From assembly GCF_900155945.1 (NCBI RefSeq), contig NZ_FTMN01000008.1, positions 1 through 64,000 of the forward strand: a stretch of DNA of 64,000 nt. Reading direction: 5' to 3'. Source of the stretch: Marinobacterium stanieri. GTDB lineage: Bacteria; Pseudomonadota; Gammaproteobacteria; Pseudomonadales; Balneatricaceae. Below, piece by piece: positions 1 to 64,000 of the stretch; the stretch's first letter is position 1, and every line of letters starts with the position of its first letter. A program made the position numbers and the translations under genes. Under the pieces are notes generated by a model. That model saw nothing but the letters and a program-made list of their open reading frames with translations. It was not told the DNA's origin and ran no database searches.

Positions 1-1
1 C

Positions 2-502
2 TTTTGGTTTACGTATTCGGCGGTTCAAGCGTTCGAAAATGGCTCGTTTGTCGGCCTCGCTGCTGAAAACGCTTTACCGGACACTCCTGCGCCTGTTCCT
101 CAAGTCGATTCTTCTGGTACTGGGCATGCTCCTGGTGTCGTTCCTGCTCCGAGTGGGCCTCAAGCTTCTATTTCTGTAGTCGAATCCGCTGATCCCTTCC
201 AGGCATTAATTGATGCAGGGGCCCAGCCCTATGTATCGGCCGTTGTCTATGTCCGTTCCACCGGAGCCGTTTATTACCGTGTTCATGTGTATTTTGATGA
301 TCAGCTCCTGGACGTATTCGATCAGGATGCACTGGAAGAGTTGGGATACCTTGCCCAGTACCGCAAATCCGGCCTGCTGTTAAACAAACACGGAAACACC
401 ATCTTATTGCGCGAGTACTACGGCAGCGCGGGCACCCGTCGCGAGGAACCTATGGGAGGAGCAGAGGGTGCCCGCGCGGCCCCCGTCCCGACGATCCTGT
501 AG
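2..502 (+). CDS. zot: Zot-like filamentous phage assembly protein, C-terminal part (5' truncated by window edge)
   Basis: An open frame enters from the left edge and stops at TAG 500-502, leaving 166 residues. It is followed by a replication initiator and an integrase, the zot-rep-int order known at the right end of Pf-type inoviruses. The visible part starts with a hydrophobic/aromatic stretch (FWFTYSAVQAF), then a Pro/Ser/Gly-rich linker, then a compact domain (AQPYVSAVVYV, YYRVHVYFDD, LEELGYLAQY) that fits the periplasmic C-terminal domain of Zot/pI proteins. In inoviruses pI is the inner-membrane ATPase that drives virion extrusion; its ATPase half lies outside the window. An apparent start at 287 is only an internal codon of this frame. 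The family call rests on pattern and context. Confidence 0.72.
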   Translation, partial: FWFTYSAVQAFENGSFVGLAAENALPDTPAPVPQVDSSGTGHAPGVVPAPSGPQASISVVESADPFQALIDAGAQPYVSAVVYVRSTGAVYYRVHVYFDDQLLDVFDQDALEELGYLAQYRKSGLLLNKHGNTILLREYYGSAGTRREEPMGGAEGARAAPVPTIL

Positions 503-512
503 CACGTCTCAA

Positions 513-1847
513 ATGATTACAACCAGTGGCTGGTTAGACAGCTATACACCCTTGTTACATCAGGTGCAGATGATGAAGAAAGAATCCTTAACCCGTAGAA
601 ACCAGAATTTTGAACCCTGTGAAGATGGTCGTTTCTTTGTAACCCCCACATTGGAGACCGTAGACCTTTCGGGTGTCCGTGTTATTGATTGCTCCGTTGA
701 TACGGTACGTCAGTTGTATAACGGGATGCTTGATCATGACCTCCTGGACAATTTGGAGGAAAGGTTAGAGGCAGAACACCGTCCAGTGATTGAGTACCAG
801 GGGCATCTATGGCGACTCAAAAGAGGCGGTAAGGCTGGTTTCAAATTCCTGCTGCAGAATGCTGAATTCGGCGTGATTATCATGGTGAAGAACAACCACA
901 CCACGGCTGACTGTGTGGGAAGTCACTGTAAGATTGAAGTTTCACCCAAGCTGATACGAGACCGATCCCCTGATGTACTGCAACACCAGATGGATGAACT
1001 GGCAGCAGGATGGTTCGTAATAGCTCCGTCCCCCTGTGGTGTGGCTATTCACCTGGCTACCGACTGGCAAGGATGGGTTCCCCCGTCTGATTTCGTGGAC
1101 CGCCTTACCTGTCGATCCCAGCGGGTCAATGATCGTAACGGCTTCCAGTCCCTTGAAGTTACCACTGGTGAAGTCGCCAGCATCTACGGCCGTGGTCAGT
1201 CCTACACCTTTGGCACCGTCTCCAGCCTGCAGGCAGCCTTATACAACAAGTCACGGGAGATCGTTGCCCATGACAAGATCGACTACTTCCACGGCATCTG
1301 GAGTGCCAAGGTTGATCACGACCTGACAACTCCTCTCTGGCAACCGGATCAGGACGTATGGCGTCTGGAATTCCGTTTCTCTCAAACGGTGCTCCGTCAG
1401 TTTGCCGACTACAACACCACTGAAGAGAAGAAGTGCAATCTCAGTACCTATGAGGCTGCATCCGAGTATTTAGCGAACCTCTGGGCCTATGGGCTTGATC
1501 GTTTCCGGTTGGACCTGAATAGACGTTACGTGGACCCGTTCTGGACCCTGCTGAATGAGGACACCGACTGGATCAAGCCGGCGTCTGACTTCATCCCCAA
1601 GCGGAAATACAAAACGGCCGGTGTCGGCAATGAACGAAACGTAGCCCTTGCACTGGGAAACCTGCTCTCCATTTATGCCAGGAACAACATCACCGCTCGC
1701 AAGGCGTGGAGCTGCCTAAAAAAGTCCGGCCTCTGGCGTGATCTGATGGGGTATATCAAGGCCAGAGAGCTCACAAAGGCTGACCTCTTTGATCTCATTG
1801 AGCGGGGCCTGTTGGAACGGCGACTGACGAGCAAGGTGGCTGCATAG
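513..1847 (+). CDS. Inovirus replication initiation protein (phage/plasmid rolling-circle Rep)
   Basis: 444 residues from ATG 513, 10 bp after the zot stop. A GTG at 468 would also be open but overlaps zot, so 513 is preferred. The sequence resembles Pf-type replication initiators (gene II functional equivalents), which nick the double-stranded replicative form to start rolling-circle synthesis. Features seen: basic N-terminal region, a central stretch with GVAIHLATDW and SYTFGTVSSLQAALYNKSRE, and a tyrosine-rich section that could carry the nicking residue. The stop overlaps the integrase GTG (TAGTG), so the two are probably translated together. I assign the family by position between zot and int and by overall character; I could not pin the catalytic Tyr. 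Confidence 0.75.
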   Translation: MITTSGWLDSYTPLLHQVQMMKKESLTRRNQNFEPCEDGRFFVTPTLETVDLSGVRVIDCSVDTVRQLYNGMLDHDLLDNLEERLEAEHRPVIEYQGHLWRLKRGGKAGFKFLLQNAEFGVIIMVKNNHTTADCVGSHCKIEVSPKLIRDRSPDVLQHQMDELAAGWFVIAPSPCGVAIHLATDWQGWVPPSDFVDRLTCRSQRVNDRNGFQSLEVTTGEVASIYGRGQSYTFGTVSSLQAALYNKSREIVAHDKIDYFHGIWSAKVDHDLTTPLWQPDQDVWRLEFRFSQTVLRQFADYNTTEEKKCNLSTYEAASEYLANLWAYGLDRFRLDLNRRYVDPFWTLLNEDTDWIKPASDFIPKRKYKTAGVGNERNVALALGNLLSIYARNNITARKAWSCLKKSGLWRDLMGYIKARELTKADLFDLIERGLLERRLTSKVAA

Positions 1848-2830
1848 TGGCAATATCCCCTCTGCCGGATGGACGCTGGAAGGTCGATATCGAACCGATC
1901 AAAGGGCGTCGTTTCCGCCGCATACTCAAGACCAAAGCTGATGCAAAACGCTTTGAGCTGGTTTGCAAGCAGAAAATTACCCTGGAACCTGAATGGTCGC
2001 CCAAGGCCAAGGACCTGCGGAAACTGAGTGAGTTAATCGAACTCTGGTATGACCTGCATGGCCACACCCTGCGCGATGGTGTACGCAGGAAAACCGCGCT
2101 GCTCAATATGGCGGCTCGCCTCAAGGACCCTGCAGCCATAAAGCTGACACCGACGGCGTATATGAAAGACCGTCGCAAACGGTCCGAGGCTGGGATTACC
2201 GGCAAGACACTGAACAATGAGCTGACGTATATCCGTGCGGTGTATAACGAACTCTACTCCCTGGACCAACTCGATTACGAAAACCCACTGGCCAAGGTGA
2301 AACCGCTACGACTTCAGCAGAAGGAATTGTCCTGGTTAACGCAGGACCAGATTCAGGAGTTGTTGGCTGCTATCCGCTCCCGATCGGCAGGGGCAAACCC
2401 CCACCTGGAGCTGATTGTGCTGGTGTGTCTGGCAACGGGTGCCCGTTGGTCAGAAGCCCAGAACCTGAAACCGTCATCTGTACGGAATAGGGCAGTGACC
2501 TTCAGTAACACCAAAAACGGCAAGGTTAGAACCGTACCCATCTCCCAGGAACTCGAACAACGGCTAAAACAGCATTGGAAAGAGTACGGACTGTTCACCA
2601 GCTCAATCGGTGCATTCCGCAGGGCATTGGAGAAAACCACGATAGAGCTACCCAAGGGCCAGGCAGCTCATGTACTACGGCATACGTTCGCCAGTCACTT
2701 CATGATGAACGGCGGGAATATTCTAGTTTTAAAAAAAGCACTTGGGCATTCTTCTTTAGCAATGACATTACGTTACTCACATCTTGCCAAAGACCAATTG
2801 CAAAGTGTTGTTGCAATGGCTCCTGTCTGA
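1847..2830 (+). CDS. int: Tyrosine recombinase, Pf-type prophage integrase
   Basis: 327 residues from a GTG that overlaps the Rep stop; GGTGG lies just upstream. The N-terminus (PDGRWKVDIEP, GRRFRRILKTKADAKRFE) is the AP2-like arm-binding region of phage integrases. The catalytic set is complete: R200 (ATGARWSEA), K226, H275-x-x-R278 (HVLRHTFASH), H301 (LGHSSLAMT) and nucleophile Y310 (LRYSHL). It should catalyse integration and excision of the filamentous prophage. Odd point: the last about 35 codons (from about 2723) are clearly AT-rich, like the neighbouring dprA-like gene and unlike the first 290 codons, which may mark a recombination joint. It ends 2 bp from the convergent dprA-like stop. 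Confidence 0.9.
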   Translation: MAISPLPDGRWKVDIEPIKGRRFRRILKTKADAKRFELVCKQKITLEPEWSPKAKDLRKLSELIELWYDLHGHTLRDGVRRKTALLNMAARLKDPAAIKLTPTAYMKDRRKRSEAGITGKTLNNELTYIRAVYNELYSLDQLDYENPLAKVKPLRLQQKELSWLTQDQIQELLAAIRSRSAGANPHLELIVLVCLATGARWSEAQNLKPSSVRNRAVTFSNTKNGKVRTVPISQELEQRLKQHWKEYGLFTSSIGAFRRALEKTTIELPKGQAAHVLRHTFASHFMMNGGNILVLKKALGHSSLAMTLRYSHLAKDQLQSVVAMAPV

Positions 2831-2832
2831 TT

Positions 2833-3855
2833 TTAAAAAAGAGCCATAGTACTTTCTTTTTTGGCTGATGATTCTATAAGTGAATCTAAATCATTTTTAC
2901 AGTGTGCATCAATTTCAAAATATTGATCTTTGTTCTTAAGGATCGTTATTCTTTCTAATGAACCTTTAATAGTGTTTAGATAGTTTGATTTTTCAATATC
3001 AGAGCTGTTTATTATTTTTAGATTACCTTCTATCTTGGGTTCTTTGTTCGCGATATCCTTAGGCGTTGGGTTGATCACGATAAGCCTCCTGCCGTATTTT
3101 AGTGCCGCTTTGCTGGCATGCAAACTACCTCCTTTTATGTCGGTTTGAACCAAAAAGGTAGCCATGCTTAAACCTGCTTGTATGCGGTCTCTTTCAACAA
3201 ATGCTGACCGATATCCTTTTGATTGATAACCGTATTCCGATATGATGAGACCGTTTTTATCAACTATCTCATGCGCTAAATTTTTGTTTTCAGCCGGATA
3301 TGTTTTGTTCAGGTGAGTGCCAAATACAGCGATGGTTTTTCCATTAACGGATATACACGCCCTGTGCGCCTCTGTGTCAATTCCTTTAGCGAGACCGCTG
3401 ACTATGCACCAACCATTATTTGAAAACCATTTAGATACTCTATTGGTAATTTCAACCCCGTGCTCTGTCGGTTCTCTTGTGCCAATGATTGCAATGCATT
3501 TGTGTTTCAATAACTCCACATTTCCGTTGCAGTATAGTATTGCCGGTGAGTCGTGAGTAAATTTCAAAGAGGTGGGGAACTCAGTATCCAAAATAGATAC
3601 TATTCTGTGCTGGCTAGTTTCAGCTATAGCGCAGTCGTCTAAAGCCTCATTGATTGCATTCTTGGAAAGTAATAGATCCTTTTCCAATTCGTTAATTACT
3701 TTGTGCTTAAATGTTGTTCTATCTTGGGAGATAGAGTGAAGAAAAGCCTTTCCACGGCCTTTAAGCTTCGAAATTGAAAGCAAATAGAATGTGTCTTCAG
3801 AGATTATTTCTGAAGACACATTTAAACTTAGTCCAAACTTTCTGAGTAGTTGCAT
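2833..3855 (-). CDS. DprA/Smf-like Rossmann-fold DNA-processing protein on a mobile island
   Basis: 340 residues from ATG at 3855 (GGAA upstream). A TTG nine codons further up is open but has no ribosome site. Smf/DprA motifs run in order: IAIIGTREPT (121-130), IVSGLAKGIDTEAHR (151-165), AVFGTHLNKTYPAEN (176-190), ISEYG, RDRIQAGLS (222-230, for the usual RNRIIAGLS) and GGSLHASKAAL (242-252). DprA binds ssDNA and loads RecA in natural transformation. This copy is not the chromosomal one by context: it is AT-rich, sits between a phage integrase and tmRNA, and overlaps the upstream HAD/PRTase gene by 28 bp, so the two form one transcription unit. DprA/LOG-type proteins also occur in phage-defence loci. 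The role here is inferred, not shown. Confidence 0.82.
   Translation of the reverse strand: MQLLRKFGLSLNVSSEIISEDTFYLLSISKLKGRGKAFLHSISQDRTTFKHKVINELEKDLLLSKNAINEALDDCAIAETSQHRIVSILDTEFPTSLKFTHDSPAILYCNGNVELLKHKCIAIIGTREPTEHGVEITNRVSKWFSNNGWCIVSGLAKGIDTEAHRACISVNGKTIAVFGTHLNKTYPAENKNLAHEIVDKNGLIISEYGYQSKGYRSAFVERDRIQAGLSMATFLVQTDIKGGSLHASKAALKYGRRLIVINPTPKDIANKEPKIEGNLKIINSSDIEKSNYLNTIKGSLERITILKNKDQYFEIDAHCKNDLDSLIESSAKKESTMALF
3788..3822. repeat. Perfect 14-bp inverted repeat inside the 5' part of the dprA-like gene
   Basis: Arms 3788-3801 (AATGTGTCTTCAGA) and 3809-3822 are exact reverse complements around a 7-base centre. The repeat starts 5 bases after the HAD/PRTase stop codon (3828-3830, read on the minus strand) and covers codons 12-23 of the dprA-like gene. 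In RNA it would form a strong hairpin directly behind the first stop and about 30 nt after the second start. It could couple or throttle translation of the second gene, be a processing site, or bind protein. Confidence 0.8.
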
Positions 3856-5273
3856 GATGGTTCCAAGTTGTATCCGCTGCAAGATAGAAAATAAACTCCA
3901 TCTTTTCGCCTACGTTTTTTTACCATTCCTCTTCCACACATTGGGCAATCTTTCTCAATATAATTTTCGGTATTTTTACATTGAGGGTCCTCATGATAAC
4001 CAGTGCAGCCCCAGAAGTATATGTCAGAGTCTTTACGTTTTATTATTTGCATCATCCTTGAACATTCAGGGCACTCTTTTTCTTCTAAGCTTTTAATTGT
4101 GACGGTTTTAGCTATTGCTAATGCTTTTACTGATGAAGGCTCTAACGCTTCAAGAAGCTCAATTGCAACTCGGAGTGTTGCTCCAGTAGTGATAACGTCA
4201 TCAATGATTAGGATATTTGATCCGTTGATAGTATCAATATGGCTCTTGTTAACAGAGATAGAGCTTTTTGCGGAGTCGTAGCGCTCATCTCCTGCAAGAG
4301 TCTTTTGAGAGCCTGCATCCTTCGAGAACTCAAAGATGTCGGGAATAAATAATATTTTACTATCATTCAGCTTAGCCTGAACTCTACTTAGAAGGTCTTC
4401 AAGTCTTTGTGGGCGTCCACTCTTAGCAGGTATAACTGTTACGATATCGTATTTATCAAACTCATGGTGATAGTCAGGAATTTTTTCGACGCAGTGGCTA
4501 ATCAGGTCAACCCAGTAATCAGGAGCTTTAAAATTTTCATTTGAGTTTTTTTCGGCAATTTTTTTTGACAGTTTATGATTATGGTGATATTCGATGGTGT
4601 CAATAGATTTCTGGCTAAAATATCGGCCGAGAACAAATATCTTCATGTCGTCCTTTAGTGTGACGACATTGGCAGAAAGATCAACCGGTAAGAAATAAAG
4701 ACGTTTTTTGCTGAAGTCAAAAGACTCGTGTTCTTCAGTCAGTTCGGCGATGAGCTTAAGGTTTTCTGGTGAGTCAATTTCATCTAGTAAATATTCAGTA
4801 CTAAGCTCAATTGATGGCGACTGAGATACAGGGTATCTATGAGCCCAGGAACAAATAGCAGGTTTAACTTTCGCTCTGTAAGCAGCAACTATGTCTTTAT
4901 AGTTGTCACCGATATAGATAATGTTTTCGTTAGCTTCTAATTCAAGCTCATCTACTGCCTTTAGAATCCCATCAGGATTTGGTTTAGCCCCCTTCCTGCC
5001 AACATCGTTATAGGTAACTATTACATCAAAGTCTGGCAATCCTATGTGATCCAGAACCTTTTGGGCATATGCACGGGCTGAGTTGGTAACGATGCCAACC
5101 TTTACCCCTTTCTCTTTTAACGCAACGATCAGGTCATGGCATTTTGGGTAGGCATGTACATTCCGCAGCGTTTCCTCATTCAGAAGGTCATAGTTTCCTC
5201 TCTCGCGAATTTCTTCAATTTCTTTTGTGTTAGCCAGAGTGTTGTCTAGATCAAACAGGACCGCTTGCAGCAT
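3828..5273 (-). CDS. HAD phosphatase - phosphoribosyltransferase fusion with two C-terminal topoisomerase-type zinc ribbons
   Basis: 481 residues from ATG 5273, with AAAAGGTG upstream. Order: HAD domain about 1-150 (nucleophile DLDNT 8-12, VTNS 62-65, GAKPNP with K97, IGDNYKD 122-128); a linker/partner region about 190-280; a type-I PRTase core with the PRPP loop IIDDVITTGATL (356-367) and a VIPAKSGRPQR stretch before it; then two Cys4 ribbons (C401/C404/C423/C432 and C443/C446/C465/C474) like those at the C-terminus of topoisomerase I. The PRTase resembles ComF of competence systems, and a DprA-like gene follows. This points to DNA-bound nucleotide or PRPP chemistry. Composition is AT-rich, fitting horizontal transfer. 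No specific substrate can be named. Confidence 0.78.
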   Translation of the reverse strand: MLQAVLFDLDNTLANTKEIEEIRERGNYDLLNEETLRNVHAYPKCHDLIVALKEKGVKVGIVTNSARAYAQKVLDHIGLPDFDVIVTYNDVGRKGAKPNPDGILKAVDELELEANENIIYIGDNYKDIVAAYRAKVKPAICSWAHRYPVSQSPSIELSTEYLLDEIDSPENLKLIAELTEEHESFDFSKKRLYFLPVDLSANVVTLKDDMKIFVLGRYFSQKSIDTIEYHHNHKLSKKIAEKNSNENFKAPDYWVDLISHCVEKIPDYHHEFDKYDIVTVIPAKSGRPQRLEDLLSRVQAKLNDSKILFIPDIFEFSKDAGSQKTLAGDERYDSAKSSISVNKSHIDTINGSNILIIDDVITTGATLRVAIELLEALEPSSVKALAIAKTVTIKSLEEKECPECSRMMQIIKRKDSDIYFWGCTGYHEDPQCKNTENYIEKDCPMCGRGMVKKRRRKDGVYFLSCSGYNLEPSCNYSESLD

Positions 5274-5370
5274 GAGGCACCTTTTCCCTAAGGGTTATTC
5301 GATAGGTTGGATCGAGGTTAACAAAAAGAGGCCGGGAGTTGTAAGTTCTTAAGGCTTTCGGCGTAGGGCG

Positions 5371-5391
5371 TTTTCGACACTTTTTCGACAC
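5371..5391. repeat. Two tandem 11-bp direct repeats near the tmRNA terminator
   Basis: The unit TTTTCGACACT occurs at 5371-5381 and again at 5382-5391 (last base shared with the following T run). A period of about one helical turn fits protein-binding sites. Its place in the island boundary zone, 25-50 bp from the ssrA terminator, suggests recombinase arm sites, but this is inference. Confidence 0.45.
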
Positions 5392-5417
5392 TTTTGGGGA
5401 GTTGCTGGGTCCAGAAA

Positions 5418-5445
5418 CGAAAAAAGCCTGTAAAAACAGGCTTTT
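5418..5445 (-). terminator. Rho-independent terminator of the tmRNA gene
   Basis: Read on the minus strand: AAAAGCCTG (stem, 9 bp), 6-base loop, CAGGCTTTT, running into a T tract. It starts 14 bases after the tmRNA CCA end. Confidence 0.85.
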
Positions 5446-5458
5446 AACGTTAGCAATT

Positions 5459-5817
5459 TGGTGGAGGTGGCGGGTTTCGAACCCGCGTCCGCCAATCCTC
5501 TGCCTCAAGATCTACATGCTTAGGCATCTCTATTTAATTAACCCGTCACGACCCGAGAGCCAGGGTGTTATGGGCGAGCTCTTTTAGTTTTAACCGTTCA
5601 GCTTAGAGCAAAGCATCCAGGCGATTCTGTCTCGAATGACACCGCAAAATCAATAAGTTACAGACACCTTAAAGTGCGGCGCTAGCTGGCTTATGCAGCT
5701 AGAGCGTAGTTATCGTCGTTTGCAACTATAACTGTGTGATGAGGGATTTACGAGAATCATCACGTTCTCGGCATGCACCTAAGGGTTCGTAATCGGCGTC
5801 GAAGCCAAGTCACCCCC
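5459..5817 (-). ncRNA. ssrA: Transfer-messenger RNA (tmRNA)
   Basis: 359 nt. The 5' end GGGGGTG (5811-5817) pairs with CACCTCC before the encoded ACCA at 5459-5462 (one G-U pair), forming the tRNA-like acceptor stem. The T-arm carries GGTTCGAAACC. The tag frame lies at 5691-5723: resume codon GCA, then codons for ANDDNYALAA with a TAA stop, giving tag AANDDNYALAA, close to the usual gammaproteobacterial tag. With SmpB it rescues stalled ribosomes and marks the nascent chain for proteolysis. smpB lies 54 bp upstream on the same strand. The foreign DNA starts just beyond its 3' end, a common integration site. A TACAAT at 5833-5838 (minus strand) may be its -10 box. Confidence 0.97.
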
Positions 5818-5871
5818 AGATTTGAACGCGCTATTGTAACGACTTAATAGACAGTACGAAAGGGGGCTGGT

Positions 5872-6351
5872 TCATCTAACCGCAACAGAAAGTTCACGTT
5901 GCTTCTGACGATTCCAGTCTTTTTCTTTCTCGTCTGCGCGCTTGTCGTGCAGTTTCTTGCCTTTTACCAGCGCGATTTCACACTTCACCATACCCTTCTT
6001 CCAGTACAGTGCCAGTGCAACGCAGGTGTAACCCTTGGCTTCCACTGCCGTAATGAGTTTGTCGAGTTCGCGACGGTTGAGCAGCAGCTTGCGGTCACGA
6101 CGCGGGTCTGTTACGTAGTGCGTGGACGCAGAGATCAGCGGTGTGATGTGCGCACCCACCAGCCAGGCTTCACCGTTTTTGAAAATGACGTAGGAGTCCA
6201 CCAACTGGCCGCGGCCTTCACGCAGGCTTTTCACTTCCCATCCCTGCAGGGACAGGCCAGCCTCGACGCGGGTGTCGATGGTGTATTCGTGCTTAGCACG
6301 TTTGTTCAGGCAGATGGTGTTTCCGCCCGGAGCCTTCTTTTTCTTTGCCAT
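5872..6351 (-). CDS. smpB: SsrA-binding protein SmpB
   Basis: 159 residues from ATG 6351. The open frame extends 50 codons further up, but the family begins at MAKKKK. The OB-fold body contains [25 protein letters not shown] (31-45) and YWKKG. The C-terminal tail from about 128 is strongly basic ([17 protein letters not shown]), the part that becomes helical in the ribosomal mRNA channel. SmpB binds the tRNA-like part of tmRNA and brings it to stalled ribosomes. It is encoded directly upstream of ssrA in the same direction. Normal family length. Confidence 0.97.
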
Positions 6352-6502
6352 GCGCGGATTATATAGAGGGGCGCGTGGCAAGAAAAGCGGCCCGTGTAGC
6401 GAAATAGCATGGATCTGTTGCGCTAAATCGGCGAATAAGGTTGTCACCCCTGTCGTAAATATGAACAATTGCTGGTTTCCGAAAATCTGACTTGAGAGCA
6501 CT

Positions 6503-7870
6503 ATGGAAACTAAGCAGTCTATTCACGGCTCCTGGGCGAACCGATGGATCTTCATCCTCGCCGCGACAGGGTCGGCTGTCGGACTGGGTAACATCTGGAA
6601 GTTCCCGTACATCACCGGTGAAAATGGCGGGGGCGCCTTCGTTCTGGTTTATCTGTTCTGCATCCTGCTGGTCGGTATTCCGATCATGATGGCGGAGATT
6701 CTGGTGGGTCGCCGTGCCCGGCAGAGTCCGATCAATGCGGTACGCGAAACGGCGGCTGAAGCGGGCCGCAGCAAGCATTGGGGCCTGATCGGCTGGCTGG
6801 GTGTTCTTGCCGGCTACATTATCTTTTCCTTTTATTCCGTCGTAGCCGGCTGGGTGCTGCACTACATCGCGGGCATGGGGACAGGGCAGCTTGTCGATAT
6901 CGGCAGTGAACAGGCCGGGCAGCGTTTTACCGATCTGCTGGCCAGCCCTGATCAGATGCTGATGTGGCATACCGTGTTCGTATTGATGGTGGTCGCGGTG
7001 GTTGCTGGCGGCGTGAACAAGGGCCTGGAGCGTGCTACCAAGGTGATGATGCCGGCACTGTTCCTGCTGTTGATCGTGTTGCTGGGCTATTCCGTTAACT
7101 CAGGCGGTTTTGCCGAGGGCTGGTCTTTCCTGTTCAGCTTCTCGCCGGAAGCGCTGACCTGGGATGCGGTACTGGTTGCGCTGGGTCACTCCTTCTTTAC
7201 CCTGTCGCTGGGCATGGGCGCTATCATGGCCTACGGTTCCTACATGGGTAAGAAAGACTCCATCGGTTCCACTGTTATCACTATCGGTGTACTGGATACG
7301 CTGGTCGCGCTGGTAGCAGGCCTGTGTATCTTCCCGATCGTATTTGCCAACCAGATGGACCCGGCTGCGGGCCCTGGCCTGATGTTTATCACCCTGCCGG
7401 TGGCCTTTGGTCAGATGCCGGGTGGACAGGTATTCGGCTTCCTGTTCTTCACTCTGGTCGGTGTAGCGGCCTGGACGTCTGCGATCTCCCTGCTTGAACC
7501 GGCGACGGCCTGGGTTGTCGAGCGCTTTGGCATGCGTCGTCCGCTGGCGGCTCTGGTGCTGGGCGTCATTATCTGGTTGATGGGTATCGCATCCCTGCTG
7601 TCGTTCAACCACTGGGCAGAAATCAAGATCTTCAGCCTGAGTGTGTTCGACTTCCTCGACTTCCTGACGGCCAATATCATGCTGCCATTGAGTGGTTTGC
7701 TGATTGCGCTGTATGCAGGCTGGGTACTGACCAGTAACATGACCCGTGATGAGCTGGCGCTGGGCTGCAACAAGGTATACGCGGCCTGGTGGTTCGTGAT
7801 TCGCTACATTGCGCCCGTTGCCGTAATGATCATCTTTGTGGTCAATTTGTATGACAAGCTGGCGGGCTGA
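6503..7870 (+). CDS. Sodium:neurotransmitter symporter (SNF/NSS) family transporter
   Basis: 455 residues, about 11-12 membrane segments. The family signature [14 protein letters not shown] (23-36) lies in the broken TM1 helix that forms the Na+ and substrate site; [11 protein letters not shown] follows. Bacterial members (LeuT, MhsT, TnaT) are Na+-driven amino-acid importers of this length. Divergent from smpB, 151 bp apart, and followed 22 bp later by ratA. The substrate cannot be read from sequence. Confidence 0.92.
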
Positions 7871-7892
7871 GGCTGGCTGAAATAGGTAGGTT

Positions 7893-8324
7893 ATGACGCA
7901 GGTAAAACGCAGCGCACTGGTGTTACACACGGCCGAGCAGATGTTCGACCTGGTAAACGATGTGCGCCAGTACCCTCAATTCCTGCCCTGGTGCTCGGCG
8001 ACCGAAGTGGTCGCCGAGTCCGATCAGGTGCTTGAGGCGACGCTGTATCTGGCCAAGGGTGGTTTAAAGTACAGCTTTACCACGCGTAACCAGTTGGATC
8101 GTCCGCGCCAGATGGATATTGCGCTGGTTGAAGGGCCTTTCTCCTCCCTGCATGGTATCTGGGTGTTTACACCGCTCAGTGATGAGGCCTGCAAGGTGGA
8201 GCTGACCATGGAGTTCGAGTTCCAGGGCAAGCTGACCGGCATGGCCATGTCCAAGGTGTTCAGCTCGGTTGCAACGACACTGGTTGATGCTTTTGTCACC
8301 CGTGCTGATGAAGTCTACGGTTGA
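7893..8324 (+). CDS. ratA: RatA-family START/cyclase-dehydrase-like protein
   Basis: 143 residues from ATG 7893. A START/Bet v1-like fold: VNDVRQYPQFLPWCSATEVV near the N-terminus, a central beta-rich section (LKYSFTTRNQL), LTMEFEFQGKL and a C-terminal helix ending VTRADEVYG. In E. coli RatA was reported to block 70S association. The same fold in mitochondria is Coq10, which binds ubiquinone, so a quinone role is an equally good reading. It forms a pair with rnfH 8 bp downstream, as in many Gammaproteobacteria. Confidence 0.93.
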   Translation: MTQVKRSALVLHTAEQMFDLVNDVRQYPQFLPWCSATEVVAESDQVLEATLYLAKGGLKYSFTTRNQLDRPRQMDIALVEGPFSSLHGIWVFTPLSDEACKVELTMEFEFQGKLTGMAMSKVFSSVATTLVDAFVTRADEVYG

Positions 8325-8332
8325 GGGAAAAG

Positions 8333-8659
8333 ATGATTCAGGTTGAAGTAGCGTACGCACTGCCGCATGAACAGAAGATCATTGCGGTACAGGTGGAAGA
8401 GGATTGCACGGCGCGTGATGCCGTGATTCGCTCTGGCATTGCCGAAGTATTTCCTGAAATTGACCCTGACAGCATCCCGATGGGGATTTTTGGCAAGGCG
8501 ATCAAGGATCCGGGCACAACCGTGCTGCGGGAAGGCGACCGTGTGGAGCTTTACCGCCCGCTCATCGCTGATCCCAAAGAAGTACGTGCCAAGCGTGCAG
8601 CCAAAATGAAGGCGCAGAAAGAAGCCGAGCAGAAGGAAAAGTCAGAGAAGGATGCCTGA
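8333..8659 (+). CDS. rnfH: RnfH-family ubiquitin-like protein
   Basis: 108 residues from ATG 8333 with GAGGG 7 bases before it. A TTG at 8321 overlaps the ratA stop but has no good ribosome site. A small beta-grasp protein: VEVAYALPHEQKI at the start, then DSIPMGIFGKAI, and the conserved GDRVELYRPLIADPKEVRAK, followed by a lysine/glutamate-rich tail. Almost always found next to ratA; the function is not firmly known, and the name comes from rnf operons. Converges with bamE 29 bp downstream; no clear terminator lies between them. Confidence 0.93.
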   Translation: MIQVEVAYALPHEQKIIAVQVEEDCTARDAVIRSGIAEVFPEIDPDSIPMGIFGKAIKDPGTTVLREGDRVELYRPLIADPKEVRAKRAAKMKAQKEAEQKEKSEKDA

Positions 8660-8688
8660 CATTCAGGGCCTGGCATCCGTTGTAGCGG

Positions 8689-9027
8689 TTACTGCTGGTC
8701 CTGACCCTGATTGGGCTGGAAATCACCGGTGAGGCGATGCAGCTTGCCGTCCTGGAAGAACAGCGTGAGGCGCTCGCGATAGCGCTGGTCGTCCCCGTCC
8801 TTGATGGTGTAGATGTAATCCCAGCGATTTTCGCTGAAGCTATCATTCACCAAAGGGGTGCCCATGATGTACCGTACCTGCGCAGGGGTCATGCCAGGGC
8901 GGAGCTGGTCCACCATTTCCTGAGTGACGAGGTTACCCTGAGGGATATCAATCTTGTACACGCCGGGGAATTCGGTACAGCCGGTAATAATAACGGCAAG
9001 GATGGCGCTGATAAAAACCTTTTGCAT
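8689..9027 (-). CDS. bamE: Outer-membrane assembly lipoprotein BamE (SmpA/OmlA)
   Basis: 112 residues from ATG 9027 with GGAAG upstream; a TTG 11 codons earlier is rejected. Signal peptide with lipobox IITGC, so the mature protein is acylated at C17. The SmpA/OmlA fold shows [18 protein letters not shown], then the [10 protein letters not shown] strand and a C-terminal [10 protein letters not shown]. BamE is an accessory lipoprotein of the Bam complex that inserts beta-barrel proteins into the outer membrane. It is divergent from fur, the usual pairing in pseudomonads. Confidence 0.96.
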
Positions 9028-9115
9028 CGGACAATGACTTCCGTTTTTCAGCCTAAACAAAGATAATGGAGTCTAACATTGCAAATCCCGAACAGCATAG
9101 TGATTGAGGCCTAAT

Positions 9116-9550
9116 ATGGCACTGGAAAATCAGGAACTGCGGAAGGCCGGATTGAAGGTCACACTGCCGCGGGTAAAAATTTATCAGATACTGGAGCGCG
9201 CCGGAGAGGGCGATCACTTCAGTGCTGAAGATATCTACAAGCTCCTGATGGAGCAGGGTGAGGATGTGGGTTTGGCCACGGTATACCGTGTACTGACTCA
9301 GTTTGAAGCAGCAGGTCTGGTGTCACGTCACCACTTTGATGGCGGTCATTCCGTATTTGAGCTGGCCCGTGAAGAGCACCATGACCATGTCGTGTGTGTG
9401 AAATGCGGCCGTGTCCGCGAGTTTACCGAGCCGCAGGTGTCCGAGATTCTGGACAAGGTAGCCGACGAGCTGGGCTTCAGCATCACCGATCGTACTCTGT
9501 ACCTCTACGGCGTCTGCAAGGGCGGCTGTGAGGAAAGCGGCAAGAAGTAA
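9116..9550 (+). CDS. fur: Ferric uptake regulator Fur
   Basis: 144 residues from ATG 9116 with GAGG 7 bases upstream; the TTG at 9104 is not used. The winged-helix N-terminus includes TLPRVKIYQIL and the recognition helix GLATVYRVLTQFEAAGLV (52-69). Metal sites: H32-33-type residues, the HHDHVVC run (88-94), structural zinc cysteines C94/C97 and C134/C138. Fe2+-Fur represses iron and haem uptake. A Fur box is visible in this window before hemP (55471-55495). The short bamE/fur spacer has GATAATG followed by a poor second half, so autoregulation is possible but unproven. Confidence 0.98.
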   Translation: MALENQELRKAGLKVTLPRVKIYQILERAGEGDHFSAEDIYKLLMEQGEDVGLATVYRVLTQFEAAGLVSRHHFDGGHSVFELAREEHHDHVVCVKCGRVREFTEPQVSEILDKVADELGFSITDRTLYLYGVCKGGCEESGKK

Positions 9551-9575
9551 GTCGCTGAATTCGATACTGTCGGCA

Positions 9576-11243
9576 TCAGGCCGACAGCATCTCCTGCGCG
9601 TGTGTGAGGGTAGTGCGGGTAATATCGACCCCGCCCAGCATGCGCGCCACTTCTTCCACTCGCTGCTTGTCACTCAAGCGACTGACGCGAGTTTGTTTCC
9701 CAGTTGTTTTACCGTTCTTGCTGACGAACAGGTGCTGATCGCCCTGTGCCGCGACCTGTGGCTGGTGGGTCACGCAGAGAATCTGTACGCGTTTGCCCAG
9801 TGCGTGCAGCATGCGGCCAACCACTTCAGCAATGCCGCCACCGATACCGACATCCACTTCGTCGAAGACCAGTGTGGGTGTGCTGCTGCTTTGTGCGGTA
9901 ATGACCTGGATCGCCAGGCTGATACGTGACAGCTCGCCACCGGAGGCAACCTTGGCCAGTGCACGGGCCGGCTGGCCTTCATTGGTGCTGATCAGGAATT
10001 CCACTTCTTCCAGCCCGTTGGCGTTGTAGCGCTCCTCATCCAGCGGGGTCAGGCAGGCTGTAAAGTGTGCAGCAGGCATGCCCAGTGCGTGCAGTTGCTC
10101 ATCGACGCGTGTGCCCAATGTTTCGGCCGCCTGTTGGCGCGCCAGGCTCAGCTCGGCAGCGCTGCCGAGATACTCGTCGCGTGCGTGTACCACCTCGGCT
10201 TCCATTTCGACCAGCGCTTCGTCACTCTGGGTGAGCCCGGCCAGTTCCTGCTGCAATGATTGATGGAAAGCAGGAAGTTCTTCCGGTAGCAGGCGGTGCT
10301 TGCGGGCCACGTCATAGATGGCCGACAGGCGCTCTTCTACTTCCTGTTGGCGCTCGGGATTGATTTCGATGCCGTCGATAAAGTGACGTACCTCGCGGCT
10401 GGCTTCTTCCACCTGAATCAGGGCGCTGTTGAGCATCTCGTCGGCCTGGCGCAGACGTTCATCCTGGGCATCCAACTGTCCCAGAAGTTGCAGGCAGTGG
10501 TGCAGCATGGACAGGCAGTGAGTATCGTCGCCTTCGCTGCTCAGCTGCAGCAGCTGATGGCCGCTGGAAAGCAGACCGTCGGCATTTTCCAGACGCTGCT
10601 GCTCCTGCTCCAGTGCTTCCAGCTCACCGGGCTGCAGGGCCAGCTGGTCCAGCTCTTCAACCTGATAGCTGAGCAGCTGTACGCGGGCGTTGCGCTCTTC
10701 GGATACTTCGGTGAGGGCGCGGAATTCGGAGTGCAGGCGGCGCCATTTGTGAAAGTGGCGGCGAACCTGGTCCGACAGCTCGCCCTGGCCGCCAAAGGCA
10801 TCCAGCAGCACGCGGTGGTGATCCTTTTTCAGCAGGCGCTGGTGCTCGTGCTGGCCGTGTATATCCACCAGAAACTGGCCGAACTCCCGCATCAGGGTGA
10901 GGGGGACGGGCCGGCCGTTGATATAGCTGCGGCTGCGTCCTTCTCGGGTAATGACGCGCCGCATGAGGCATTCGCGCGGATCGCATTCCAGCTCATGTTC
11001 CTGTAGCCAGAGCCGGGCAGAGCCCAGTTCGCGGATATCGAAGCAGGCGGTGAGTTCGGCACGATCGGCGCCCTTGTACAGGCTGTCGCTGTCGGCACGG
11101 TTGCCCAGGCACAGCCCCAGCGCATCCAGCATGATGGACTTGCCGGCACCGGTTTCACCGCTGATCACGGTCATTCCGTTATCCAGTTCCACTTCCAGAG
11201 CATCGACAATCGCGAAGTTGCGGATCGTAATCTGCGTCAGCAT
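9576..11243 (-). CDS. recN: DNA repair protein RecN
   Basis: 555 residues, the normal length for this SMC-like ATPase. Walker A GETGAGKS at 29-36, the ABC signature region SGGELSRISLAIQ, and Walker B/D-loop LVFDEVDVGIGGG near the C-terminus, with long coiled coils between (150-370). RecN is induced strongly by SOS and helps tether DNA ends in double-strand-break repair. Two LexA-like boxes lie directly upstream. It converges with fur, and a CTGTCGGC stem spans its stop codon. Confidence 0.97.
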   Translation of the reverse strand: MLTQITIRNFAIVDALEVELDNGMTVISGETGAGKSIMLDALGLCLGNRADSDSLYKGADRAELTACFDIRELGSARLWLQEHELECDPRECLMRRVITREGRSRSYINGRPVPLTLMREFGQFLVDIHGQHEHQRLLKKDHHRVLLDAFGGQGELSDQVRRHFHKWRRLHSEFRALTEVSEERNARVQLLSYQVEELDQLALQPGELEALEQEQQRLENADGLLSSGHQLLQLSSEGDDTHCLSMLHHCLQLLGQLDAQDERLRQADEMLNSALIQVEEASREVRHFIDGIEINPERQQEVEERLSAIYDVARKHRLLPEELPAFHQSLQQELAGLTQSDEALVEMEAEVVHARDEYLGSAAELSLARQQAAETLGTRVDEQLHALGMPAAHFTACLTPLDEERYNANGLEEVEFLISTNEGQPARALAKVASGGELSRISLAIQVITAQSSSTPTLVFDEVDVGIGGGIAEVVGRMLHALGKRVQILCVTHQPQVAAQGDQHLFVSKNGKTTGKQTRVSRLSDKQRVEEVARMLGGVDITRTTLTHAQEMLSA

Positions 11244-11266
11244 GGCGAATACCTACGGGTTGGTTC

Positions 11267-11301
11267 TAGTGGTTTTATATACAGTGGTTATTTATACAGT
11301 A
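11267..11301 (-). promoter_or_regulatory. Tandem LexA (SOS) boxes upstream of recN
   Basis: On the minus strand two overlapping near-copies occur: CACTGTATATAAAACCACTA (11267-11286) and TACTGTATAAATAACCACTG (11282-11301). Both keep CTGT and the AT-rich centre; the second half (CCAC) departs from ACAG. The first resembles the known E. coli recN box. Lying 24-58 bp before the ATG, they would overlap the recN promoter. Confidence 0.75.
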
Positions 11302-11363
11302 TTTACTGTATAAGTCATTTTTGCCATTGCTGCAATCCTTGAGCGAAAAAATACAGCTGAGCG

Positions 11364-11391
11364 CTTGAAGCCGAACAAAGCAGCCCCATAT
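11364..11391 (+). promoter_or_regulatory. Sigma-32 heat-shock promoter of grpE
   Basis: -35 CTTGAAG (11364-11370), 13-bp spacer, -10 CCCCATAT (11384-11391). This matches the sigma-32 consensus CTTGAAA / CCCCATNT almost exactly and lies about 46 bp before grpE. Confidence 0.85.
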
Positions 11392-11437
11392 AGATGAGCA
11401 ACGAGGTGAAACCCGAGATTTCAGTTGGAGAGACCTG

Positions 11438-12025
11438 ATGGCGAAAGAGCAGCAGAACACCCAAGAGCCCCTGGAAGGGGTTCAGGACGCAGTCGACACT
11501 GCGGTTGAAGCAGGCGCGGCAGAGCCGCAGGCTGCGGATGATACTCAAGCGGATGTGCTGCAGCAGTTGGAAGAGTCCCGTGCCGAAGTTGATGCGCTGC
11601 AAAAGGAACTGGCTGAGCTTCAGCCGCGCGCGCAGGCCGAGATTCAGAACATCCGCCGTCGTGCCGAGCAGGACGTGGAAAAGGCCCACAAGTTTGGCCT
11701 GGAGAAGTTCGCCAACGAACTCCTGCCTGTTGTCGACAGCCTGGAGCGTGCCATCGAGGCGAGCCAGGGCGAAGGCGAGCAGCTGCAAGCGATCCGTGAA
11801 GGGGTCGAAATGACGCTGAACCTGTTCCTGTCCAGCATGGAGAAGTTCAACGTCGAACAGGTGAACCCGGAAGGCCAGCCGTTCAACCCTGAGCACCATC
11901 AGGCGATGTCCATGGTGCCGGCTGAAGGCGTAGCGCCGAACACGGTAGTAACCGTGGTGCAGAAAGGCTACCTGCTGAATGGTCGTCTGATGCGCCCGGC
12001 GATGGTGATGGTCGCAAAAAGCTGA
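11438..12025 (+). CDS. grpE: Nucleotide exchange factor GrpE
   Basis: 195 residues from ATG 11438 with GGAGAG upstream. Acidic disordered N-terminus (to about 45), a long coiled coil (46-110, [21 protein letters not shown]), then the beta-wing with [19 protein letters not shown] and [19 protein letters not shown], the family hallmark. GrpE is a dimer that opens the DnaK nucleotide site and acts as a thermosensor. It is first in a grpE-dnaK-dnaJ(-dapB) cluster behind a sigma-32 promoter. Confidence 0.97.
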
Positions 12026-12032
12026 TCGGGGC

Positions 12033-12060
12033 GTTGAATTTCTTCAACGCGTACCCATAT
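12033..12060 (+). promoter_or_regulatory. Possible second sigma-32 promoter, before dnaK
   Basis: GTTGAAT (12033-12039), 14-bp spacer, CCCATAT (12054-12060), about 70 bp before dnaK. It is weaker than the grpE promoter. The -35 overlaps the inverted repeat CGTTGAA...TTCAACG, which could instead be a processing hairpin. Confidence 0.45.
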
Positions 12061-12128
12061 AAGTAGCAACCAAATTTTTAAGACTTGAATTCTCGCCCCG
12101 AGGGGCGACAGCAATATCGGAGCAGAAC

Positions 12129-14057
12129 ATGGGCAAAATTATCGGTATTGACCTGGGTACTACCAACTCTTGTGTAGCTATCCTGGACGGTGACAAGACC
12201 AAGGTAATCGAAAACGCCGAGGGTGATCGCACCACCCCGTCCATCATCGCGTACACAGATGATGGCGAAACGCTGGTCGGTCAGCCGGCCAAGCGCCAGG
12301 CAGTGACTAACCCGGACAACACTCTGTTCGCGATCAAGCGATTGATCGGCCGTCGTTTTGAAGACAAGGTCGTACAGAAAGACATCAAAATGGTGCCTTA
12401 CAAGATCACTGCGGCCGACAACGGCGACGCTTGGGTCGATGTTAAGGGCCAGAAAATGGCACCGCCGCAGGTGTCTGCTGAAGTGCTGAAGAAGATGAAG
12501 AAAACCGCCGAGGATTACCTAGGCGAGAAAGTGACCGAAGCGGTTATCACCGTACCGGCCTACTTCAACGATTCTCAGCGTCAGGCAACCAAGGACGCAG
12601 GCAAGATCGCCGGTCTTGAAGTGAAGCGTATCATCAACGAGCCGACAGCAGCTGCGCTGGCGTACGGCATGGACAAGTCCAAGGGTGACAAGACTGTTGC
12701 CGTATACGACCTGGGTGGTGGTACCTTCGATATCTCCATCATCGAAATCGCTGATGTAGACGGTGAGCACCAGTTTGAAGTACTGGCGACCAACGGTGAC
12801 ACCTTCCTCGGTGGTGAAGATTTCGACCTGGCTGTCATCAACTACCTGGCGGACGAGTTCAAGAAAGAAAGCGGCATCGACCTGCACAACGATCCGCTGG
12901 CGCTGCAGCGTCTGAAAGAAGCGGGTGAGAAAGCGAAAGTCGAGCTGTCTTCCGCTCAGGCTACTGACGTGAACCTGCCGTACATCACGGCTGATGCGAC
13001 CGGTCCGAAGCACCTGAACGTGAAGCTGACCCGCTCCAAGTTGGAATCTCTGGTAGAAGAGCTGGTAATTCGCTCCATCGAACCGTGCCGCATCGCGATC
13101 CAGGACTCCGGTGTATCCGCGTCCGAGATCGATGAAGTGATCCTGGTGGGTGGTCAGACCCGTATGCCGCTGGTACAGCAGAAAGTTGCTGACTTCTTCG
13201 GCAAGGAACCGCGTAAAGACGTAAACCCGGATGAGGCCGTTGCTATCGGTGCCGCTATCCAGGGTGCGGTTCTGTCCGGTGATGTTAAAGACGTACTGCT
13301 GCTGGACGTAACCCCGCTGACGCTGGGTATCGAAACCATGGGTGGCGTTGCGACACCGCTGATCGAAAAGAACACCACGATTCCGACCAAGAAGTCTCAG
13401 GTGTTCTCGACCGCTGATGACAACCAGACTGCGGTAACCATTCACGTGGTTCAGGGTGAGCGTAAGCAGGCGTCTTCCAACAAGTCTCTGGGTCGTTTCG
13501 ACCTGGCTGACATTCCGCCGGCACCGCGCGGCATGCCGCAGATCGAAGTCACCTTTGACATCGATGCCAACGGTATCCTGAACGTGTCTGCGAAAGACAA
13601 GGCCACTGGCAAAGAGCAGTCCATCGTAATCAAGGCCTCTTCCGGTCTGAACGATGACGAGATCGACCAGATGGTTCGCGATGCCGAAGCGCACGCCGAA
13701 GAAGACAAGAAGTTCGAGGAACTGACCGCTGCCCGTAACCAGGGTGACGCGATGATCCACACTGCTCAGAAAACTCTGAAGGATGCCGGTGACAAGGCAA
13801 CCGACGAAGAGAAAGAGAAGATCGAAGCAGCGAGCAAAGAGCTGGAAGAAGCGCTGAAGGGCACCGACAAGGATGCCATCGAAAGCAAGACCGAAGCTCT
13901 GACTGAAGCACTGTCTGCAGTGGCCCAGAAAATGTACGCCGAAGCAGCCCAGGCTGAAGAAGCGGCTGGCGGTGCTAACGCTGACGCCGGTGCCAAGGAC
14001 GCAGCAGACGACGTTGTCGATGCCGAGTTCGAAGAAGTGAAGGACGACAAGAAGTAA
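12129..14057 (+). CDS. dnaK: Chaperone Hsp70, DnaK
   Basis: 642 residues. The ATPase domain has [13 protein letters not shown] (phosphate 1), [13 protein letters not shown] (phosphate 2) and [12 protein letters not shown] (adenosine). The substrate domain contains [18 protein letters not shown] and [17 protein letters not shown]. The helical lid ends in the acidic [14 protein letters not shown] motif used for J-protein and partner contacts. It folds and rescues client proteins in ATP cycles driven by DnaJ and GrpE. 103 bp after grpE; a GC-rich hairpin separates it from dnaJ. Confidence 0.99.
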
Positions 14058-14085
14058 GCTTCGCGGTTGTCGATCCTTGCAGTGT

Positions 14086-14113
14086 GACAGCGCGGGCCCC
14101 GGCCCGCGTTGTC
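14086..14113. other. Strong intercistronic hairpin between dnaK and dnaJ
   Basis: GACA + CGCGGGCC (14086-14098) pairs with GGCCCGCG + TGTC (14101-14113), about 13 pairs with one G-U. No T tract follows, so it is more likely an mRNA stabiliser or partial attenuator that sets the DnaK:DnaJ ratio than a full terminator. Confidence 0.6.
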
Positions 14114-14159
14114 ATGTCCGGCTCAAGTGAGCCAAACCCTGACGAGTCAGATTCGGATC

Positions 14160-16158
<1,999 letters not shown>

Positions 16159-16184
16159 ATCCCAACCTTGTTGTTGTTCCCTCT

Positions 16185-16212
16185 GCCCGCCTCTGTGCGG
16201 GCTCTTTTATTT
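16185..16212 (+). terminator. Rho-independent terminator after dapB
   Basis: GCCCGC, 6-base loop, GCGGGC, then TCTTTTATTT. It closes the heat-shock/dapB cluster. Confidence 0.8.
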
Positions 16213-16231
16213 GTGCGCTGCGGCAATGTTT

Positions 16232-16259
16232 TTGTCACTTCCTGCCGGCAAAGTATAAA
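16232..16259 (+). promoter_or_regulatory. Sigma-70 promoter for the CutA/NIF3-like gene and V-ATPase operon
   Basis: -35 TTGTCA (16232-16237), 16-bp spacer, -10 TATAAA (16254-16259), 65 bp before the next start. It lies just after the dapB terminator, so it probably drives the whole 16325-24069 unit. Confidence 0.6.
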
Positions 16260-16324
16260 TAGGCTTGCTGCTCCCCTGTCTTCACGGCTATGGTTATTGC
16301 GTTTCGGTAACGTATGGAGGCGGA

Positions 16325-16636
16325 ATGTACAAGCTGTGTTTCTTCGTACCTGAGCCCGATGCCGAACCCGTCAAATCAGCTTTGTTTGAGGCGGGTGTGG
16401 GTAAAATCGGCGATTATGACCAATGCTGCTGGCAAACCCTGGGGACAGGTCAATTCCGCCCGCTGGAGGGTGCCAACCCGCATTTGGGGCAGCATAACCG
16501 TCTTGAACACGTGGCTGAACTGAAAGTGGAGATGGTGTGCCGTGATGACCTGATTCGGCTGGCCGTTGCCACCTTGAAACAGGCGCACCCCTACGAGGAA
16601 GTCGCTTACGAAGTCTATAAGCTGGCCGATTTCTAG
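16325..16636 (+). CDS. Small CutA/NIF3-like (YqfO-type) domain protein
   Basis: 103 residues from ATG 16325 (GGAGGCGGA upstream); 20 earlier in-frame codons have no ribosome site. It looks like the ferredoxin-like domain inserted in YqfO/NIF3 proteins: YKLCFFVPEPDAEPVKSALFEAGVGKIGDYDQCCW, then HVAELKVEMVC and LKQAHPYEEVAYEVYKL (the HPYEE motif is typical). Stand-alone copies are widespread and of unknown function; CutA-like metal or ligand binding is a guess. It is 27 bp upstream of V-ATPase subunit B with no terminator between, so probably the first gene of that operon. Confidence 0.78.
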   Translation: MYKLCFFVPEPDAEPVKSALFEAGVGKIGDYDQCCWQTLGTGQFRPLEGANPHLGQHNRLEHVAELKVEMVCRDDLIRLAVATLKQAHPYEEVAYEVYKLADF

Positions 16637-16663
16637 GCGAGCTGGCAGCAAAGGGAGGTCGCT

Positions 16664-18022
16664 GTGACACAGCTACTGGTGCGTTACTCTCGAATTCTCG
16701 AAATCGTCGGCGATATTGTGCGGGTGCACGTACCCTCACCGGCGGAAGGCGATGTCAGTGCCATTGGCTTTGGCGATCTGGCGCTGATCGAAAATATCCT
16801 CGACCCGGATCAGCCGCCCTATATGGCGCAGGTGATCCAGCTGGACGACGACAGCGTGTCGCTGCAGGTGTTCTCCGGCACCAAGGGGCTGTCCACCAAG
16901 GCCGGCGTGCGTTTTCTGGGACACCCCATGCAGGTGACCTTCTCTCCCAATATTCTGGGCCGTGCCTTCTCCGGTTCCGGTCGCCCCATTGATGGCGGGC
17001 CGGCGCTTAGCGAAGAAGCGCGTATCGATATCGACGGTCCCACGGTGAATCCGGTGCGCCGTATTCTGGCATCGCGCATGATTCGCACCAACGTGCCCAT
17101 GATCGATGTGTTCAACTCTCTGGTCGAAAGCCAGAAAATCCCCATTTTCTCCGTGGCCGGCGAGCCCTATAACCGCCTGCTGGCCCAGATCGGTGCCAAT
17201 GCTGACGCCGATGTGGTGGTGTTTGGTGGTATCGGTTTGATCTTTGATGATTACCACTTCTTCCGCCGTGCCTTTGAAGAGGCCGGCGTCAGTGCCCGTA
17301 CCGTGACCTTCGCTCACCTGGGTTCAGACCCGGTGGTAGAAGGCCTGCTGGTGCCGGATATGGCGCTGGCGGTGGCAGAACGCTTTGCGGTAGAGGAGGG
17401 CAAGCGTGTCCTGGTGCTGCTCACCGATATGACCGCCTATGCCGACGCGCTCAAGGAAGTGGGTATCTCCATGGAGCACGTGCCGTCCAACCGTGGCTAT
17501 ATCGGCGATCTTTACTCCCAGCTGGCACGCCGCTACGAGAAGGCCTGTGATTACAAGGGCGCCGGTTCGGTGACCATCCTTTCCGTGACGACCATGCCGG
17601 GTGATGACGTCACCCACCCGGTGCCGGATAACACGGGCTATATCACCGAGGGTCAGTTCTACCTGCATAACGGTGTGCTGGACCCCTTCGGTTCCCTGTC
17701 GCGGCTTAAACAGCATGTGATCGGCAAGGTAACGCGCGAGGATCATGGCCAGATCATGAATACCATGGTCAGGTTCTATGCCGAAGCACGGGATGCCCAG
17801 CAGAAACAGGCCATGTCCTTTGATCTGACCGAATATGACGAGCGTCTGCTGCAGTTCGGCGCACTCTTCCGCGATCGCTTTATGGATATTGGCGTGTCAC
17901 TGCCGTTGGAGGAGGCGCTGGATCTGTGCTGGCAGACGCTCTCTGAATGCTTCCAGCCGGAAGAGCTGTTGATGAAACAGCAGCTTGTGGATAAATACTT
18001 CCCTCAGCGTCAGGCCGGGTGA
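16664..18022 (+). CDS. atpB: V-type ATP synthase/ATPase subunit B
   Basis: 452 residues from GTG 16664 with GGGAGG upstream. This is the regulatory, non-catalytic hexamer subunit: it has the A/B fold (LGRAFSGSGRPIDGGP; NPVRRILASRMIRTNVPMIDVFNSLVE) but, in place of a Walker A loop, IFSVAGEPYNRLLAQIG. VLLTDMTAYADALKEV and PSNRGYIGDLYSQLARRYEKA are conserved family stretches. First ATPase gene of this operon; in most bacterial V-type operons B follows A, but here A is last (22249). Confidence 0.96.
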   Translation: MTQLLVRYSRILEIVGDIVRVHVPSPAEGDVSAIGFGDLALIENILDPDQPPYMAQVIQLDDDSVSLQVFSGTKGLSTKAGVRFLGHPMQVTFSPNILGRAFSGSGRPIDGGPALSEEARIDIDGPTVNPVRRILASRMIRTNVPMIDVFNSLVESQKIPIFSVAGEPYNRLLAQIGANADADVVVFGGIGLIFDDYHFFRRAFEEAGVSARTVTFAHLGSDPVVEGLLVPDMALAVAERFAVEEGKRVLVLLTDMTAYADALKEVGISMEHVPSNRGYIGDLYSQLARRYEKACDYKGAGSVTILSVTTMPGDDVTHPVPDNTGYITEGQFYLHNGVLDPFGSLSRLKQHVIGKVTREDHGQIMNTMVRFYAEARDAQQKQAMSFDLTEYDERLLQFGALFRDRFMDIGVSLPLEEALDLCWQTLSECFQPEELLMKQQLVDKYFPQRQAG

Positions 18023-18028
18023 TTCACC

Positions 18029-18634
18029 ATGGCGAAGCTGGCGCTGAACAAAAGCACGCTCAACCATGAGCAGCAGCGGCTGAAATCCTTCCGCCAGTTT
18101 GTGCCGGCACTGGATCTCAAGCGCAAACAGATCCTGGCGGCGCGGTTGAAGGCAAAGCATCGCCTGGCTGACGTGCAGCAGCAGATTCTGGATATCGAAG
18201 CACAGGTTCGGGTGCAGCTGCCCATGCTGGCCGGTACCACGCTGGCGCTGGGTGATCTGGTGAAGCTCAAGGGTGTTGAGCAACGCACCGAAAATCTGGT
18301 CGGTATCGAGCTGCCGGTGATTGATCACATCGAAATTGACCGTGCCGAATATTCCCGTCTGGCATTGCCGCAGTGGGTGGATGTGCTGGTGGAACACCTG
18401 GCAAGCGTGATGGCACTGAAGCTGGAATTGCGTAACCAGGAGGTACGTCTGCAGCGCCTGGAAGCAGGGCTGCAGAAAACCACCCAGCGCCTCAACCTGT
18501 TCGATAAGGTGTTGATTCCGCAAACAGAGCGCAATATACGACGTATTCGTATTGCCCTCTCGGATGCCGAACGGGCCGGGGTTGTACGCGCCAAGATTGC
18601 CAAGAGCAAGCGCGCAAGGATGGCCGTCCAATGA
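18029..18634 (+). CDS. atpD: V-type ATP synthase/ATPase subunit D (central stalk)
   Basis: 201 residues from ATG 18029, 6 bp after subunit B. Long antiparallel coiled coil at both ends: LNKSTLNHEQQRLKSFRQFVPALDLKRKQIL at the start and RLNLFDKVLIPQTERNIRRIRIALSDAERAG near the end, the latter a family signature. Subunit D is the shaft that turns inside the A3B3 ring. The stop overlaps the start of subunit I (ATGA). Confidence 0.95.
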   Translation: MAKLALNKSTLNHEQQRLKSFRQFVPALDLKRKQILAARLKAKHRLADVQQQILDIEAQVRVQLPMLAGTTLALGDLVKLKGVEQRTENLVGIELPVIDHIEIDRAEYSRLALPQWVDVLVEHLASVMALKLELRNQEVRLQRLEAGLQKTTQRLNLFDKVLIPQTERNIRRIRIALSDAERAGVVRAKIAKSKRARMAVQ

Positions 18635-20427
18635 GTATCCAGACACTGCATAAAGCGACGCTCATCGGCCTGACCGGTGATAAGGAACAGGTGCTCGACC
18701 GGCTGCAAGGGCTGGGTCTCATGCATATTATTCCCCTGCGTGATGATCCTGCCTTCGATATTGAAGCCGGTTGTACACAAGGCGTTGCGCCGGATGCGTT
18801 GCAGCAGGCCATTCGTTACCTGCTAAGTTGTCCGCAAAAGCGTCGTCAGGTGACGGCCGAGCGCCATTTCCGCTTGCCGGATGTGGTGGCAGAGGTGCTG
18901 GATAACCGCAAACAGCACCTGCAGTTGAGTGAACGTCTCGACTTCCTGTGTAAGCGTATTCGTGATCTGGAACCCTGGGGCAACTTTGAGCTGCCCGGTG
19001 ATGAGAGGTTGTTGGGCTATCGGCTCTGGTTCTATCTGGTCCCCAACTACCGCATGCACGAGCTGAAACACACCGAGTTGCCCTGGTCACTGGTGCATCG
19101 GGATAACCGTCACGCTTACGTGGCCGTGATGGCAAAGGACGAGCCGCGCACCAATCAAATGCCGGTGGCACGTACCCATACCGGCTCGGTGCCGCTGAAT
19201 CAGCTCAAGCGTGAGCTGGAAGATCTCGAGATTGAAATCGAAGCGCTCAAGGCTGAGCGTGAAGCCCATACCCGCTGGCTGTATCTGCTGCAGCGCTCCA
19301 TGGCGGGCAGCGAGGATATGGCCGAGCGTGAGCGGGTGTCTCGTCAAACCCTGGATGATGACAAGATTTTTGCGTTGCAGGGCTGGCTGCCCGCTGCGCG
19401 AGCGGACGAGTTGCAGGCCTTTGCCGACGCCGAAGGGTTAGTGTTGTTGCTGGAAGCGGTAGCGGATGACGAACTGCCGCCAACTCTGCTGGATAACCCG
19501 GCCCAGCTGGCGGGCGGTGAAGAGGTGGTGCGTTTTTATCAGATGCCCGGTTATCGGGCCTGGGACCCTTCCCGCGTGGTGTTTTTCTCCTTTGCCGCCT
19601 TCTTTGCCCTGATTCTGTCGGATGCCGGTTATGCCTTGCTGCTGGGGCTGGTCTTGCTGTTTTACTGGAACCGTATGGGACGTTCTGAAACCGGCTGCCG
19701 TCTGCGTGTATTGGGTGCTACCCTGGCGCTGTTCTCAGCGGGCTGGGGCGTGCTGGTGGGCAGCTACTTTGGTGCTCCACCACCAGGGCCCCTGGCGGTC
19801 CTGAAGCTGGTGGATATGAACGACTTTGACAGCATGATGCGCATCTCGGTGGTGATGGGCGCCAGTCACCTGATTCTGGCGAACCTGATCACTGCCTGGC
19901 GTGCCCGGCACCGGCTGACGGCACTGGCCCCCCTGGGCTGGACGCTGGTGATTGTGGCGGGCCTCAGTGCCTGGCTGCGACAGCAACTGGGACTGGAATG
20001 GGGGCTGCTGGGGCTGGGCTTGTTGATGATTCTGCTGTTCTCCAGTGAGCGTCCCATGCAGGGAGCATCGTCCATCGCCTGGCGCCTGGTAGATGGCCTG
20101 CTGGCCCTCACTGGTGTGTCCAAAATGTTTGGCGATGTGCTGAGTTATCTGCGCCTGTTCGCGCTGGGGCTTGCCAGTGCTTCGCTGGCCGTCACCTTTA
20201 ACCAGCTGGCCACCGATGTGGCGGCTGCCGTGCCCGGTATTGGCCTGTTCTTCGAGGTACTGATTCTGCTGGCCGGACATCTGCTCAACTTTGTACTGGC
20301 GGTGGTCAGTGGTGTGATCCACGGCCTGCGCCTGAATCTGATCGAGTTCTATAACTGGAGCCTTGCTGATGAAGGCTACGCTTTTCAACCGTTCACCAAG
20401 CGGGAGGTCGACCCTTGGATAACCTGA
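18631..20427 (+). CDS. atpI: V-type ATP synthase/ATPase subunit I (a-subunit, membrane stator)
   Basis: 598 residues. The cytoplasmic N-terminal half (1-310) has coiled-coil stretches (about 190-215). The membrane half starts near 315 with FFSFAAFFALILSDAGYALLLG and has about seven helices. The essential channel arginine is R508 in SYLRLFALGLAS, and the closing motif HGLRLNLIEFYNW follows. It forms the ion half-channels against the K ring. Overlaps subunit D by 4 bp and subunit K by 13 bp, so translation is coupled. Somewhat shorter than typical, as in other compact bacterial V-ATPases. Confidence 0.94.
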   Translation: MSIQTLHKATLIGLTGDKEQVLDRLQGLGLMHIIPLRDDPAFDIEAGCTQGVAPDALQQAIRYLLSCPQKRRQVTAERHFRLPDVVAEVLDNRKQHLQLSERLDFLCKRIRDLEPWGNFELPGDERLLGYRLWFYLVPNYRMHELKHTELPWSLVHRDNRHAYVAVMAKDEPRTNQMPVARTHTGSVPLNQLKRELEDLEIEIEALKAEREAHTRWLYLLQRSMAGSEDMAERERVSRQTLDDDKIFALQGWLPAARADELQAFADAEGLVLLLEAVADDELPPTLLDNPAQLAGGEEVVRFYQMPGYRAWDPSRVVFFSFAAFFALILSDAGYALLLGLVLLFYWNRMGRSETGCRLRVLGATLALFSAGWGVLVGSYFGAPPPGPLAVLKLVDMNDFDSMMRISVVMGASHLILANLITAWRARHRLTALAPLGWTLVIVAGLSAWLRQQLGLEWGLLGLGLLMILLFSSERPMQGASSIAWRLVDGLLALTGVSKMFGDVLSYLRLFALGLASASLAVTFNQLATDVAAAVPGIGLFFEVLILLAGHLLNFVLAVVSGVIHGLRLNLIEFYNWSLADEGYAFQPFTKREVDPWIT

Positions 20428-20861
20428 TACTGGCACTGGGATGGGCGGGGCTTTACGGCCCCATGGCATTGGGCGCGATCGGCAGCATTATCGGCTGTGC
20501 GCTGGCGGGGCAGGCAGCCTGTGGCGCCTTGCTGGAAACGGAAACCGGACATGGGCGCTACGTGGGTATCGCCGCTATGCCCTCGTCGCAGACGATCTAC
20601 GGCATCGTGGTGATGTTCTCATTGAACCGGGCGGTGACGCTGGATAACGCACCCGGCCTGTTCGCCATCGGGATTCTGGCAGGGCTGGCGCTGATGTTCA
20701 GTGCCATTCGCCAGGGGCAGTGCTGTGCCAGCGCGATTAACGTGTCCAAAATCAAACCGGAGATCTTCGGTATGTCGGTGGCGCCGGCGGCCATCGTTGA
20801 AGGCTTCGCCGTATTCGCCTTCATCTTTGCTCTGGTGATCAGTGCCGGCATTCCGGGCTAA
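20415..20861 (+). CDS. atpK: V-type ATP synthase/ATPase subunit K (rotor proteolipid) with Na+-site residues
   Basis: 148 residues from TTG 20415, supported by GGGAGGT 8 bases upstream; the next ATG (20463) would cut the first helix. Four membrane helices, a fused pair of two hairpins. The ion glutamate is E129 (APAAIVEGFAV) in helix 4. S58-Q59 (PSSQTIYG) in helix 2 and Q100 (IRQGQ) in helix 3 match the positions of the Na+ ligands of the Enterococcus hirae rotor as I know them (T64/Q65, Q110, E139), with the same Q-to-E spacing of 29. This supports Na+ rather than H+ transport. The residue match is seen; the specificity is inferred. Confidence 0.93.
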   Translation: MDNLILALGWAGLYGPMALGAIGSIIGCALAGQAACGALLETETGHGRYVGIAAMPSSQTIYGIVVMFSLNRAVTLDNAPGLFAIGILAGLALMFSAIRQGQCCASAINVSKIKPEIFGMSVAPAAIVEGFAVFAFIFALVISAGIPG

Positions 20862-20870
20862 GGGGGCGCC

Positions 20871-21551
20871 ATGAGTGAGCAACAACAGCAGGCCGCATCC
20901 GGCGTTGAAAAGCTGATCCAGCAACTGCGTGAGCAGGGTGTGGAGCAGGGGCAGCAAAAAGCCTCGGAGCTGGTGGAAGAAGCCGAGCGTCGTGCCAACT
21001 GGCTGGTCGAACAGGCGCAGCAGGAAGCCGAGCAGCTGCGGCGCAAGGCCCGTGAAGACGCCGAGCGACTGCGCCGTGCCGGCGAGGATGCCCTGAAAAT
21101 GGCAGCACGGGACATGCAGTTGCAGCTGCGCGAGCAACTGGCGCATACCTTTGCCGACCGGGTGCGGATGCAGGTCAGCGAACAGCTGGACAGCGAGACC
21201 TTTATCCGCGACGTGATTCAGGAAGTGGTGCAGCAGGCCTGTCAGGATGCGTCCCTGTGCGCCATGCCAAGAGTTGAGGTGCTGTTGCCGGCCGGTGTGG
21301 TGGGCCTGGAAGAGCTGCGCCGCAACCCCCATGCCTATCGTGAGGGCAAGCTTAGCCAGTTCGTTCAGGAGCAGCTGAACGTGCAACTGCGTGACGGGGT
21401 GACGCTGGATCTGCATGACGGGCGTGGCATCTGTATTCGCTGTAACGGTGAGGATGCGGAAATCGATCTCAGTGACCGTGCCCTGGCTGAGCTGCTGCTG
21501 CGCCACCTGCAGCCCCGTTTCCGTGCCATTCTGGAAGGGGTGATTCGCTAG
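20871..21551 (+). CDS. atpE: V-type ATP synthase/ATPase subunit E (peripheral stalk)
   Basis: 226 residues from ATG 20871, 9 bp after K. The N-terminal 100 residues are a charged right-handed-type coiled coil (KASELVEEAERRANWLVEQAQQ...). The C-terminal half folds onto the top of A3B3, with VEVLLPAGVVGLEELR and GVTLDLHDGRGICIRCNGEDAEIDLSDRALAELLL. Peripheral stalks of this family normally pair E with a G/H subunit; no separate G gene is seen here. The stop overlaps the next start (TAGTG). Confidence 0.9.
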   Translation: MSEQQQQAASGVEKLIQQLREQGVEQGQQKASELVEEAERRANWLVEQAQQEAEQLRRKAREDAERLRRAGEDALKMAARDMQLQLREQLAHTFADRVRMQVSEQLDSETFIRDVIQEVVQQACQDASLCAMPRVEVLLPAGVVGLEELRRNPHAYREGKLSQFVQEQLNVQLRDGVTLDLHDGRGICIRCNGEDAEIDLSDRALAELLLRHLQPRFRAILEGVIR

Positions 21552-22249
21552 TGTCGCTGTACTACACCCTGGTCCCGGCTTTGCCTGCCCTGCCGCCATC
21601 CATGAGTCAGTTGAAGGAGCTGCCGATTTCGGTACTGCAGCTGGAACAGCGTCTGACCATGCTGAGCGAGGATGACCGGGCAGTACTGGAGCGGGCGCTG
21701 CGCCTGTTCCAGCGTGAGCGCAGTGGAGACGAGGGTTTCTCTGACCGGGATGAAGTACTGCACTGGCAACAGGAGCTGGCGGCGATTCCGGACAAGCCCT
21801 TGCGGCGTGTATTGGAAGAGAATCTTGAGTGGCGCAGCCTGATTGCGGCGCAGCGCTACCGTCTGGCAGGTCAGGCCGAAGGTGGTAGCTTTCAGGGCTA
21901 TGGTCGGCGTGTATGGATTATCAAACGTGACTGGCAGCAACCCGACTTTGGCCTGGGGCGTCGCTATCCCTGGTTGATCGAATCCCTGGCCCAGCTCAAG
22001 CAGGGGCAGTGCCTGGAGCTGGAACAGCAGATTCTGGAACGGCTATGGCGCAAGTTGCGCCTGTTGGAGCAAAGCCACCCCTTTACCCTGATGGCCATTG
22101 CGGCCTATCGGCTGCGCTGGTCGCTGGCCGAGTATCGTTTGCGCTGGCAGGGTGACGCCGCGCAGACCCATTTTTCGCAACTGGTCGACCGCGCCCTCTC
22201 CGGGCTGGAGCTGGATGAGCCGGTCGACGCTGTGACAGAGGCAGGTTAA
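21551..22249 (+). CDS. DUF2764-family V-ATPase-associated subunit
   Basis: 232 residues from GTG 21551, overlapping the subunit E stop. It begins YYTLVPALPALPPSMSQLKELPIS, the typical DUF2764 opening, and is rich in Leu/Arg/Glu helices afterwards (VLHWQQELAAIP, LLEQSHPFTLMAIAAYRLRW). In Chlamydiae, Spirochaetes and Bacteroidetes the DUF2764 gene lies between E and A, exactly as here, and is thought to stand in for subunit C, linking the D shaft to the K ring. Overlaps the subunit A start by one base (TAATG). Confidence 0.85.
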   Translation: MSLYYTLVPALPALPPSMSQLKELPISVLQLEQRLTMLSEDDRAVLERALRLFQRERSGDEGFSDRDEVLHWQQELAAIPDKPLRRVLEENLEWRSLIAAQRYRLAGQAEGGSFQGYGRRVWIIKRDWQQPDFGLGRRYPWLIESLAQLKQGQCLELEQQILERLWRKLRLLEQSHPFTLMAIAAYRLRWSLAEYRLRWQGDAAQTHFSQLVDRALSGLELDEPVDAVTEAG

Positions 22250-24069
22250 TGAGCATGAACCAGACCCCCAGTGCACGGGTAATAGGTGTCCATGACGACA
22301 TCGTCAGTATCCGCATGCTGAAGGATGACGAGGGCGAGTTTTATCCCATTACCAAGAACGAGGTGGTGCTGATCTGTCCACAGCGCAGTGATGGCGAGCG
22401 GCTGGAAAAACTGCAGGCCGAAGTGCTGCGTGTACGTCATGGTGAAGCTGATGTGCAGGTGTTCGAGACCACCCGAGGTGTGTCCGTTGGTGATGGCGTT
22501 GAGCAAACCGGCCAGATGCTGTCGGTATCGCTGGGGCCGGGCCTGTTGGGACAGGTCTATGATGGTTTGCAGAATCCACTGGAAGTGATTGCCGGCCAGC
22601 ATGGTTTTTTCCTGCCGCGCGGCCTGGAAGTAGATGGCATTGACCAGCAGCAGAAGTGGTCATTTCAGCCCAGCGTGAAGGTAGGGGCCAGGGTTAAGGC
22701 AGGCGACCTGCTGGGGCGTGTGCCCGAAAGCCGCTTCAGTCACAAGATCATGGTGCCGTTCAATTTGCGCGGGGAAGCCGAGGTCACCTGGGTGCAGGAG
22801 GGCAGCTTCACTGTTTCAACGCCCGTGGTGCGCCTGCGTCTGGCCAATGGCAGCGAGCGTGAAGTCAGCATGCAGCAGCGCTGGCCGGTGCGCGTACCGG
22901 TCAACCGTGACCTGTTGCGAGAGGGTTATAACCAGCGCCTGTTTCCACAGCAACCGATGCTGACCAGTATCCGCTTGATCGACACCTTCTTCCCGGTTGC
23001 GCTGGGCGGCACCGCCTGTATTCCGGGACCGTTCGGTGCCGGTAAAACCGTGCTGCAGGGCCTGATTTCGCGCTACTCCAATGTGGATATCGTGGTCATC
23101 GTGGCCTGTGGCGAGCGTGCCGGCGAGGTGGTGGAAACCATTACCGAGTTCCCCAATATGCCGGACCCGCGTGGCGGCACCCTGATGGACCGCACGGTGA
23201 TTATCTGTAACACCTCGTCCATGCCGGTTGCGGCCCGTGAAGCCTCCATCTATACCGGTATCACCATCAGCGAATACTACCGCCAGATGGGCTATAACGT
23301 GCTGTTGATCGCGGACTCCACTTCACGCTGGGCTCAGGCCATGCGTGAAACCTCGGGCCGTTTGGAAGAGATACCGGGTGAAGAGGCCTTTCCGGCCTAT
23401 CTGGACTCGGCAGTACGTGCGCTCTATGAGCGTGCCGGCCTGGTACAGACCAATGATCGCGAGCAGGGCAGTCTGACCCTGATTGGCACGGTATCGCCCG
23501 CCGGCGGCAACTTTGAGGAGCCGGTGACCCAGTCGACGCTGCGTACGGTGAAAACCTTCCTGGGCCTGAGTGCCGAGCGTGCCTACAAGCGCGCCTACCC
23601 GGCAGTGGATCCGTTGATCTCCTGGTCACGCTATCTGGATCAGCTGGAGAACTGGTACAGCGATGAGCTGTCGCCACAGTGGGTGGCACAGGTGAAGCGT
23701 ATGCTGAGCCTGATCCGCGAGGGCGAGCGGGTGCAGCAGATGATGCAGGTGACGGGCGAAGAGGGGGTTACGCTGGAGGATTACCTGATCTGGCAAAAAT
23801 CCCAGTGTCTTGACCAGGTCTATCTACAGCAGGATGCCTTTGACGATGTGGATGCTTCAACGCCCATCAGTCGCCAGCAGGAACTTTTTGGTCTGTTGAT
23901 CGACTGCCTGGATAACCCGCCGGCGATGACCGAAAAGGAAAATGTGCGAGCGCATTTCGTCAAACTGGCAGGCCTGTTCCGCAACCTCAACTACAGTCGC
24001 CATGACAGTCCGGACTACCGACGTTATCTGGCTGACATCAAGGAGATGGTGTACCACGTGCAGGCCTGA
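22249..24069 (+). CDS. atpA: V-type ATP synthase/ATPase catalytic subunit A
   Basis: 606 residues. N-terminal beta barrel, the non-homologous region typical of V/A-type A subunits (about 115-205; KVGARVKAGDLLGRV), then Walker A GPFGAGKT (260-267). The stretches IVACGERAGEVVETITEFP, ADSTSRWAQAMRETSGRLEEIPGEEAFPAYLDS and TLIGTVSPAGGNFEEPVTQ surround the catalytic site, and the catalytic Glu lies in GERAGE. It hydrolyses or makes ATP in alternation with B. Last gene of the operon; converges with a NUDIX gene 5 bp downstream, with no terminator between. Confidence 0.97.
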   Translation: MSMNQTPSARVIGVHDDIVSIRMLKDDEGEFYPITKNEVVLICPQRSDGERLEKLQAEVLRVRHGEADVQVFETTRGVSVGDGVEQTGQMLSVSLGPGLLGQVYDGLQNPLEVIAGQHGFFLPRGLEVDGIDQQQKWSFQPSVKVGARVKAGDLLGRVPESRFSHKIMVPFNLRGEAEVTWVQEGSFTVSTPVVRLRLANGSEREVSMQQRWPVRVPVNRDLLREGYNQRLFPQQPMLTSIRLIDTFFPVALGGTACIPGPFGAGKTVLQGLISRYSNVDIVVIVACGERAGEVVETITEFPNMPDPRGGTLMDRTVIICNTSSMPVAAREASIYTGITISEYYRQMGYNVLLIADSTSRWAQAMRETSGRLEEIPGEEAFPAYLDSAVRALYERAGLVQTNDREQGSLTLIGTVSPAGGNFEEPVTQSTLRTVKTFLGLSAERAYKRAYPAVDPLISWSRYLDQLENWYSDELSPQWVAQVKRMLSLIREGERVQQMMQVTGEEGVTLEDYLIWQKSQCLDQVYLQQDAFDDVDASTPISRQQELFGLLIDCLDNPPAMTEKENVRAHFVKLAGLFRNLNYSRHDSPDYRRYLADIKEMVYHVQA

Positions 24070-24074
24070 ACCGG

Positions 24075-24638
24075 TCAGGTTTGCAGTAACAGCTCGGCGT
24101 AGCCCGGCTCAATCTCCAGATGGCGCAGGGGAAAGCTGGGCTCGGCCTTGGCGCGATCGGCAAAGTAGTACCTCAGGGCGTTGCCGATAGTGGTGAATGC
24201 CAACTCATCCCAGGGGATCTCGTCTTCACGGAACAGGCGTGTTTCCAGGGTTTCTTCACTGATGCCAAACTTTTCTTCCGGCAGGTCTGCCAGATAGATC
24301 ATCTGCACCTGGTTCACGTGCAGAATCGAGGTGACCGTATACAGCTTGCGCAGCACAACCTCGGCCTGAGCTTCTTCGCGGGTCTCGCGCAGGGCAGCTG
24401 TTTCAGTGGACTCGCCGTTTTCCATAAAGCCTGCGGGCAGCGTCCAGTAGCCGTAACGCGGCTCGATGGCACGCTTGCACAACAGCACACGATCACCGTG
24501 CACCGGCAGGCAGCCGGCGATAATGCGCGGATTCTGGTAGTGGATGCTGCCGCAGTTGTCGCAGACATAGCGCTCCCGGTTATCGCCCTCGGGGACTCGT
24601 ACGCTGACCGGATGGCTGCACTGGCTGCAATATTTCAT
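24075..24638 (-). CDS. NUDIX hydrolase with N-terminal zinc ribbon
   Basis: 187 residues from ATG 24638 (AAGGG upstream). Zinc ribbon at the start: CSQC (4-7) and CDNC (26-29). The NUDIX box follows, [25 protein letters not shown], with Glu residues in place but Gln where the last Gly is usual. It resembles the C-terminal half of NADH pyrophosphatase NudC but is too short for it; stand-alone forms of this size are common in Proteobacteria. The substrate is unknown, probably a nucleoside diphosphate derivative. Divergent from the CoA-type NUDIX gene. Confidence 0.88.
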
Positions 24639-24757
24639 TTCAAACCCTTGGTTGTCGCTTGCCGAAGCTGAATGTGAATTGTGGCATTTTACGTGGGGTC
24701 GCGACAGGTCGATTACAGCGGTATTATAAATGCCTCTTTTTCGCATTGGTTGTCTGC

Positions 24758-25354
24758 ATGCTGGATCAGTTACGTAAGCGTTTGCACCATCACCGTCCTT
24801 GGCGCCTCAGAACCCGTGGCCGTGAAGCAGGTGTTCTGGTGGCCCTGACGGACCGCCCCGACCCGGAAGTGATCTTGACGCTCAGAGCGGCTACCTTGTC
24901 GACCCACAGTGGTGAAGTTTCCTTCCCCGGCGGCAAACGTGACCCTGAAGATGCTGACCTGTTGGCCACGGCTCTGCGAGAAGCGCATGAGGAAGTTGAC
25001 CTGCACAGCCGTGATGTGGAAATCATCGGTTCGCTGGGGCAGGTGGTATCCAAGCATCATCTTCAGGTTATGCCCTGGGTGGGTGTTGTGGCAGAACAGC
25101 AGCCGCTGAAGGCCAATCCCGGCGAAATTGACCGTATTCTGCGTGTGCCGCTGAGTTTCCTGCTGGCGCCGGAAAACCGCCGCATGGATCGGCTCGACTT
25201 CGCCGGCCAGACCCGTTATGTTCCGGCCTGGAGCTGGCAGGGGGATGTGATTTGGGGGCTGACCGCCTACATTCTGGCCGAGCTGCTGAACGTGGGCTTT
25301 GATGCCGATATTCCGATGAAACCCCGCCCCGAACACCTGGAGGCCGAGCTTTGA
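24758..25354 (+). CDS. NUDIX hydrolase, CoA pyrophosphatase (NudL) type
   Basis: 198 residues from ATG 24758; in-frame codons upstream lack a ribosome site. It carries the CoA-NUDIX signature ([20 protein letters not shown]) fused to the NUDIX box ([23 protein letters not shown]). Family members split CoA and its derivatives into 4'-phosphopantetheine and 3',5'-ADP. The stop overlaps the next gene's TTG start (TTGA), so the two are coupled. Confidence 0.9.
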
Positions 25355-25542
25355 CCGATACCACCGATAACCGTCCTGTGCCCAGTCCCTGCATTGGCGT
25401 CTGTGCTCTTGGAGAAGGCGATATCTGTATTGCCTGTCACCGCAGTGGCATGGAGATCAGCCACTGGGGCCGCATGAGTAATGAAGAAAAGCGGGCGGTT
25501 TGGGCGCTGGTGAGGCGGCGAGAGCAGGGCGAAGCCTGCTAA
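25351..25542 (+). CDS. DUF1289 small cysteine protein
   Basis: 63 residues from TTG 25351, with GGAGG 7 bases upstream. The DUF1289 pattern is clear: SPCIGVC...CIACHRSGMEISHWGRMSNEEKRAVW, four Cys that probably bind a metal. Function unknown; Fe-S or zinc binding is suggested for the family by its cysteines. Translationally coupled to the CoA-NUDIX gene and convergent with corC. Confidence 0.92.
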   Translation: MTDTTDNRPVPSPCIGVCALGEGDICIACHRSGMEISHWGRMSNEEKRAVWALVRRREQGEAC

Positions 25543-25557
25543 CGCCACCTATACCGG

Positions 25558-26832
25558 TTAGAGGGTTTCCCGTGCCTTGGCCGTCTTGCTGGCACGCACG
25601 GTTTTGACCAGGTTGTCACAGATCTGCAGGGTTTCCATACGATAGCCGTTTACCTCAAGGCAGACATTGGCATCGGGAATGGATTCCAGAATCTCCGTAA
25701 TCAGACCGTTCAATGTCTTGGGGCCATCCGTGGGCAGCTGCCACTTCAACGCCTTGTTGATTTCGCGGACATAGGCGCTGCCGTCGATAAAGTAACTGCC
25801 ATCTTCCTGTGGGTGGATGTCCTGGTTGGTGTCATCCTTCTCGTTGGACAGCTCACCAACGATCTCTTCCAGAATATCTTCCAGCGTTACTACGCCTTCG
25901 ATATCACCGTATTCATCCACTACCACGGCAATGCGGCGGCTGTGCTTCTGGAAGTTCAGCAATTGGGTCTGCAGCGGTGTGCTTTCCGGCACGAAATAGG
26001 CTTCATGCACCACCTGCATGATGGCCGGCTTGGTCACCTTGCCCTGCTGGATCAACTGCGCCAGGTTGCGCATGTGCAGGATGCCGACAATGTTGTTGAT
26101 GTCGCCGCGGTACACCGGCAGGCGTGTGTGGCGGGTCTTGGACAGCAGCTGGAGGATCTCGTCCATCTCCAGATCCAGGTCGATCCCCTCGACCTCGTTG
26201 CGCGGGATCATGATGTCGTTGACGGTGACCTCGTTCAGCTCCAGTACGCCCAGCAGCATGGACTGGTTGCGATGCGGCAGCAGTGAACCAGCTTCGTGCA
26301 CGATGGTGCGCAGCTCTTCGGTACTCAGGTGTTCATTGCCGGCGTCGTTGACGTTGACGCCAAACAGACGCAGGAAACCGTTGGTGATGCCGTTGATGAT
26401 CCATACCAGCGGGTATGCGATTTTCAGCATCGGTTGCAGGATATAGGAGGCCGGAAAGGCAATTTTCTCGGGGTGCAGTGCCGCCATGGTTTTCGGCGAT
26501 ACTTCGGCAAAAATCAGGATAACCAGTGTCAGGCCTGCGGTTGCGATGGCAATACCGGCGTCACCCCAAAGGCGTACCGCGATAACGGTGGCGATGGCGG
26601 ATGCCAGGATGTTGACGAAGTTATTGCCGATCAGGATCAGGCCGATAAGGCGGTCAGGGCGCTCCAGCAGGCTGTTGGCCTTGCGTGCAGAGCGGTGTCC
26701 GCTCTTGACCAGATGGCGCAACCGGTAACGGTTGAGCGACATCATGCCGGTTTCGGAGCTGGAGAAAAAAGCTGAACAGAAAATCAGCACAACTAGAATG
26801 ATCGTCAGTGTGCCTATCGACGCATCGTCCAA
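25558..26832 (-). CDS. CNNM/CorC-family membrane protein (YfjD-like)
   Basis: 424 residues from a TTG at 26832 with TAAGG upstream; no better start is nearby. DUF21 membrane domain (about 1-180, with FFSSSETGMMSLNRYRLRHLV and IFAEVSPKTMAAL), a CBS pair (about 200-330, DIMIPRNEVEGIDLDL; RLPVYRGDINNIVG; VVDEYGDIEGVVTLEDILEEIVGEL), then the CorC/HlyC C-terminal domain. The family is linked to Mg2+ (and Co2+) efflux. 57 bp downstream of ypjD on the same strand, as in E. coli, and in the usual place beside ffh. Confidence 0.93.
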   Translation of the reverse strand: MDDASIGTLTIILVVLIFCSAFFSSSETGMMSLNRYRLRHLVKSGHRSARKANSLLERPDRLIGLILIGNNFVNILASAIATVIAVRLWGDAGIAIATAGLTLVILIFAEVSPKTMAALHPEKIAFPASYILQPMLKIAYPLVWIINGITNGFLRLFGVNVNDAGNEHLSTEELRTIVHEAGSLLPHRNQSMLLGVLELNEVTVNDIMIPRNEVEGIDLDLEMDEILQLLSKTRHTRLPVYRGDINNIVGILHMRNLAQLIQQGKVTKPAIMQVVHEAYFVPESTPLQTQLLNFQKHSRRIAVVVDEYGDIEGVVTLEDILEEIVGELSNEKDDTNQDIHPQEDGSYFIDGSAYVREINKALKWQLPTDGPKTLNGLITEILESIPDANVCLEVNGYRMETLQICDNLVKTVRASKTAKARETL

Positions 26833-26889
26833 GGGACAAAACCTTATCTTAATTCGGGGCGTTCATTTTCTGGTCAGGCCCTGCGGGTG

Positions 26890-27690
26890 TCAAGGCGTGT
26901 TTAGTAGCAACTCCAGTACCAGTTTGGAGCCGAAAAACGCCAGCATCAGCACAATAAAGCCGCCCAGTGTCCAGCGCACGGCCGTGCGGCCACGCCAGCC
27001 CAGGAAATATCGACCGCCCAGCAAGATGGCATACACCACCCAGGCAAGGATAGAGAGCGCAGTTTTATGGGCCAGGTGCTGGGCAAACAGGTTTTCGACA
27101 AACACCACGCCGGAGATGAGCGAAGCGGTGAGCAGAATGAAACCGGCCCAGAGTGTGTCGAACAGCAGGCGCTCCATCATCTGCAGCGGTGGCAGGGAGG
27201 CAACCAGGCCACGGGTATGATGGTGCTTCAGCGCACTTTCCTGACGCGACAGGAGAATGGCCTGCACTGCAGAAATGGTAAACAGGCTGTAGGCCAGCAG
27301 GGATAGCAGGATGTGGGCGATCAGACCACCGGCATAGGGCTTGGCCTGGGGCTCTTCAATACCAGTGATGGACAGCAATGCTGTTATGGCCGCCAACGGG
27401 AAAACGCCAATAAACAGGTTGTCCAGTTTCTGTCGCAGGCTGCTGATCAGAACCAGTCCGGCCACAACCCAGGCGATAAGCGAGCCGACCGGGAAGAAGC
27501 CCAGGTCGATGCCACCCGGCTGGTGCAGGACCTGATACACTGAGTATCCGTGCAATGCAAAAGCACCCGCGCCCAGCATGCGCAGCGTCGCGCCACGGCC
27601 GTCATTGGGTCCGGTGGACAGGCGTTGCCATTGCATCCAGGTCGCTAGGGAATAACACAGAGCGGCGACAAGCGTCGTAATGATCAGCAT
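26890..27690 (-). CDS. ypjD: CcsA/HemX-like inner-membrane protein YpjD
   Basis: 266 residues from ATG 27690, with about eight predicted membrane helices. The CcsA-like core (AHILLSLLAYSLFTISAVQAILL; KTALSILAWVVYAILLGGRYFLGWRG) holds the conserved His and Trp-Arg-Gly features of cytochrome c assembly proteins. YpjD itself has no assigned reaction; the relation to haem handling is by fold only. Divergent from ffh with a 152-bp spacer; cotranscribed with the CorC-like gene. Confidence 0.9.
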   Translation of the reverse strand: MLIITTLVAALCYSLATWMQWQRLSTGPNDGRGATLRMLGAGAFALHGYSVYQVLHQPGGIDLGFFPVGSLIAWVVAGLVLISSLRQKLDNLFIGVFPLAAITALLSITGIEEPQAKPYAGGLIAHILLSLLAYSLFTISAVQAILLSRQESALKHHHTRGLVASLPPLQMMERLLFDTLWAGFILLTASLISGVVFVENLFAQHLAHKTALSILAWVVYAILLGGRYFLGWRGRTAVRWTLGGFIVLMLAFFGSKLVLELLLNTP

Positions 27691-27750
27691 TCCTATCCTC
27701 CTTAATGGCGGCTAAGTGTGGCACAAATGCCGGGAGGAGGAAATATGAGG

Positions 27751-27779
27751 TGCCCCACCGGCGGGGGCTCCTGTATAAT
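27751..27779 (+). promoter_or_regulatory. Probable promoter of ffh
   Basis: A perfect -10 box TATAAT at 27774-27779, 63 bp before ffh. The -35 at 17-bp spacing (TGCCCC, 27751-27756) is weak. Confidence 0.45.
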
Positions 27780-27842
27780 ATGTCGCCAAAGCGTTTTAAG
27801 GCAGGTGTCGGGGCGGCAGCTGCGGCCAGATAGAGGTATTCG

Positions 27843-29225
27843 ATGTTTGATAATCTGACAGAACGGTTAACGCATACGCTGCGCAGTGTGACCGGTCAGG
27901 CGAAACTGACCGAAGACAACATCAAGGGCACTCTGCGTGAGGTCCGGATGGCACTGCTGGAAGCCGATGTTGCGCTGCCGGTGGTCAAGGAATTCATCAA
28001 CAGCGTGAAGGAACGTGCTGTTGGTCAGGAGGTCAGCAAGAGCCTCAGCCCCGGTCAGGTGTTCGTCAAGATCGTTAACGAAGAGCTGGTCAAGGTCATG
28101 GGCGAGGCGAATGCCGAGCTGGACCTGGCGACTCAGCCGCCTGCAGTATTGATGATGGCCGGTCTGCAGGGTGCGGGTAAAACCACCTCTGTTGCAAAGC
28201 TGTCGCGCTACCTTAAAGAGCGCAAGAAGAAAAAGGTGCTGGTGGTATCGGCGGATGTCTATCGTCCGGCCGCGATTCGCCAGCTGGAAACCCTGGCCGG
28301 TGAAGTAGGGGTCGAGTTCTTCCCCTCCAGTGCTGACCAGGACCCGGTGGATATTGCCGAAGCGGCGATCCAGCATGCCCGTATCAAGGCGTTTGATGTT
28401 CTGATTCTCGATACCGCCGGTCGTTTGCACGTCGACGGCGACATGATGGATGAGATCAAGCGTCTGCATGCCTCCGTCAAGCCGGTGGAAACCCTGTTCG
28501 TGGTTGACTCCATGACCGGTCAGGACGCGGCCAACACGGCCAAGGCGTTCAACGAAGTCCTGCCGTTGACCGGTGTCATCCTGACCAAGACCGATGGTGA
28601 TGCCCGTGGCGGTGCCGCGCTGTCCGTGCGTCATATTACCGGCAAGCCGATCAAGTTCCTGGGTGTGGGCGAGAAAACCGATGCTCTGGAGCCCTTCCAT
28701 CCGGACCGTGTGGCTTCCCGTATTCTGGGCATGGGCGATGTGCTCTCCCTGATCGAGGAAGCCGAGCACAAGATCGACAAGGACAAGGCCGAAAAATTTG
28801 CCAAGAAGGTCACCAAGGGCAAGGGCTTTGACCTGGAAGACTTCCGTGAGCAGATCCAGCAGATGCAGAACATGGGCGGCATGATGTCCATGCTGGAAAA
28901 ACTGCCGGGCATGGGTCAGATGGCGCAGGCTGCACAGGCGGCCCAGGCGGAGAAAGGTATTCAGCAGATGTGTGTCATCATCAACTCGATGACACCGCAT
29001 GAACGCCGCCACCCGGATGTGATCAGTGGCTCGCGCAAACGCCGTATTGCCATGGGCTCGGGTACCCAGATCCAGGACGTCAACCGTCTGCTGAAACAGC
29101 ACAAGCAGATGGCAAAAATGATGAAGAAGTTCGGTTCCAAATCCGGCATGGCCAAGCTCGCGCGTGGCATGAAAGGCATGATGCCGCCGGGCATGGGCGG
29201 AGGCGGCGGTTTCCCGCGCATGTAA
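27843..29225 (+). CDS. ffh: Signal recognition particle protein Ffh
   Basis: 460 residues. N-domain helices (SVTGQAKLTEDNIKGTLREVRMALLEADVALPVV), G-domain with GLQGAGKTTSVAKL, DTAGRLHVD and TKTDGDARGGAAL, and a methionine-rich M domain at the end (MQNMGGMMSMLEKLPGMGQM; KMMKKFGSKSGMAKL). Binds 4.5S RNA and the signal sequence of nascent membrane proteins and docks with FtsY. Upstream of the S16 operon, the usual order. Confidence 0.98.
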   Translation: MFDNLTERLTHTLRSVTGQAKLTEDNIKGTLREVRMALLEADVALPVVKEFINSVKERAVGQEVSKSLSPGQVFVKIVNEELVKVMGEANAELDLATQPPAVLMMAGLQGAGKTTSVAKLSRYLKERKKKKVLVVSADVYRPAAIRQLETLAGEVGVEFFPSSADQDPVDIAEAAIQHARIKAFDVLILDTAGRLHVDGDMMDEIKRLHASVKPVETLFVVDSMTGQDAANTAKAFNEVLPLTGVILTKTDGDARGGAALSVRHITGKPIKFLGVGEKTDALEPFHPDRVASRILGMGDVLSLIEEAEHKIDKDKAEKFAKKVTKGKGFDLEDFREQIQQMQNMGGMMSMLEKLPGMGQMAQAAQAAQAEKGIQQMCVIINSMTPHERRHPDVISGSRKRRIAMGSGTQIQDVNRLLKQHKQMAKMMKKFGSKSGMAKLARGMKGMMPPGMGGGGGFPRM

Positions 29226-29261
29226 TGCCCCCTAAGGGTGTTTAAAAACTGAGCTTTTTGC

Positions 29262-29290
29262 TTTCCAAGGGCGGCGCTTTCCCGTAGAAT
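29262..29290 (+). promoter_or_regulatory. Probable promoter of the rpsP-rimM-trmD-rplS operon
   Basis: -35 TTTCCA (29262-29267), 17-bp spacer, -10 TAGAAT (29285-29290), about 115 bp before rpsP, leaving a leader of about 110 nt. The fit is moderate. Confidence 0.45.
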
Positions 29291-29405
29291 TGCCGCCCTG
29301 TTTAATTTGGCCTTCGTTTATCCTGGGCAGTATGGCTGGGGAAACGGAGAATTCTAATGATGGGCGATCTCAAAACCCATCCGGCGAAATAAAGGGGTCC
29401 AGCGC

Positions 29406-29657
29406 ATGGTCACTATTCGTTTGTCTCGCGGTGGCGCTAAAAAGCGTCCTTTCTATCACATCACAGTAGCTGATTCGCGTAATGCGCGTGACGGCCGCTT
29501 TATTGAGCGTGTTGGTTTCTTCAACCCGCTGGCTCGTGGTCAGGAAGAGCGTCTGCGCGTAAACCTGGAACGTGTTGAGTACTGGGTTGGCAAAGGTGCT
29601 CAGGCTTCTGAGCGTGTTGCTCAGCTGCTCAAAGACGCACGCAAAGCAGCAGAGTAA
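29406..29657 (+). CDS. rpsP: 30S ribosomal protein S16
   Basis: 83 residues from ATG 29406. Begins [41 protein letters not shown], the universal S16 opening. Small basic protein of the 30S body, needed for assembly. First gene of the rpsP-rimM-trmD-rplS operon, 16 bp before rimM. Confidence 0.99.
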
Positions 29658-29672
29658 GGTCGGATTCAGGCC

Positions 29673-30212
29673 GTGTCAGTAACAAGTGAAAACGCCGATG
29701 ATCTGGTTGTACTGGGTCGTTTCACCGCTCCTTACGGCGTCAAAGGGTGGATCAAGGTCTACTCTTACACCGACCCGATGGAGAACATACTGAACTACAG
29801 CTCATGGCAGGTGGAGTGCGACGGGCGTCTGACGCCAGTCAAACTGGAAGCTGGCAAACGCCATGGCAAGGGCCTGATCGCCAAATTGGCCGGTGTGAAT
29901 ACTCCGGAAGAGGCACGTCTCTGGAACGGTCGTGAAATCAAGGTTTCCGCCTCCGAGCTGCCACAACTGGAGACCGGTGAGTATTACTGGAGCCAGCTGG
30001 AAAACCTGTTGGTATACACCGAATCCGGCGTATTGCTGGGACGGGTAAGCCACCTGATGGAAACCGGCGCCAATGATGTGCTGGTGGTCAAGGGCACAGC
30101 CGAGAGCATCGATCGCCAACAGCGGTTGATCCCCTGGTTGCCTGATCAGGTGGTAAAGGAAGTAGATCTGAACTCGGGAAGCATGCGGGTCGATTGGGAC
30201 CCCGATTTCTGA
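29673..30212 (+). CDS. rimM: Ribosome maturation factor RimM
   Basis: 179 residues from GTG 29673. N-terminal beta barrel (LGRFTAPYGVKGWIKVYSYTD) and C-terminal PRC barrel (ETGEYYWSQLENLLVYTESG; GANDVLVVKGT; LIPWLPDQVVKEVDLNSGSMRVDW). Helps mature the 30S head around S19. Three bases before trmD. Confidence 0.97.
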   Translation: MSVTSENADDLVVLGRFTAPYGVKGWIKVYSYTDPMENILNYSSWQVECDGRLTPVKLEAGKRHGKGLIAKLAGVNTPEEARLWNGREIKVSASELPQLETGEYYWSQLENLLVYTESGVLLGRVSHLMETGANDVLVVKGTAESIDRQQRLIPWLPDQVVKEVDLNSGSMRVDWDPDF

Positions 30213-30215
30213 GTC

Positions 30216-30974
30216 ATGTGGTTCGGAATTGTCAGCCTTTTTCCGGAGATGTTCGAGGCGGTTACCCGCTACGGCGTCACCGGAAGGGCAGTGCGCAACG
30301 GACTGGTCAGTGTGGAATGCTGGAATCCCCGCGATTTCACCCATGACCGCCATCGCACCGTGGATGACCGCCCCTATGGCGGTGGTCCCGGCATGTTGAT
30401 GAAGGTCCAGCCGCTGCGCGATGCAATTCACGCTGCCAAGACTGCTGCCGGCGAGGGCGCCCGGGTGATTTATCTGTCACCTCAGGGACGCAAACTCGAC
30501 CAGGTGGGAGTCTGTGAACTGGCTGCCAGCGACAAGCTGATACTCGTGGCCGGGCGTTATGAAGGTATTGATGAACGCCTGCTGCAGAGTGAAGTGGATG
30601 AGGAGTGGTCACTGGGTGACTTTGTCCTCAGCGGTGGTGAGCTGCCGGCAATGGTAATGGTGGATGCCGTGTCTCGCATGGTCCCGGGAGTACTGGGGCA
30701 CAAGGATTCGGCGATCGAAGACTCCTTCTTTGAAGGGCTTCTGGATTGTCCCCATTACACCCGCCCTGAAGAGCTGGATGGCCAAACGGTGCCGCCGGTT
30801 CTGCTCAGTGGCAACCATGCGGATATCCGCCGCTGGCGCCTGCAGCAGCAGTTGGGACGTACCTGGGAGCGTAGACCGGACCTGTTGGAAAAGATCGAGC
30901 TGAACCCCGAACAGCAGACGTTGTTAAGCGAATATATCCGCCAGGCCCAAGGGGCCGGCGGGGGCAAAATTTAG
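30216..30974 (+). CDS. trmD: tRNA (guanine-N1)-methyltransferase TrmD
   Basis: 252 residues from ATG 30216. SPOUT-fold methyltransferase with a trefoil knot: [52 protein letters not shown] and [15 protein letters not shown]. It methylates G37 next to the anticodon using S-adenosylmethionine, preventing +1 frameshifts. Third gene of the operon. Confidence 0.98.
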
Positions 30975-30983
30975 GAGCAAGCA

Positions 30984-31340
30984 ATGAGCAACAAAAGCGC
31001 TATTATTCAGCAGATCGAAGCTGAACAGATGAGCAAAGAAGTCCCGGCTTTTGCACCGGGCGATACCGTTGTCGTACAGGTACGTGTTGTGGAAGGTTCT
31101 CGTAGCCGTCTGCAGGCGTTTGAAGGTGTTGTTCTGGGCAAGCGTAACCGCGGCCTGAACTCTGCTTTCACCGTTCGTAAAATCTCCCACGGTGTGGGCG
31201 TTGAGCGTACTTTCCAGACTTACAGCCCGACTGTTGAACAGATCGAAGTCAAGCGTCGCGGTGACGTGCGCCAGGCTAAGCTGTACTACCTGCGTGAGCG
31301 TAGCGGTAAGTCTGCGCGCATCAAGGAAAAGCTGGGCTAA
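30984..31340 (+). CDS. rplS: 50S ribosomal protein L19
   Basis: 118 residues from ATG 30984 with GGAG upstream. Family stretches [30 protein letters not shown] and [13 protein letters not shown], then a basic C-terminus. Sits at the 30S-50S interface. Last gene of the operon; a strong terminator follows 24 bp later. Confidence 0.99.
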
Positions 31341-31364
31341 GCACGAGTTCTCTCGTGTCCAAGC

Positions 31365-31396
31365 AAAAAAAGGCAGCCTCAGGGCTGCCTTTTTTG
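31365..31396 (+). terminator. Rho-independent terminator after rplS
   Basis: AAAAAAAGGCAGCC, loop TCAG, GGCTGCCTTTTTT. The A and T runs extend the stem, so it may work in both directions. Confidence 0.92.
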
Positions 31397-31496
31397 TTGC
31401 CCCCTGTTTACGGTTTTTCTTGATCTGACCCCTCGCAATTAACATAAGCACTACCTAGAATTGAACCTTTAGCAACTGAATGGAACGAGGTGTTGC

Positions 31497-32891
31497 ATGC
31501 GCAGGCTCGGAACTCTGCTTGTGGTGCTGGTATTACTGGTAGGCGCTGCTTATGGAATCTACTGGTACAAGGTGAAAACCAGTATCGACGATCTGGTGGA
31601 GGCTGCGGCACCCTTTGCTCAGGTCAGTTATGGCGCCATCTATGCCCACCCCGATGGCACCGTGGGTGTAAACAAGCTTGAAGTGACCCCCTCAGGCTCC
31701 TATGAGCCCATTACGGTTGATGCCGTGCGTGTGCGTCCCGGTAGTCCCATGTACTGGCTTACCGGTGGAGATGAGCCGCCGGAAACCCTGAATGTGCACT
31801 TTCAGCGTCTGGAGCAGGGCCTGAACAGCGGCGTTCTCAAGGCGATGCAGCAGCAGATAGACCTGCAGCGTGAAGCCAATCCTTTACATGTCAGCCCCAC
31901 GGCACTGGCCTGCGGCGATGTACGTCATCTGGATGTGAACGCCCTGCGCGGCATGGGCTACCGTTCACTGGAGACCGATCTGAATCTGCATTACAGCGGT
32001 GACCAGCAGACTCGCAAACTGGAATTCTCCATCTTGGCCGATATCGATGGCCTGGCTGAGCTCAAGTTTGATATGCGTTTCAGCGCCGACCCGGATCAAC
32101 TGCGTAACCCCATGCAGGCGACCGGCACTGCGCGTCTGGAAAAATTTGAGCTGAACTATACCGATAAGGGCTATAACTCGCGTTTGGCTGTCTTCTGTGC
32201 CCGTGAAAGCGGTGTCACCGCACCGGAATATCGTGCCGAGCATTTCCGTCTTTATCGTGCCTGGCTGGATTCCAACGGTATCGAAATTCCTGACAGCTGG
32301 TTCCAGGCGTATCAGGACCTGCAGGGCAAGGGCGGACGTCTGACGGTGTCACTGAATCCGATTGGTGGTTTCGGTGCCGGTGAAATGATGATGGCGCAGG
32401 ATCCGGTATATCTGATTCAGAAGGCCAACCCGGCGGTTGAAGTGAATGGCAAGCAGCTGCCACTGGACGGTGTTGACTGGATGGCGCTGATCACTCAGGT
32501 CAGCCAGGCCGGTAATGCAGCGGCCATCGCGCGCGAGAATGGTGCCAGCGAAACCGTTGAAGAACCGGGTGCTGAAGTTGAAGCAACAGACGCCGAAAGC
32601 GTTGCAGACAGCGCCGAGGCACCGGCTGAAGCGGCGCCGGCAGCGGTATCTTCGCGTTCATCCCGCCGCCAGCAGCCTGAAGCGAGGGGCTTTAAGCTGA
32701 CGCCCAAGGAACAACTGGGGGACCACCTGGGAGCTCAGGTGCGTATCTTTACCTACTTTGGCCGTGATGTGTCCGGTCAGCTGGTGTCGGTTGACAGTGA
32801 TGGCATTCGCGTTTCCCAGCGCTTGGCGCAGGGTAAGGCCGAGTATCCGCTGGAGTTCTCACGTATCGAGCAGGTTGAGGTTTATCGTTGA
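31497..32891 (+). CDS. Uncharacterised membrane-anchored protein with C-terminal Sm/SH3-like domain
   Basis: 464 residues from ATG 31497 with GAGG upstream. One N-terminal membrane anchor (about 4-22, TLLVVLVLLVGAAYGIYWY); the rest would be periplasmic. Residues 25-340 form one region with a beta-rich look (ISYGAIYAHPDG-like start, LEFSILADIDGLAELKFDM). An Ala/Glu/Ser linker covers about 345-395, then a short basic patch (SSRSSRRQQ) and a 60-residue tail (GAQVRIFTYFGRDVSGQLVS) that looks like a small beta barrel. No known family recognised. It sits between rplS and xerD, and its stop overlaps the xerD start, so they are cotranscribed. Confidence 0.8.
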   Translation: MRRLGTLLVVLVLLVGAAYGIYWYKVKTSIDDLVEAAAPFAQVSYGAIYAHPDGTVGVNKLEVTPSGSYEPITVDAVRVRPGSPMYWLTGGDEPPETLNVHFQRLEQGLNSGVLKAMQQQIDLQREANPLHVSPTALACGDVRHLDVNALRGMGYRSLETDLNLHYSGDQQTRKLEFSILADIDGLAELKFDMRFSADPDQLRNPMQATGTARLEKFELNYTDKGYNSRLAVFCARESGVTAPEYRAEHFRLYRAWLDSNGIEIPDSWFQAYQDLQGKGGRLTVSLNPIGGFGAGEMMMAQDPVYLIQKANPAVEVNGKQLPLDGVDWMALITQVSQAGNAAAIARENGASETVEEPGAEVEATDAESVADSAEAPAEAAPAAVSSRSSRRQQPEARGFKLTPKEQLGDHLGAQVRIFTYFGRDVSGQLVSVDSDGIRVSQRLAQGKAEYPLEFSRIEQVEVYR

Positions 32892-33817
32892 GCGTTGACG
32901 GGCGTAAAACCCGTCAGCGTCCCGCTGCCGCTGATCAACAACTGGTCGAGCTTTGGCTCAACAGTCTTTGGCTGGAAAAGGGGCTCAGTGATAATTCTCG
33001 TGCCTCCTACCAGCGCGATCTCTGGCAGTACGCTGTCTGGCTCAATACGCGTAATACGGGCCTGCTTCAGGCAGGCCGCAGCGAGTTACAATCCTATCTG
33101 CACTGGCGCCTGGAGCAGCAGCTGAAAAGCAGTTCGACCTCGCGCCTCTTGTCCTGCCTGCGCGGCTTCTATCGTTTTCTGTTGCGTGAGCGCTATCTGG
33201 ATGTTGACCCTACATTGAATCTGGATAACCCACGCCCGGCGCGTCCGCTGCCAAAAACACTCAGTGAAGAGGAAGTGGAACGGCTTTTGGCTGCGCCTGA
33301 CTGCAGCGATGTGTTGGGCTTGCGTGACCGCGCCATGCTGGAAGTGTTGTATGCTTCAGGGTTGCGCATCAGTGAGCTGGTCGGCTTGCAGCTGGAACAG
33401 GTTAACCAGCGCCTTGGTGTCATTCGGGTGGTTGGCAAGGGTGACAAGGAGCGACTGGTGCCGGTCGGGGATGAAGCGCTGCGCTGGATTGAGCGTTACC
33501 TGCAGCAGTCACGCGGGTTGCTGGCTCAGAATACCCGGGAAGAGGGGCTGTTCTTGAGTCAGCGTGGCCAGATGATGACGCGCCAGGCATTCTGGTACCG
33601 GATACGACGCTATGCGGTGGAAAGCGGCATCGACAAGCCCCTGTCACCCCATGTGCTGCGCCACGCCTTTGCTACGCACCTGATCAATCATGGCGCTGAC
33701 TTGCGCGTGGTGCAGATGTTGCTGGGCCACAGTGATCTCTCGACCACTCAGATATATACCCATGTGGCCAATCATCGTCTCCAGAGCCTGCATCGGGAAC
33801 ATCACCCGCGCGGTTAG
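32888..33817 (+). CDS. xerD: Site-specific tyrosine recombinase XerD
   Basis: 309 residues from TTG 32888 (GAGG 7 bases upstream), overlapping the previous stop. SAM-like N-terminus (WLNSLWLEKGLSDNSRASY) and a complete catalytic set: R160, K184, H255, R258, H281, Y290. The wording (ASGLRISELVGL, HAFATHLINHGADLRVVQMLLGHSDLSTTQIYTHV) marks XerD rather than XerC or a phage integrase, as does the dsbC neighbour. With XerC and FtsK it resolves chromosome dimers at dif. No dif-like site was seen in the window. Confidence 0.96.
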   Translation: MSVDGRKTRQRPAAADQQLVELWLNSLWLEKGLSDNSRASYQRDLWQYAVWLNTRNTGLLQAGRSELQSYLHWRLEQQLKSSSTSRLLSCLRGFYRFLLRERYLDVDPTLNLDNPRPARPLPKTLSEEEVERLLAAPDCSDVLGLRDRAMLEVLYASGLRISELVGLQLEQVNQRLGVIRVVGKGDKERLVPVGDEALRWIERYLQQSRGLLAQNTREEGLFLSQRGQMMTRQAFWYRIRRYAVESGIDKPLSPHVLRHAFATHLINHGADLRVVQMLLGHSDLSTTQIYTHVANHRLQSLHREHHPRG

Positions 33818-33877
33818 GAACTATCTGGAGCGAGTATAATCAAACTCTCAAATCAATACGGAAATACAGAGGCATTC

Positions 33878-34609
33878 ATGCGATCCCTTACCCTGACATC
33901 TGCGCTCATGCTGGCCATGACCGGCACCGCCTGGGCGGTTGATACCGCTGAAGAAAAGATCAAACAGCAGCTGAACCAGGTGGACAGTCGCCTCAAGGTT
34001 GAAAGTATTGAGCCCGCACCGCTGGCAGGTCTGTATGCGGTAACGCTGAATAGCGGCGAAACCCTGTACTCCGACGGTCAGGGACAGTATCTGCTGGCCG
34101 GGCAGCTGTACAAGGTAGAAGAGCAGGGGCTGGTGAACCTGACTGAAGAGAAACGTGCCGAGCAACGTGTTGCTGCCATGCAGGCGCTGTCCGAAGACGA
34201 TCAGGTTGTGTATAAGCCGGAAGGCGAGGTGAAAGCCACCATTCATGTGTTCACCGATGTGGATTGCCCTTACTGCCGCAAACTGCATGATGAAGTGCCC
34301 GCCCTCAATGAGATGGGCGTACAGGTGAATTATCTGGCGTTCCCTCGTGGCGGTCAGGGCTCGCGCGCCTTTACGACCATGAACAGCATCTGGTGCGGTA
34401 CGGCTGAAGAGCGCCGCGAGCGCATGGATGAAGCCAAGTCCGGTGGCCGTGTGGATGTAGACGATTGTGAAACACCGGTCATGGAGCAATTTGCCCTGGG
34501 CCAGAAGCTGGGTGTCACCGGTACACCGGCGCTGGTACTGGAAGATGGTCGCCTGCTGCCGGGTTATGTGCCAGCAGAACGGCTGAAACAGACGCTTAAA
34601 CTCAACTAA
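33878..34609 (+). CDS. dsbC: Thiol:disulfide interchange protein DsbC
   Basis: 243 residues with a signal peptide (cut after about residue 20, TGTAWA). N-terminal dimerisation domain with TLYSDGQGQYLLAGQLY, then a thioredoxin fold with the active site CPYC (in HVFTDVDCPYCRKLHDEV) and the cis-proline loop GVTGTPALVLEDG. A periplasmic disulfide isomerase kept reduced by DsbD. Second Cys pair (SIWC...DDC) as in E. coli. Downstream of xerD by 60 bp. Confidence 0.96.
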   Translation: MRSLTLTSALMLAMTGTAWAVDTAEEKIKQQLNQVDSRLKVESIEPAPLAGLYAVTLNSGETLYSDGQGQYLLAGQLYKVEEQGLVNLTEEKRAEQRVAAMQALSEDDQVVYKPEGEVKATIHVFTDVDCPYCRKLHDEVPALNEMGVQVNYLAFPRGGQGSRAFTTMNSIWCGTAEERRERMDEAKSGGRVDVDDCETPVMEQFALGQKLGVTGTPALVLEDGRLLPGYVPAERLKQTLKLN

Positions 34610-34630
34610 GCGTGAAACAGGCTGTATCCG

Positions 34631-34664
34631 AGGCGGGCATGCGTAGTGCATGACCCGCCTTTTC
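34631..34664 (+). terminator. Rho-independent terminator after dsbC
   Basis: GGCGGG-ATGC stem pairs with GCAT-CCCGCC, followed by TTTT. It isolates xerD-dsbC from hom. A TATACT at 34667-34672 directly after may be the hom -10. Confidence 0.7.
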
Positions 34665-34738
34665 GCTATACTGGAGCCCATTTTTTAACCGCCGGCTGGC
34701 GGTGACACTCTCTGACCGAACATTCTGCGAGGTGTGGC

Positions 34739-36040
34739 TTGAAACCTGTAAAAGTAGGGATCTGTGGCTTGGGTACCGTCGGTGGCGGTACGTTCAATGT
34801 TCTGACACGAAATGCGGAGGAAATTTCCCGCCGTGCCGGACGCCATATCGTGATTGAACAGATCGGGATGCGTAGCGAAAACCCGAGCTGTGATACCACC
34901 GGTATGCAACTTACCGCAGATATCTTCGAGGTTGCCACGAACCCGGAAATTGATATTGTCATTGAGCTGATCGGTGGCTATGACACCGCACGTGATCTGG
35001 TGATGACTGCCATCGAAAATGGCAAGCACGTAGTGACAGCCAACAAGGCGCTGATTGCTGTGCACGGTAACGAGATCTTTGAAGCGGCGCAGGAAAAAAA
35101 CGTCATGGTGGCGTTTGAAGCCTCCGTTGCCGGCGGTATCCCGATCATCAAGGCGATCCGTGAAGGCCTGTCTGCCAACCAGATCAACTGGCTGGCTGGC
35201 ATCATCAACGGTACCGGCAACTTCATCATGACTGAAATGCGTGAGAAGGGCCGCGAGTTTGCCGATGTACTGCAGGAAGCTCAGGCACTGGGTTACGCTG
35301 AAGCCGACCCGACCTTCGACGTTGAAGGCATCGATGCCGCGCACAAGCTGACCATCCTGTCATCTCTGGCATTCGGTATCCCGCTGCAGTTCAGCAAGGC
35401 CTACACCGAGGGTATCAGCAAGATCACCCCGCAGGATATCCAGTACGCTGAAGAGCTGGGCTACCGCGTCAAGCACCTGGGTATCACCCGCCGTACCGAC
35501 AAGGGTATCGAGCTGCGTGTACACCCGACCCTGATTCCGAAAAACGTCCTGCTGGCCAATGTGAATGGCGTCATGAACGCGATTCTGGCTGACGGCGACG
35601 CTGTGGGCCAGACCATGTACTACGGTCCGGGCGCCGGTGCTGAAGCCACGGCTTCCGCTGTCGTTGCCGACGTCGTGGATGTGGTCCGTACGCTGACGGC
35701 TGACCGTGACAACCGTGTACCGCACCTGGCCTTCCAGCCGTCTGCGCTGTCTGATGCGCCGGTACTGCCGGTGGAAGAAACCACCAGCGCCTACTACCTG
35801 CGCCTGCAGGCTGTCGAGCGTCCGGGTGTACTGGCCCACGTGACCCGCATCCTGGGCGAGAAGGGCATCAACATCGAAGCGATCATCCAGAAGCAGACCA
35901 CCGAAGCACAGGTGCCTGTGATCATGCTGACCCAGCGTGTGGAAGAGCGCATGATGAATGAAGCGATCCGCGAAATCGAAGCGCTGCCGGATATCCTGGG
36001 CGAAATCGTCCGTATCCGTGTCGAGCTGCTGGCGGACTGA
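34739..36040 (+). CDS. hom: Homoserine dehydrogenase
   Basis: 433 residues from TTG 34739, with GAGGTG upstream. NAD(P)-binding GLGTVGGGTFNVL (9-21), the catalytic middle (VTANKALIAVHG; INGTGNFIMTEM; AYAEADPTFDVEGIDAAHK-type stretch) and a C-terminal ACT domain (about 350-425, RPGVLAHVTRILGEKGINIEAI). Converts aspartate semialdehyde to homoserine, the branch to Thr and Met; the ACT domain is where threonine inhibits. Followed 21 bp later by thrC. It is a stand-alone enzyme, not fused to aspartokinase. Confidence 0.97.
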   Translation: MKPVKVGICGLGTVGGGTFNVLTRNAEEISRRAGRHIVIEQIGMRSENPSCDTTGMQLTADIFEVATNPEIDIVIELIGGYDTARDLVMTAIENGKHVVTANKALIAVHGNEIFEAAQEKNVMVAFEASVAGGIPIIKAIREGLSANQINWLAGIINGTGNFIMTEMREKGREFADVLQEAQALGYAEADPTFDVEGIDAAHKLTILSSLAFGIPLQFSKAYTEGISKITPQDIQYAEELGYRVKHLGITRRTDKGIELRVHPTLIPKNVLLANVNGVMNAILADGDAVGQTMYYGPGAGAEATASAVVADVVDVVRTLTADRDNRVPHLAFQPSALSDAPVLPVEETTSAYYLRLQAVERPGVLAHVTRILGEKGINIEAIIQKQTTEAQVPVIMLTQRVEERMMNEAIREIEALPDILGEIVRIRVELLAD

Positions 36041-36061
36041 GGCTGATTTAGGAAGACGAAC

Positions 36062-37456
36062 ATGAACTATATCTCTACTCGCGGTCAGGCACCGAAACTG
36101 AAGTTTGCTGATGTTCTGCTGGCTGGTCTGGCCAGCGACGGTGGCCTCTACGTCCCGGAAGAACTGCCCAAGTTCAGCCAGGACGAAATCGCCTCCTGGG
36201 CAGGTCTGTCCTATGCCGAGCTGGCGTACAAGGTAATCAAGCCGTTCGTGGATGACTGCATCAGCGACGCCGATCTCAAGCGCATGGTTGACGAGACCTA
36301 CGCCGCGTTCAATCACAGCGCGGTGGCACCGCTGAAAGAGCTGGGCACCAATGAATGGGTGCTGGAGCTGTTCCACGGTCCGACACTGGCGTTCAAGGAC
36401 TTTGCACTGCAGCTGCTGGGCCGTCTGATGGATCATGTGCTGGCCGAGCGTGGCGAGCGTCTGGTGATCATGGGCGCGACCTCCGGTGATACCGGTTCTG
36501 CAGCCATCGAAGGCTGCCGCCATTCCGATCACCTGGATATCTTTATCCTGCACCCCTACCAGCGTGTATCTGAAGTACAGCGTCGCCAGATGACCAGCAT
36601 CCTGGAAGACAATGTGTTCAACATCGCGCTGGAAGGCAACTTCGACGACTGTCAGGAGATGGTGAAGGACAGCTTCGCCAACCAGGACTTCCTCAAGGGC
36701 ATGAAGCTGGGCGCAGTAAACTCCATCAACTGGGCGCGCATCATGGCCCAGATCGTTTACTACTTCTCCGCCTCTCTGGCCGTGGGTGGTCCGCACCGCC
36801 CGGTATCCTTCTCGGTTCCGACCGGTAACTTCGGTGATATCTTCGCCGGTTACCTGGCCAAGCAGATGGGTCTGCCGATCCAGCAGCTGGTCGTGGCAAC
36901 CAACCGTAACGACATTCTGCACCGCGTCATCAGCGGTAACGACATGTCCAAGGGCGACCTGGTGCATACGCTGTCTCCGTCCATGGATATCATGGTCAGC
37001 TCCAACTTCGAACGTCTGCTGTTTGATGTTTATGACCGTGACGGCGCGGCCATCAACGACCTGATGGCGCGTTTCAAGACCGAATCCGTGCAGCTTGATC
37101 CGGCGCAGTGGGACAAGGTACGTGAACTGTTCGACAGCTATGCCGTGAACGACGACAGCACCTGTGACGTGATCAAAGAGGTACACGCGGAAACCGGTTA
37201 CCTGCTGGATCCGCACACTGCGATCGGTGTCAAGGCGGCGCGTGAATGCTGGCGTGACAAGTCCGTGCCGATGATCACCCTGGCGACGGCGCATCCGGTC
37301 AAATTCCCCGAACCGGTGGTCAAGGCCGGTCTGGAATCACCGCAGCTGCCGACGCACATGGCGGATCTGTTCGAGCGTGAAGAGCGCTACGAAGTGCTGG
37401 CTAACGACCTGTCCAAGGTCCAGGACTTCATCGCGGGCCACGTGCACCGCGACTGA
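36062..37456 (+). CDS. thrC: Threonine synthase
   Basis: 464 residues from ATG 36062. Opens NYISTRGQAPKLKFADVLLAGLASDGGLYVP, typical of the fungal/gammaproteobacterial long type. The PLP lysine is in GPTLAFKDFALQLLG; the phosphate-binding loop appears in GATSGDTGSAAIEG, and SVPTGNFGDIFAGY is conserved. It turns O-phosphohomoserine into threonine. Cotranscribed with hom; a terminator-like hairpin follows 54 bp later. Confidence 0.97.
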   Translation: MNYISTRGQAPKLKFADVLLAGLASDGGLYVPEELPKFSQDEIASWAGLSYAELAYKVIKPFVDDCISDADLKRMVDETYAAFNHSAVAPLKELGTNEWVLELFHGPTLAFKDFALQLLGRLMDHVLAERGERLVIMGATSGDTGSAAIEGCRHSDHLDIFILHPYQRVSEVQRRQMTSILEDNVFNIALEGNFDDCQEMVKDSFANQDFLKGMKLGAVNSINWARIMAQIVYYFSASLAVGGPHRPVSFSVPTGNFGDIFAGYLAKQMGLPIQQLVVATNRNDILHRVISGNDMSKGDLVHTLSPSMDIMVSSNFERLLFDVYDRDGAAINDLMARFKTESVQLDPAQWDKVRELFDSYAVNDDSTCDVIKEVHAETGYLLDPHTAIGVKAARECWRDKSVPMITLATAHPVKFPEPVVKAGLESPQLPTHMADLFEREERYEVLANDLSKVQDFIAGHVHRD

Positions 37457-37509
37457 TCGGCACAACGCCTGATCTCTGGCCTGTTCCGGCGCTCTGCCGG
37501 TCAGGCATA

Positions 37510-37540
37510 CCGGGCCTGCGTGGCCCGGCTCTCCTTTCCT
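37510..37540 (+). terminator. Probable terminator after thrC
   Basis: CCGGGCC, loop TGCGT, GGCCCGG, then CTCTCCTTTCCTT. The T tract is imperfect. Confidence 0.6.
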
Positions 37541-37565
37541 TGCCCCTTCTGGCGGATCTGTGTGC

Positions 37566-39302
37566 ATGAGTGTGTCTGACCCGATCATTGAACAGCGGCC
37601 GTTTCAGGTCGACCCCAGCCATCCCGGTTTGGCCGGACTGGACCCGGTACTGGCGCGAGTCTACGCCGCCCGTGGCATTGATGACCCGGCCCTGTTGGGA
37701 CGTCGCCTTCAGGAACTTCTGCCTGACAGCCAGATGAAAGGGGTGCCGGCAGCAGTCGAGCGTTTGCTCAAAGCTTTCGAGCAGCAGGAAAAGATCCTGA
37801 TTGTCGGTGATTTCGATTGCGACGGTGCGACCAGTACCTCGGTGGGGCTGCTGGGCCTGCGTATGCTGGGTGCCGCCGAAGTGGACTATCTGGTGCCCAA
37901 CCGCTTTGAGTATGGTTATGGGCTCAGCCCGGAAATAGTCGATGTGGCGGCACAGAACAAGCCGGATCTGGTGATTACGGTAGATAACGGCATCTCCAGT
38001 ATCGAAGGTGTGGCCCGTGCCCAGTCACTGGGTATAGATGTCATTGTCACCGACCACCATCTGGCGGGCGCCGAATTGCCGGATGCCTGTGCTATCGTTA
38101 ATCCGAACCAGCCCGGTTGCGACTTCATAGCCAAGTCCACCTGTGGCGTAGGCGTGATTTTCTATGTCTTGATCGCCCTGCGTCGTGCGCTGGATGAGCG
38201 TGGCTGGTTTAACGGCAAGGCGCCCAATCTGGCCAGCCTGCTGGACCTGGTGGCACTGGGTACGGTGGCTGATGTGGTGCCACTGGAGCGCAATAACCGG
38301 GCGCTGGTCTGGCAGGGGCTGCAGCGCATTCGTGCCGGTCAGGCACGACCGGGCCTGCTGGCGCTGATTGAAGTTTCCGGCCGTAACCGCAGCCGTCTGG
38401 TCGCCAGTGATCTGGGCTTCGCCATCGCGCCACGGTTGAACGCGGCCGGGCGCCTGGAAGACATGTCCATCGGCATTGAATGCCTGCTGGAAGAGGACTA
38501 TGACCGCGCACTGGAAATGGCGCGCTCGCTGGACGATCTCAACAAGGAACGTCGTGGGATTGAGCAGGAGATGCAGCACCAGGCACTGGAACTGCTGGGC
38601 CAGCTCAGCCTCAATGATCAGGAACTGCCGTTCGGCCTTTGTCTGTATGACGAATACTGGCATCAGGGCGTGATCGGTATTCTTGCCTCCCGTATCAAGG
38701 AGCGTGTGCACCGTCCGGTGATCGCTTTTGCGCCCGGCGATGATGGCGAGATCAAGGGATCGGCCCGCTCCATCAACGGTTTTCATATCCGTGACGGCCT
38801 GGATGCCGTGGCTGCCAAACACCCGGGCCTGCTGAAGAAATTCGGCGGCCATGCCATGGCGGCTGGCATGACCATAGCAGCCGATGACCTGCCGGCCTTT
38901 CGTGACGCTTTCGATGTCGAAGTGCGGCGGCAACTGGATGCTGCCGACCTGACCCAGCGTATCCTCACCGATGGTGAACTGGCGGAAGCCGAATTCAGCA
39001 TGACGCTGGCGGAAGAGCTGCGCAACGCAGGCCCCTGGGGGCATCAGTTCCCCGAGCCGCTGTTTGAAGGCCGCTTTCACCTGCTGCAGCAGCGTATCGT
39101 CGGCCAGCGCCACCTGAAAATGGTAGTAATGCCCGAAGGCGGCACCCTGGCGCTGGATGCGATCGCCTTCAATGTGGATACCCTGGCCTGGCCGGATGAG
39201 TCCGTACAGCGGGTACGCCTGGTCTATCGACTGGATGTGAACGAGTTCCGTGGCCAGCGCACCTTGCAGCTGATGGTGGATTGGATAGGGGCTGAGGTCT
39301 GA
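37566..39302 (+). CDS. recJ: Single-stranded-DNA-specific exonuclease RecJ
   Basis: 578 residues from ATG 37566, with GGCGGA 9 bases upstream. A GTG two codons earlier is open, but the spacing is poor. DHH-family core: VGDFDCDGATSTSVG, VTVDNGISS and VTDHHLAGAELP; DHHA1 region with KKFGGHAMAAGMTI; then the OB fold that grips ssDNA. It degrades ssDNA 5' to 3' in RecF-pathway recombination and mismatch repair. Normal length. Following thrC matches pseudomonad order. Confidence 0.97.
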   Translation: MSVSDPIIEQRPFQVDPSHPGLAGLDPVLARVYAARGIDDPALLGRRLQELLPDSQMKGVPAAVERLLKAFEQQEKILIVGDFDCDGATSTSVGLLGLRMLGAAEVDYLVPNRFEYGYGLSPEIVDVAAQNKPDLVITVDNGISSIEGVARAQSLGIDVIVTDHHLAGAELPDACAIVNPNQPGCDFIAKSTCGVGVIFYVLIALRRALDERGWFNGKAPNLASLLDLVALGTVADVVPLERNNRALVWQGLQRIRAGQARPGLLALIEVSGRNRSRLVASDLGFAIAPRLNAAGRLEDMSIGIECLLEEDYDRALEMARSLDDLNKERRGIEQEMQHQALELLGQLSLNDQELPFGLCLYDEYWHQGVIGILASRIKERVHRPVIAFAPGDDGEIKGSARSINGFHIRDGLDAVAAKHPGLLKKFGGHAMAAGMTIAADDLPAFRDAFDVEVRRQLDAADLTQRILTDGELAEAEFSMTLAEELRNAGPWGHQFPEPLFEGRFHLLQQRIVGQRHLKMVVMPEGGTLALDAIAFNVDTLAWPDESVQRVRLVYRLDVNEFRGQRTLQLMVDWIGAEV

Positions 39303-39378
39303 CTTGCGCAGAGGCAAAGGCTTGCCGCTGCTCCGCATTCGTTCAGTATAAGTTTTTGATTTATAAGACCATGTAATT

Positions 39379-39394
39379 TGGCACAGGCCTTGCT
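39379..39394 (+). promoter_or_regulatory. Sigma-54 (-24/-12) promoter
   Basis: TGGCACAGGCCTTGCT: the -24 GG (39380-39381) and -12 GC (39392-39393) elements have exact sigma-54 spacing and match consensus TGGCAC-N5-TTGCW. An inverted repeat GGTGAGG / CCTCACC (39395-39414) covers the expected start point (about 39404). The next gene starts at 39434. Confidence 0.82.
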
Positions 39395-39433
39395 GGTGAG
39401 GGGATGACCTCACCACCGCAAGGAGTGCGATAC

Positions 39434-40084
39434 ATGACCAGCATTACTCAGTACACCAACACCTACCCCCAATCCCGGCCCGCTGCCGCTCACACCCAAT
39501 CGGCGAGTGAGGAGAAGGGACAGTTCAAGCTGCCTGATGAGGCGGTAAGTAATCCGCGTACATTTGATCTCAGCCAGACAACTCCGATGTCCGAGCTGCC
39601 TGAGGAAGACTATCAGATGTTACTGGACGGCATGCAACGGATGCTGGAGAGCATGCATACCCGGATCCAGCCGGGAGACCCCCGGCTGCTTGAGCCATAT
39701 GCCGAAATTGTGGTGGATGGCCGGGTGATCGCCACCGTGGATAACAACGGCTATATCGGCAGCGATGTCAATCTGCACTATCTGGGGATTGATATGGACG
39801 CAATTAGTGGTGGCAATCTGCCCAAGGGGCCCGAGCGGGCACAGGTGCTGGCGGAACAGCTGGCACGTGCAGCGGGCGGTTCCGTGTGGGTGAGATCAGA
39901 CACTGCGCTGGATCAGGCGACCTACGACCGTCTTGAACAGCCTCGGGCCGTGGTCGACTGGCTGGCGATGCAGGCTGATCCTTATAACCTGAACCTGCTC
40001 AAAATTATGCAGGCGCGTGCGGAATACGAGCGGCATAGTACCGCCCCTGCTGTTGTTGGAAAACAGGAAGGCACTGCAGGCTGA
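39434..40084 (+). CDS. Uncharacterised protein behind a sigma-54 promoter
   Basis: 216 residues from ATG 39434 with AAGGAG upstream; a few earlier codons are open but lack a ribosome site. No signal peptide or membrane helix. The first 60 residues are low-complexity and polar (SITQYTNTYPQSRPAAAH), then a helical stretch (SELPEEDYQMLLDGMQRMLES), a beta section (YAEIVVDGRVIATVDNNGYIG) and a helical C-terminus (VLAEQLARAAGGSVWVRSDT, NLLKIMQARAEYER). No family recognised. The strong sigma-54 box suggests control by an enhancer-binding protein (flagellar, nitrogen or stress), but no such gene is nearby. Confidence 0.8.
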   Translation: MTSITQYTNTYPQSRPAAAHTQSASEEKGQFKLPDEAVSNPRTFDLSQTTPMSELPEEDYQMLLDGMQRMLESMHTRIQPGDPRLLEPYAEIVVDGRVIATVDNNGYIGSDVNLHYLGIDMDAISGGNLPKGPERAQVLAEQLARAAGGSVWVRSDTALDQATYDRLEQPRAVVDWLAMQADPYNLNLLKIMQARAEYERHSTAPAVVGKQEGTAG

Positions 40085-40205
40085 GCGAATAAAGAGGCTT
40101 TGATACAACACGTCAAGGTGTCGTTTTACAGCCTGTTAGGCTAGGATACGCGCCCTGTTTTGATCGCCCATTTAACCGGCCCGACCCTGGCCGAGGAGTA
40201 TTCCC

Positions 40206-40385
40206 ATGCATGAACTGACTCTTGATGAACTGACCGCACTGCTGAACGTATTTGATCGTGCCGGCGACACTCAGGATGCAGTTGAATCCGACCTGCTGAC
40301 CCGTCTGAAAGCGCATCATGCCGAGAAGGAAGAGCTGGCGTCGATGGATTTTGATGATTGCCTCGGCGGCGCTTGTAAGCTCTGA
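40206..40385 (+). CDS. Small conserved-looking ORF upstream of nfo (59 aa)
   Basis: 59 residues from ATG 40206, with GAGGAG 8 bases upstream. The acidic helical sequence begins MHELTLDELTALLNVFDRAG and ends DDCLGGACKL with two Cys. Codon use matches its neighbours, and it sits tightly (10 bp) before endonuclease IV in the same direction, so I believe it is a real gene. The function is not recognised. Confidence 0.7.
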   Translation: MHELTLDELTALLNVFDRAGDTQDAVESDLLTRLKAHHAEKEELASMDFDDCLGGACKL

Positions 40386-40395
40386 GGAATAGAGG

Positions 40396-41241
40396 ATGTA
40401 CTATATCGGTGCCCACGTCAGTGCTGCCGGTGGTGTTGAAAATGCGCCGCTGAACGCTGCCAAAATCGGGGCCAACGCCTTTGCCCTGTTCACCAAGAAC
40501 CAGCGTCGCTGGGAAGCCAAGCCGCTGACCAGCAAGAGCATCAAGGCGTTCAAGGCCAACTGTGAGCGTCTGGGTTTCAGTGCGGATCAGATTCTGCCCC
40601 ATGACAGCTATCTGATTAATCTGGGTCACCCGGAAGAGGAACCTCTGGAGAAATCCCGTGCGGCCTTTCTGGACGAGATGCAGCGTTGTGAACAGCTGGG
40701 GCTGAAACTGCTTAATTTCCATCCTGGCAGTCACCTGAAGAAGGTGGATGAAGCGACCTGCCTGAGCACCATCGCCGAGTCGATCAATCTGGCGCTGGCA
40801 CAGACGGAAAACGTGGTCGCGGTGATTGAGAACACCGCCGGCCAGGGCTCCAATCTGGGTTTCCGTTTCGAGCAGCTGGCCGCAATCATCGATCAGGTGG
40901 AAGACAAGTCCCGTGTGGGCGTCTGTCTGGATACCTGCCATACCTTCGCGGCAGGCTATGACCTGCGCACGCCCGAGGCCTGTGCTTATACCTTTGCCGA
41001 GTTTGAACGCATTGTCGGATTTGAGTATCTCAGGGGCATGCACCTGAATGATTCCAAGGGTGCGCTGGAAAGCCGTATCGATCGTCACCACAGCCTGGGG
41101 CAGGGTGAAATTGGTTGGGCACCCTTCGAGTTCATCATGCAGGACAGCCGTTTTGAGGGCATCCCTCTGGTACTGGAAACCATCGAACCTGAGATCTGGG
41201 CGGATGAAATCCAGCACCTGAGAGCGCTGGCTGCGGCCTGA
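40396..41241 (+). CDS. nfo: Endonuclease IV (AP endonuclease)
   Basis: 281 residues from ATG 40396. TIM-barrel metal enzyme: [19 protein letters not shown] at the start, [58 protein letters not shown] and [12 protein letters not shown] give the His/Glu/Asp ligands of the three zinc ions. It cuts DNA at abasic sites in base-excision repair. Its TGA touches the Pho box of the next gene. Confidence 0.97.
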
Positions 41242-41258
41242 TGTCATTTTCCTGTCAT
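41241..41258 (+). promoter_or_regulatory. Pho box (PhoB binding site) upstream of an EAL gene
   Basis: ATGTCAT (41241-41247), TTTC, CTGTCAT (41252-41258): two heptamers with 11-bp period, matching the PhoB consensus CTGTCAT-N4-CTGTCAT at all but the first base of the first repeat. A weak -10 TAGGCT (41269-41274) starts 10 bp after it, the usual activator spacing. Confidence 0.8.
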
Positions 41259-41306
41259 TAAACTTCAATAGGCTTCTGCCCTCGATTCAACAGGGTGGAA
41301 GCGGGC

Positions 41307-42179
41307 ATGCAGTTAGCCTATACACAACAGTTTCCTCGACGGCAGGACCTTGAGCGACAGGAGCTGGAACGCATCCTGTCGCGTGAGCTGCTGCGTCCCC
41401 ACTTCCAGCCCATTATGGATCTGCGCAAGGGCGAGCTGATCGGTCATGAAGCGCTGATACGTGGACCTGAGGGCAGTCCGCTGCAGATGCCGTCGGAACT
41501 GTTTCGCTGTGCCATCGAGCAGGGCCGCCAGCAGGAGCTGGAGCTGCTGAGCCGCAAGTGCTCGCTGCAGGCCTTTGCCGATTTCGAGCCCGGTCACAAG
41601 CTGTTTCTCAATGTGACCGCCTCCCTGCTCAGCTCACCTGACCATCAACATGGCTTCACCGCCGATCTGCTGCGTCAGCTGGGTATTCCCATCGAGATGA
41701 TCGTCATCGAGCTCTCCGAGCAGCATCCGTTTGATCAGCACGGTCTCACCCGAGCAGCCGTTGAGCACTACCGTAATATGGGCTTCAGCATCGCCATTGA
41801 TGACCTCGGGGCTGGGTATTCAGGGTTAAAACTCTGGTCGGAGCTGCAGCCGGAATACGTCAAAATCGATCAGCACTTCGTGCGCGGCTTGCACCAGGAT
41901 CCGGTCAAGCGCGAGTTTGTCCATTCCATCAGCCGTATTGGCCGCAATCTGGGCTGTCATGTACTGGCCGAGGGCATTGAAGAAGTCGCCGAAATGCGCA
42001 CCTTGCAGACCCTGGGTATCGAGTTGGGGCAGGGCTATCTGCTGGGGCGGCCCGAGCAGCAGCCCAGAGCCCGGCTCAGCCGAGCACAGATCCGTCGCCC
42101 GCTACCGGGCCGCTGGCAGCAAAGTATCCAGCGCGGCCTATACTCAATGCTTCCGCCTCGCAGCTGGTTCGGTTTTTAG
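41307..42179 (+). CDS. Stand-alone EAL-domain cyclic-di-GMP phosphodiesterase
   Basis: 290 residues from ATG 41307 (GGTGGA upstream; the GTG at 41295 is less likely). One EAL domain, no sensor or GGDEF. Catalytic and metal residues are all present: E48 (HEALIRG), N102 (FLNVTASLL), E135 (VIELSE), D165/D166 (AIDDLGAGYSGL), K186 (EYVKIDQHF), E222 (LAEGIEE) and Q242 (LGQGYLLGRP). An active enzyme that linearises c-di-GMP is therefore likely. The basic C-terminal tail (RRPLPGRWQQSIQRGL) is unusual. The Pho box before it predicts induction by phosphate starvation, like the PhoB-controlled RapA of Pseudomonas fluorescens. Confidence 0.92.
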   Translation: MQLAYTQQFPRRQDLERQELERILSRELLRPHFQPIMDLRKGELIGHEALIRGPEGSPLQMPSELFRCAIEQGRQQELELLSRKCSLQAFADFEPGHKLFLNVTASLLSSPDHQHGFTADLLRQLGIPIEMIVIELSEQHPFDQHGLTRAAVEHYRNMGFSIAIDDLGAGYSGLKLWSELQPEYVKIDQHFVRGLHQDPVKREFVHSISRIGRNLGCHVLAEGIEEVAEMRTLQTLGIELGQGYLLGRPEQQPRARLSRAQIRRPLPGRWQQSIQRGLYSMLPPRSWFGF

Positions 42180-42233
42180 CGGCGCTTCGCTAGTGGTATA
42201 GTCGCGTTTTCATAATGCGACGCGAGAGCACCA

Positions 42234-42866
42234 ATGTCTGAGAACTGGGCGCCGACATTCGACGAGCGCGATGTCCGACTGGAGCAGGATGAGCCTCTGT
42301 ATCAGGGCTTTTTCCGCTTGCACCGACTGACCTTGAGCCACCCCCGCTTTGAAGGCGGTCGGGTGCGTATTCAGCGTGAAATACTGGACCGTGGTGATGC
42401 TGTCTGCGTACTCATGTACGACCCGGTTGCCGATGCGGTGGTGCTGGTGGAGCAGTTCCGTGCCGGTGCTCTGGGCAAGGCAGGCAGTCCCTGGTTGCTG
42501 GAGCTGGTCGCCGGCATTGTCGAGCCCGGTGAAACCCCGGACGATGTGGCCCGTCGCGAAAGCGTTGAAGAAGCTGGTGTTGCCCTTGGACAGGTGTTTC
42601 CCATCACCGGTTATCTGCCCAGCCCGGGCGGCTGTGATGAATGGATCGAGCTCGTCTGTGCGTTGGTGGATTCCCGAGGGGCAGGCGGCGTGCATGGACT
42701 GGAGAGCGAAGGCGAAGATATTCGCGTGCATGTGATCAGTGCTACCGATGCCTTTGCCCTGGTGCGTGATAACAGGCTGATGAACGCCGCAGCCATCATT
42801 GGCCTGCAGTGGCTGGAACTCAACCATGGACGGCTGCAACAGATGCGGATGTCCGATGAAACGTAA
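42234..42866 (+). CDS. nudF: ADP-ribose pyrophosphatase (NudF type)
   Basis: 210 residues from ATG 42234. The full NUDIX box GIVEPGETPDDVARRESVEEAGV lies near the middle, preceded by VVLVEQFRAGAL and WLLELVAG, the ADP-ribose type. A proline-glycine loop, GYLPSPGGCDEWIELVCALV, fits substrate recognition. It hydrolyses ADP-ribose to AMP and ribose-5-phosphate. It heads the conserved run nudF-yqiB-cpdA-yqiA-parE, and its stop overlaps the next start by 11 bp. Confidence 0.95.
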   Translation: MSENWAPTFDERDVRLEQDEPLYQGFFRLHRLTLSHPRFEGGRVRIQREILDRGDAVCVLMYDPVADAVVLVEQFRAGALGKAGSPWLLELVAGIVEPGETPDDVARRESVEEAGVALGQVFPITGYLPSPGGCDEWIELVCALVDSRGAGGVHGLESEGEDIRVHVISATDAFALVRDNRLMNAAAIIGLQWLELNHGRLQQMRMSDET

Positions 42867-43299
42867 GTATGTACCCGACCTCAAGCGCCAGATGGCGCAG
42901 GGGGAAGCCAATTATCTGCGCCTGCTGAAACTGCTGCCGGACCTGGACAGCTGTGACCAGCGCGAATTTCTGGTAGAGCTGGATGGACAGCGCGTGCGTG
43001 TGCGCCTGGAAATTGATGAGCGCTTTACCTACACCACCAGCGTGGTGGTATCTCAGCAGTATGAAAACGCGTCTGTCTGGCTGGAGTCTCCGCGACTGGT
43101 GGTACGGCTCTACCATGATGCCCGTGTGGCGGAAGTGATCTGCACCCGCCAGCGCCGCCAGTTGTCTGGCGTATACAGCTACCCCAACCAGCAGATGCGT
43201 TACCCCGATGAGAAGGCCCAGCTCAATGCGTTCCTCGGTGAATGGCTCAGCCACTGCCTGGCCCACGGCCAGCTGCTGGAAGAGGTGTTTGCCGAGTGA
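42856..43299 (+). CDS. yqiB: DUF1249 protein (YqiB)
   Basis: 147 residues from ATG 42856, overlapping nudF. Typical YqiB text: KYVPDLKRQMAQGEANYLRLLKLLPD and VWLESPRLVVRLYHDARVAEVI, YPNQQMRYPDEKAQLNAFLGEWL. A small soluble protein of unknown function, always in the nudF-cpdA context. Its stop overlaps the cpdA GTG. Confidence 0.93.
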   Translation: MKRKYVPDLKRQMAQGEANYLRLLKLLPDLDSCDQREFLVELDGQRVRVRLEIDERFTYTTSVVVSQQYENASVWLESPRLVVRLYHDARVAEVICTRQRRQLSGVYSYPNQQMRYPDEKAQLNAFLGEWLSHCLAHGQLLEEVFAE

Positions 43300-44084
43300 G
43301 TCAGCGCGTTCTGCAACTGAGCGACTGTCACCTGCCGGCGCAGCCGGGCACTCTTTATCACGGCCGGGATGCTGACCAGACGCTGACTCAACTGGTTCAG
43401 CAGCTGGGCCAGATGCCCCGTTTTGATCTGACCCTGCTGACCGGTGATCTGGTGCACCATGCCGGGCCGGATGCCTATCAACGTTTGCTGGAGCAGGTTG
43501 CACCGCTGCGGTCCCCTTGCCATTGGTTACCGGGCAATCATGACGACACTGCCGCCATGGCGGCGGTAGACGCTGGTCGCATGCCGGGCGGGAAGCGTCT
43601 CGACCTGGGGCGTTGGACTATCCTGCTGCTGAACAGCACGTCCAACCCGGACGGGCGTGGCAGCGGTGATCTGGCGACTGAAGAACTGAACTGGCTGCAG
43701 GCAAGGCTGCAACAACTGCAGGACCGTTTTGTCCTGCTGGCACTGCACCACAACCCCACAGCAACAGGCACGCCCTGGCAGGATGCAACCCGGCTGGGTA
43801 ATCCCGACGCGCTGGAAGCCCTGGTGGCGGCCGCACCCCAGGTGCGTGGTTTGATCTGTGGTCACCTGCATCAGGCGCACGCATTGGAGTGCGCTGGTCG
43901 CCCGCTCTGGTCGGCACCGTCCACGGTCGTGCAGTTTGTCGCCGGCAGCGACAGGCTGGAGGTAGAAACACAGCCGCAGTTGTCCACACCCGGCTGTCGC
44001 TGGTATGAATTACAGGATGATGGGCGCATTGATGCCCATCTTGTTCGTTTATCCACAATTGAAGAGAGCATGACGCATGGCTGA
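43296..44084 (+). CDS. cpdA: 3',5'-cyclic-AMP phosphodiesterase CpdA
   Basis: 262 residues from GTG 43296; the open frame runs further up inside yqiB, but the family starts at QRVLQLSDCHL. Class III metallophosphoesterase motifs: SDCHL (D, H), LLTGDLVHH, LPGNHDD, LALHHNP and CGHLHQAH. It degrades cAMP and so damps CRP signalling. Overlaps yqiA by 8 bp. Confidence 0.94.
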   Translation: MSQRVLQLSDCHLPAQPGTLYHGRDADQTLTQLVQQLGQMPRFDLTLLTGDLVHHAGPDAYQRLLEQVAPLRSPCHWLPGNHDDTAAMAAVDAGRMPGGKRLDLGRWTILLLNSTSNPDGRGSGDLATEELNWLQARLQQLQDRFVLLALHHNPTATGTPWQDATRLGNPDALEALVAAAPQVRGLICGHLHQAHALECAGRPLWSAPSTVVQFVAGSDRLEVETQPQLSTPGCRWYELQDDGRIDAHLVRLSTIEESMTHG

Positions 44085-44700
44085 GCCCCTGATTATTTAT
44101 GCACATGGCTTTAACAGCTCGCCACAGTCAGCCAAGGCGCGGTTGATGCAGGCCGTGATGGATAAGCAGGGCTGCGGTGATCGACTGCGTGTACCGGCGC
44201 TGTCGCACTGGCCGCAGGAAGCCATGGCCCAGCTGCAGACCGAAATTGATCAGGCGGATGGTCCGGTTACACTGGTGGGCAGCTCACTGGGTGGGTATTA
44301 CAGCACCTGGCTGGTGGAACATAATCCCGGTGTGAGGGCGGTGCTGGTGAATCCGGCGGTACGTCCTTACGAGCTGCTGGAAGAGTGGTTGGGCACCAAT
44401 ACCAACCTCTATACCGATGATAATTACGAGCTTACCGAGACCCATCTGGAGCAGCTCAAGGCTATATACTGTCCACAGCTGCAGGATCCGTCCCGCTATC
44501 TGCTGCTGGTGCAGACTGCCGATGACACCATCGATTACCGTGAATCGGTGGATAAGTTTGCCGGCAGTCATCAGTTTGTGCAGCCCGGTGGCAGCCATGG
44601 ATTTGAACAGTTCGAGGCGCTGATTCCGGCCGTGCAGGCATTTGCCGAGGGCAGAGTGGAACTGCCCGAACCCACGCCCTTGCCGGTCGCCTCTCTCTGA
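44077..44700 (+). CDS. yqiA: YqiA-type alpha/beta hydrolase
   Basis: 207 residues from ATG 44077. Oxyanion HGFNSSPQSAKA at the start, nucleophile elbow GSSLGGYYSTWL, acid in the TADDTIDY region and the histidine in PGGSHGFEQF. E. coli YqiA is an esterase on short acyl esters; the natural substrate is unknown. It lies directly before parE, as in enterics and pseudomonads. Confidence 0.92.
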   Translation: MAEPLIIYAHGFNSSPQSAKARLMQAVMDKQGCGDRLRVPALSHWPQEAMAQLQTEIDQADGPVTLVGSSLGGYYSTWLVEHNPGVRAVLVNPAVRPYELLEEWLGTNTNLYTDDNYELTETHLEQLKAIYCPQLQDPSRYLLLVQTADDTIDYRESVDKFAGSHQFVQPGGSHGFEQFEALIPAVQAFAEGRVELPEPTPLPVASL

Positions 44701-44713
44701 ACAGGAAGATTCA

Positions 44714-46609
44714 ATGTCGAAGCAATACAATGCCGAAGCGATAGAAGTTCTCAGTGGTCTGGATCCGGTGCGCCGCCGTCCGGGCATGTACACCGAGACG
44801 GATCGCCCCAACCACCTGGCTCAGGAAGTGATCGATAACTCGGTCGACGAGGCGTTGGCAGGTCATGCCAGCCAGATCGAAGTGACGCTTCACGATGACG
44901 GCTCACTGAGCGTGGCCGACAATGGCCGTGGCATGCCGGTGGATATTCACCCTGAAGAGGGTGTCAGCGGGGTCGAGCTGATCCTGACCAAGCTGCATGC
45001 CGGCGGCAAGTTCAACAACGACAACTACAACTACTCCGGCGGTCTACACGGTGTGGGGGTGTCCGTAGTGAACGCCCTGTCCAAGCTGCTGAACGTTGAG
45101 ATCAAGCGTGGTGGCCAGGTGTACCGTATCGGCTTTGCCGACGGTGACAAGGTCTCCGAGCTCGAGGTTACCGGCACCTGTGGCCAGCGCAATACCGGTA
45201 CCAGTCTGCGCTTCCTGCCGGACCCCAAGTACTTCGATACGCCCAAGTTCAATACCACTCGCCTGAAGCACAACCTGCGCGCCAAGGCCGTGCTCTGCCC
45301 AGGCTTGAAGGTGATCTTTACCGATCTGAGCAGCGGCAAGAAAGAGCAGGAAGAGTGGTACTACGAAGATGGCCTGGAAGCCTACCTGCGCGGTACCACC
45401 CAGGTATATGAAACTCTGCCGGCGGAGCCGTTCACCGGTAGCCTGCAGGGCGAGGAAGATGCCGTGGAATGGGCGGTGCAGTGGCTGGCCGATGGTGGTG
45501 AAGTGACTGCCGAAAGCTACGTGAACCTGATTCCTACCGCGCAGGGCGGCACCCACGTCAACGGCATGCGTACCGGCTTGCTGGAGGCGATGCGCGAATT
45601 CTGCGAGTTCCGCAACCTGCTGCCCCGTGGCGTCAAGCTGAGCCCGGACGATATCTGGGATCGCTGCTGTTACATCCTGTCGGCCAAGATGCGTGACCCC
45701 CAGTTTGCCGGTCAGACCAAGGAACGCCTGTCCTCACGCCAGATTGCGGCCTTTATCTCCGGTGCAGTGAAGGATGCCTTTTCGCTCTGGCTTAACCGCC
45801 ATGTGGAAGAGGGCGAGAAGCTGGCTGAACTGGTGATCGCCAGTGCCCAGCGTCGCATGCGGGCCGGTCGCAAGGTGGTGCGCAAGAAGGTGACTCAGGG
45901 GCCGGCGCTGCCGGGCAAACTGGCCGACTGTTCCGGTGCCGATGCCAGTCAGTCCGAACTCTTTCTGGTGGAGGGCGACTCCGCTGGCGGTTCTGCCAAA
46001 CAGGCACGTAACCGTGAATTCCAGGCGATCATGCCGCTGCGCGGCAAGATCCTGAACTCCTGGGAAGTGGACCCCGGTGAGGTACTGGCGTCGCAGGAAA
46101 TTCACGATATCTCGGTGGCTATAGGGGTCGATCCCGGCTCGGACAAGCTGGATGGGCTCAGGTACAACCGTATCTGCATTCTGGCCGATGCCGATTCCGA
46201 CGGCCTGCATATCGCTACCCTGCTGTGTGCGCTGTTTGTGCGTCACTTCAAGCCCCTGGTCGCAGCCGGGCATATCTTTGTTGCCATGCCGCCGCTGTAT
46301 CGCATCGACTTCGGCAAGGAGGTTTATTACGCCCTGGACGATGCCGAGAAAGACGGTATCGTCGAGCGCATTCGAGCCGAGCGCAAGAATGCCAAGGTGG
46401 GTGTGCAGCGCTTCAAGGGGCTGGGTGAGATGAACCCGCTGCAGCTGCGTGAGACCACCATGTCGCCGGATACACGCCGCCTGGTTCAGCTGACGCTGGA
46501 TGCCGGCGACGATACGCTGGAAATCATGGATATGTTGTTGGCCAAGAAGCGTTCGGGCGACCGCAAGCGCTGGCTGGAAGAGAAGGGTAACCTGGCGGAA
46601 GTGATCTGA
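44714..46609 (+). CDS. parE: DNA topoisomerase IV subunit B
   Basis: 631 residues from ATG 44714 with AGGAAG upstream. GHKL ATPase: EVIDNSVDEALAG, DNGRGMPVDIH, GLHGVGVSVVNALS and the QTKERLSS transducer. TOPRIM: LVEGDSAGGSAKQARNR and ILADADSDG; QRFKGLGEMNP near the end. It lacks the insertion of GyrB, hence ParE. With ParC (55627) it decatenates daughter chromosomes. A strong terminator follows. Confidence 0.97.
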   Translation: MSKQYNAEAIEVLSGLDPVRRRPGMYTETDRPNHLAQEVIDNSVDEALAGHASQIEVTLHDDGSLSVADNGRGMPVDIHPEEGVSGVELILTKLHAGGKFNNDNYNYSGGLHGVGVSVVNALSKLLNVEIKRGGQVYRIGFADGDKVSELEVTGTCGQRNTGTSLRFLPDPKYFDTPKFNTTRLKHNLRAKAVLCPGLKVIFTDLSSGKKEQEEWYYEDGLEAYLRGTTQVYETLPAEPFTGSLQGEEDAVEWAVQWLADGGEVTAESYVNLIPTAQGGTHVNGMRTGLLEAMREFCEFRNLLPRGVKLSPDDIWDRCCYILSAKMRDPQFAGQTKERLSSRQIAAFISGAVKDAFSLWLNRHVEEGEKLAELVIASAQRRMRAGRKVVRKKVTQGPALPGKLADCSGADASQSELFLVEGDSAGGSAKQARNREFQAIMPLRGKILNSWEVDPGEVLASQEIHDISVAIGVDPGSDKLDGLRYNRICILADADSDGLHIATLLCALFVRHFKPLVAAGHIFVAMPPLYRIDFGKEVYYALDDAEKDGIVERIRAERKNAKVGVQRFKGLGEMNPLQLRETTMSPDTRRLVQLTLDAGDDTLEIMDMLLAKKRSGDRKRWLEEKGNLAEVI

Positions 46610-46632
46610 TTCCTCACCCTTCTTCTTAACGA

Positions 46633-46659
46633 AAAACGCCGGGCAATGCCCGGCGTTTT
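46633..46659. terminator. Bidirectional terminator between parE and a convergent gene
   Basis: AAAACGCCGGGC, loop AAT, GCCCGGCGTTTT: a perfect 12-bp stem with A and T runs on both sides, serving parE (+) and the 46685 gene (-). Confidence 0.92.
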
Positions 46660-46684
46660 GGTTTTCATCCTGAAAGGTTCGTGA

Positions 46685-48781
46685 TCAGGAACGTGGTACG
46701 TAGTGGAACAGGCTTTCGCTCTCGTCATCGCTGTACATGCAGCGGAAGCCTTCATCCATCGGAACCAGTACGCACTGGCTGCTGATCAGCTCGTCGTTGT
46801 TCCACTCCTGGTCGCAGCTGTCACGGCTGACGCTTTCCTGAGCAGTCATGCTGAACAGGTTGCCGTTCTGGCTCCAGGTGTACTGGCTACGATAGAGGTC
46901 ACACTGACCGTCGTTGTAGCGGTATTCACCGGTACCGTCTTCACGGATCTCTTCAGTGCCCATGGGCTCGCCGCCCTGGCAGTCGTAGCTCTGATCCAGA
47001 ATCTGGTAGTTGCCGACCGGATTCACGCTGGCCAATGCCTGAGGATCAATGCTGAACGCCATGTTGGTGCTCAGGCCCTGCTCGGCAAAGTCCAGTGTGT
47101 AGTTCAGGTTGGCGCCCTGCAGACGCAGCATGTTGGCTACCTGTGCCTGGGCAACACAGCCGCTGGCGGTGCCGGTTTCCAGCTCGCCGGCGAACTGTGA
47201 CGGGATGCGGTCGACCAGATCTGCCAGACGGCCGTAGTCCGCGCCAAAGCGGGTCAGTCCATTGGCATCCAGGCTTTCATCTTTCAGGCTCTCTGCGGCA
47301 CGGCTGGCCTGTTCACCAGTGAAGGCGACCAGGTGCTGCCCCTGCATGCCCGCTTTAAGGCTCAGGCCCGGTGCGACAAAGGACAGGTCCACATCGGTGA
47401 GGCTGCCATCGGTCGGGATCTGGATCTGGCGGCCCATGGGCGACATGGCCAGCAGGCCCAGCAGCGAGTTGGGATTATCGGTGGCCACACTGAACAGGAA
47501 GTCCAGGTTGTTCGGCTGCAGTGTATTCGGATCGATATCCAGGTCATACAGTGAGAAGCCAGCACCTTTGGTGCCCTGTACCATACCGGTGAACATGCCC
47601 ATCATGGCCGGGTTGGCGCTGCTCAGCTGCTGTTGAGCCTGTTGCAACTGGGCGCAATCGGTCTGGTAACCCTGGAAACGCTGCATCAGGCTGGTGGCCG
47701 TCGGGATCAGGTTATCCACATTGATGCCAAAGCCCATGTTGAAGATCGAGTCGCTGCCCGCGGTGTGGCCGGGCAGGTGACCACGCAGACCCTGCAGGGA
47801 CGTCAGTACCTCCTTGTTGGTCAGTTCCAGTACGGACAGGCTGTCGATCGCCAGGGTATCGCCGGAGGCGACACGGGTATTACCGGCTACCAGACGCGGC
47901 ACATTGGCCACCAGTGAGGTCAGGTCACTGCGGCAGGCAGCGTCCAGGTTAGCGGTGGGCAGGGTTTCGCCCTGGGCGTCCATCAATGCCTTGAGGTCTC
48001 GGCCCAAATCGTTGCTGTTGGGGTCGAGCATACCCTGTGCCAGGCGCTCAAAATGGATCAGCGCCAGCATGCTGTTGTCGAAACCGTAGGTTTTCTGCAT
48101 CTTGTCCAGCTCACCGCTGTCGGCCAGTGACTGCTCCGGTGCGGTCATGGCCAGACGCTGCAGCTGGTCGGCTTCCTGGTCGAGGAAGTGGAAGGCAGAA
48201 AGGGTCGCGACGCCATCGCGCACATTTACGGCCAGTTCCAGCGCTTTGTCATCTTCCTTGGTGAGGCGCCAGAGTTTGACCGTGCTGCCATCCAGGGTGA
48301 CTTCACGCGGCTGCAGGCCACTGCTCTCGGAGGCGCGCTCGAACACCTGCCAGAAGGTCTCTTCGTTTTTGACACCGAAGCGCACAACCGGGATCAGGCC
48401 ATCCATGTAGATCGCCTGGGGTTTGGTCAGGTCCAGCCCGAAATGATCCATGAACATGCCATAGTTGGTGGCATTGCTCAGGAAGTCACGCAGCAGCTCT
48501 GTGGCGAAGCGGGCCTGGGGTGTTTCTTCGCGACCCCAGTTGTCCATCTCTCTGAGCAGCTGCTGCATCTGAAACTGTGACTGTGCCATCAAGGGCATCT
48601 GGCGGAGCTGTTCAACCTGTTTGGCCTCAGCCTGGCCGCCCAGATACAGCACGGTGTCAGCCGGTACAAAATCGGTCAGTTGCGCGCTGCCCGCCGGGGC
48701 TTCGCCGAACCATCCCTGCTGCCATGCCAGTCCTGCCCCTGCGGCAGCTACAAGCACACCCGCGCCTATCCATTTATTCAT
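46685..48781 (-). CDS. Uncharacterised 698-residue exported or membrane-anchored protein
   Basis: ATG 48781. N-terminal hydrophobic segment (about 4-22, WIGAGVLVAAAGAGLAWQQ) with no clear cleavage site, so a signal anchor or Sec signal. The rest is soluble and acidic with several motifs of uncertain meaning (DFVPADTVLYLGGQ near 40; MDGLIPVVRFGV; a C-terminal Cys-rich section with CDLYRSQYTWSQNGNLFSM, SRDSCDQEW and SQCVLVPMDEGFRCMYSDD). No family recognised. Divergent from the ldtD-like gene with 131 bp between. Even, GC-typical codon use suggests a resident gene. Confidence 0.78.
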   Translation of the reverse strand: MNKWIGAGVLVAAAGAGLAWQQGWFGEAPAGSAQLTDFVPADTVLYLGGQAEAKQVEQLRQMPLMAQSQFQMQQLLREMDNWGREETPQARFATELLRDFLSNATNYGMFMDHFGLDLTKPQAIYMDGLIPVVRFGVKNEETFWQVFERASESSGLQPREVTLDGSTVKLWRLTKEDDKALELAVNVRDGVATLSAFHFLDQEADQLQRLAMTAPEQSLADSGELDKMQKTYGFDNSMLALIHFERLAQGMLDPNSNDLGRDLKALMDAQGETLPTANLDAACRSDLTSLVANVPRLVAGNTRVASGDTLAIDSLSVLELTNKEVLTSLQGLRGHLPGHTAGSDSIFNMGFGINVDNLIPTATSLMQRFQGYQTDCAQLQQAQQQLSSANPAMMGMFTGMVQGTKGAGFSLYDLDIDPNTLQPNNLDFLFSVATDNPNSLLGLLAMSPMGRQIQIPTDGSLTDVDLSFVAPGLSLKAGMQGQHLVAFTGEQASRAAESLKDESLDANGLTRFGADYGRLADLVDRIPSQFAGELETGTASGCVAQAQVANMLRLQGANLNYTLDFAEQGLSTNMAFSIDPQALASVNPVGNYQILDQSYDCQGGEPMGTEEIREDGTGEYRYNDGQCDLYRSQYTWSQNGNLFSMTAQESVSRDSCDQEWNNDELISSQCVLVPMDEGFRCMYSDDESESLFHYVPRS

Positions 48782-48912
48782 TAGAAACTCCCTTGCTTCG
48801 GGTTGTGTTGGAGATTGACGACGACCTTGAAAACCCCGCCGTTACAAGCGGTGAGCATAGCATTATCCGAGAACAGGCTATAGTGAAGATGTTGCGCCAA
48901 AGGGTAGAAACG

Positions 48913-50541
48913 ATGATGGCTGGATGGCAAAAACTGAGGGGCGTTCTGGTGCTGTGCCTGTGGCTACTGGCCCCGGCTGTTGCACGCACCGAGGGGTTGA
49001 ACCTGCCCCCGGGCAGCGCACACTTGTCAGAGCAGTCGGTCGACCAGTCTGACCTACAGACTTTCTATCAGGCGCTGGGCGGGAGCCGCGTCTGGTTTGA
49101 TGAGCAGGGTGAGCCTTTTCTGCAGCGACAGCAGCAACTGGAAGCCTGGGTCATGCTGTCCTACGAGCAGGGGCTGGATCCACAGACGTATGGGTTAAAG
49201 GAGCTGTCAGCAGGCCATTTGGCCAGGATGGGTCCACAGCGCGAATATTGGCTGACGCAGCAGTTTCTCAAGCTGGCGCGTGACCTGAATGGTGCTGCCC
49301 AGGTTGGTAGCAGTGATAGCCAGTGGCACTTTGTGAATACCAGACTGGGTGTGGCGCAGTTGGCGCAACGACTGGCTCAGGGGGAAACGGTGGATCAGCT
49401 GCTGCGTTCCTTGCTGCCCCTTGCACCTGAGTATGTGCGGCTGCAAACCCTGTATCGAGATCTGTTACGCCAGCAGAGTGCCTATGTGCCAGAGTTGCCA
49501 CTGCCGGATCAGTTGATTCGTCCGGGACAGCGGCATCCGGTCGTGCCCCAGCTGCGTCGATGGTTGATTTGGCAGCACTGGCTGGCACCGGTTTCGGCGG
49601 TGGATAATCCAGAGATATATGACGAAGAACTGGTCGCCGCCGTGCGAGAATTCCAGCAGCGCAACGGACTCAAACCCGATGGCATTCTGGGGCCGGAAAC
49701 AGGCGCGGCGATGCAGCGCTCGGTAACGGACCGGCTGCAGCAGGTCCGGGCCAACCTGTTTCGTTGGCGGGCACTGCCGCGGCAGCTGGGCAACCAGTAT
49801 GTGCTGGTCAGGACCGGTGCGTATAACCTGGATCTGGTCGAACAGGGGCAGCCGATACAGCGCCACTCTGTCATCACCGGACAGCCGCGGCGGCCGACAC
49901 CATCTTTTGCGGCCAGCATCCGACGCCTGACCTTCAATCCCTATTGGACGGTGCCCTTTCGCATCGCGGTGGAAGATCTGTTGCCGAAACAGCAGGTTGA
50001 TGAGACGTACCTGACTGGAAAACAGATCGATGTTCTTCAGCGCAGTGAAACCGGCCAATGGCATGAGGTGGCCTCATCAGAGGTGGATTGGAGCGGTCTA
50101 TCAAGGCGCAACTTCGACTACCTGTTGCGACAGCGCCCGGGGCCGGGCAACAGTCTGGGGCGCATGCGGATGGATATGCCCAACCCGTACAGCATTTTTC
50201 TGCATGATACGCCGCAGCAGCACCTGTTCGATGAGTCCCGGCGCGCATTCAGTTCCGGCTGTGTCAGGGTGTACCGGATTGGGGAGCTGGCACAAAGGCT
50301 CGCGGGTGAAGAGGCTATTGCCGAGGGGCTGGCCCAACCGGATCGGCGTTACCTGTCATTACCCACAGCCATCCCTGTGTACCTGGTCTACCTGACGACC
50401 TGGGTGGACGAAGCAGGCAAGGCGTATTATCACCCGGATGTGTATGGCCGTGATCAGGCGCTGCAGCAAGTGCTGGGTCCTATACCTCAGGCACCGGCGG
50501 CGGAATTGGTGAAATTGGCACGGAATGTGATTAAAAAGTAG
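48913..50541 (+). CDS. ldtD: L,D-transpeptidase, LdtD (YcbB) type
   Basis: 542 residues from ATG 48913 with AAAGGG upstream; the open frame starts far earlier but overlaps the divergent gene. Signal peptide to about residue 26 (LVLCLWLLAPAVA). A scaffold domain, then a peptidoglycan-binding domain (VAAVREFQQRNGLKPDGILGPE), then the YkuD catalytic domain with SIFLHDTP and the nucleophile SSGCVRVYRIGEL. It makes 3-3 (meso-DAP to meso-DAP) crosslinks. Followed by a mepK-type gene, as in E. coli ycbB-ycbK. Confidence 0.94.
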   Translation: MMAGWQKLRGVLVLCLWLLAPAVARTEGLNLPPGSAHLSEQSVDQSDLQTFYQALGGSRVWFDEQGEPFLQRQQQLEAWVMLSYEQGLDPQTYGLKELSAGHLARMGPQREYWLTQQFLKLARDLNGAAQVGSSDSQWHFVNTRLGVAQLAQRLAQGETVDQLLRSLLPLAPEYVRLQTLYRDLLRQQSAYVPELPLPDQLIRPGQRHPVVPQLRRWLIWQHWLAPVSAVDNPEIYDEELVAAVREFQQRNGLKPDGILGPETGAAMQRSVTDRLQQVRANLFRWRALPRQLGNQYVLVRTGAYNLDLVEQGQPIQRHSVITGQPRRPTPSFAASIRRLTFNPYWTVPFRIAVEDLLPKQQVDETYLTGKQIDVLQRSETGQWHEVASSEVDWSGLSRRNFDYLLRQRPGPGNSLGRMRMDMPNPYSIFLHDTPQQHLFDESRRAFSSGCVRVYRIGELAQRLAGEEAIAEGLAQPDRRYLSLPTAIPVYLVYLTTWVDEAGKAYYHPDVYGRDQALQQVLGPIPQAPAAELVKLARNVIKK

Positions 50542-50608
50542 TCAGCCGGTTGCGCATTGGTTAAAATTCGCACAATTGTGATTTTTCCAGCTGTAACCGA
50601 GGTGACTG

Positions 50609-51199
50609 ATGCTGTTGACCCCGCGCCGATTCCAAGTAGATCCCGATGCTCAACCTGAATGCCGTCAGCGGCGCCGCATCCTCGGAACAGTCGCAGCAAC
50701 GGCTGCGGTGATGCAGGTGCCGGCGGCGCGGGCCAATATTCGTCCGCTGCAGGGGCGGCATCTGAAGTTTGACCACTTGCACACCGGCGAGCGCCTGGAT
50801 ACGACTTACTGGTCAGAGGGCAGCTACTTGCAGCGCAGCCTGGCAGATATCAATCATCTGCTGCGTGATTTCCGCACCGGTGAAGTGCACCCCATTGACC
50901 CGCGCCTGCTGGATCTGCTGCATCATCTGCAGCAGCAGACCGGCAACAGCAACCCGTTCCAGATCATTTCGGGCTACCGTTCCCCCAAAACCAATGCCCA
51001 GCTGCGTTCATCCAGCAGTGGTGTCGCCAAGAAAAGCCTGCACATGCAGGGCAAGGCACTGGATATCCGCTTGCCCGGCACCTCTCTGTCACACCTGCAT
51101 CAGGTTGCCTGTGAGGCCAAGGTCGGCGGCGTGGGGCTGTATACCGGCTCCAACTTTATCCACATCGATACCGGGCGTGTCCGTTACTGGGGCAGCTGA
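50609..51199 (+). CDS. mepK: DUF882 murein endopeptidase, MepK (YcbK) type
   Basis: 196 residues from ATG 50609 with GAGGTG upstream. A Tat-like signal (RRRILGTVAATAAV, cut near 42). The M15-like active site is complete: H145 and D152 (HMQGKALDIR) and H185 (FIHIDTG), with the substrate loop SGYRSPKTNAQLR. E. coli MepK cuts the 3-3 crosslinks made by LdtD, so the pair makes and opens the same bond. Its 3' end overlaps the convergent TlpA-like gene by 16 bp. Confidence 0.93.
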   Translation: MLLTPRRFQVDPDAQPECRQRRRILGTVAATAAVMQVPAARANIRPLQGRHLKFDHLHTGERLDTTYWSEGSYLQRSLADINHLLRDFRTGEVHPIDPRLLDLLHHLQQQTGNSNPFQIISGYRSPKTNAQLRSSSSGVAKKSLHMQGKALDIRLPGTSLSHLHQVACEAKVGGVGLYTGSNFIHIDTGRVRYWGS

Positions 51200-52005
51200 T
51201 CCGGTAACAATCGACCCAGTTTATCCTTCAGGCTGGCTGCCGAGAGTTCACCCAAATGTGAATCCCGCAGCTGGCCCTGGGCATCAATGAACAGTGTTGT
51301 GGGCAGCGCGCGTGAACCGTAGTGCTGGCCGATGGCATTGCGCTGATCAAGCAGGACGTTATCCAGCTCCACGCCCAGCTCCATCAGAAAGGCATCGATG
51401 GTGACCGCATCTTCCCCCAGGTTGGCGAACAGGAAGTGAACCTCGGGATGTGATTGCTGAGCATCCTGCAGCACCGGCATCTCACGCACACAGGGCGGAC
51501 ACCAGGTAGCCCAGACATTGAGCACCACCGGCTTACCGGCATAGTCCTGCAGGTTTACCTCCTGCCCCTGTTGCGACATCAGCACCATATCCGGCAGGCT
51601 CTGCTGGTTCTGCTGGATATGAGCCAGCGGCACCGCCGTAGTACCCCAGGTGATGCCGCCACAGAGCAGGGCGATACCGAGCGGTCGCCGCAGCGCCGGC
51701 TGGCGCCAGAAACAGAACAGTGTGGTGGCAATACCGGCCGCCAATCCGCTGACCCACCAGAAGCCACCGTCACGAATGTCGATGATTTGCACCGGGTCGG
51801 CCAGATACTCCTCACTGTAGCGCAGTACGAAGCCGAGACGTGCACCCAGGGCTGCAACCAGTACAATCAGAAACAGTGCACTTTCCGGGTTCTTGCCACC
51901 TTTGCGACTGCTGACCCAGCCGGCAAACAGGGCGATCACCAGGGCGATCAACAGCAGCAGGTGATCCATTGAAAGTGCGAAGGGGCCGAGGGCCAAAGAT
52001 TGCAT
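51184..52005 (-). CDS. Lgt-like membrane domain fused to a TlpA-type thioredoxin
   Basis: 273 residues from ATG 52005 with AAGGAG upstream; 22 earlier codons are ignored. Residues 1-128: about four membrane helices with Lgt-like motifs (ALGARLGFVLRY 52-63, IRDGGFWWVSGLAAG), but with none of the full catalytic set of prolipoprotein diacylglyceryl transferase. Residues 135-273: thioredoxin fold with active site W168-C169-P-P-C172 and cis-proline RALPTTLFID. A membrane-tethered periplasmic reductase is likely, perhaps for cytochrome c or other cysteine proteins. Whether the front half is only an anchor is unknown. Confidence 0.88.
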   Translation of the reverse strand: MQSLALGPFALSMDHLLLLIALVIALFAGWVSSRKGGKNPESALFLIVLVAALGARLGFVLRYSEEYLADPVQIIDIRDGGFWWVSGLAAGIATTLFCFWRQPALRRPLGIALLCGGITWGTTAVPLAHIQQNQQSLPDMVLMSQQGQEVNLQDYAGKPVVLNVWATWCPPCVREMPVLQDAQQSHPEVHFLFANLGEDAVTIDAFLMELGVELDNVLLDQRNAIGQHYGSRALPTTLFIDAQGQLRDSHLGELSAASLKDKLGRLLPDQLPQ

Positions 52006-52146
52006 GAGGTTCTCCTTGAGGTGGTCCAGCTGCGCAGGACTGAAAAAACATGGATGCCTGTGAGACCCCACTCAATGGCGGGGGTTCAGCTAAGCTTCAT
52101 TCAAGCGCGCCTTCAATGGCAAGCATATCAAGTTCGGAGGTAGGAC

Positions 52147-52611
52147 GTGCAAATACAACTGCGTGCAATGGTGGCGTTAATGGTGCTGCTGATGACGGGC
52201 TGTGCCGGTATTCAGCCGACACAGGAAGCCCCCACAGTAGATGTGATCGGTGTGCGACTGGATCCGCAAAGCCAGGGCGCTGTGCCGCGTTTTCTGATCA
52301 GCCTGCGCGTGTTGAACCCGAACCGCCAGACGCTGGCGCTGGAAGGGGTTCGTTATCATCTGTATCTGCAAAACCAGCGCGTGCTCAGTGGTGTGAGCAA
52401 CAATCTGCCCGCCATTCCCGGTTATGAAGAAACCACTCTGGAAGTGGGAGCAACGCCAGCATTGTTTGGCAGCGTGCGTTTGCTGCAGGAGCTGGCGGGT
52501 ACGCCGGGCCTGAAGGCGTTGGACTACCGGGTAGAGGTTAAGCTCGACAGCGGTGGCATGAGCTGGCCGGTCAATGTTGAGCGAGAGGGTAAGCTGTCAC
52601 TCATTCCCTGA
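52147..52611 (+). CDS. LEA14-like (LEA type 2) lipoprotein
   Basis: 154 residues from GTG 52147 with GGAGG upstream. Lipobox LLMTGC, acylated at C19. The rest is an Ig-like WHy/LEA2 domain: FLISLRVLNPNRQTLALEGVRYHLYLQNQRVLSGVSNN, then LPAIPGYEETTLEVG. In bacteria such lipoproteins are linked to stress or desiccation but have no proven activity. The 3' end overlaps convergent chaN by 15 bp. Confidence 0.86.
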   Translation: MQIQLRAMVALMVLLMTGCAGIQPTQEAPTVDVIGVRLDPQSQGAVPRFLISLRVLNPNRQTLALEGVRYHLYLQNQRVLSGVSNNLPAIPGYEETTLEVGATPALFGSVRLLQELAGTPGLKALDYRVEVKLDSGGMSWPVNVEREGKLSLIP

Positions 52612-53472
52612 GGAGGCCGAGTGTTGGGATGCCAGCCCGGCACAGTAATCCTGTTGGGGAATGGCGTGGGTGAACAACAGATAGTCCACCGGTGTGAACC
52701 CGCTCAAACCCTCGGGAATATAGTCCTGTGGACTGGATTTGTCCGCTTCGATGGACACCATCAATACACTGACCAGAGGTCGATCCAGCCAGCGTGGAAT
52801 ACCCAGGTCATTGCGCGCATGGATGCCACCGGTCAGCATCACGCCGGTGCGCTCCGGTGTCGAGTAGCGTCTTAGCTGTTCGGCCATGGCCTGATCGCGG
52901 GCCAGTTGCACCTGGCGCATGCCATCCAGCCCCGACGTGGGCATCTGTCCACAGTGGCTTTCGTACAGGAGATCTCGCATGAAGTTGCTGTGCTCGGTCT
53001 CCAGCTCACCTTCTGGAGCCCCCTCGCGGTAGGCCCGTCGCTGGGCATCGCGGGGCAGATCGGCGGCTACCACGGCGGGCGAAAGATCCAGCGCTGTGCG
53101 CACCACGGATTCATACAGATCCCAGTCCCACCCTTGCTGCCATTGCAGCTCGTCCGGTGATACCTCTTTGCCGCGGCCCAGAGCGTCATCCAGGGCATCC
53201 TGCTGCGTCTGATCGGCCATTTCCAGTGCAACGGCACCCAACTGCTTGCGTTTGGCCAGCTGCTGCAGCCATTGTGTCTGAATTGCATGATGTTGCGGGT
53301 GGTCGTGCTGTTCACCCAGCAGCAACCAGCCACCGGCAGGCAGCTGATCAAACAGGGTTGCAACAGGCAGGAAGCGTGCTTCCTTGAGGCTCCAGAGCTT
53401 GCCTTCCAGCGGCTCGGCCTGCACCTGTAGGCCCAGTAACATAACCATCAGGCAGCACAGATAGCGGATCAC
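52597..53472 (-). CDS. ChaN-family haem/iron-regulated lipoprotein-like protein
   Basis: 291 residues from GTG 53472 (GGCGGAG upstream), overlapping the previous stop. Signal peptide to about 19 (MVMLLGLQVQA; no lipobox Cys at the cut, so possibly soluble rather than a lipoprotein). Tiki/ChaN fold: WLLLGEQHDHPQHHAIQTQWL, AVALEMADQTQQDALDDALG and VMLTGGIHARNDLGIPRWL. Campylobacter ChaN binds two haems. Last gene of the hemP-hmuS operon, which supports a role in haem use. Confidence 0.85.
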   Translation of the reverse strand: MIRYLCCLMVMLLGLQVQAEPLEGKLWSLKEARFLPVATLFDQLPAGGWLLLGEQHDHPQHHAIQTQWLQQLAKRKQLGAVALEMADQTQQDALDDALGRGKEVSPDELQWQQGWDWDLYESVVRTALDLSPAVVAADLPRDAQRRAYREGAPEGELETEHSNFMRDLLYESHCGQMPTSGLDGMRQVQLARDQAMAEQLRRYSTPERTGVMLTGGIHARNDLGIPRWLDRPLVSVLMVSIEADKSSPQDYIPEGLSGFTPVDYLLFTHAIPQQDYCAGLASQHSASSGNE

Positions 53473-53798
53473 GAATGGCTCCGCCCGCTTTTAACGTCCA
53501 GATAGTCGCGAGAGATGACACTCTCCAGTGCGTTAACGGCATCGACCAGCTCCTGGAAGGTTTCACGGCGGTGCTTCAGTTCCTTGATGGACTCGGGGGC
53601 CGGTGATTCACCCTCACTGCCATCGGCAATCGACAGCAACGTCTTGATGTAGTCGGCGCGGGCGTGGGCGACCATGGCAAGGACCGGCTTGAGGTCAGCC
53701 AGTGCCAGTTCGGGCAACAGTGGGTTGATCACCTCGCGATTGATATCACGCCGATGTTTCTCCAGTTCCAGCAGCAAACGGTTATTATCGGTAGACAT
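53469..53798 (-). CDS. Small hypothetical helical protein in haem operon
   Basis: 109 residues from ATG 53798 with AGGAGAGA upstream. All-helical and soluble: LLLELEKHRRDINREVINPLLPELALADLKPVLAMVAHARADYIKTL, then RRETFQELVDAVNALESVI. No signal peptide. Overlaps chaN (GTGA), so it is cotranslated. No recognised function; the many His/Asp/Glu residues leave metal binding open. It lies 46 bp after the 86-residue gene. Confidence 0.72.
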   Translation of the reverse strand: MSTDNNRLLLELEKHRRDINREVINPLLPELALADLKPVLAMVAHARADYIKTLLSIADGSEGESPAPESIKELKHRRETFQELVDAVNALESVISRDYLDVKSGRSHS

Positions 53799-53844
53799 GG
53801 ATCTCTCCTTGGCATGAGGCGGAGGAGCGCCATGTGCCTCTTGA

Positions 53845-54105
53845 TCAGGCTGAGTTATGCACAGCGCACCCGTATGGCTGTTTATCTGTGCAGACAGTTT
53901 TCAACAGCCCCTGAGTTGAATCTAGCATACCCATCCGGGATGGGAAGCCCCCTCGGGGCGGGGGCTGGTTTGCAGGTGCTTGGCTGAGCGTTGCCAGTGT
54001 GCTGTTGTCGGCATCGGCCAGCCGCTCCGCCGGCGAGGGACTATGGTCAGTCAGCATAAGTGCCAGCAGGGCAGCAAAGACGATTAACGGCCAGTGAAGT
54101 TTCAT
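53845..54105 (-). CDS. Small secreted hypothetical protein coupled to hmuS
   Basis: 86 residues from ATG 54105, overlapping the hmuS stop (ATGA), which supports a real gene. Signal peptide (WPLIVFAALLALMLTDHSPSPA), then a Pro-rich linker (QAPANQPPPRGG) and a short tail with two Cys (C72, C80; VCTDKQPYGC) that could form a disulfide. Not recognised. The context suggests haem or iron handling in the periplasm. Confidence 0.65.
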   Translation of the reverse strand: MKLHWPLIVFAALLALMLTDHSPSPAERLADADNSTLATLSQAPANQPPPRGGFPSRMGMLDSTQGLLKTVCTDKQPYGCAVHNSA

Positions 54106-55181
54106 GCGCAGGCTCGCTCCGGTTTGAGGGTGGATTCAGCCAGTTGGCGCCAGGCATTGGACTCGGGTTTACCCGGCTGACGGACGCCAAGGAATTGGGC
54201 GGCGGTGTTGCCGTTGTCGGTATAGAGTTCAAGTGAGGTCAGGGTGCCATCACGAGAGGGTTTGCGGACCAGCCAGGCAGATGCAATTCGTTCCATATCC
54301 AGGTGCAGGTTGAACTCGGGGTCCAGCACATTGAGCCAGTTCCCGACCATTTTGACCCTGTGGATAGGGCCGGAATGTATCTGGATATTGCCGCGGCTGC
54401 CGACAAAGCACATCAGTGGCAGTGCGTCGCGCGCTGCCTGCTCCAACAGCGGCTTGATACGGCCAAGGGCCACGGGTTCGGCCCAGGGGGCGCCCACCAG
54501 ACGAAACGCCTGCTGGCGTGAGACACCGTGCTCCTTGAGCAGACCAAAAAACTGATGTTCATTACTGAGACTCGACCAGCTGCGGGTCAGTGCACGCACA
54601 TCCACCCGGCTATCGGCCAACTCGGCAACAGCAGGCTGCTGAGGCTCAAAGGCCAGTGGCGTTGTCTGATCTTCTGCACGAAATTGTTCCAGTAACTGAA
54701 AATAACCCTCAAAGTGGGTGTCGGGCTGGAGAAATATCTTTTGTACGGCAACGCCGTACTTGTCGAAGAACTGCAGGCTGTAGCGCATGCCGCTCGCCAG
54801 CGCTTCGGCTACAGCAAAACCCTGGTGCCAGTGATTGAACAGCAGGCGCAGATCGATCTTGCGATCATTGCCGATCACCAGGCCCACGGGTCGTTGGATA
54901 TGGGCGTGAGGGTAGTGACCCTTGCGCTCATGCACGGCAGCCTCGTTTCGTGTCAGCGTGAGAATAGGGCCCAGGCGATGTAACTGTTCAACCAGCTGCG
55001 GAAAGTTGTCTTTGAGGCGCAAGCGTTTGCACCCCAGTTGGGCGTCGGTCAGCTCCGCTTCTGTCAGGTTCAACTCGGCCGCCAGTTCGCGTCGGCGCAG
55101 GCGGCGTCCGCTATCGACCAAACTGGTGTAGGCGTGCTGGAGTTCGGCAAAGGGGGAGGTGTAATCAAACAGAGTATTCAT
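54102..55181 (-). CDS. hmuS: Haem-degrading/haem-transfer protein, HmuS family
   Basis: 359 residues from ATG 55181. Two tandem HemS/ChuX-like halves (about 1-175 and 180-359): GPILTLTRNEAAVHERKGHY and GNDRKIDLRLLFNHWHQGFAVAE in the first, CFVGSRGNIQIHSGPIHRVKMVGNWLNVLD in the second. Family members bind haem in the cytoplasm and break it down or hand it on. Second gene after hemP, behind a Fur box. No TonB receptor or ABC importer is in the window. Confidence 0.93.
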   Translation of the reverse strand: MNTLFDYTSPFAELQHAYTSLVDSGRRLRRRELAAELNLTEAELTDAQLGCKRLRLKDNFPQLVEQLHRLGPILTLTRNEAAVHERKGHYPHAHIQRPVGLVIGNDRKIDLRLLFNHWHQGFAVAEALASGMRYSLQFFDKYGVAVQKIFLQPDTHFEGYFQLLEQFRAEDQTTPLAFEPQQPAVAELADSRVDVRALTRSWSSLSNEHQFFGLLKEHGVSRQQAFRLVGAPWAEPVALGRIKPLLEQAARDALPLMCFVGSRGNIQIHSGPIHRVKMVGNWLNVLDPEFNLHLDMERIASAWLVRKPSRDGTLTSLELYTDNGNTAAQFLGVRQPGKPESNAWRQLAESTLKPERACA

Positions 55182-55278
55182 ACCAGTCGCTCTCCTTGCG
55201 CGGCAATTGGGCTGCGCCGGGGTGGTGCTTTGGCTGGCATGGCAAAACATGCTGGCTAGTCGCAGTCGTTTGGGTGGG

Positions 55279-55440
55279 TTACTTGGTCAGGATCAGTTTG
55301 CCCTTGCGGGTTACGCGCAGGCGGTAGAGCTCATCATTGTGCATGATGATCAGCCCGGACGGGTGTTGTACCAGTTCATCACTGCGAACCCAGGTGTTGG
55401 ATGGGGCGGTGCTGTTGGCTTGAGCTGATTTGTCGAACAT
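55279..55440 (-). CDS. hemP: Haemin uptake protein HemP
   Basis: 53 residues, ATG 55440 to TAA 55279. Ends with the HemP signature DELYRLRVTRKGKLILTK preceded by HPSGLIIMHN. A small protein linked to haem uptake and, in some species, to activating haem receptor expression. First gene of the operon (98 bp before hmuS), with a Fur box upstream. Confidence 0.92.
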   Translation of the reverse strand: MFDKSAQANSTAPSNTWVRSDELVQHPSGLIIMHNDELYRLRVTRKGKLILTK

Positions 55441-55470
55441 GATTTCCGGTCCTGATTGGTGATCACTTTA

Positions 55471-55495
55471 TGCAAATGAGAATAATCCGCATTAG
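55471..55495 (-). promoter_or_regulatory. Fur box upstream of hemP
   Basis: AAATGAGAATAATCCGCATT (55474-55493), with flanking GC and AGC, matches the Fur inverted-repeat consensus (GATAATGATAATCATTATC) well in the first half and in spacing. It lies 30-55 bp before hemP; parC starts divergently 132 bp away. Confidence 0.75.
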
Positions 55496-55626
55496 CGATA
55501 AATGCAAGTCCCCGGAGAGGATGAGGAGTGCAAGATGCGCTCCTTTCACTGAGCTGGCATACTGCCGCACTAATCACAATTGTTTGCCACGCCAGTCTGC
55601 GGGCACATCTGTGCAGGGATCAGTTG

Positions 55627-57873
55627 ATGAGTGTAGAAACCACCTTTGACGGCGAGACGGAAAAGCTGTCGCTGAGAGACTTTACCGAAAAAGCCTATCT
55701 CGATTATTCGATGTACGTCATTCTGGACCGTGCCTTGCCCCACCTTGGGGATGGCATGAAGCCGGTGCAGCGTCGAATTGTTTATGCCATGTCTGAGCTG
55801 GGACTCAAGGCAACGGCCAAGTACAAAAAATCGGCGCGTACCGTCGGTGATGTGCTGGGTAAATTCCACCCCCATGGTGACTCCGCCTGTTATGAGGCGA
55901 TGGTGCTGATGGCCCAGTCGTTCAGCTATCGTTATCCGCTGATCGACGGTCAGGGGAACTGGGGGTCGGCTGATGATCCCAAGTCCTTTGCGGCCATGCG
56001 TTATACCGAGTCACGTCTGGCGCCCTATTCCGAAGTGCTGCTCAAGGAGCTGGGGCAGGGCACGGTCAACTGGGTGCCCAATTTTGATGGCACCATCAAT
56101 GAGCCCGAGGTGCTGCCGGCACGTTTGCCCAACGTACTCTTGAATGGCGGCACCGGCATTGCCGTGGGCATGGCAACGGATATTCCGCCACACAACCTGC
56201 GCGAAGTGGCCAGGGCCTGCTGTTATTTGCTGGACCACCCGATGGCTACGCTGGAGGATGTCTGTGACCTGATTCCGGGGCCGGACATGCCGACCGAGGC
56301 CGAGATCATTACCCCTGCCAAAGACCTGCGTGAGATCTACAGCAAGGGGCGCGGCAGCTTCCGCATGCGGGCCATCTGGGGCAAGGAAGACGGCGAGATT
56401 GTCATTACCGCGCTGCCGGCGCAGGTGTCCGGTGCCAAGGTGCTGGAACAGATTGCCAGCCAGATGCAGCAGAAAAAACTGCCGATGGTGGTGGATCTGC
56501 GCGATGAATCCGATCACGAAAATCCCACCCGTCTGGTCATTGTGCCCAAGCGTGGCAAGGATCTGGATGCCCTGATGGCGCACCTGTTCGCCACCACGGA
56601 TCTGGAGCGCAGCTACCGCGTTAACCTGAACATGATCGGCATTGACGGTCGTCCTCAGGTGAAAGACTTGCGCCAGATTCTGGTGGAGTGGCTGACCTGG
56701 CGTACCAGTATCGTGCGCCGTCGGTTGGAATACCGTCTGCAGAAGGTGCTGGATCGCCTGCATATCCTCGAAGGCCTGATGGTGGCTTACCTCAAGATCG
56801 ATGAGGTGATCGCGATCATTCGTGAAGAGGACAAGCCCAAAGACGAGTTGATGCGTCGCTTCGAGCTGACCGATGTGCAGGCGGATGCCATTCTCGACCT
56901 GAAGCTGCGTCATCTGGCTAAACTCGAAGAGTTCAAGATCCGCGGTGAGCAGGATGAGCTCAACGATGAGCGCAAGTACCTGGAAGAGACGCTGGGCTCC
57001 GATGAGCTGATGCGCAACCTGGTGCGTGAAGAGATTGAATCCACGGCCGAGGAATTCGGGGATGAGCGTCGCTCGCCGCTGGCCGAACGTGCCGAGGCAC
57101 AGGCGTTCAGCGAAAAGGATCTGCTCAGTGCTGATCCGGTCACCGTTGTCCTGTCCAAGCAGGGCTGGGTACGTGCGGCCAAGGGCCATGATATCGATGC
57201 CGAAGGCTTGAGTTACAAATCCGGTGACGGCTTCAAGCTGGCCAGCCCCGGGCGCATGAACCAGCCCTGTATCCTGCTCGACTCTACCGGCCGCAGCTAT
57301 ACGCTGGAAACCCACAAACTGCCATCGGCCAGGGGCCAGGGCGAGCCGGTCACCGGTCATGTCAGCCTGCCCAAGGGCGCGGTTGTGGATGGTCTGGTGT
57401 GTGGGCGTGACTCGGATGCGCTATTGCTGGCATCCGATGCGGGCTACGGTTTTGTCACCCGCATTGACCAGCTCACCAGCAAGACCAAAAACGGCAAGGC
57501 GGCACTGACGCTGCCGAAAGGCGCCAAGGTACTGCCGCCAGTATTAGTACCGGATTCGGAAGCGCTGCTGGCGGCCGTGAGCAGTGAAGGACGTTTGCTG
57601 GTATTCCCGGTAAGTGAATTGCCGGAGCTGGCGCGCGGCAAGGGCAACAAGGTTATCAATATCCCCAGCGCTCGTGCCGCGACCGGTGAGGAGCTGATGA
57701 GCCACATCACCCTGATGGGGCCGGAAGATACGCTGGTGGTGAATGCCGGGCGTCAGCACCTGAAACTCAAGGGCAGCGAGCTGGAGCGTTACCGTGGTGA
57801 GCGCGGACGCCGTGGCAGCAAACTGCCAAGGGGCTATCAGCGAGTCGATAGCCTGGAAGTCGTCAGCGACTGA
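55627..57873 (+). CDS. parC: DNA topoisomerase IV subunit A
   Basis: 748 residues from ATG 55627 with AGGGA upstream; earlier open codons are not used. GyrA-like breakage domain: [46 protein letters not shown], and the catalytic tyrosine in [11 protein letters not shown]. The C-terminal beta-pinwheel is degenerate and lacks the GyrA box, as expected for ParC. Partner of ParE (44714). A hairpin follows the stop. Confidence 0.97.
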
Positions 57874-57879
57874 CCCTCG

Positions 57880-57910
57880 AGGCCGGTAACCTGATCAGTT
57901 GCCGGCCTTG
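57880..57910. terminator. Hairpin at the parC 3' end
   Basis: AGGCCGG-x-AAC (57880-57890) pairs with GTT-x-CCGGCCT (57898-57908), then TGCTCCTTTC. It spans the stop codon of the convergent gene. The T tract is modest. Confidence 0.6.
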
Positions 57911-59748
57911 CTCCTTTCTGCCAACTTGGTCAGCAAGTGGCGTGCCTGCTTCTCCAGCAGGTTCTGGTAGGACTCATTGACCGCCAGCAGCAATACCTTG
58001 TCTTCATCCTCACGGCGTATATCTGCCTGACTTAACAGGGATTCCTTCAGCAGGGGCGCCTCGGTCAGGGCCGTATGGCTGATCAGGGCATTGCTTTGGG
58101 TGGTGCGGCTGAGGAAGTGGGCTTCCTCCTGCATGCGTTCGACCTTATCCAGTGCACCGCGAACCAGTGACATGTGCAGGTTCATCACCGGCTGGAAAGC
58201 ACGGATCTGCTGCTGGTTGTAATGCTGGTAGAGGTAGGTGAACAACATGGCGCAACAGATGGCGTTAACGCCATGGCTGTCCTTGTCGTCGGATTGGGTA
58301 AACAGGATACGCAGGTTACCGTCCTTGAGTGCTTCCAAACGGCCGCTGTAGATGCGGGCCACGGAGTTGGCCAGCGTGCGGTAGTTCTTCAGCAGGGCTT
58401 CCCGTTCAGGGCCGTCCAGGTTCTCTGAATGGGCACTGCGGGTATCGATCAGGAACAGGTAGCCGGCCTCTTCCGGCGTCAGCAGCATCTCCAGTTCCTG
58501 CTCAAAGGTATAGAGTCCCAGTTGCTCTTCATCGCTGAGGCGCAGCGGGTTGTCCGAATCATCCTGGGGCTCGTCCAGTGTTTCCCTGGGGGAACTGTCC
58601 AGTTCGGTCAGTTCCATGTCCGGCACCATGGCTTCATCGCTGTCATCATCTTCGACATGGCCCACCGGTTTGGGAGTGAAGCGCGGCATGCGTTCTGCAG
58701 CCTGTTCCGGTTTCAGCAGGGACACCAGATCATCGGTATCGAAGGACGGCTCGCGGCGTCCGCTGGTCGCTGCCGGAGAGGGGGCAGGTTCAGGTGCCGG
58801 CTCAGGCTCGGGTTCGGTTTTCGCCTCCTCTTCAGGCTCGAAGTGAACCGCTGAATCTGAGGTGCTGGGCAGGCTGGGCTCTGTTTCAAACTCTGCTTCA
58901 GCAGGGCGAGCTGGTGTTTCGGTCAGGGGCTTTTCAGGTGCTTCGGCGACCCGGGATTCAGACACGGAGGTCGGTTCCGGTGCAGTGGTTCGCGGCGGAA
59001 TATCCAGTGCCGGAATATCATCGGACGCAGGCTTGGGTGCCGGCGCTGGCTTAACCGGTGCCGGTTTATCCTCTGCTTTTACCTCGGTTTTTTCTGCTGG
59101 CGACTTGTCAGGCGCGGGGCTGCTGGCCTGTTCCGGTGGCTGGCTGAAATCGAATTCGGGAATGCTGTCGCGGCTATCGCGATTCACTACCTGACGTGCG
59201 ACCTCACCAAAGCTGGGGGCTTCGGGTGCATCCAGTCGGGTGCGCTGTTTCAGGCTGAAACCGATCAATATGGCCGTGATGCCCAGGCTGCCGGCCAACA
59301 AAAGCGCTATTTCATAGAGCTGCTGCTGCAATGAGGCGGCAAAGGGCTGGGCATTGCTCCACAGGGTGAGCTGTCCGATTACCTCATCGCCCTGTGCCAG
59401 TTCCAGTGTGTGGCCTCGGCCCTGGGGTTGGCCCGCCAGGGCAATCAGGGTCTGGTCCGGTGCGGTCAGGCGCAGGCCATTGATCATTGGCTGACCTGCC
59501 AGCTCATTGAACAGGTAGTTCAGGCTGATACGGTCATCGGCCAGCACCAGAGGCTGAATCAGAATGGCACTGCTGCGGCCAAACATCAGACTCAGCTCCG
59601 AAGCCTGCTGGGCGGCATGGTCTCGACTGCGCAGGTATTCAAAGGTGCCGCTCAACGCCAGGCTGAGCAGCAGAATCAGGGCTGCCGAGAGCAGGGCGCG
59701 CAGAGACAGGGTCGAGGTACTTTGCTGAGGGATGTCCTTAGGCTCCAT
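57895..59748 (-). CDS. Two-TM protein with Pro/Glu linker and degenerate cyclase-like C-terminus
   Basis: 617 residues from ATG 59748; 43 earlier codons are ignored. TM1 about 17-34, a periplasmic loop (35-143) like small sensor domains, TM2 about 144-166, then a 230-residue Pro/Glu/Ala/Ser linker with runs such as EPEPEPAPEPAPSPA, and an acidic patch. The last about 170 residues (YLFLIDTRSAHSENLDGP; LKDGNLRILFTQSDD; AICCAMLFTYLYQHYNQQQ; MNLHMSLVRGALDKV) resemble a class III nucleotide cyclase fold with the usual metal Asp motifs missing. This suggests a non-catalytic signalling module. It converges with parC. The N-terminal half recalls the AhpA/YtjB family. Confidence 0.75.
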   Translation of the reverse strand: MEPKDIPQQSTSTLSLRALLSAALILLLSLALSGTFEYLRSRDHAAQQASELSLMFGRSSAILIQPLVLADDRISLNYLFNELAGQPMINGLRLTAPDQTLIALAGQPQGRGHTLELAQGDEVIGQLTLWSNAQPFAASLQQQLYEIALLLAGSLGITAILIGFSLKQRTRLDAPEAPSFGEVARQVVNRDSRDSIPEFDFSQPPEQASSPAPDKSPAEKTEVKAEDKPAPVKPAPAPKPASDDIPALDIPPRTTAPEPTSVSESRVAEAPEKPLTETPARPAEAEFETEPSLPSTSDSAVHFEPEEEAKTEPEPEPAPEPAPSPAATSGRREPSFDTDDLVSLLKPEQAAERMPRFTPKPVGHVEDDDSDEAMVPDMELTELDSSPRETLDEPQDDSDNPLRLSDEEQLGLYTFEQELEMLLTPEEAGYLFLIDTRSAHSENLDGPEREALLKNYRTLANSVARIYSGRLEALKDGNLRILFTQSDDKDSHGVNAICCAMLFTYLYQHYNQQQIRAFQPVMNLHMSLVRGALDKVERMQEEAHFLSRTTQSNALISHTALTEAPLLKESLLSQADIRREDEDKVLLLAVNESYQNLLEKQARHLLTKLAERSKAGN

Positions 59749-59939
59749 CCTGTTTGGGTCCGAGGCTGGCTGATGACGGAATAGTCGTCTCGATGATAGC
59801 AATATTCGGATGCAGGGCACAGTGCCCGGCGCCGAAGAGAGGGCGGCAAATTCATGTGGATCCGCGCCCTCAGGCAAAGACCTTTGCCCCCTGCTCGGGT
59901 TATACTGTGCCGTTAAAGTGATCGCCGCGGATATATAAG

Positions 59940-61196
59940 ATGAATGTAGCTGAATATATGACCGAACTGGGTGAACAGGCCCGCGCCGCGTCCCGCGAAA
60001 TCGCGCGTGCTGACACCGGAGACAAGAACCGTGCCCTGCTGGCCATGGCGGATGCCATTGATGCCAGTCGTGAGGCGCTGGTTGATGCCAACCAGAAAGA
60101 CATGCAGAACGGCCGTGACAAGGGCCTGGATGCAGCCATGCTCGACCGTCTGGAACTGACCCCGGCGCGTATTGACGGCATGATTGAAGGCCTGCGTCAG
60201 GTTGCGGCGCTGCCGGACCCGGTTGGCGGCATCACTGATATGAACTACCGACCATCCGGCATCCAGCTGGGCAAAATGCGTGTGCCTCTGGGCGTTATCG
60301 GCATCATTTACGAGTCTCGTCCCAATGTGACCTGTGAAGCGGCCAGCCTGTGTCTGAAGTCCGGTAATGCCACCATTCTGCGTGGCGGCTCCGAGGCGAT
60401 TCATTCCAACCAGGCTATCGCTGCCTGCATCCGCCAGGGGCTTGAGGCCGCAGGTCTGCCGCAAACGGCGGTCCAGGTGGTGGCCACGACTGACCGTGAA
60501 GCCGTTGGCCAGTTGATCACCATGCCGGACTATGTGGACGTTATCGTACCGCGCGGCGGCAAGGGGCTGATCGAACGTATTGCCAATGATGCCCGTGTTC
60601 CGGTGATCAAACATCTGGATGGCATCTGTCATGTGTATATCGATGCCGAGGCGGACAAGACCAAGGCGCTGAATATCGCTATCAACGCCAAGACACACCG
60701 CTACGGTACCTGCAACACCATGGAAACCCTGCTGGTGGACTCGGCCGTAGCCGCTGAAACCCTGCCGGAGCTGGCGGACCATTACGCTCAGTTGGGTGTC
60801 GAGCTGCGTGGCTGTGCACGCACACTGGAAATTCTGCCCAACATCAACGCGGCTACTGAAGAGGACTGGGCGACGGAATATCTGGCGCCGGTACTGGCGG
60901 TCAAGCTGGTAGACGGCATGGATGAGGCGATTGCGCACATCAACCGGTATGGCTCGCACCACACCGATGCCATTATTACCGAGAACTACACCAAGGCGCG
61001 GGCGTTCCTGCGCGAGGTGGATTCCAGCTCGGTGATGGTCAATGCGTCTACCCGTTTTGCCGACGGTTTTGAATACGGTTTGGGTGCCGAGATCGGTATC
61101 TCCACCGACAAGATCCATGCCCGCGGCCCCGTGGGGCTGGAGGGTCTCACCTCGCAGAAGTATGTCGTGCTGGGTGATGGCCAGGTTCGCGTTTAA
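59940..61196 (+). CDS. proA: Gamma-glutamyl phosphate reductase
   Basis: 418 residues from ATG 59940. Aldehyde-dehydrogenase fold: [39 protein letters not shown], the catalytic Cys in [16 protein letters not shown] and the closing [15 protein letters not shown]. Second step of proline synthesis, giving glutamate semialdehyde with NADPH. The stop shares one base with the nadD ATG (TAATG). It is ahead of nadD-rsfS-rlmH-mrdA, the normal gammaproteobacterial order. Confidence 0.97.
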
Positions 61197-61840
61197 TGCA
61201 GCCTCTGGTATTCATGGGTGGGACCTTCGATCCCGTCCACAACGGACATCTGCGCACCGCGCTGGAACTCAAACAGTGGCTCGGGGTCGATCAGGTCTGC
61301 CTGATTCCCTCTGGTGCACCGGTGCATCGGGATGAGCCGGGCTGCACCCCGCAACAGCGGCTGGAAATGGTCCAGTTGGCCGTGCAGGACGAACCGGCAC
61401 TGGCGGCGGATGCCCGTGAAATTGAATCGGATGATCCTTCCTATTCCCTGCTGACGCTGCAGGCGTTGCGCGCGGAGCGTGGGGCGGATTGTCCGATTAT
61501 CATGACGATGGGCATGGATGCCTATCAAACCCTGCCCAGCTGGCATCAGTGGCAGTCCTTTCTGGACTATGCCCATATTCTGGTGCTGGCACGTCCCGGT
61601 TATGACGGTGGCGATGCCAATGCGGAGCTGCTGGACTTCACTCGGTGCCATCAGGCGCCGGCGGTGGACGAGCTGCTCAAGGCGCCATCAGGCAGGGTAT
61701 TTATTCAGGAGTTGACCCCCTTGGGGATCTCGGCAACCCAGATTCGTCAGTTGATCGCCCAGGGGCAATCACCGCGTTATCTGATGCCGGAGCCGGTATG
61801 GCACTATATTCAAGACAACACACTCTATGGTTATCACTAA
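61196..61840 (+). CDS. nadD: Nicotinate-mononucleotide adenylyltransferase
   Basis: 214 residues from ATG 61196. Nucleotidyltransferase signature GGTFDPVHNGHL (8-19) and ISATQIR near the C-terminus. Transfers AMP to nicotinate mononucleotide in NAD synthesis. Coupled to proA by overlap; 18 bp before rsfS. Confidence 0.96.
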   Translation: MQPLVFMGGTFDPVHNGHLRTALELKQWLGVDQVCLIPSGAPVHRDEPGCTPQQRLEMVQLAVQDEPALAADAREIESDDPSYSLLTLQALRAERGADCPIIMTMGMDAYQTLPSWHQWQSFLDYAHILVLARPGYDGGDANAELLDFTRCHQAPAVDELLKAPSGRVFIQELTPLGISATQIRQLIAQGQSPRYLMPEPVWHYIQDNTLYGYH

Positions 61841-61858
61841 AAAAGGTACTTTCTCGTA

Positions 61859-62206
61859 ATGGAGATCGAACAGCTGCGTGAAGTGGTGCACTCTGCACTG
61901 GAAGATATGAAAGCACGTGACATCACGGAACTGGACGTGCGTGGCAAATCCAGTGTCACGGATTACATGGTGATTGCCAGCGGTACGTCCAAACGGCACG
62001 TCATGTCGGTAGCGCAGGAAGTGCTGGAAAAGGTAAAAGCGGCCGGCCTGCTGCCGGTGGGTACAGAGGGGCAGGGCGTAGGTGACTGGATTCTGGTCGA
62101 CCTGGGCGACATGGTCGTGCATGTGATGATGCCGGATGCCCGCAGCTTCTATGATCTGGAACGCCTGTGGCAGTTTGACGCCGACGACGAAGCGGCGGCG
62201 GAGTAA
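61859..62206 (+). CDS. rsfS: Ribosome silencing factor RsfS
   Basis: 115 residues from ATG 61859. RsfS/Iojap motif stretches: [61 protein letters not shown] and FYDLERLW. Binds L14 and blocks subunit joining during starvation. Next gene rlmH is 9 bp away. Confidence 0.96.
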
Positions 62207-62215
62207 CGGCACCCC

Positions 62216-62683
62216 ATGCGTATCCGTTTGCTGGCGGTGGGTAACCGCATGCCGGATTGGGTGACGGCCGGGTATGAAGAATATGCCCGCCGTCTGCCCG
62301 CCGATTTTCAACTGGAATTGATCGAGCTGGCCCCCGGACACCGAGGCAAGAATGCCGACCTGGCCCGCGCCATCCGCAGCGAGGGTGATGCCATGCTGGC
62401 GGCTATTGGCAAGGGGGACCGGGTGGTCGCGCTGGATGTGAAAGGGCGCCCCTGGTCTACTGAACAACTGGCTGAACAGGCTGAGAACTGGCGCATGGAT
62501 GGGCGCAATATCAGTCTGCTGGTGGGTGGTCCTGATGGTCTGGATCCACGCTGCCTGGCGCTGGCCGACCAGAAGTGGTCCCTGTCGGCGCTGACACTGC
62601 CTCATCCGCTGGTGCGGGTGGTGCTGGCCGAACAGCTCTACCGTGCCTGGAGCATTCTCCAGGGCCATCCCTACCACAAGTAG
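62216..62683 (+). CDS. rlmH: 23S rRNA pseudouridine-1915 N3-methyltransferase RlmH
   Basis: 155 residues from ATG 62216. SPOUT methyltransferase: [51 protein letters not shown] and [20 protein letters not shown]...HPYHK. Modifies helix 69 of 23S rRNA. 9 bp before mrdA. Confidence 0.97.
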
Positions 62684-62692
62684 TCGTCAGGC

Positions 62693-64000
62693 ATGGCACC
62701 CTTCGAGCGTTTAAAAGATTACACCCGCGAAAACATTACCTTCACCAACAGGTCTATCCTGGCCTTTGTGATCGTGGTGTTGATGATGCTGGTGCTGGTG
62801 TGGCGTATCTATTATCTGCAGGTAATAGAGCATGATCGCTATGCCGCCATCTCCGAGGAAAACCGGGTGCAGTTGCAGCCGGTTGCGCCCCGGCGTGGCC
62901 TGATTTACGACCGTAATGGCGCCTTGCTGGCAGACAACCGTCCTCATTTCAGCGTGACCCTGCTGAAGGAGGAAGTAAAAGACCTGGATCAGACACTGGC
63001 ACGGCTGGGAGAGCTGATCGAGCTGACCCCGCGTGATATCGAACGTTTCCGGAAGCGCCTGAATCAGCGGCGGCGTCCTTACGAAACTGTGCCCCTGCGT
63101 TTCCGTCTGACTGAAGAAGAAATTGCCCGCGTTTCTCTCAATTATCATCGCCTGCCCGGTGTTCAGGTCGAGGCTGACCTGATTCGATATTATCCGCACG
63201 GGGCGTCTCTGGTACATGCACTGGGGTATGTGGGGCGTATCAACGAGCGTGAGTTGGGCCGTGTCGATGAGAAAAACTATGCCGCCACCCATTACATCGG
63301 CAAGCTCGGCATAGAAAAATTCTACGAAGATATCCTGCACGGCCAGGTGGGCTTCCAGAAAGTCGAAACCAATGCCCGTGGTCGTGTGCTGCGAGTACTG
63401 GAACGACAGGACCCGGTACCGGGCAAGGATCTGCAGCTGAGCCTGGATCTGCGTCTGCAAACCTTTATCGAAACCTTGCTCAAGGGGCAGCGTGCCTCGG
63501 TGGTGGCACTGGACCCGAATACCGGTGAAATTCTGGCGCTGGTCAGTACGCCGACCTACGACCCGAACATGTTCGTAACCGGTATTTCCAGCAAGAATTA
63601 CAACGCCTTGCGTAACTCGCCGGACCTTCCGCTGTTCAACCGCTCCTTGCGCGGCAGCTATCCGCCGGCTTCAACCATCAAGCCTGTCATCGCACTGGCG
63701 GCGCTGGAAACCAATACCTTCACCGCTGAGGACAAGGTGTGGGATCCGGGCTTTTATCAGATCAACCGGAATGGCCGCCGTTATCGCGACTGGAAACGCT
63801 GGGGGCATGGCTGGGTGGACCTTAATGACGCGCTGGCCGAATCCTGTGACGTCTGGTTCTATGAGGCTGGCCACCAGATGGGCGTCGACCCCATGTCCGA
63901 GATGCTGGGCAAATTCGGTGTCGGCCAGGATACCAGTCTTGACCAGCCCGAGGCGCTGGCCAACTTCCTGCCCTCCAAAGAGTGGAAGCAGGGCAGCCGT
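62693..64000 (+). CDS. mrdA: Penicillin-binding protein 2 (3' part cut by window edge)
   Basis: Starts at ATG 62693 and stays open to the last base, 436 codons, in frame. Cytoplasmic start, membrane anchor about 21-42, then the dimerisation domain and the transpeptidase with the active-site serine S327-T-I-K330 in SYPPASTIKP (E. coli PBP2 uses S330). It crosslinks peptidoglycan in the elongation complex with RodA, giving rod shape. Alanine replaces the usual glycine just before the catalytic serine (PPAST for PPGST). The KTG end and rodA lie beyond the window. Confidence 0.96.
   Translation, partial: MAPFERLKDYTRENITFTNRSILAFVIVVLMMLVLVWRIYYLQVIEHDRYAAISEENRVQLQPVAPRRGLIYDRNGALLADNRPHFSVTLLKEEVKDLDQTLARLGELIELTPRDIERFRKRLNQRRRPYETVPLRFRLTEEEIARVSLNYHRLPGVQVEADLIRYYPHGASLVHALGYVGRINERELGRVDEKNYAATHYIGKLGIEKFYEDILHGQVGFQKVETNARGRVLRVLERQDPVPGKDLQLSLDLRLQTFIETLLKGQRASVVALDPNTGEILALVSTPTYDPNMFVTGISSKNYNALRNSPDLPLFNRSLRGSYPPASTIKPVIALAALETNTFTAEDKVWDPGFYQINRNGRRYRDWKRWGHGWVDLNDALAESCDVWFYEAGHQMGVDPMSEMLGKFGVGQDTSLDQPEALANFLPSKEWKQGSR

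What the first reader, a model, noticed from the sequence alone, without database searches (positions are those of the whole stretch)
2833..5273. Island-borne two-gene module: DprA-like protein plus HAD-PRTase with topoisomerase zinc ribbons
The two genes overlap and are AT-rich against the GC-rich core. They lie between a phage integrase and ssrA, a place where defence genes collect. One product is DprA/Smf-like; the other combines a HAD phosphatase, a ComF-like PRTase and two DNA-binding Cys4 ribbons. DprA and ComF families both act on incoming ssDNA in transformation, so the pair could sense or process foreign ssDNA (for example filamentous phage) with PRPP or nucleotide chemistry, or serve DNA uptake of the element. 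I cannot assign it to a named system.
Basis: partly seen in the sequence, partly recalled or inferred. Interest (0 to 1): 0.75.

Follow-up and report, generated by a model that had tools for sequence, protein, structure and literature searches.

The report
ShosTA phage-defence pair in filamentous prophage
The two genes look like a ShosTA toxin-antitoxin pair, an already described bacterial anti-phage system, carried here as cargo by a filamentous prophage that sits at the tmRNA gene; the toxin is of a less studied form with an intact phosphatase-type motif and added zinc ribbons.

Summary
In detail: a DprA-like gene (2833-3882, minus) follows a HAD-PRTase-double zinc ribbon gene (3828-5273, minus), AT-rich, between an integrase and ssrA. 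The pair can be named: ShosTA. The DprA-like protein matches PADLOC ShosA at 4e-79 and the PRTase part matches ShosT; the first three Foldseek hits of the toxin model are solved ShosT structures, at low TM-score. Phage PfAC02a carries the same architecture (toxin 50% identical), published as ShosTA. A 74-bp exact repeat of the ssrA end places the pair inside a filamentous prophage; a sister prophage in the genus lacks it. Less ordinary: the solved ShosT has a degenerate HAD motif, whereas this lineage keeps the HAD motifs and adds ribbons, and HAD, PRTase and DprA recur split, fused or permuted elsewhere. Best reading: an abortive toxin-antitoxin cargo acting on nucleotide pools (mechanism taken from the literature, untested here). 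New member of a known kind; modest interest.

The parts
3828..5273 (-). ShosT-type toxin, 481 aa: HAD (about 1-170), PRTase (about 195-395, PRPP loop IIDDVITTG with D358/D359), two Cys4 ribbons (C401/C404/C423/C432 and C443/C446/C465/C474)
2833..3882 (-). ShosA-type DprA-like antitoxin, up to 349 aa; start codon uncertain (TTG 3882, ATG 3855 or GTG 3819)
1847..2830 (+). tyrosine integrase of the prophage; third-position GC drops from 0.63 to 0.22 in the last 37 codons (2720-2830), so the AT-rich block begins inside it
468..1847 (+). presumed replication initiator (phrog_1159, no function given there; named from PfAC02a gene order); 70% DNA identity to the sister prophage over window 483-2724
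2..502 (+). end of an open frame, read by eye, in the place of Zot by gene order; the contig begins here; no family search was run on it
5411..5484 (-). right attachment site: 74 bp (ssrA 3' end plus terminator-like hairpin) identical to G000:C2:3591-3664, the left one
5459..5817 (-). ssrA (tmRNA), the integration target

Best explanation
The pair is a ShosTA toxin-antitoxin defence module carried as cargo, next to the attachment site, by a Pf-like filamentous prophage at ssrA. Shown here: sequence and fold similarity to ShosTA, location inside the prophage, conserved HAD and PRTase motifs, and recurrence of the pair on phages and plasmids. Carried over from the literature: ShosA (DprA fold, DNA-binding) counteracts ShosT; when an infecting phage upsets that balance, ShosT disturbs the purine nucleotide pool, causing DNA damage and loss of the infected cell. 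Inferred only: in this lineage the HAD is a working phosphatase or pyrophosphatase coupled to the PRTase, and the two topoisomerase-type ribbons hold the toxin on DNA.
For: PADLOC: ShosA 4.1e-79, ShosT 8.1e-14 on residues 232-393. Foldseek against the PDB with the toxin model (mean pLDDT 82, pTM 0.75): ranks 1-3 are ShosT 8zvd, 8zvb, 8zvc, E 1.9e-12 to 1.0e-10 over 420-435 columns; ShosA 8zva is rank 2 for the DprA-like model. PfAC02a, a published ShosTA carrier, has the same two genes: toxin 50.2% over the full length, antitoxin 48.8% over 74%. Among 11 loci with ribbon-bearing toxins looked at for a partner (window included), a DprA-like gene is adjacent in 10; the exception, L013, is a 152-aa fragment beside IS elements. 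HAD D8, D10, T63, K97, D123 and PRTase D358, D359, T362, G364, T366 are invariant in 5 of 5 aligned toxins. Prophage limits; sister prophage without the cargo. Mechanism as told in a review.
Confidence: 0.85

Rival explanations
1. A PsyrTA/RqlHI-type system (DprA antitoxin, RecQ-type toxin with a PRTase part) that lacks its helicase.
For: The PsyrT model matches the PRTase part (1e-10) and PsyrA the DprA-like protein (3.3e-33). HAD-PRTase proteins with C-terminal extensions beside DprA exist in L014 and L171, so the groups may grade into each other.
Against: ShosA scores far better (4.1e-79); no helicase was listed; the toxin model's best Foldseek hits are ShosT.
Confidence: 0.07
2. A DNA-uptake or recombination module of the element (DprA/ComF-like function), not a defence system.
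For: DprA equivalog score 187.0 against a cut-off of 191.15; ComF hit 8.3e-10.
Against: Both below the curated cut-offs (ComF 38.9 against 233.55 bits); a second DprA in the genome; I recognised no competence gene by eye among the ORFs around it, without a dedicated search.
Confidence: 0.04
3. A silent or decaying passenger without function.
For: No expression data; one relative (L013) is a fragment, and in L160 the DprA lies in two frames.
Against: Both window frames are open at full length and the HAD, PRTase and ribbon positions are kept.
Confidence: 0.04

Closest known systems
ShosTA of E. coli (PDB 8zva-8zvd, 9vzo, 9w2p, 9w2q; same toxin in phage P2_4C9)
   Same: DprA-like antitoxin next to a toxin with HAD-like and PRTase parts; phage-borne. 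The P2_4C9 toxin is identical to 8zvb over 424 aa.
   Different: In the solved toxin HAD motif I reads VIFSIADVV and motif IV GRSQED, and no ribbon was found; the window toxin has VLFDLDNT, GDNYKD and two ribbons. Gene order is reversed: DprA first in P2_4C9.
ShosTA of Pseudomonas phage PfAC02a (OR790968)
   Same: Same order, same domains with two ribbons, filamentous phage; toxin 50% identical over the full length.
   Different: PfAC02a has a tRNA-Met site and also Kiwa, and its pair lies beside the repressor, not beside int.
PsyrTA / RqlHI
   Same: DprA-type antitoxin; PsyrT model matches the PRTase part of the window toxin.
   Different: RecQ helicase toxin (PMC8790059 table, passage); none listed for the window toxin.
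Psychrobacter plasmid pA3H5 pair
   Same: Same two genes in the same order, toxin 37.9% over 100%, antitoxin 49.1% over 77%.
   Different: On a 6.2-kb plasmid; the first ribbon lacks its fourth Cys (read).

Membership tests
ShosTA | DprA-like antitoxin of the ShosA family | tested here: met
   PADLOC ShosA 4.1e-79; ShosA 8zva rank 2 in Foldseek, rank 7 in VIA-align behind DprA entries
ShosTA | toxin with a PRTase domain and conserved PRPP loop | tested here: met
   Pribosyltran 3.3e-10; ShosT 8.1e-14; loop invariant in 5 of 5
ShosTA | overall toxin fold like solved ShosT | tested here: inconclusive
   Foldseek ranks 1-3 are ShosT over 420-435 columns, but TM 0.28-0.34, and VIA-align did not list ShosT in its 50 rows
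ShosTA | two genes adjacent and co-directional | tested here: met
   window; 10 of 11 ribbon-type loci, window included
ShosTA | toxin harmful alone, antitoxin rescues | not testable with these tools
   bench test
ShosTA | protection from phage | not testable with these tools
   bench test
PsyrTA / RqlHI | helicase domain in the toxin | tested here: not met
   no helicase family among the Pfam, PADLOC and NCBIfam (25 of 83 shown) rows
competence DprA | NCBIfam dprA equivalog cut-off | tested here: not met
   187.0 bits against 191.15
ComF | NCBIfam comF cut-off | tested here: not met
   38.9 bits against 233.55
topoisomerase-type C4 zinc ribbon | Pfam gathering score and four Cys per ribbon | tested here: met
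   42.4 bits against 32, two stretches; eight Cys read from the sequence
filamentous (Pf-like) prophage | integrase, replication gene, Xis and repressor, attachment repeat | tested here: met
   Xis 31% over 58 aa and repressor 51% over 53 aa to PfAC02a
filamentous (Pf-like) prophage | coat proteins and whole Zot | not tested
   this part lies in the assembly gap between contigs C2 and C5; a related whole element is seen in L185

The most novel reading that the evidence does not exclude
The window toxin belongs to a HAD-active, ribbon-bearing class of ShosT that works differently from the solved, HAD-degenerate one: the HAD removes pyrophosphate or dephosphorylates the PRTase product so that the reaction runs one way, and the ribbons bring this chemistry to replicating DNA. 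The three activities HAD, PRTase and DprA form an exchangeable kit found fused, as three genes (S. meliloti), as a HAD-DprA fusion (Deinococcus) or permuted (Priestia).
Probability: 0.35. Interest if true: 0.5.

Novelty: new member of a known kind. Interest (0 to 1): 0.3.

Why it matters
It turns an unnamed finding into a known system and adds a ShosTA carrier outside the published Pf phage: a filamentous prophage at ssrA. It raises two testable points. First, the solved ShosT has a degenerate HAD motif while related toxins keep it, so the reported pyrophosphatase activity may have different sources in the two groups. Second, a phage whose own life cycle makes single-stranded DNA (general knowledge) carries a system guarded by a DprA-type antitoxin, so it must avoid setting off its own cargo.

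Tried and rejected
Genome surveys for more copies gave little. Genus: 1 of 8 genomes has the toxin; 5 of the other 7 gave one weak hit each, limited to the ribbon region, in frames of 882-916 aa that I take for topoisomerase I. Class: 5 of 369 matched at 1e-10, only the own genome along the whole query. Phylum: 39 of 398 matched, only the own one along the whole query. Of the loci from these two searches I printed 11, plus-strand frames only: of the six whose match is on that strand, five look ComF-like by eye and one (L121) is topoisomerase-like; the five minus-strand ones (L119, L122, L123, L124, L130) were not seen. Order: 3 of 390; the two others match through the HAD part, and both lie beside a DprA gene. 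PDLC03012 in the phylum sample: 1 of 398, none in the own genome, 0 of 14 controls. Of 14 viral loci I used L097/L098, of 7 L164 and L165 (L162/L163 are the contigs of L097/L098).

VIA-align listed no ShosT for the toxin model in its 50 rows; that absence is not evidence. One Enterococcus HAD hit (L015) lies beside sugar genes and was not pursued. Agrobacterium L159 has a HAD gene and no annotated DprA in the stretch shown. A distant DNA search with the int end plus cargo matched 83 phage records, none over 80% of the query; the ten shown are int matches of 4-5% cover. The mosaic reading of the int 3' end rests on composition alone.

Papers: PMC11878078, PMC9122126, PMC10732053, PMC8790059, PMC10286901 and PMC11201134 were seen as passages; PMC12593503 as passages, abstract with outline, and one part of its reference list. 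Pu et al. 2025 (PMC11961720) and two papers looked up by DOIs from recall (meant for Kimelman et al. 2012 and Stokar-Avihail et al. 2023) are not held; what I say of them comes from papers that cite them. I do not claim that the intact-HAD or ribbon difference is unpublished: searches showed nothing on it, but the key paper was not held. HAD motif names and roles are recalled.

Full report
What is there. Two co-directional AT-rich genes lie on the minus strand. The upstream one (3828-5273) encodes 481 aa with a HAD domain, a phosphoribosyltransferase domain and two topoisomerase-type Cys4 ribbons; the downstream one (2833-3882) encodes a DprA-like protein. GC is 39.9% and 38.0%, against 57.5% for window 6503-12000.

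What it is. PADLOC gives ShosA at 4.1e-79 for the DprA-like protein (PsyrA 3.3e-33) and ShosT at 8.1e-14 for the PRTase part of the other (PsyrT 1e-10). PHROG family 16932, of unknown function, matches the toxin over its whole length at 4.4e-159. The closest protein in the phage collection is in Pseudomonas phage PfAC02a: 50.2% identity over 100% of the toxin, with a DprA-like gene next to it that is 48.8% identical over 74%. That phage's record labels the pair ShosT and ShosA, and its paper lists ShosTA for it (PMC11878078, passages). AlphaFold2 models were made from thin alignments (5 and 6 sequences): toxin pLDDT 82, pTM 0.75; antitoxin 86, 0.86. Foldseek puts solved ShosT first, second and third for the toxin and solved ShosA second for the antitoxin, after a Rhodopseudomonas DprA. 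TM-scores for the toxin are low (0.28-0.34), so domain placement is not confirmed. In the second look by VIA-align, 8zva ranks seventh for the antitoxin, behind DprA entries, and the 50 rows for the toxin match only its HAD part.

Where it sits. The contig begins at window base 1. In order come the end of an open frame in the place of Zot, a presumed replication initiator, the integrase, the pair, and ssrA. The 74 bp at window 5411-5484, the ssrA 3' end and what follows it, recur exactly at G000:C2:3591-3664. On C2, inside that repeat, lie genes like PfAC02a Xis (31% over 58 aa) and repressor (51% over 53 aa). So the prophage runs from C2, through an assembly gap, into the window, and the pair is inside it, between int and the right attachment site. 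In a sister genome of the genus (G003, L185) a related filamentous prophage sits in the same site; its int stops at 15603 and the attachment copy starts at 15622-15630, with no room for a cargo. In the window the distance is 2.6 kb and holds the pair. Third-position GC of int falls from 0.63 to 0.22 in its last 37 codons, so the cargo block seems to have arrived together with the int 3' end; this is inference from composition. All 7 other genomes of the genus have ssrA, and 5 of them hold further partial copies of its 3' end, so the site is probably used by several elements.

How often the pair recurs. Among 11 loci with ribbon-bearing toxins that I looked at for a partner, a DprA-like gene is adjacent in 10: window, PfAC02a (L004), two Psychrobacter (L005, L017), IMG/VR L097 (L098 is a near copy, not counted), L164 (toxin cut at its start), Acidobacteria L018, Mesorhizobium L019, Bradyrhizobium L011, Sinorhizobium fredii L012. 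The eleventh, L013, is a 152-aa fragment beside IS elements. L164 also holds primase-like and AlpA-like frames that I read as P4-like by eye only. The form is rare in the samples: along the whole query only in the own genome among 8 of the genus, 369 of the class, 398 of the phylum and 390 of the order.

What is different. The toxin of E. coli phage P2_4C9 is letter-identical to the solved ShosT. Pfam sees a weak HAD and a PRTase in it and no ribbon. Its HAD motif I reads VIFSIADVV where the window has VLFDLDNT, and motif IV GRSQED where the window has GDNYKD. In a table of 27 proteins from 25 sources, HAD motif I is intact in 16 (15 by pattern, L170 by eye), degenerate in 3 (L151, L172, L160b), not recognised in 7 and not assessable in 1 (L164). 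Two ribbon-like patterns occur in 7, one in 5, none in 15; none of the 3 degenerate ones has one. Two proteins with one ribbon-like pattern (L152, L165) have no recognised HAD. The rows were found mostly through similarity to the window, so these are not frequencies. The three activities also occur apart: separate PRTase, DprA and HAD genes in S. meliloti pHRB800, DprA and a HAD gene in L170, HAD fused to DprA in Deinococcus, a PRTase part followed by HAD in Priestia. Rhizobium beringeri L160 has one toxin with intact and one with degenerate HAD around a DprA that lies in two frames.

Verdict. An intact-looking ShosTA pair in a filamentous prophage: a new member of a known kind. The HAD-intact, ribbon-bearing form deserves a note because the solved toxin lacks both features.

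Noticed in passing
G000:C2:4294-7145 (L009): Beyond the left attachment site lie three genes matching PADLOC Hp1 (6.5e-65), Hp2 (6.6e-37) and Hp3 (7.1e-5), perhaps the three-gene system that PMC9122126 reports from the same P2 hotspot as its DprA-PRTase pair.
   Followed up: partly
G000:C2:3837-3960 and 1899-2022 (L009): A 124-bp repeat at 90% identity, one copy inside and one just outside the left attachment site, suggests a remnant of a second, tandem filamentous prophage beside the Hp1-3 genes.
   Followed up: partly
window 5370-5395 and G000:C2:3464-3489: A 26-bp exact direct repeat lies just inside both attachment sites at different distances; it could be an arm-type integrase site.
   Followed up: no
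L160 (Rhizobium beringeri pRlX1) 2263-6427: Two ShosT-like toxins, one with intact and one with degenerate HAD motif, flank a DprA that lies in two reading frames.
   Followed up: no
L171 (G946:C13) 437-3432: DprA followed by a HAD-PRTase protein in a 1563-aa open frame, perhaps a form between ShosT and helicase-bearing PsyrT; Klebsiella plasmid L014 has a similar start.
   Followed up: no
L016 (Deinococcus wulumuqiensis pDrdI) 1-5428: A HAD-DprA fusion next to an uncharacterised gene and a DEAD/DEAH helicase, a possible separate defence arrangement.
   Followed up: no
G000:C16:170992-171579: A Zot-family gene elsewhere in the genome (6.5e-18); no frame of the surrounding L010 matched PfAC02a or window phage proteins at 1e-3.
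   Followed up: no
G000:C2:2451-3335 (minus): A 294-aa protein with hydrophobic stretches (by eye) in the other attachment-proximal position of the prophage; no Pfam or PADLOC match at 0.01.
   Followed up: no
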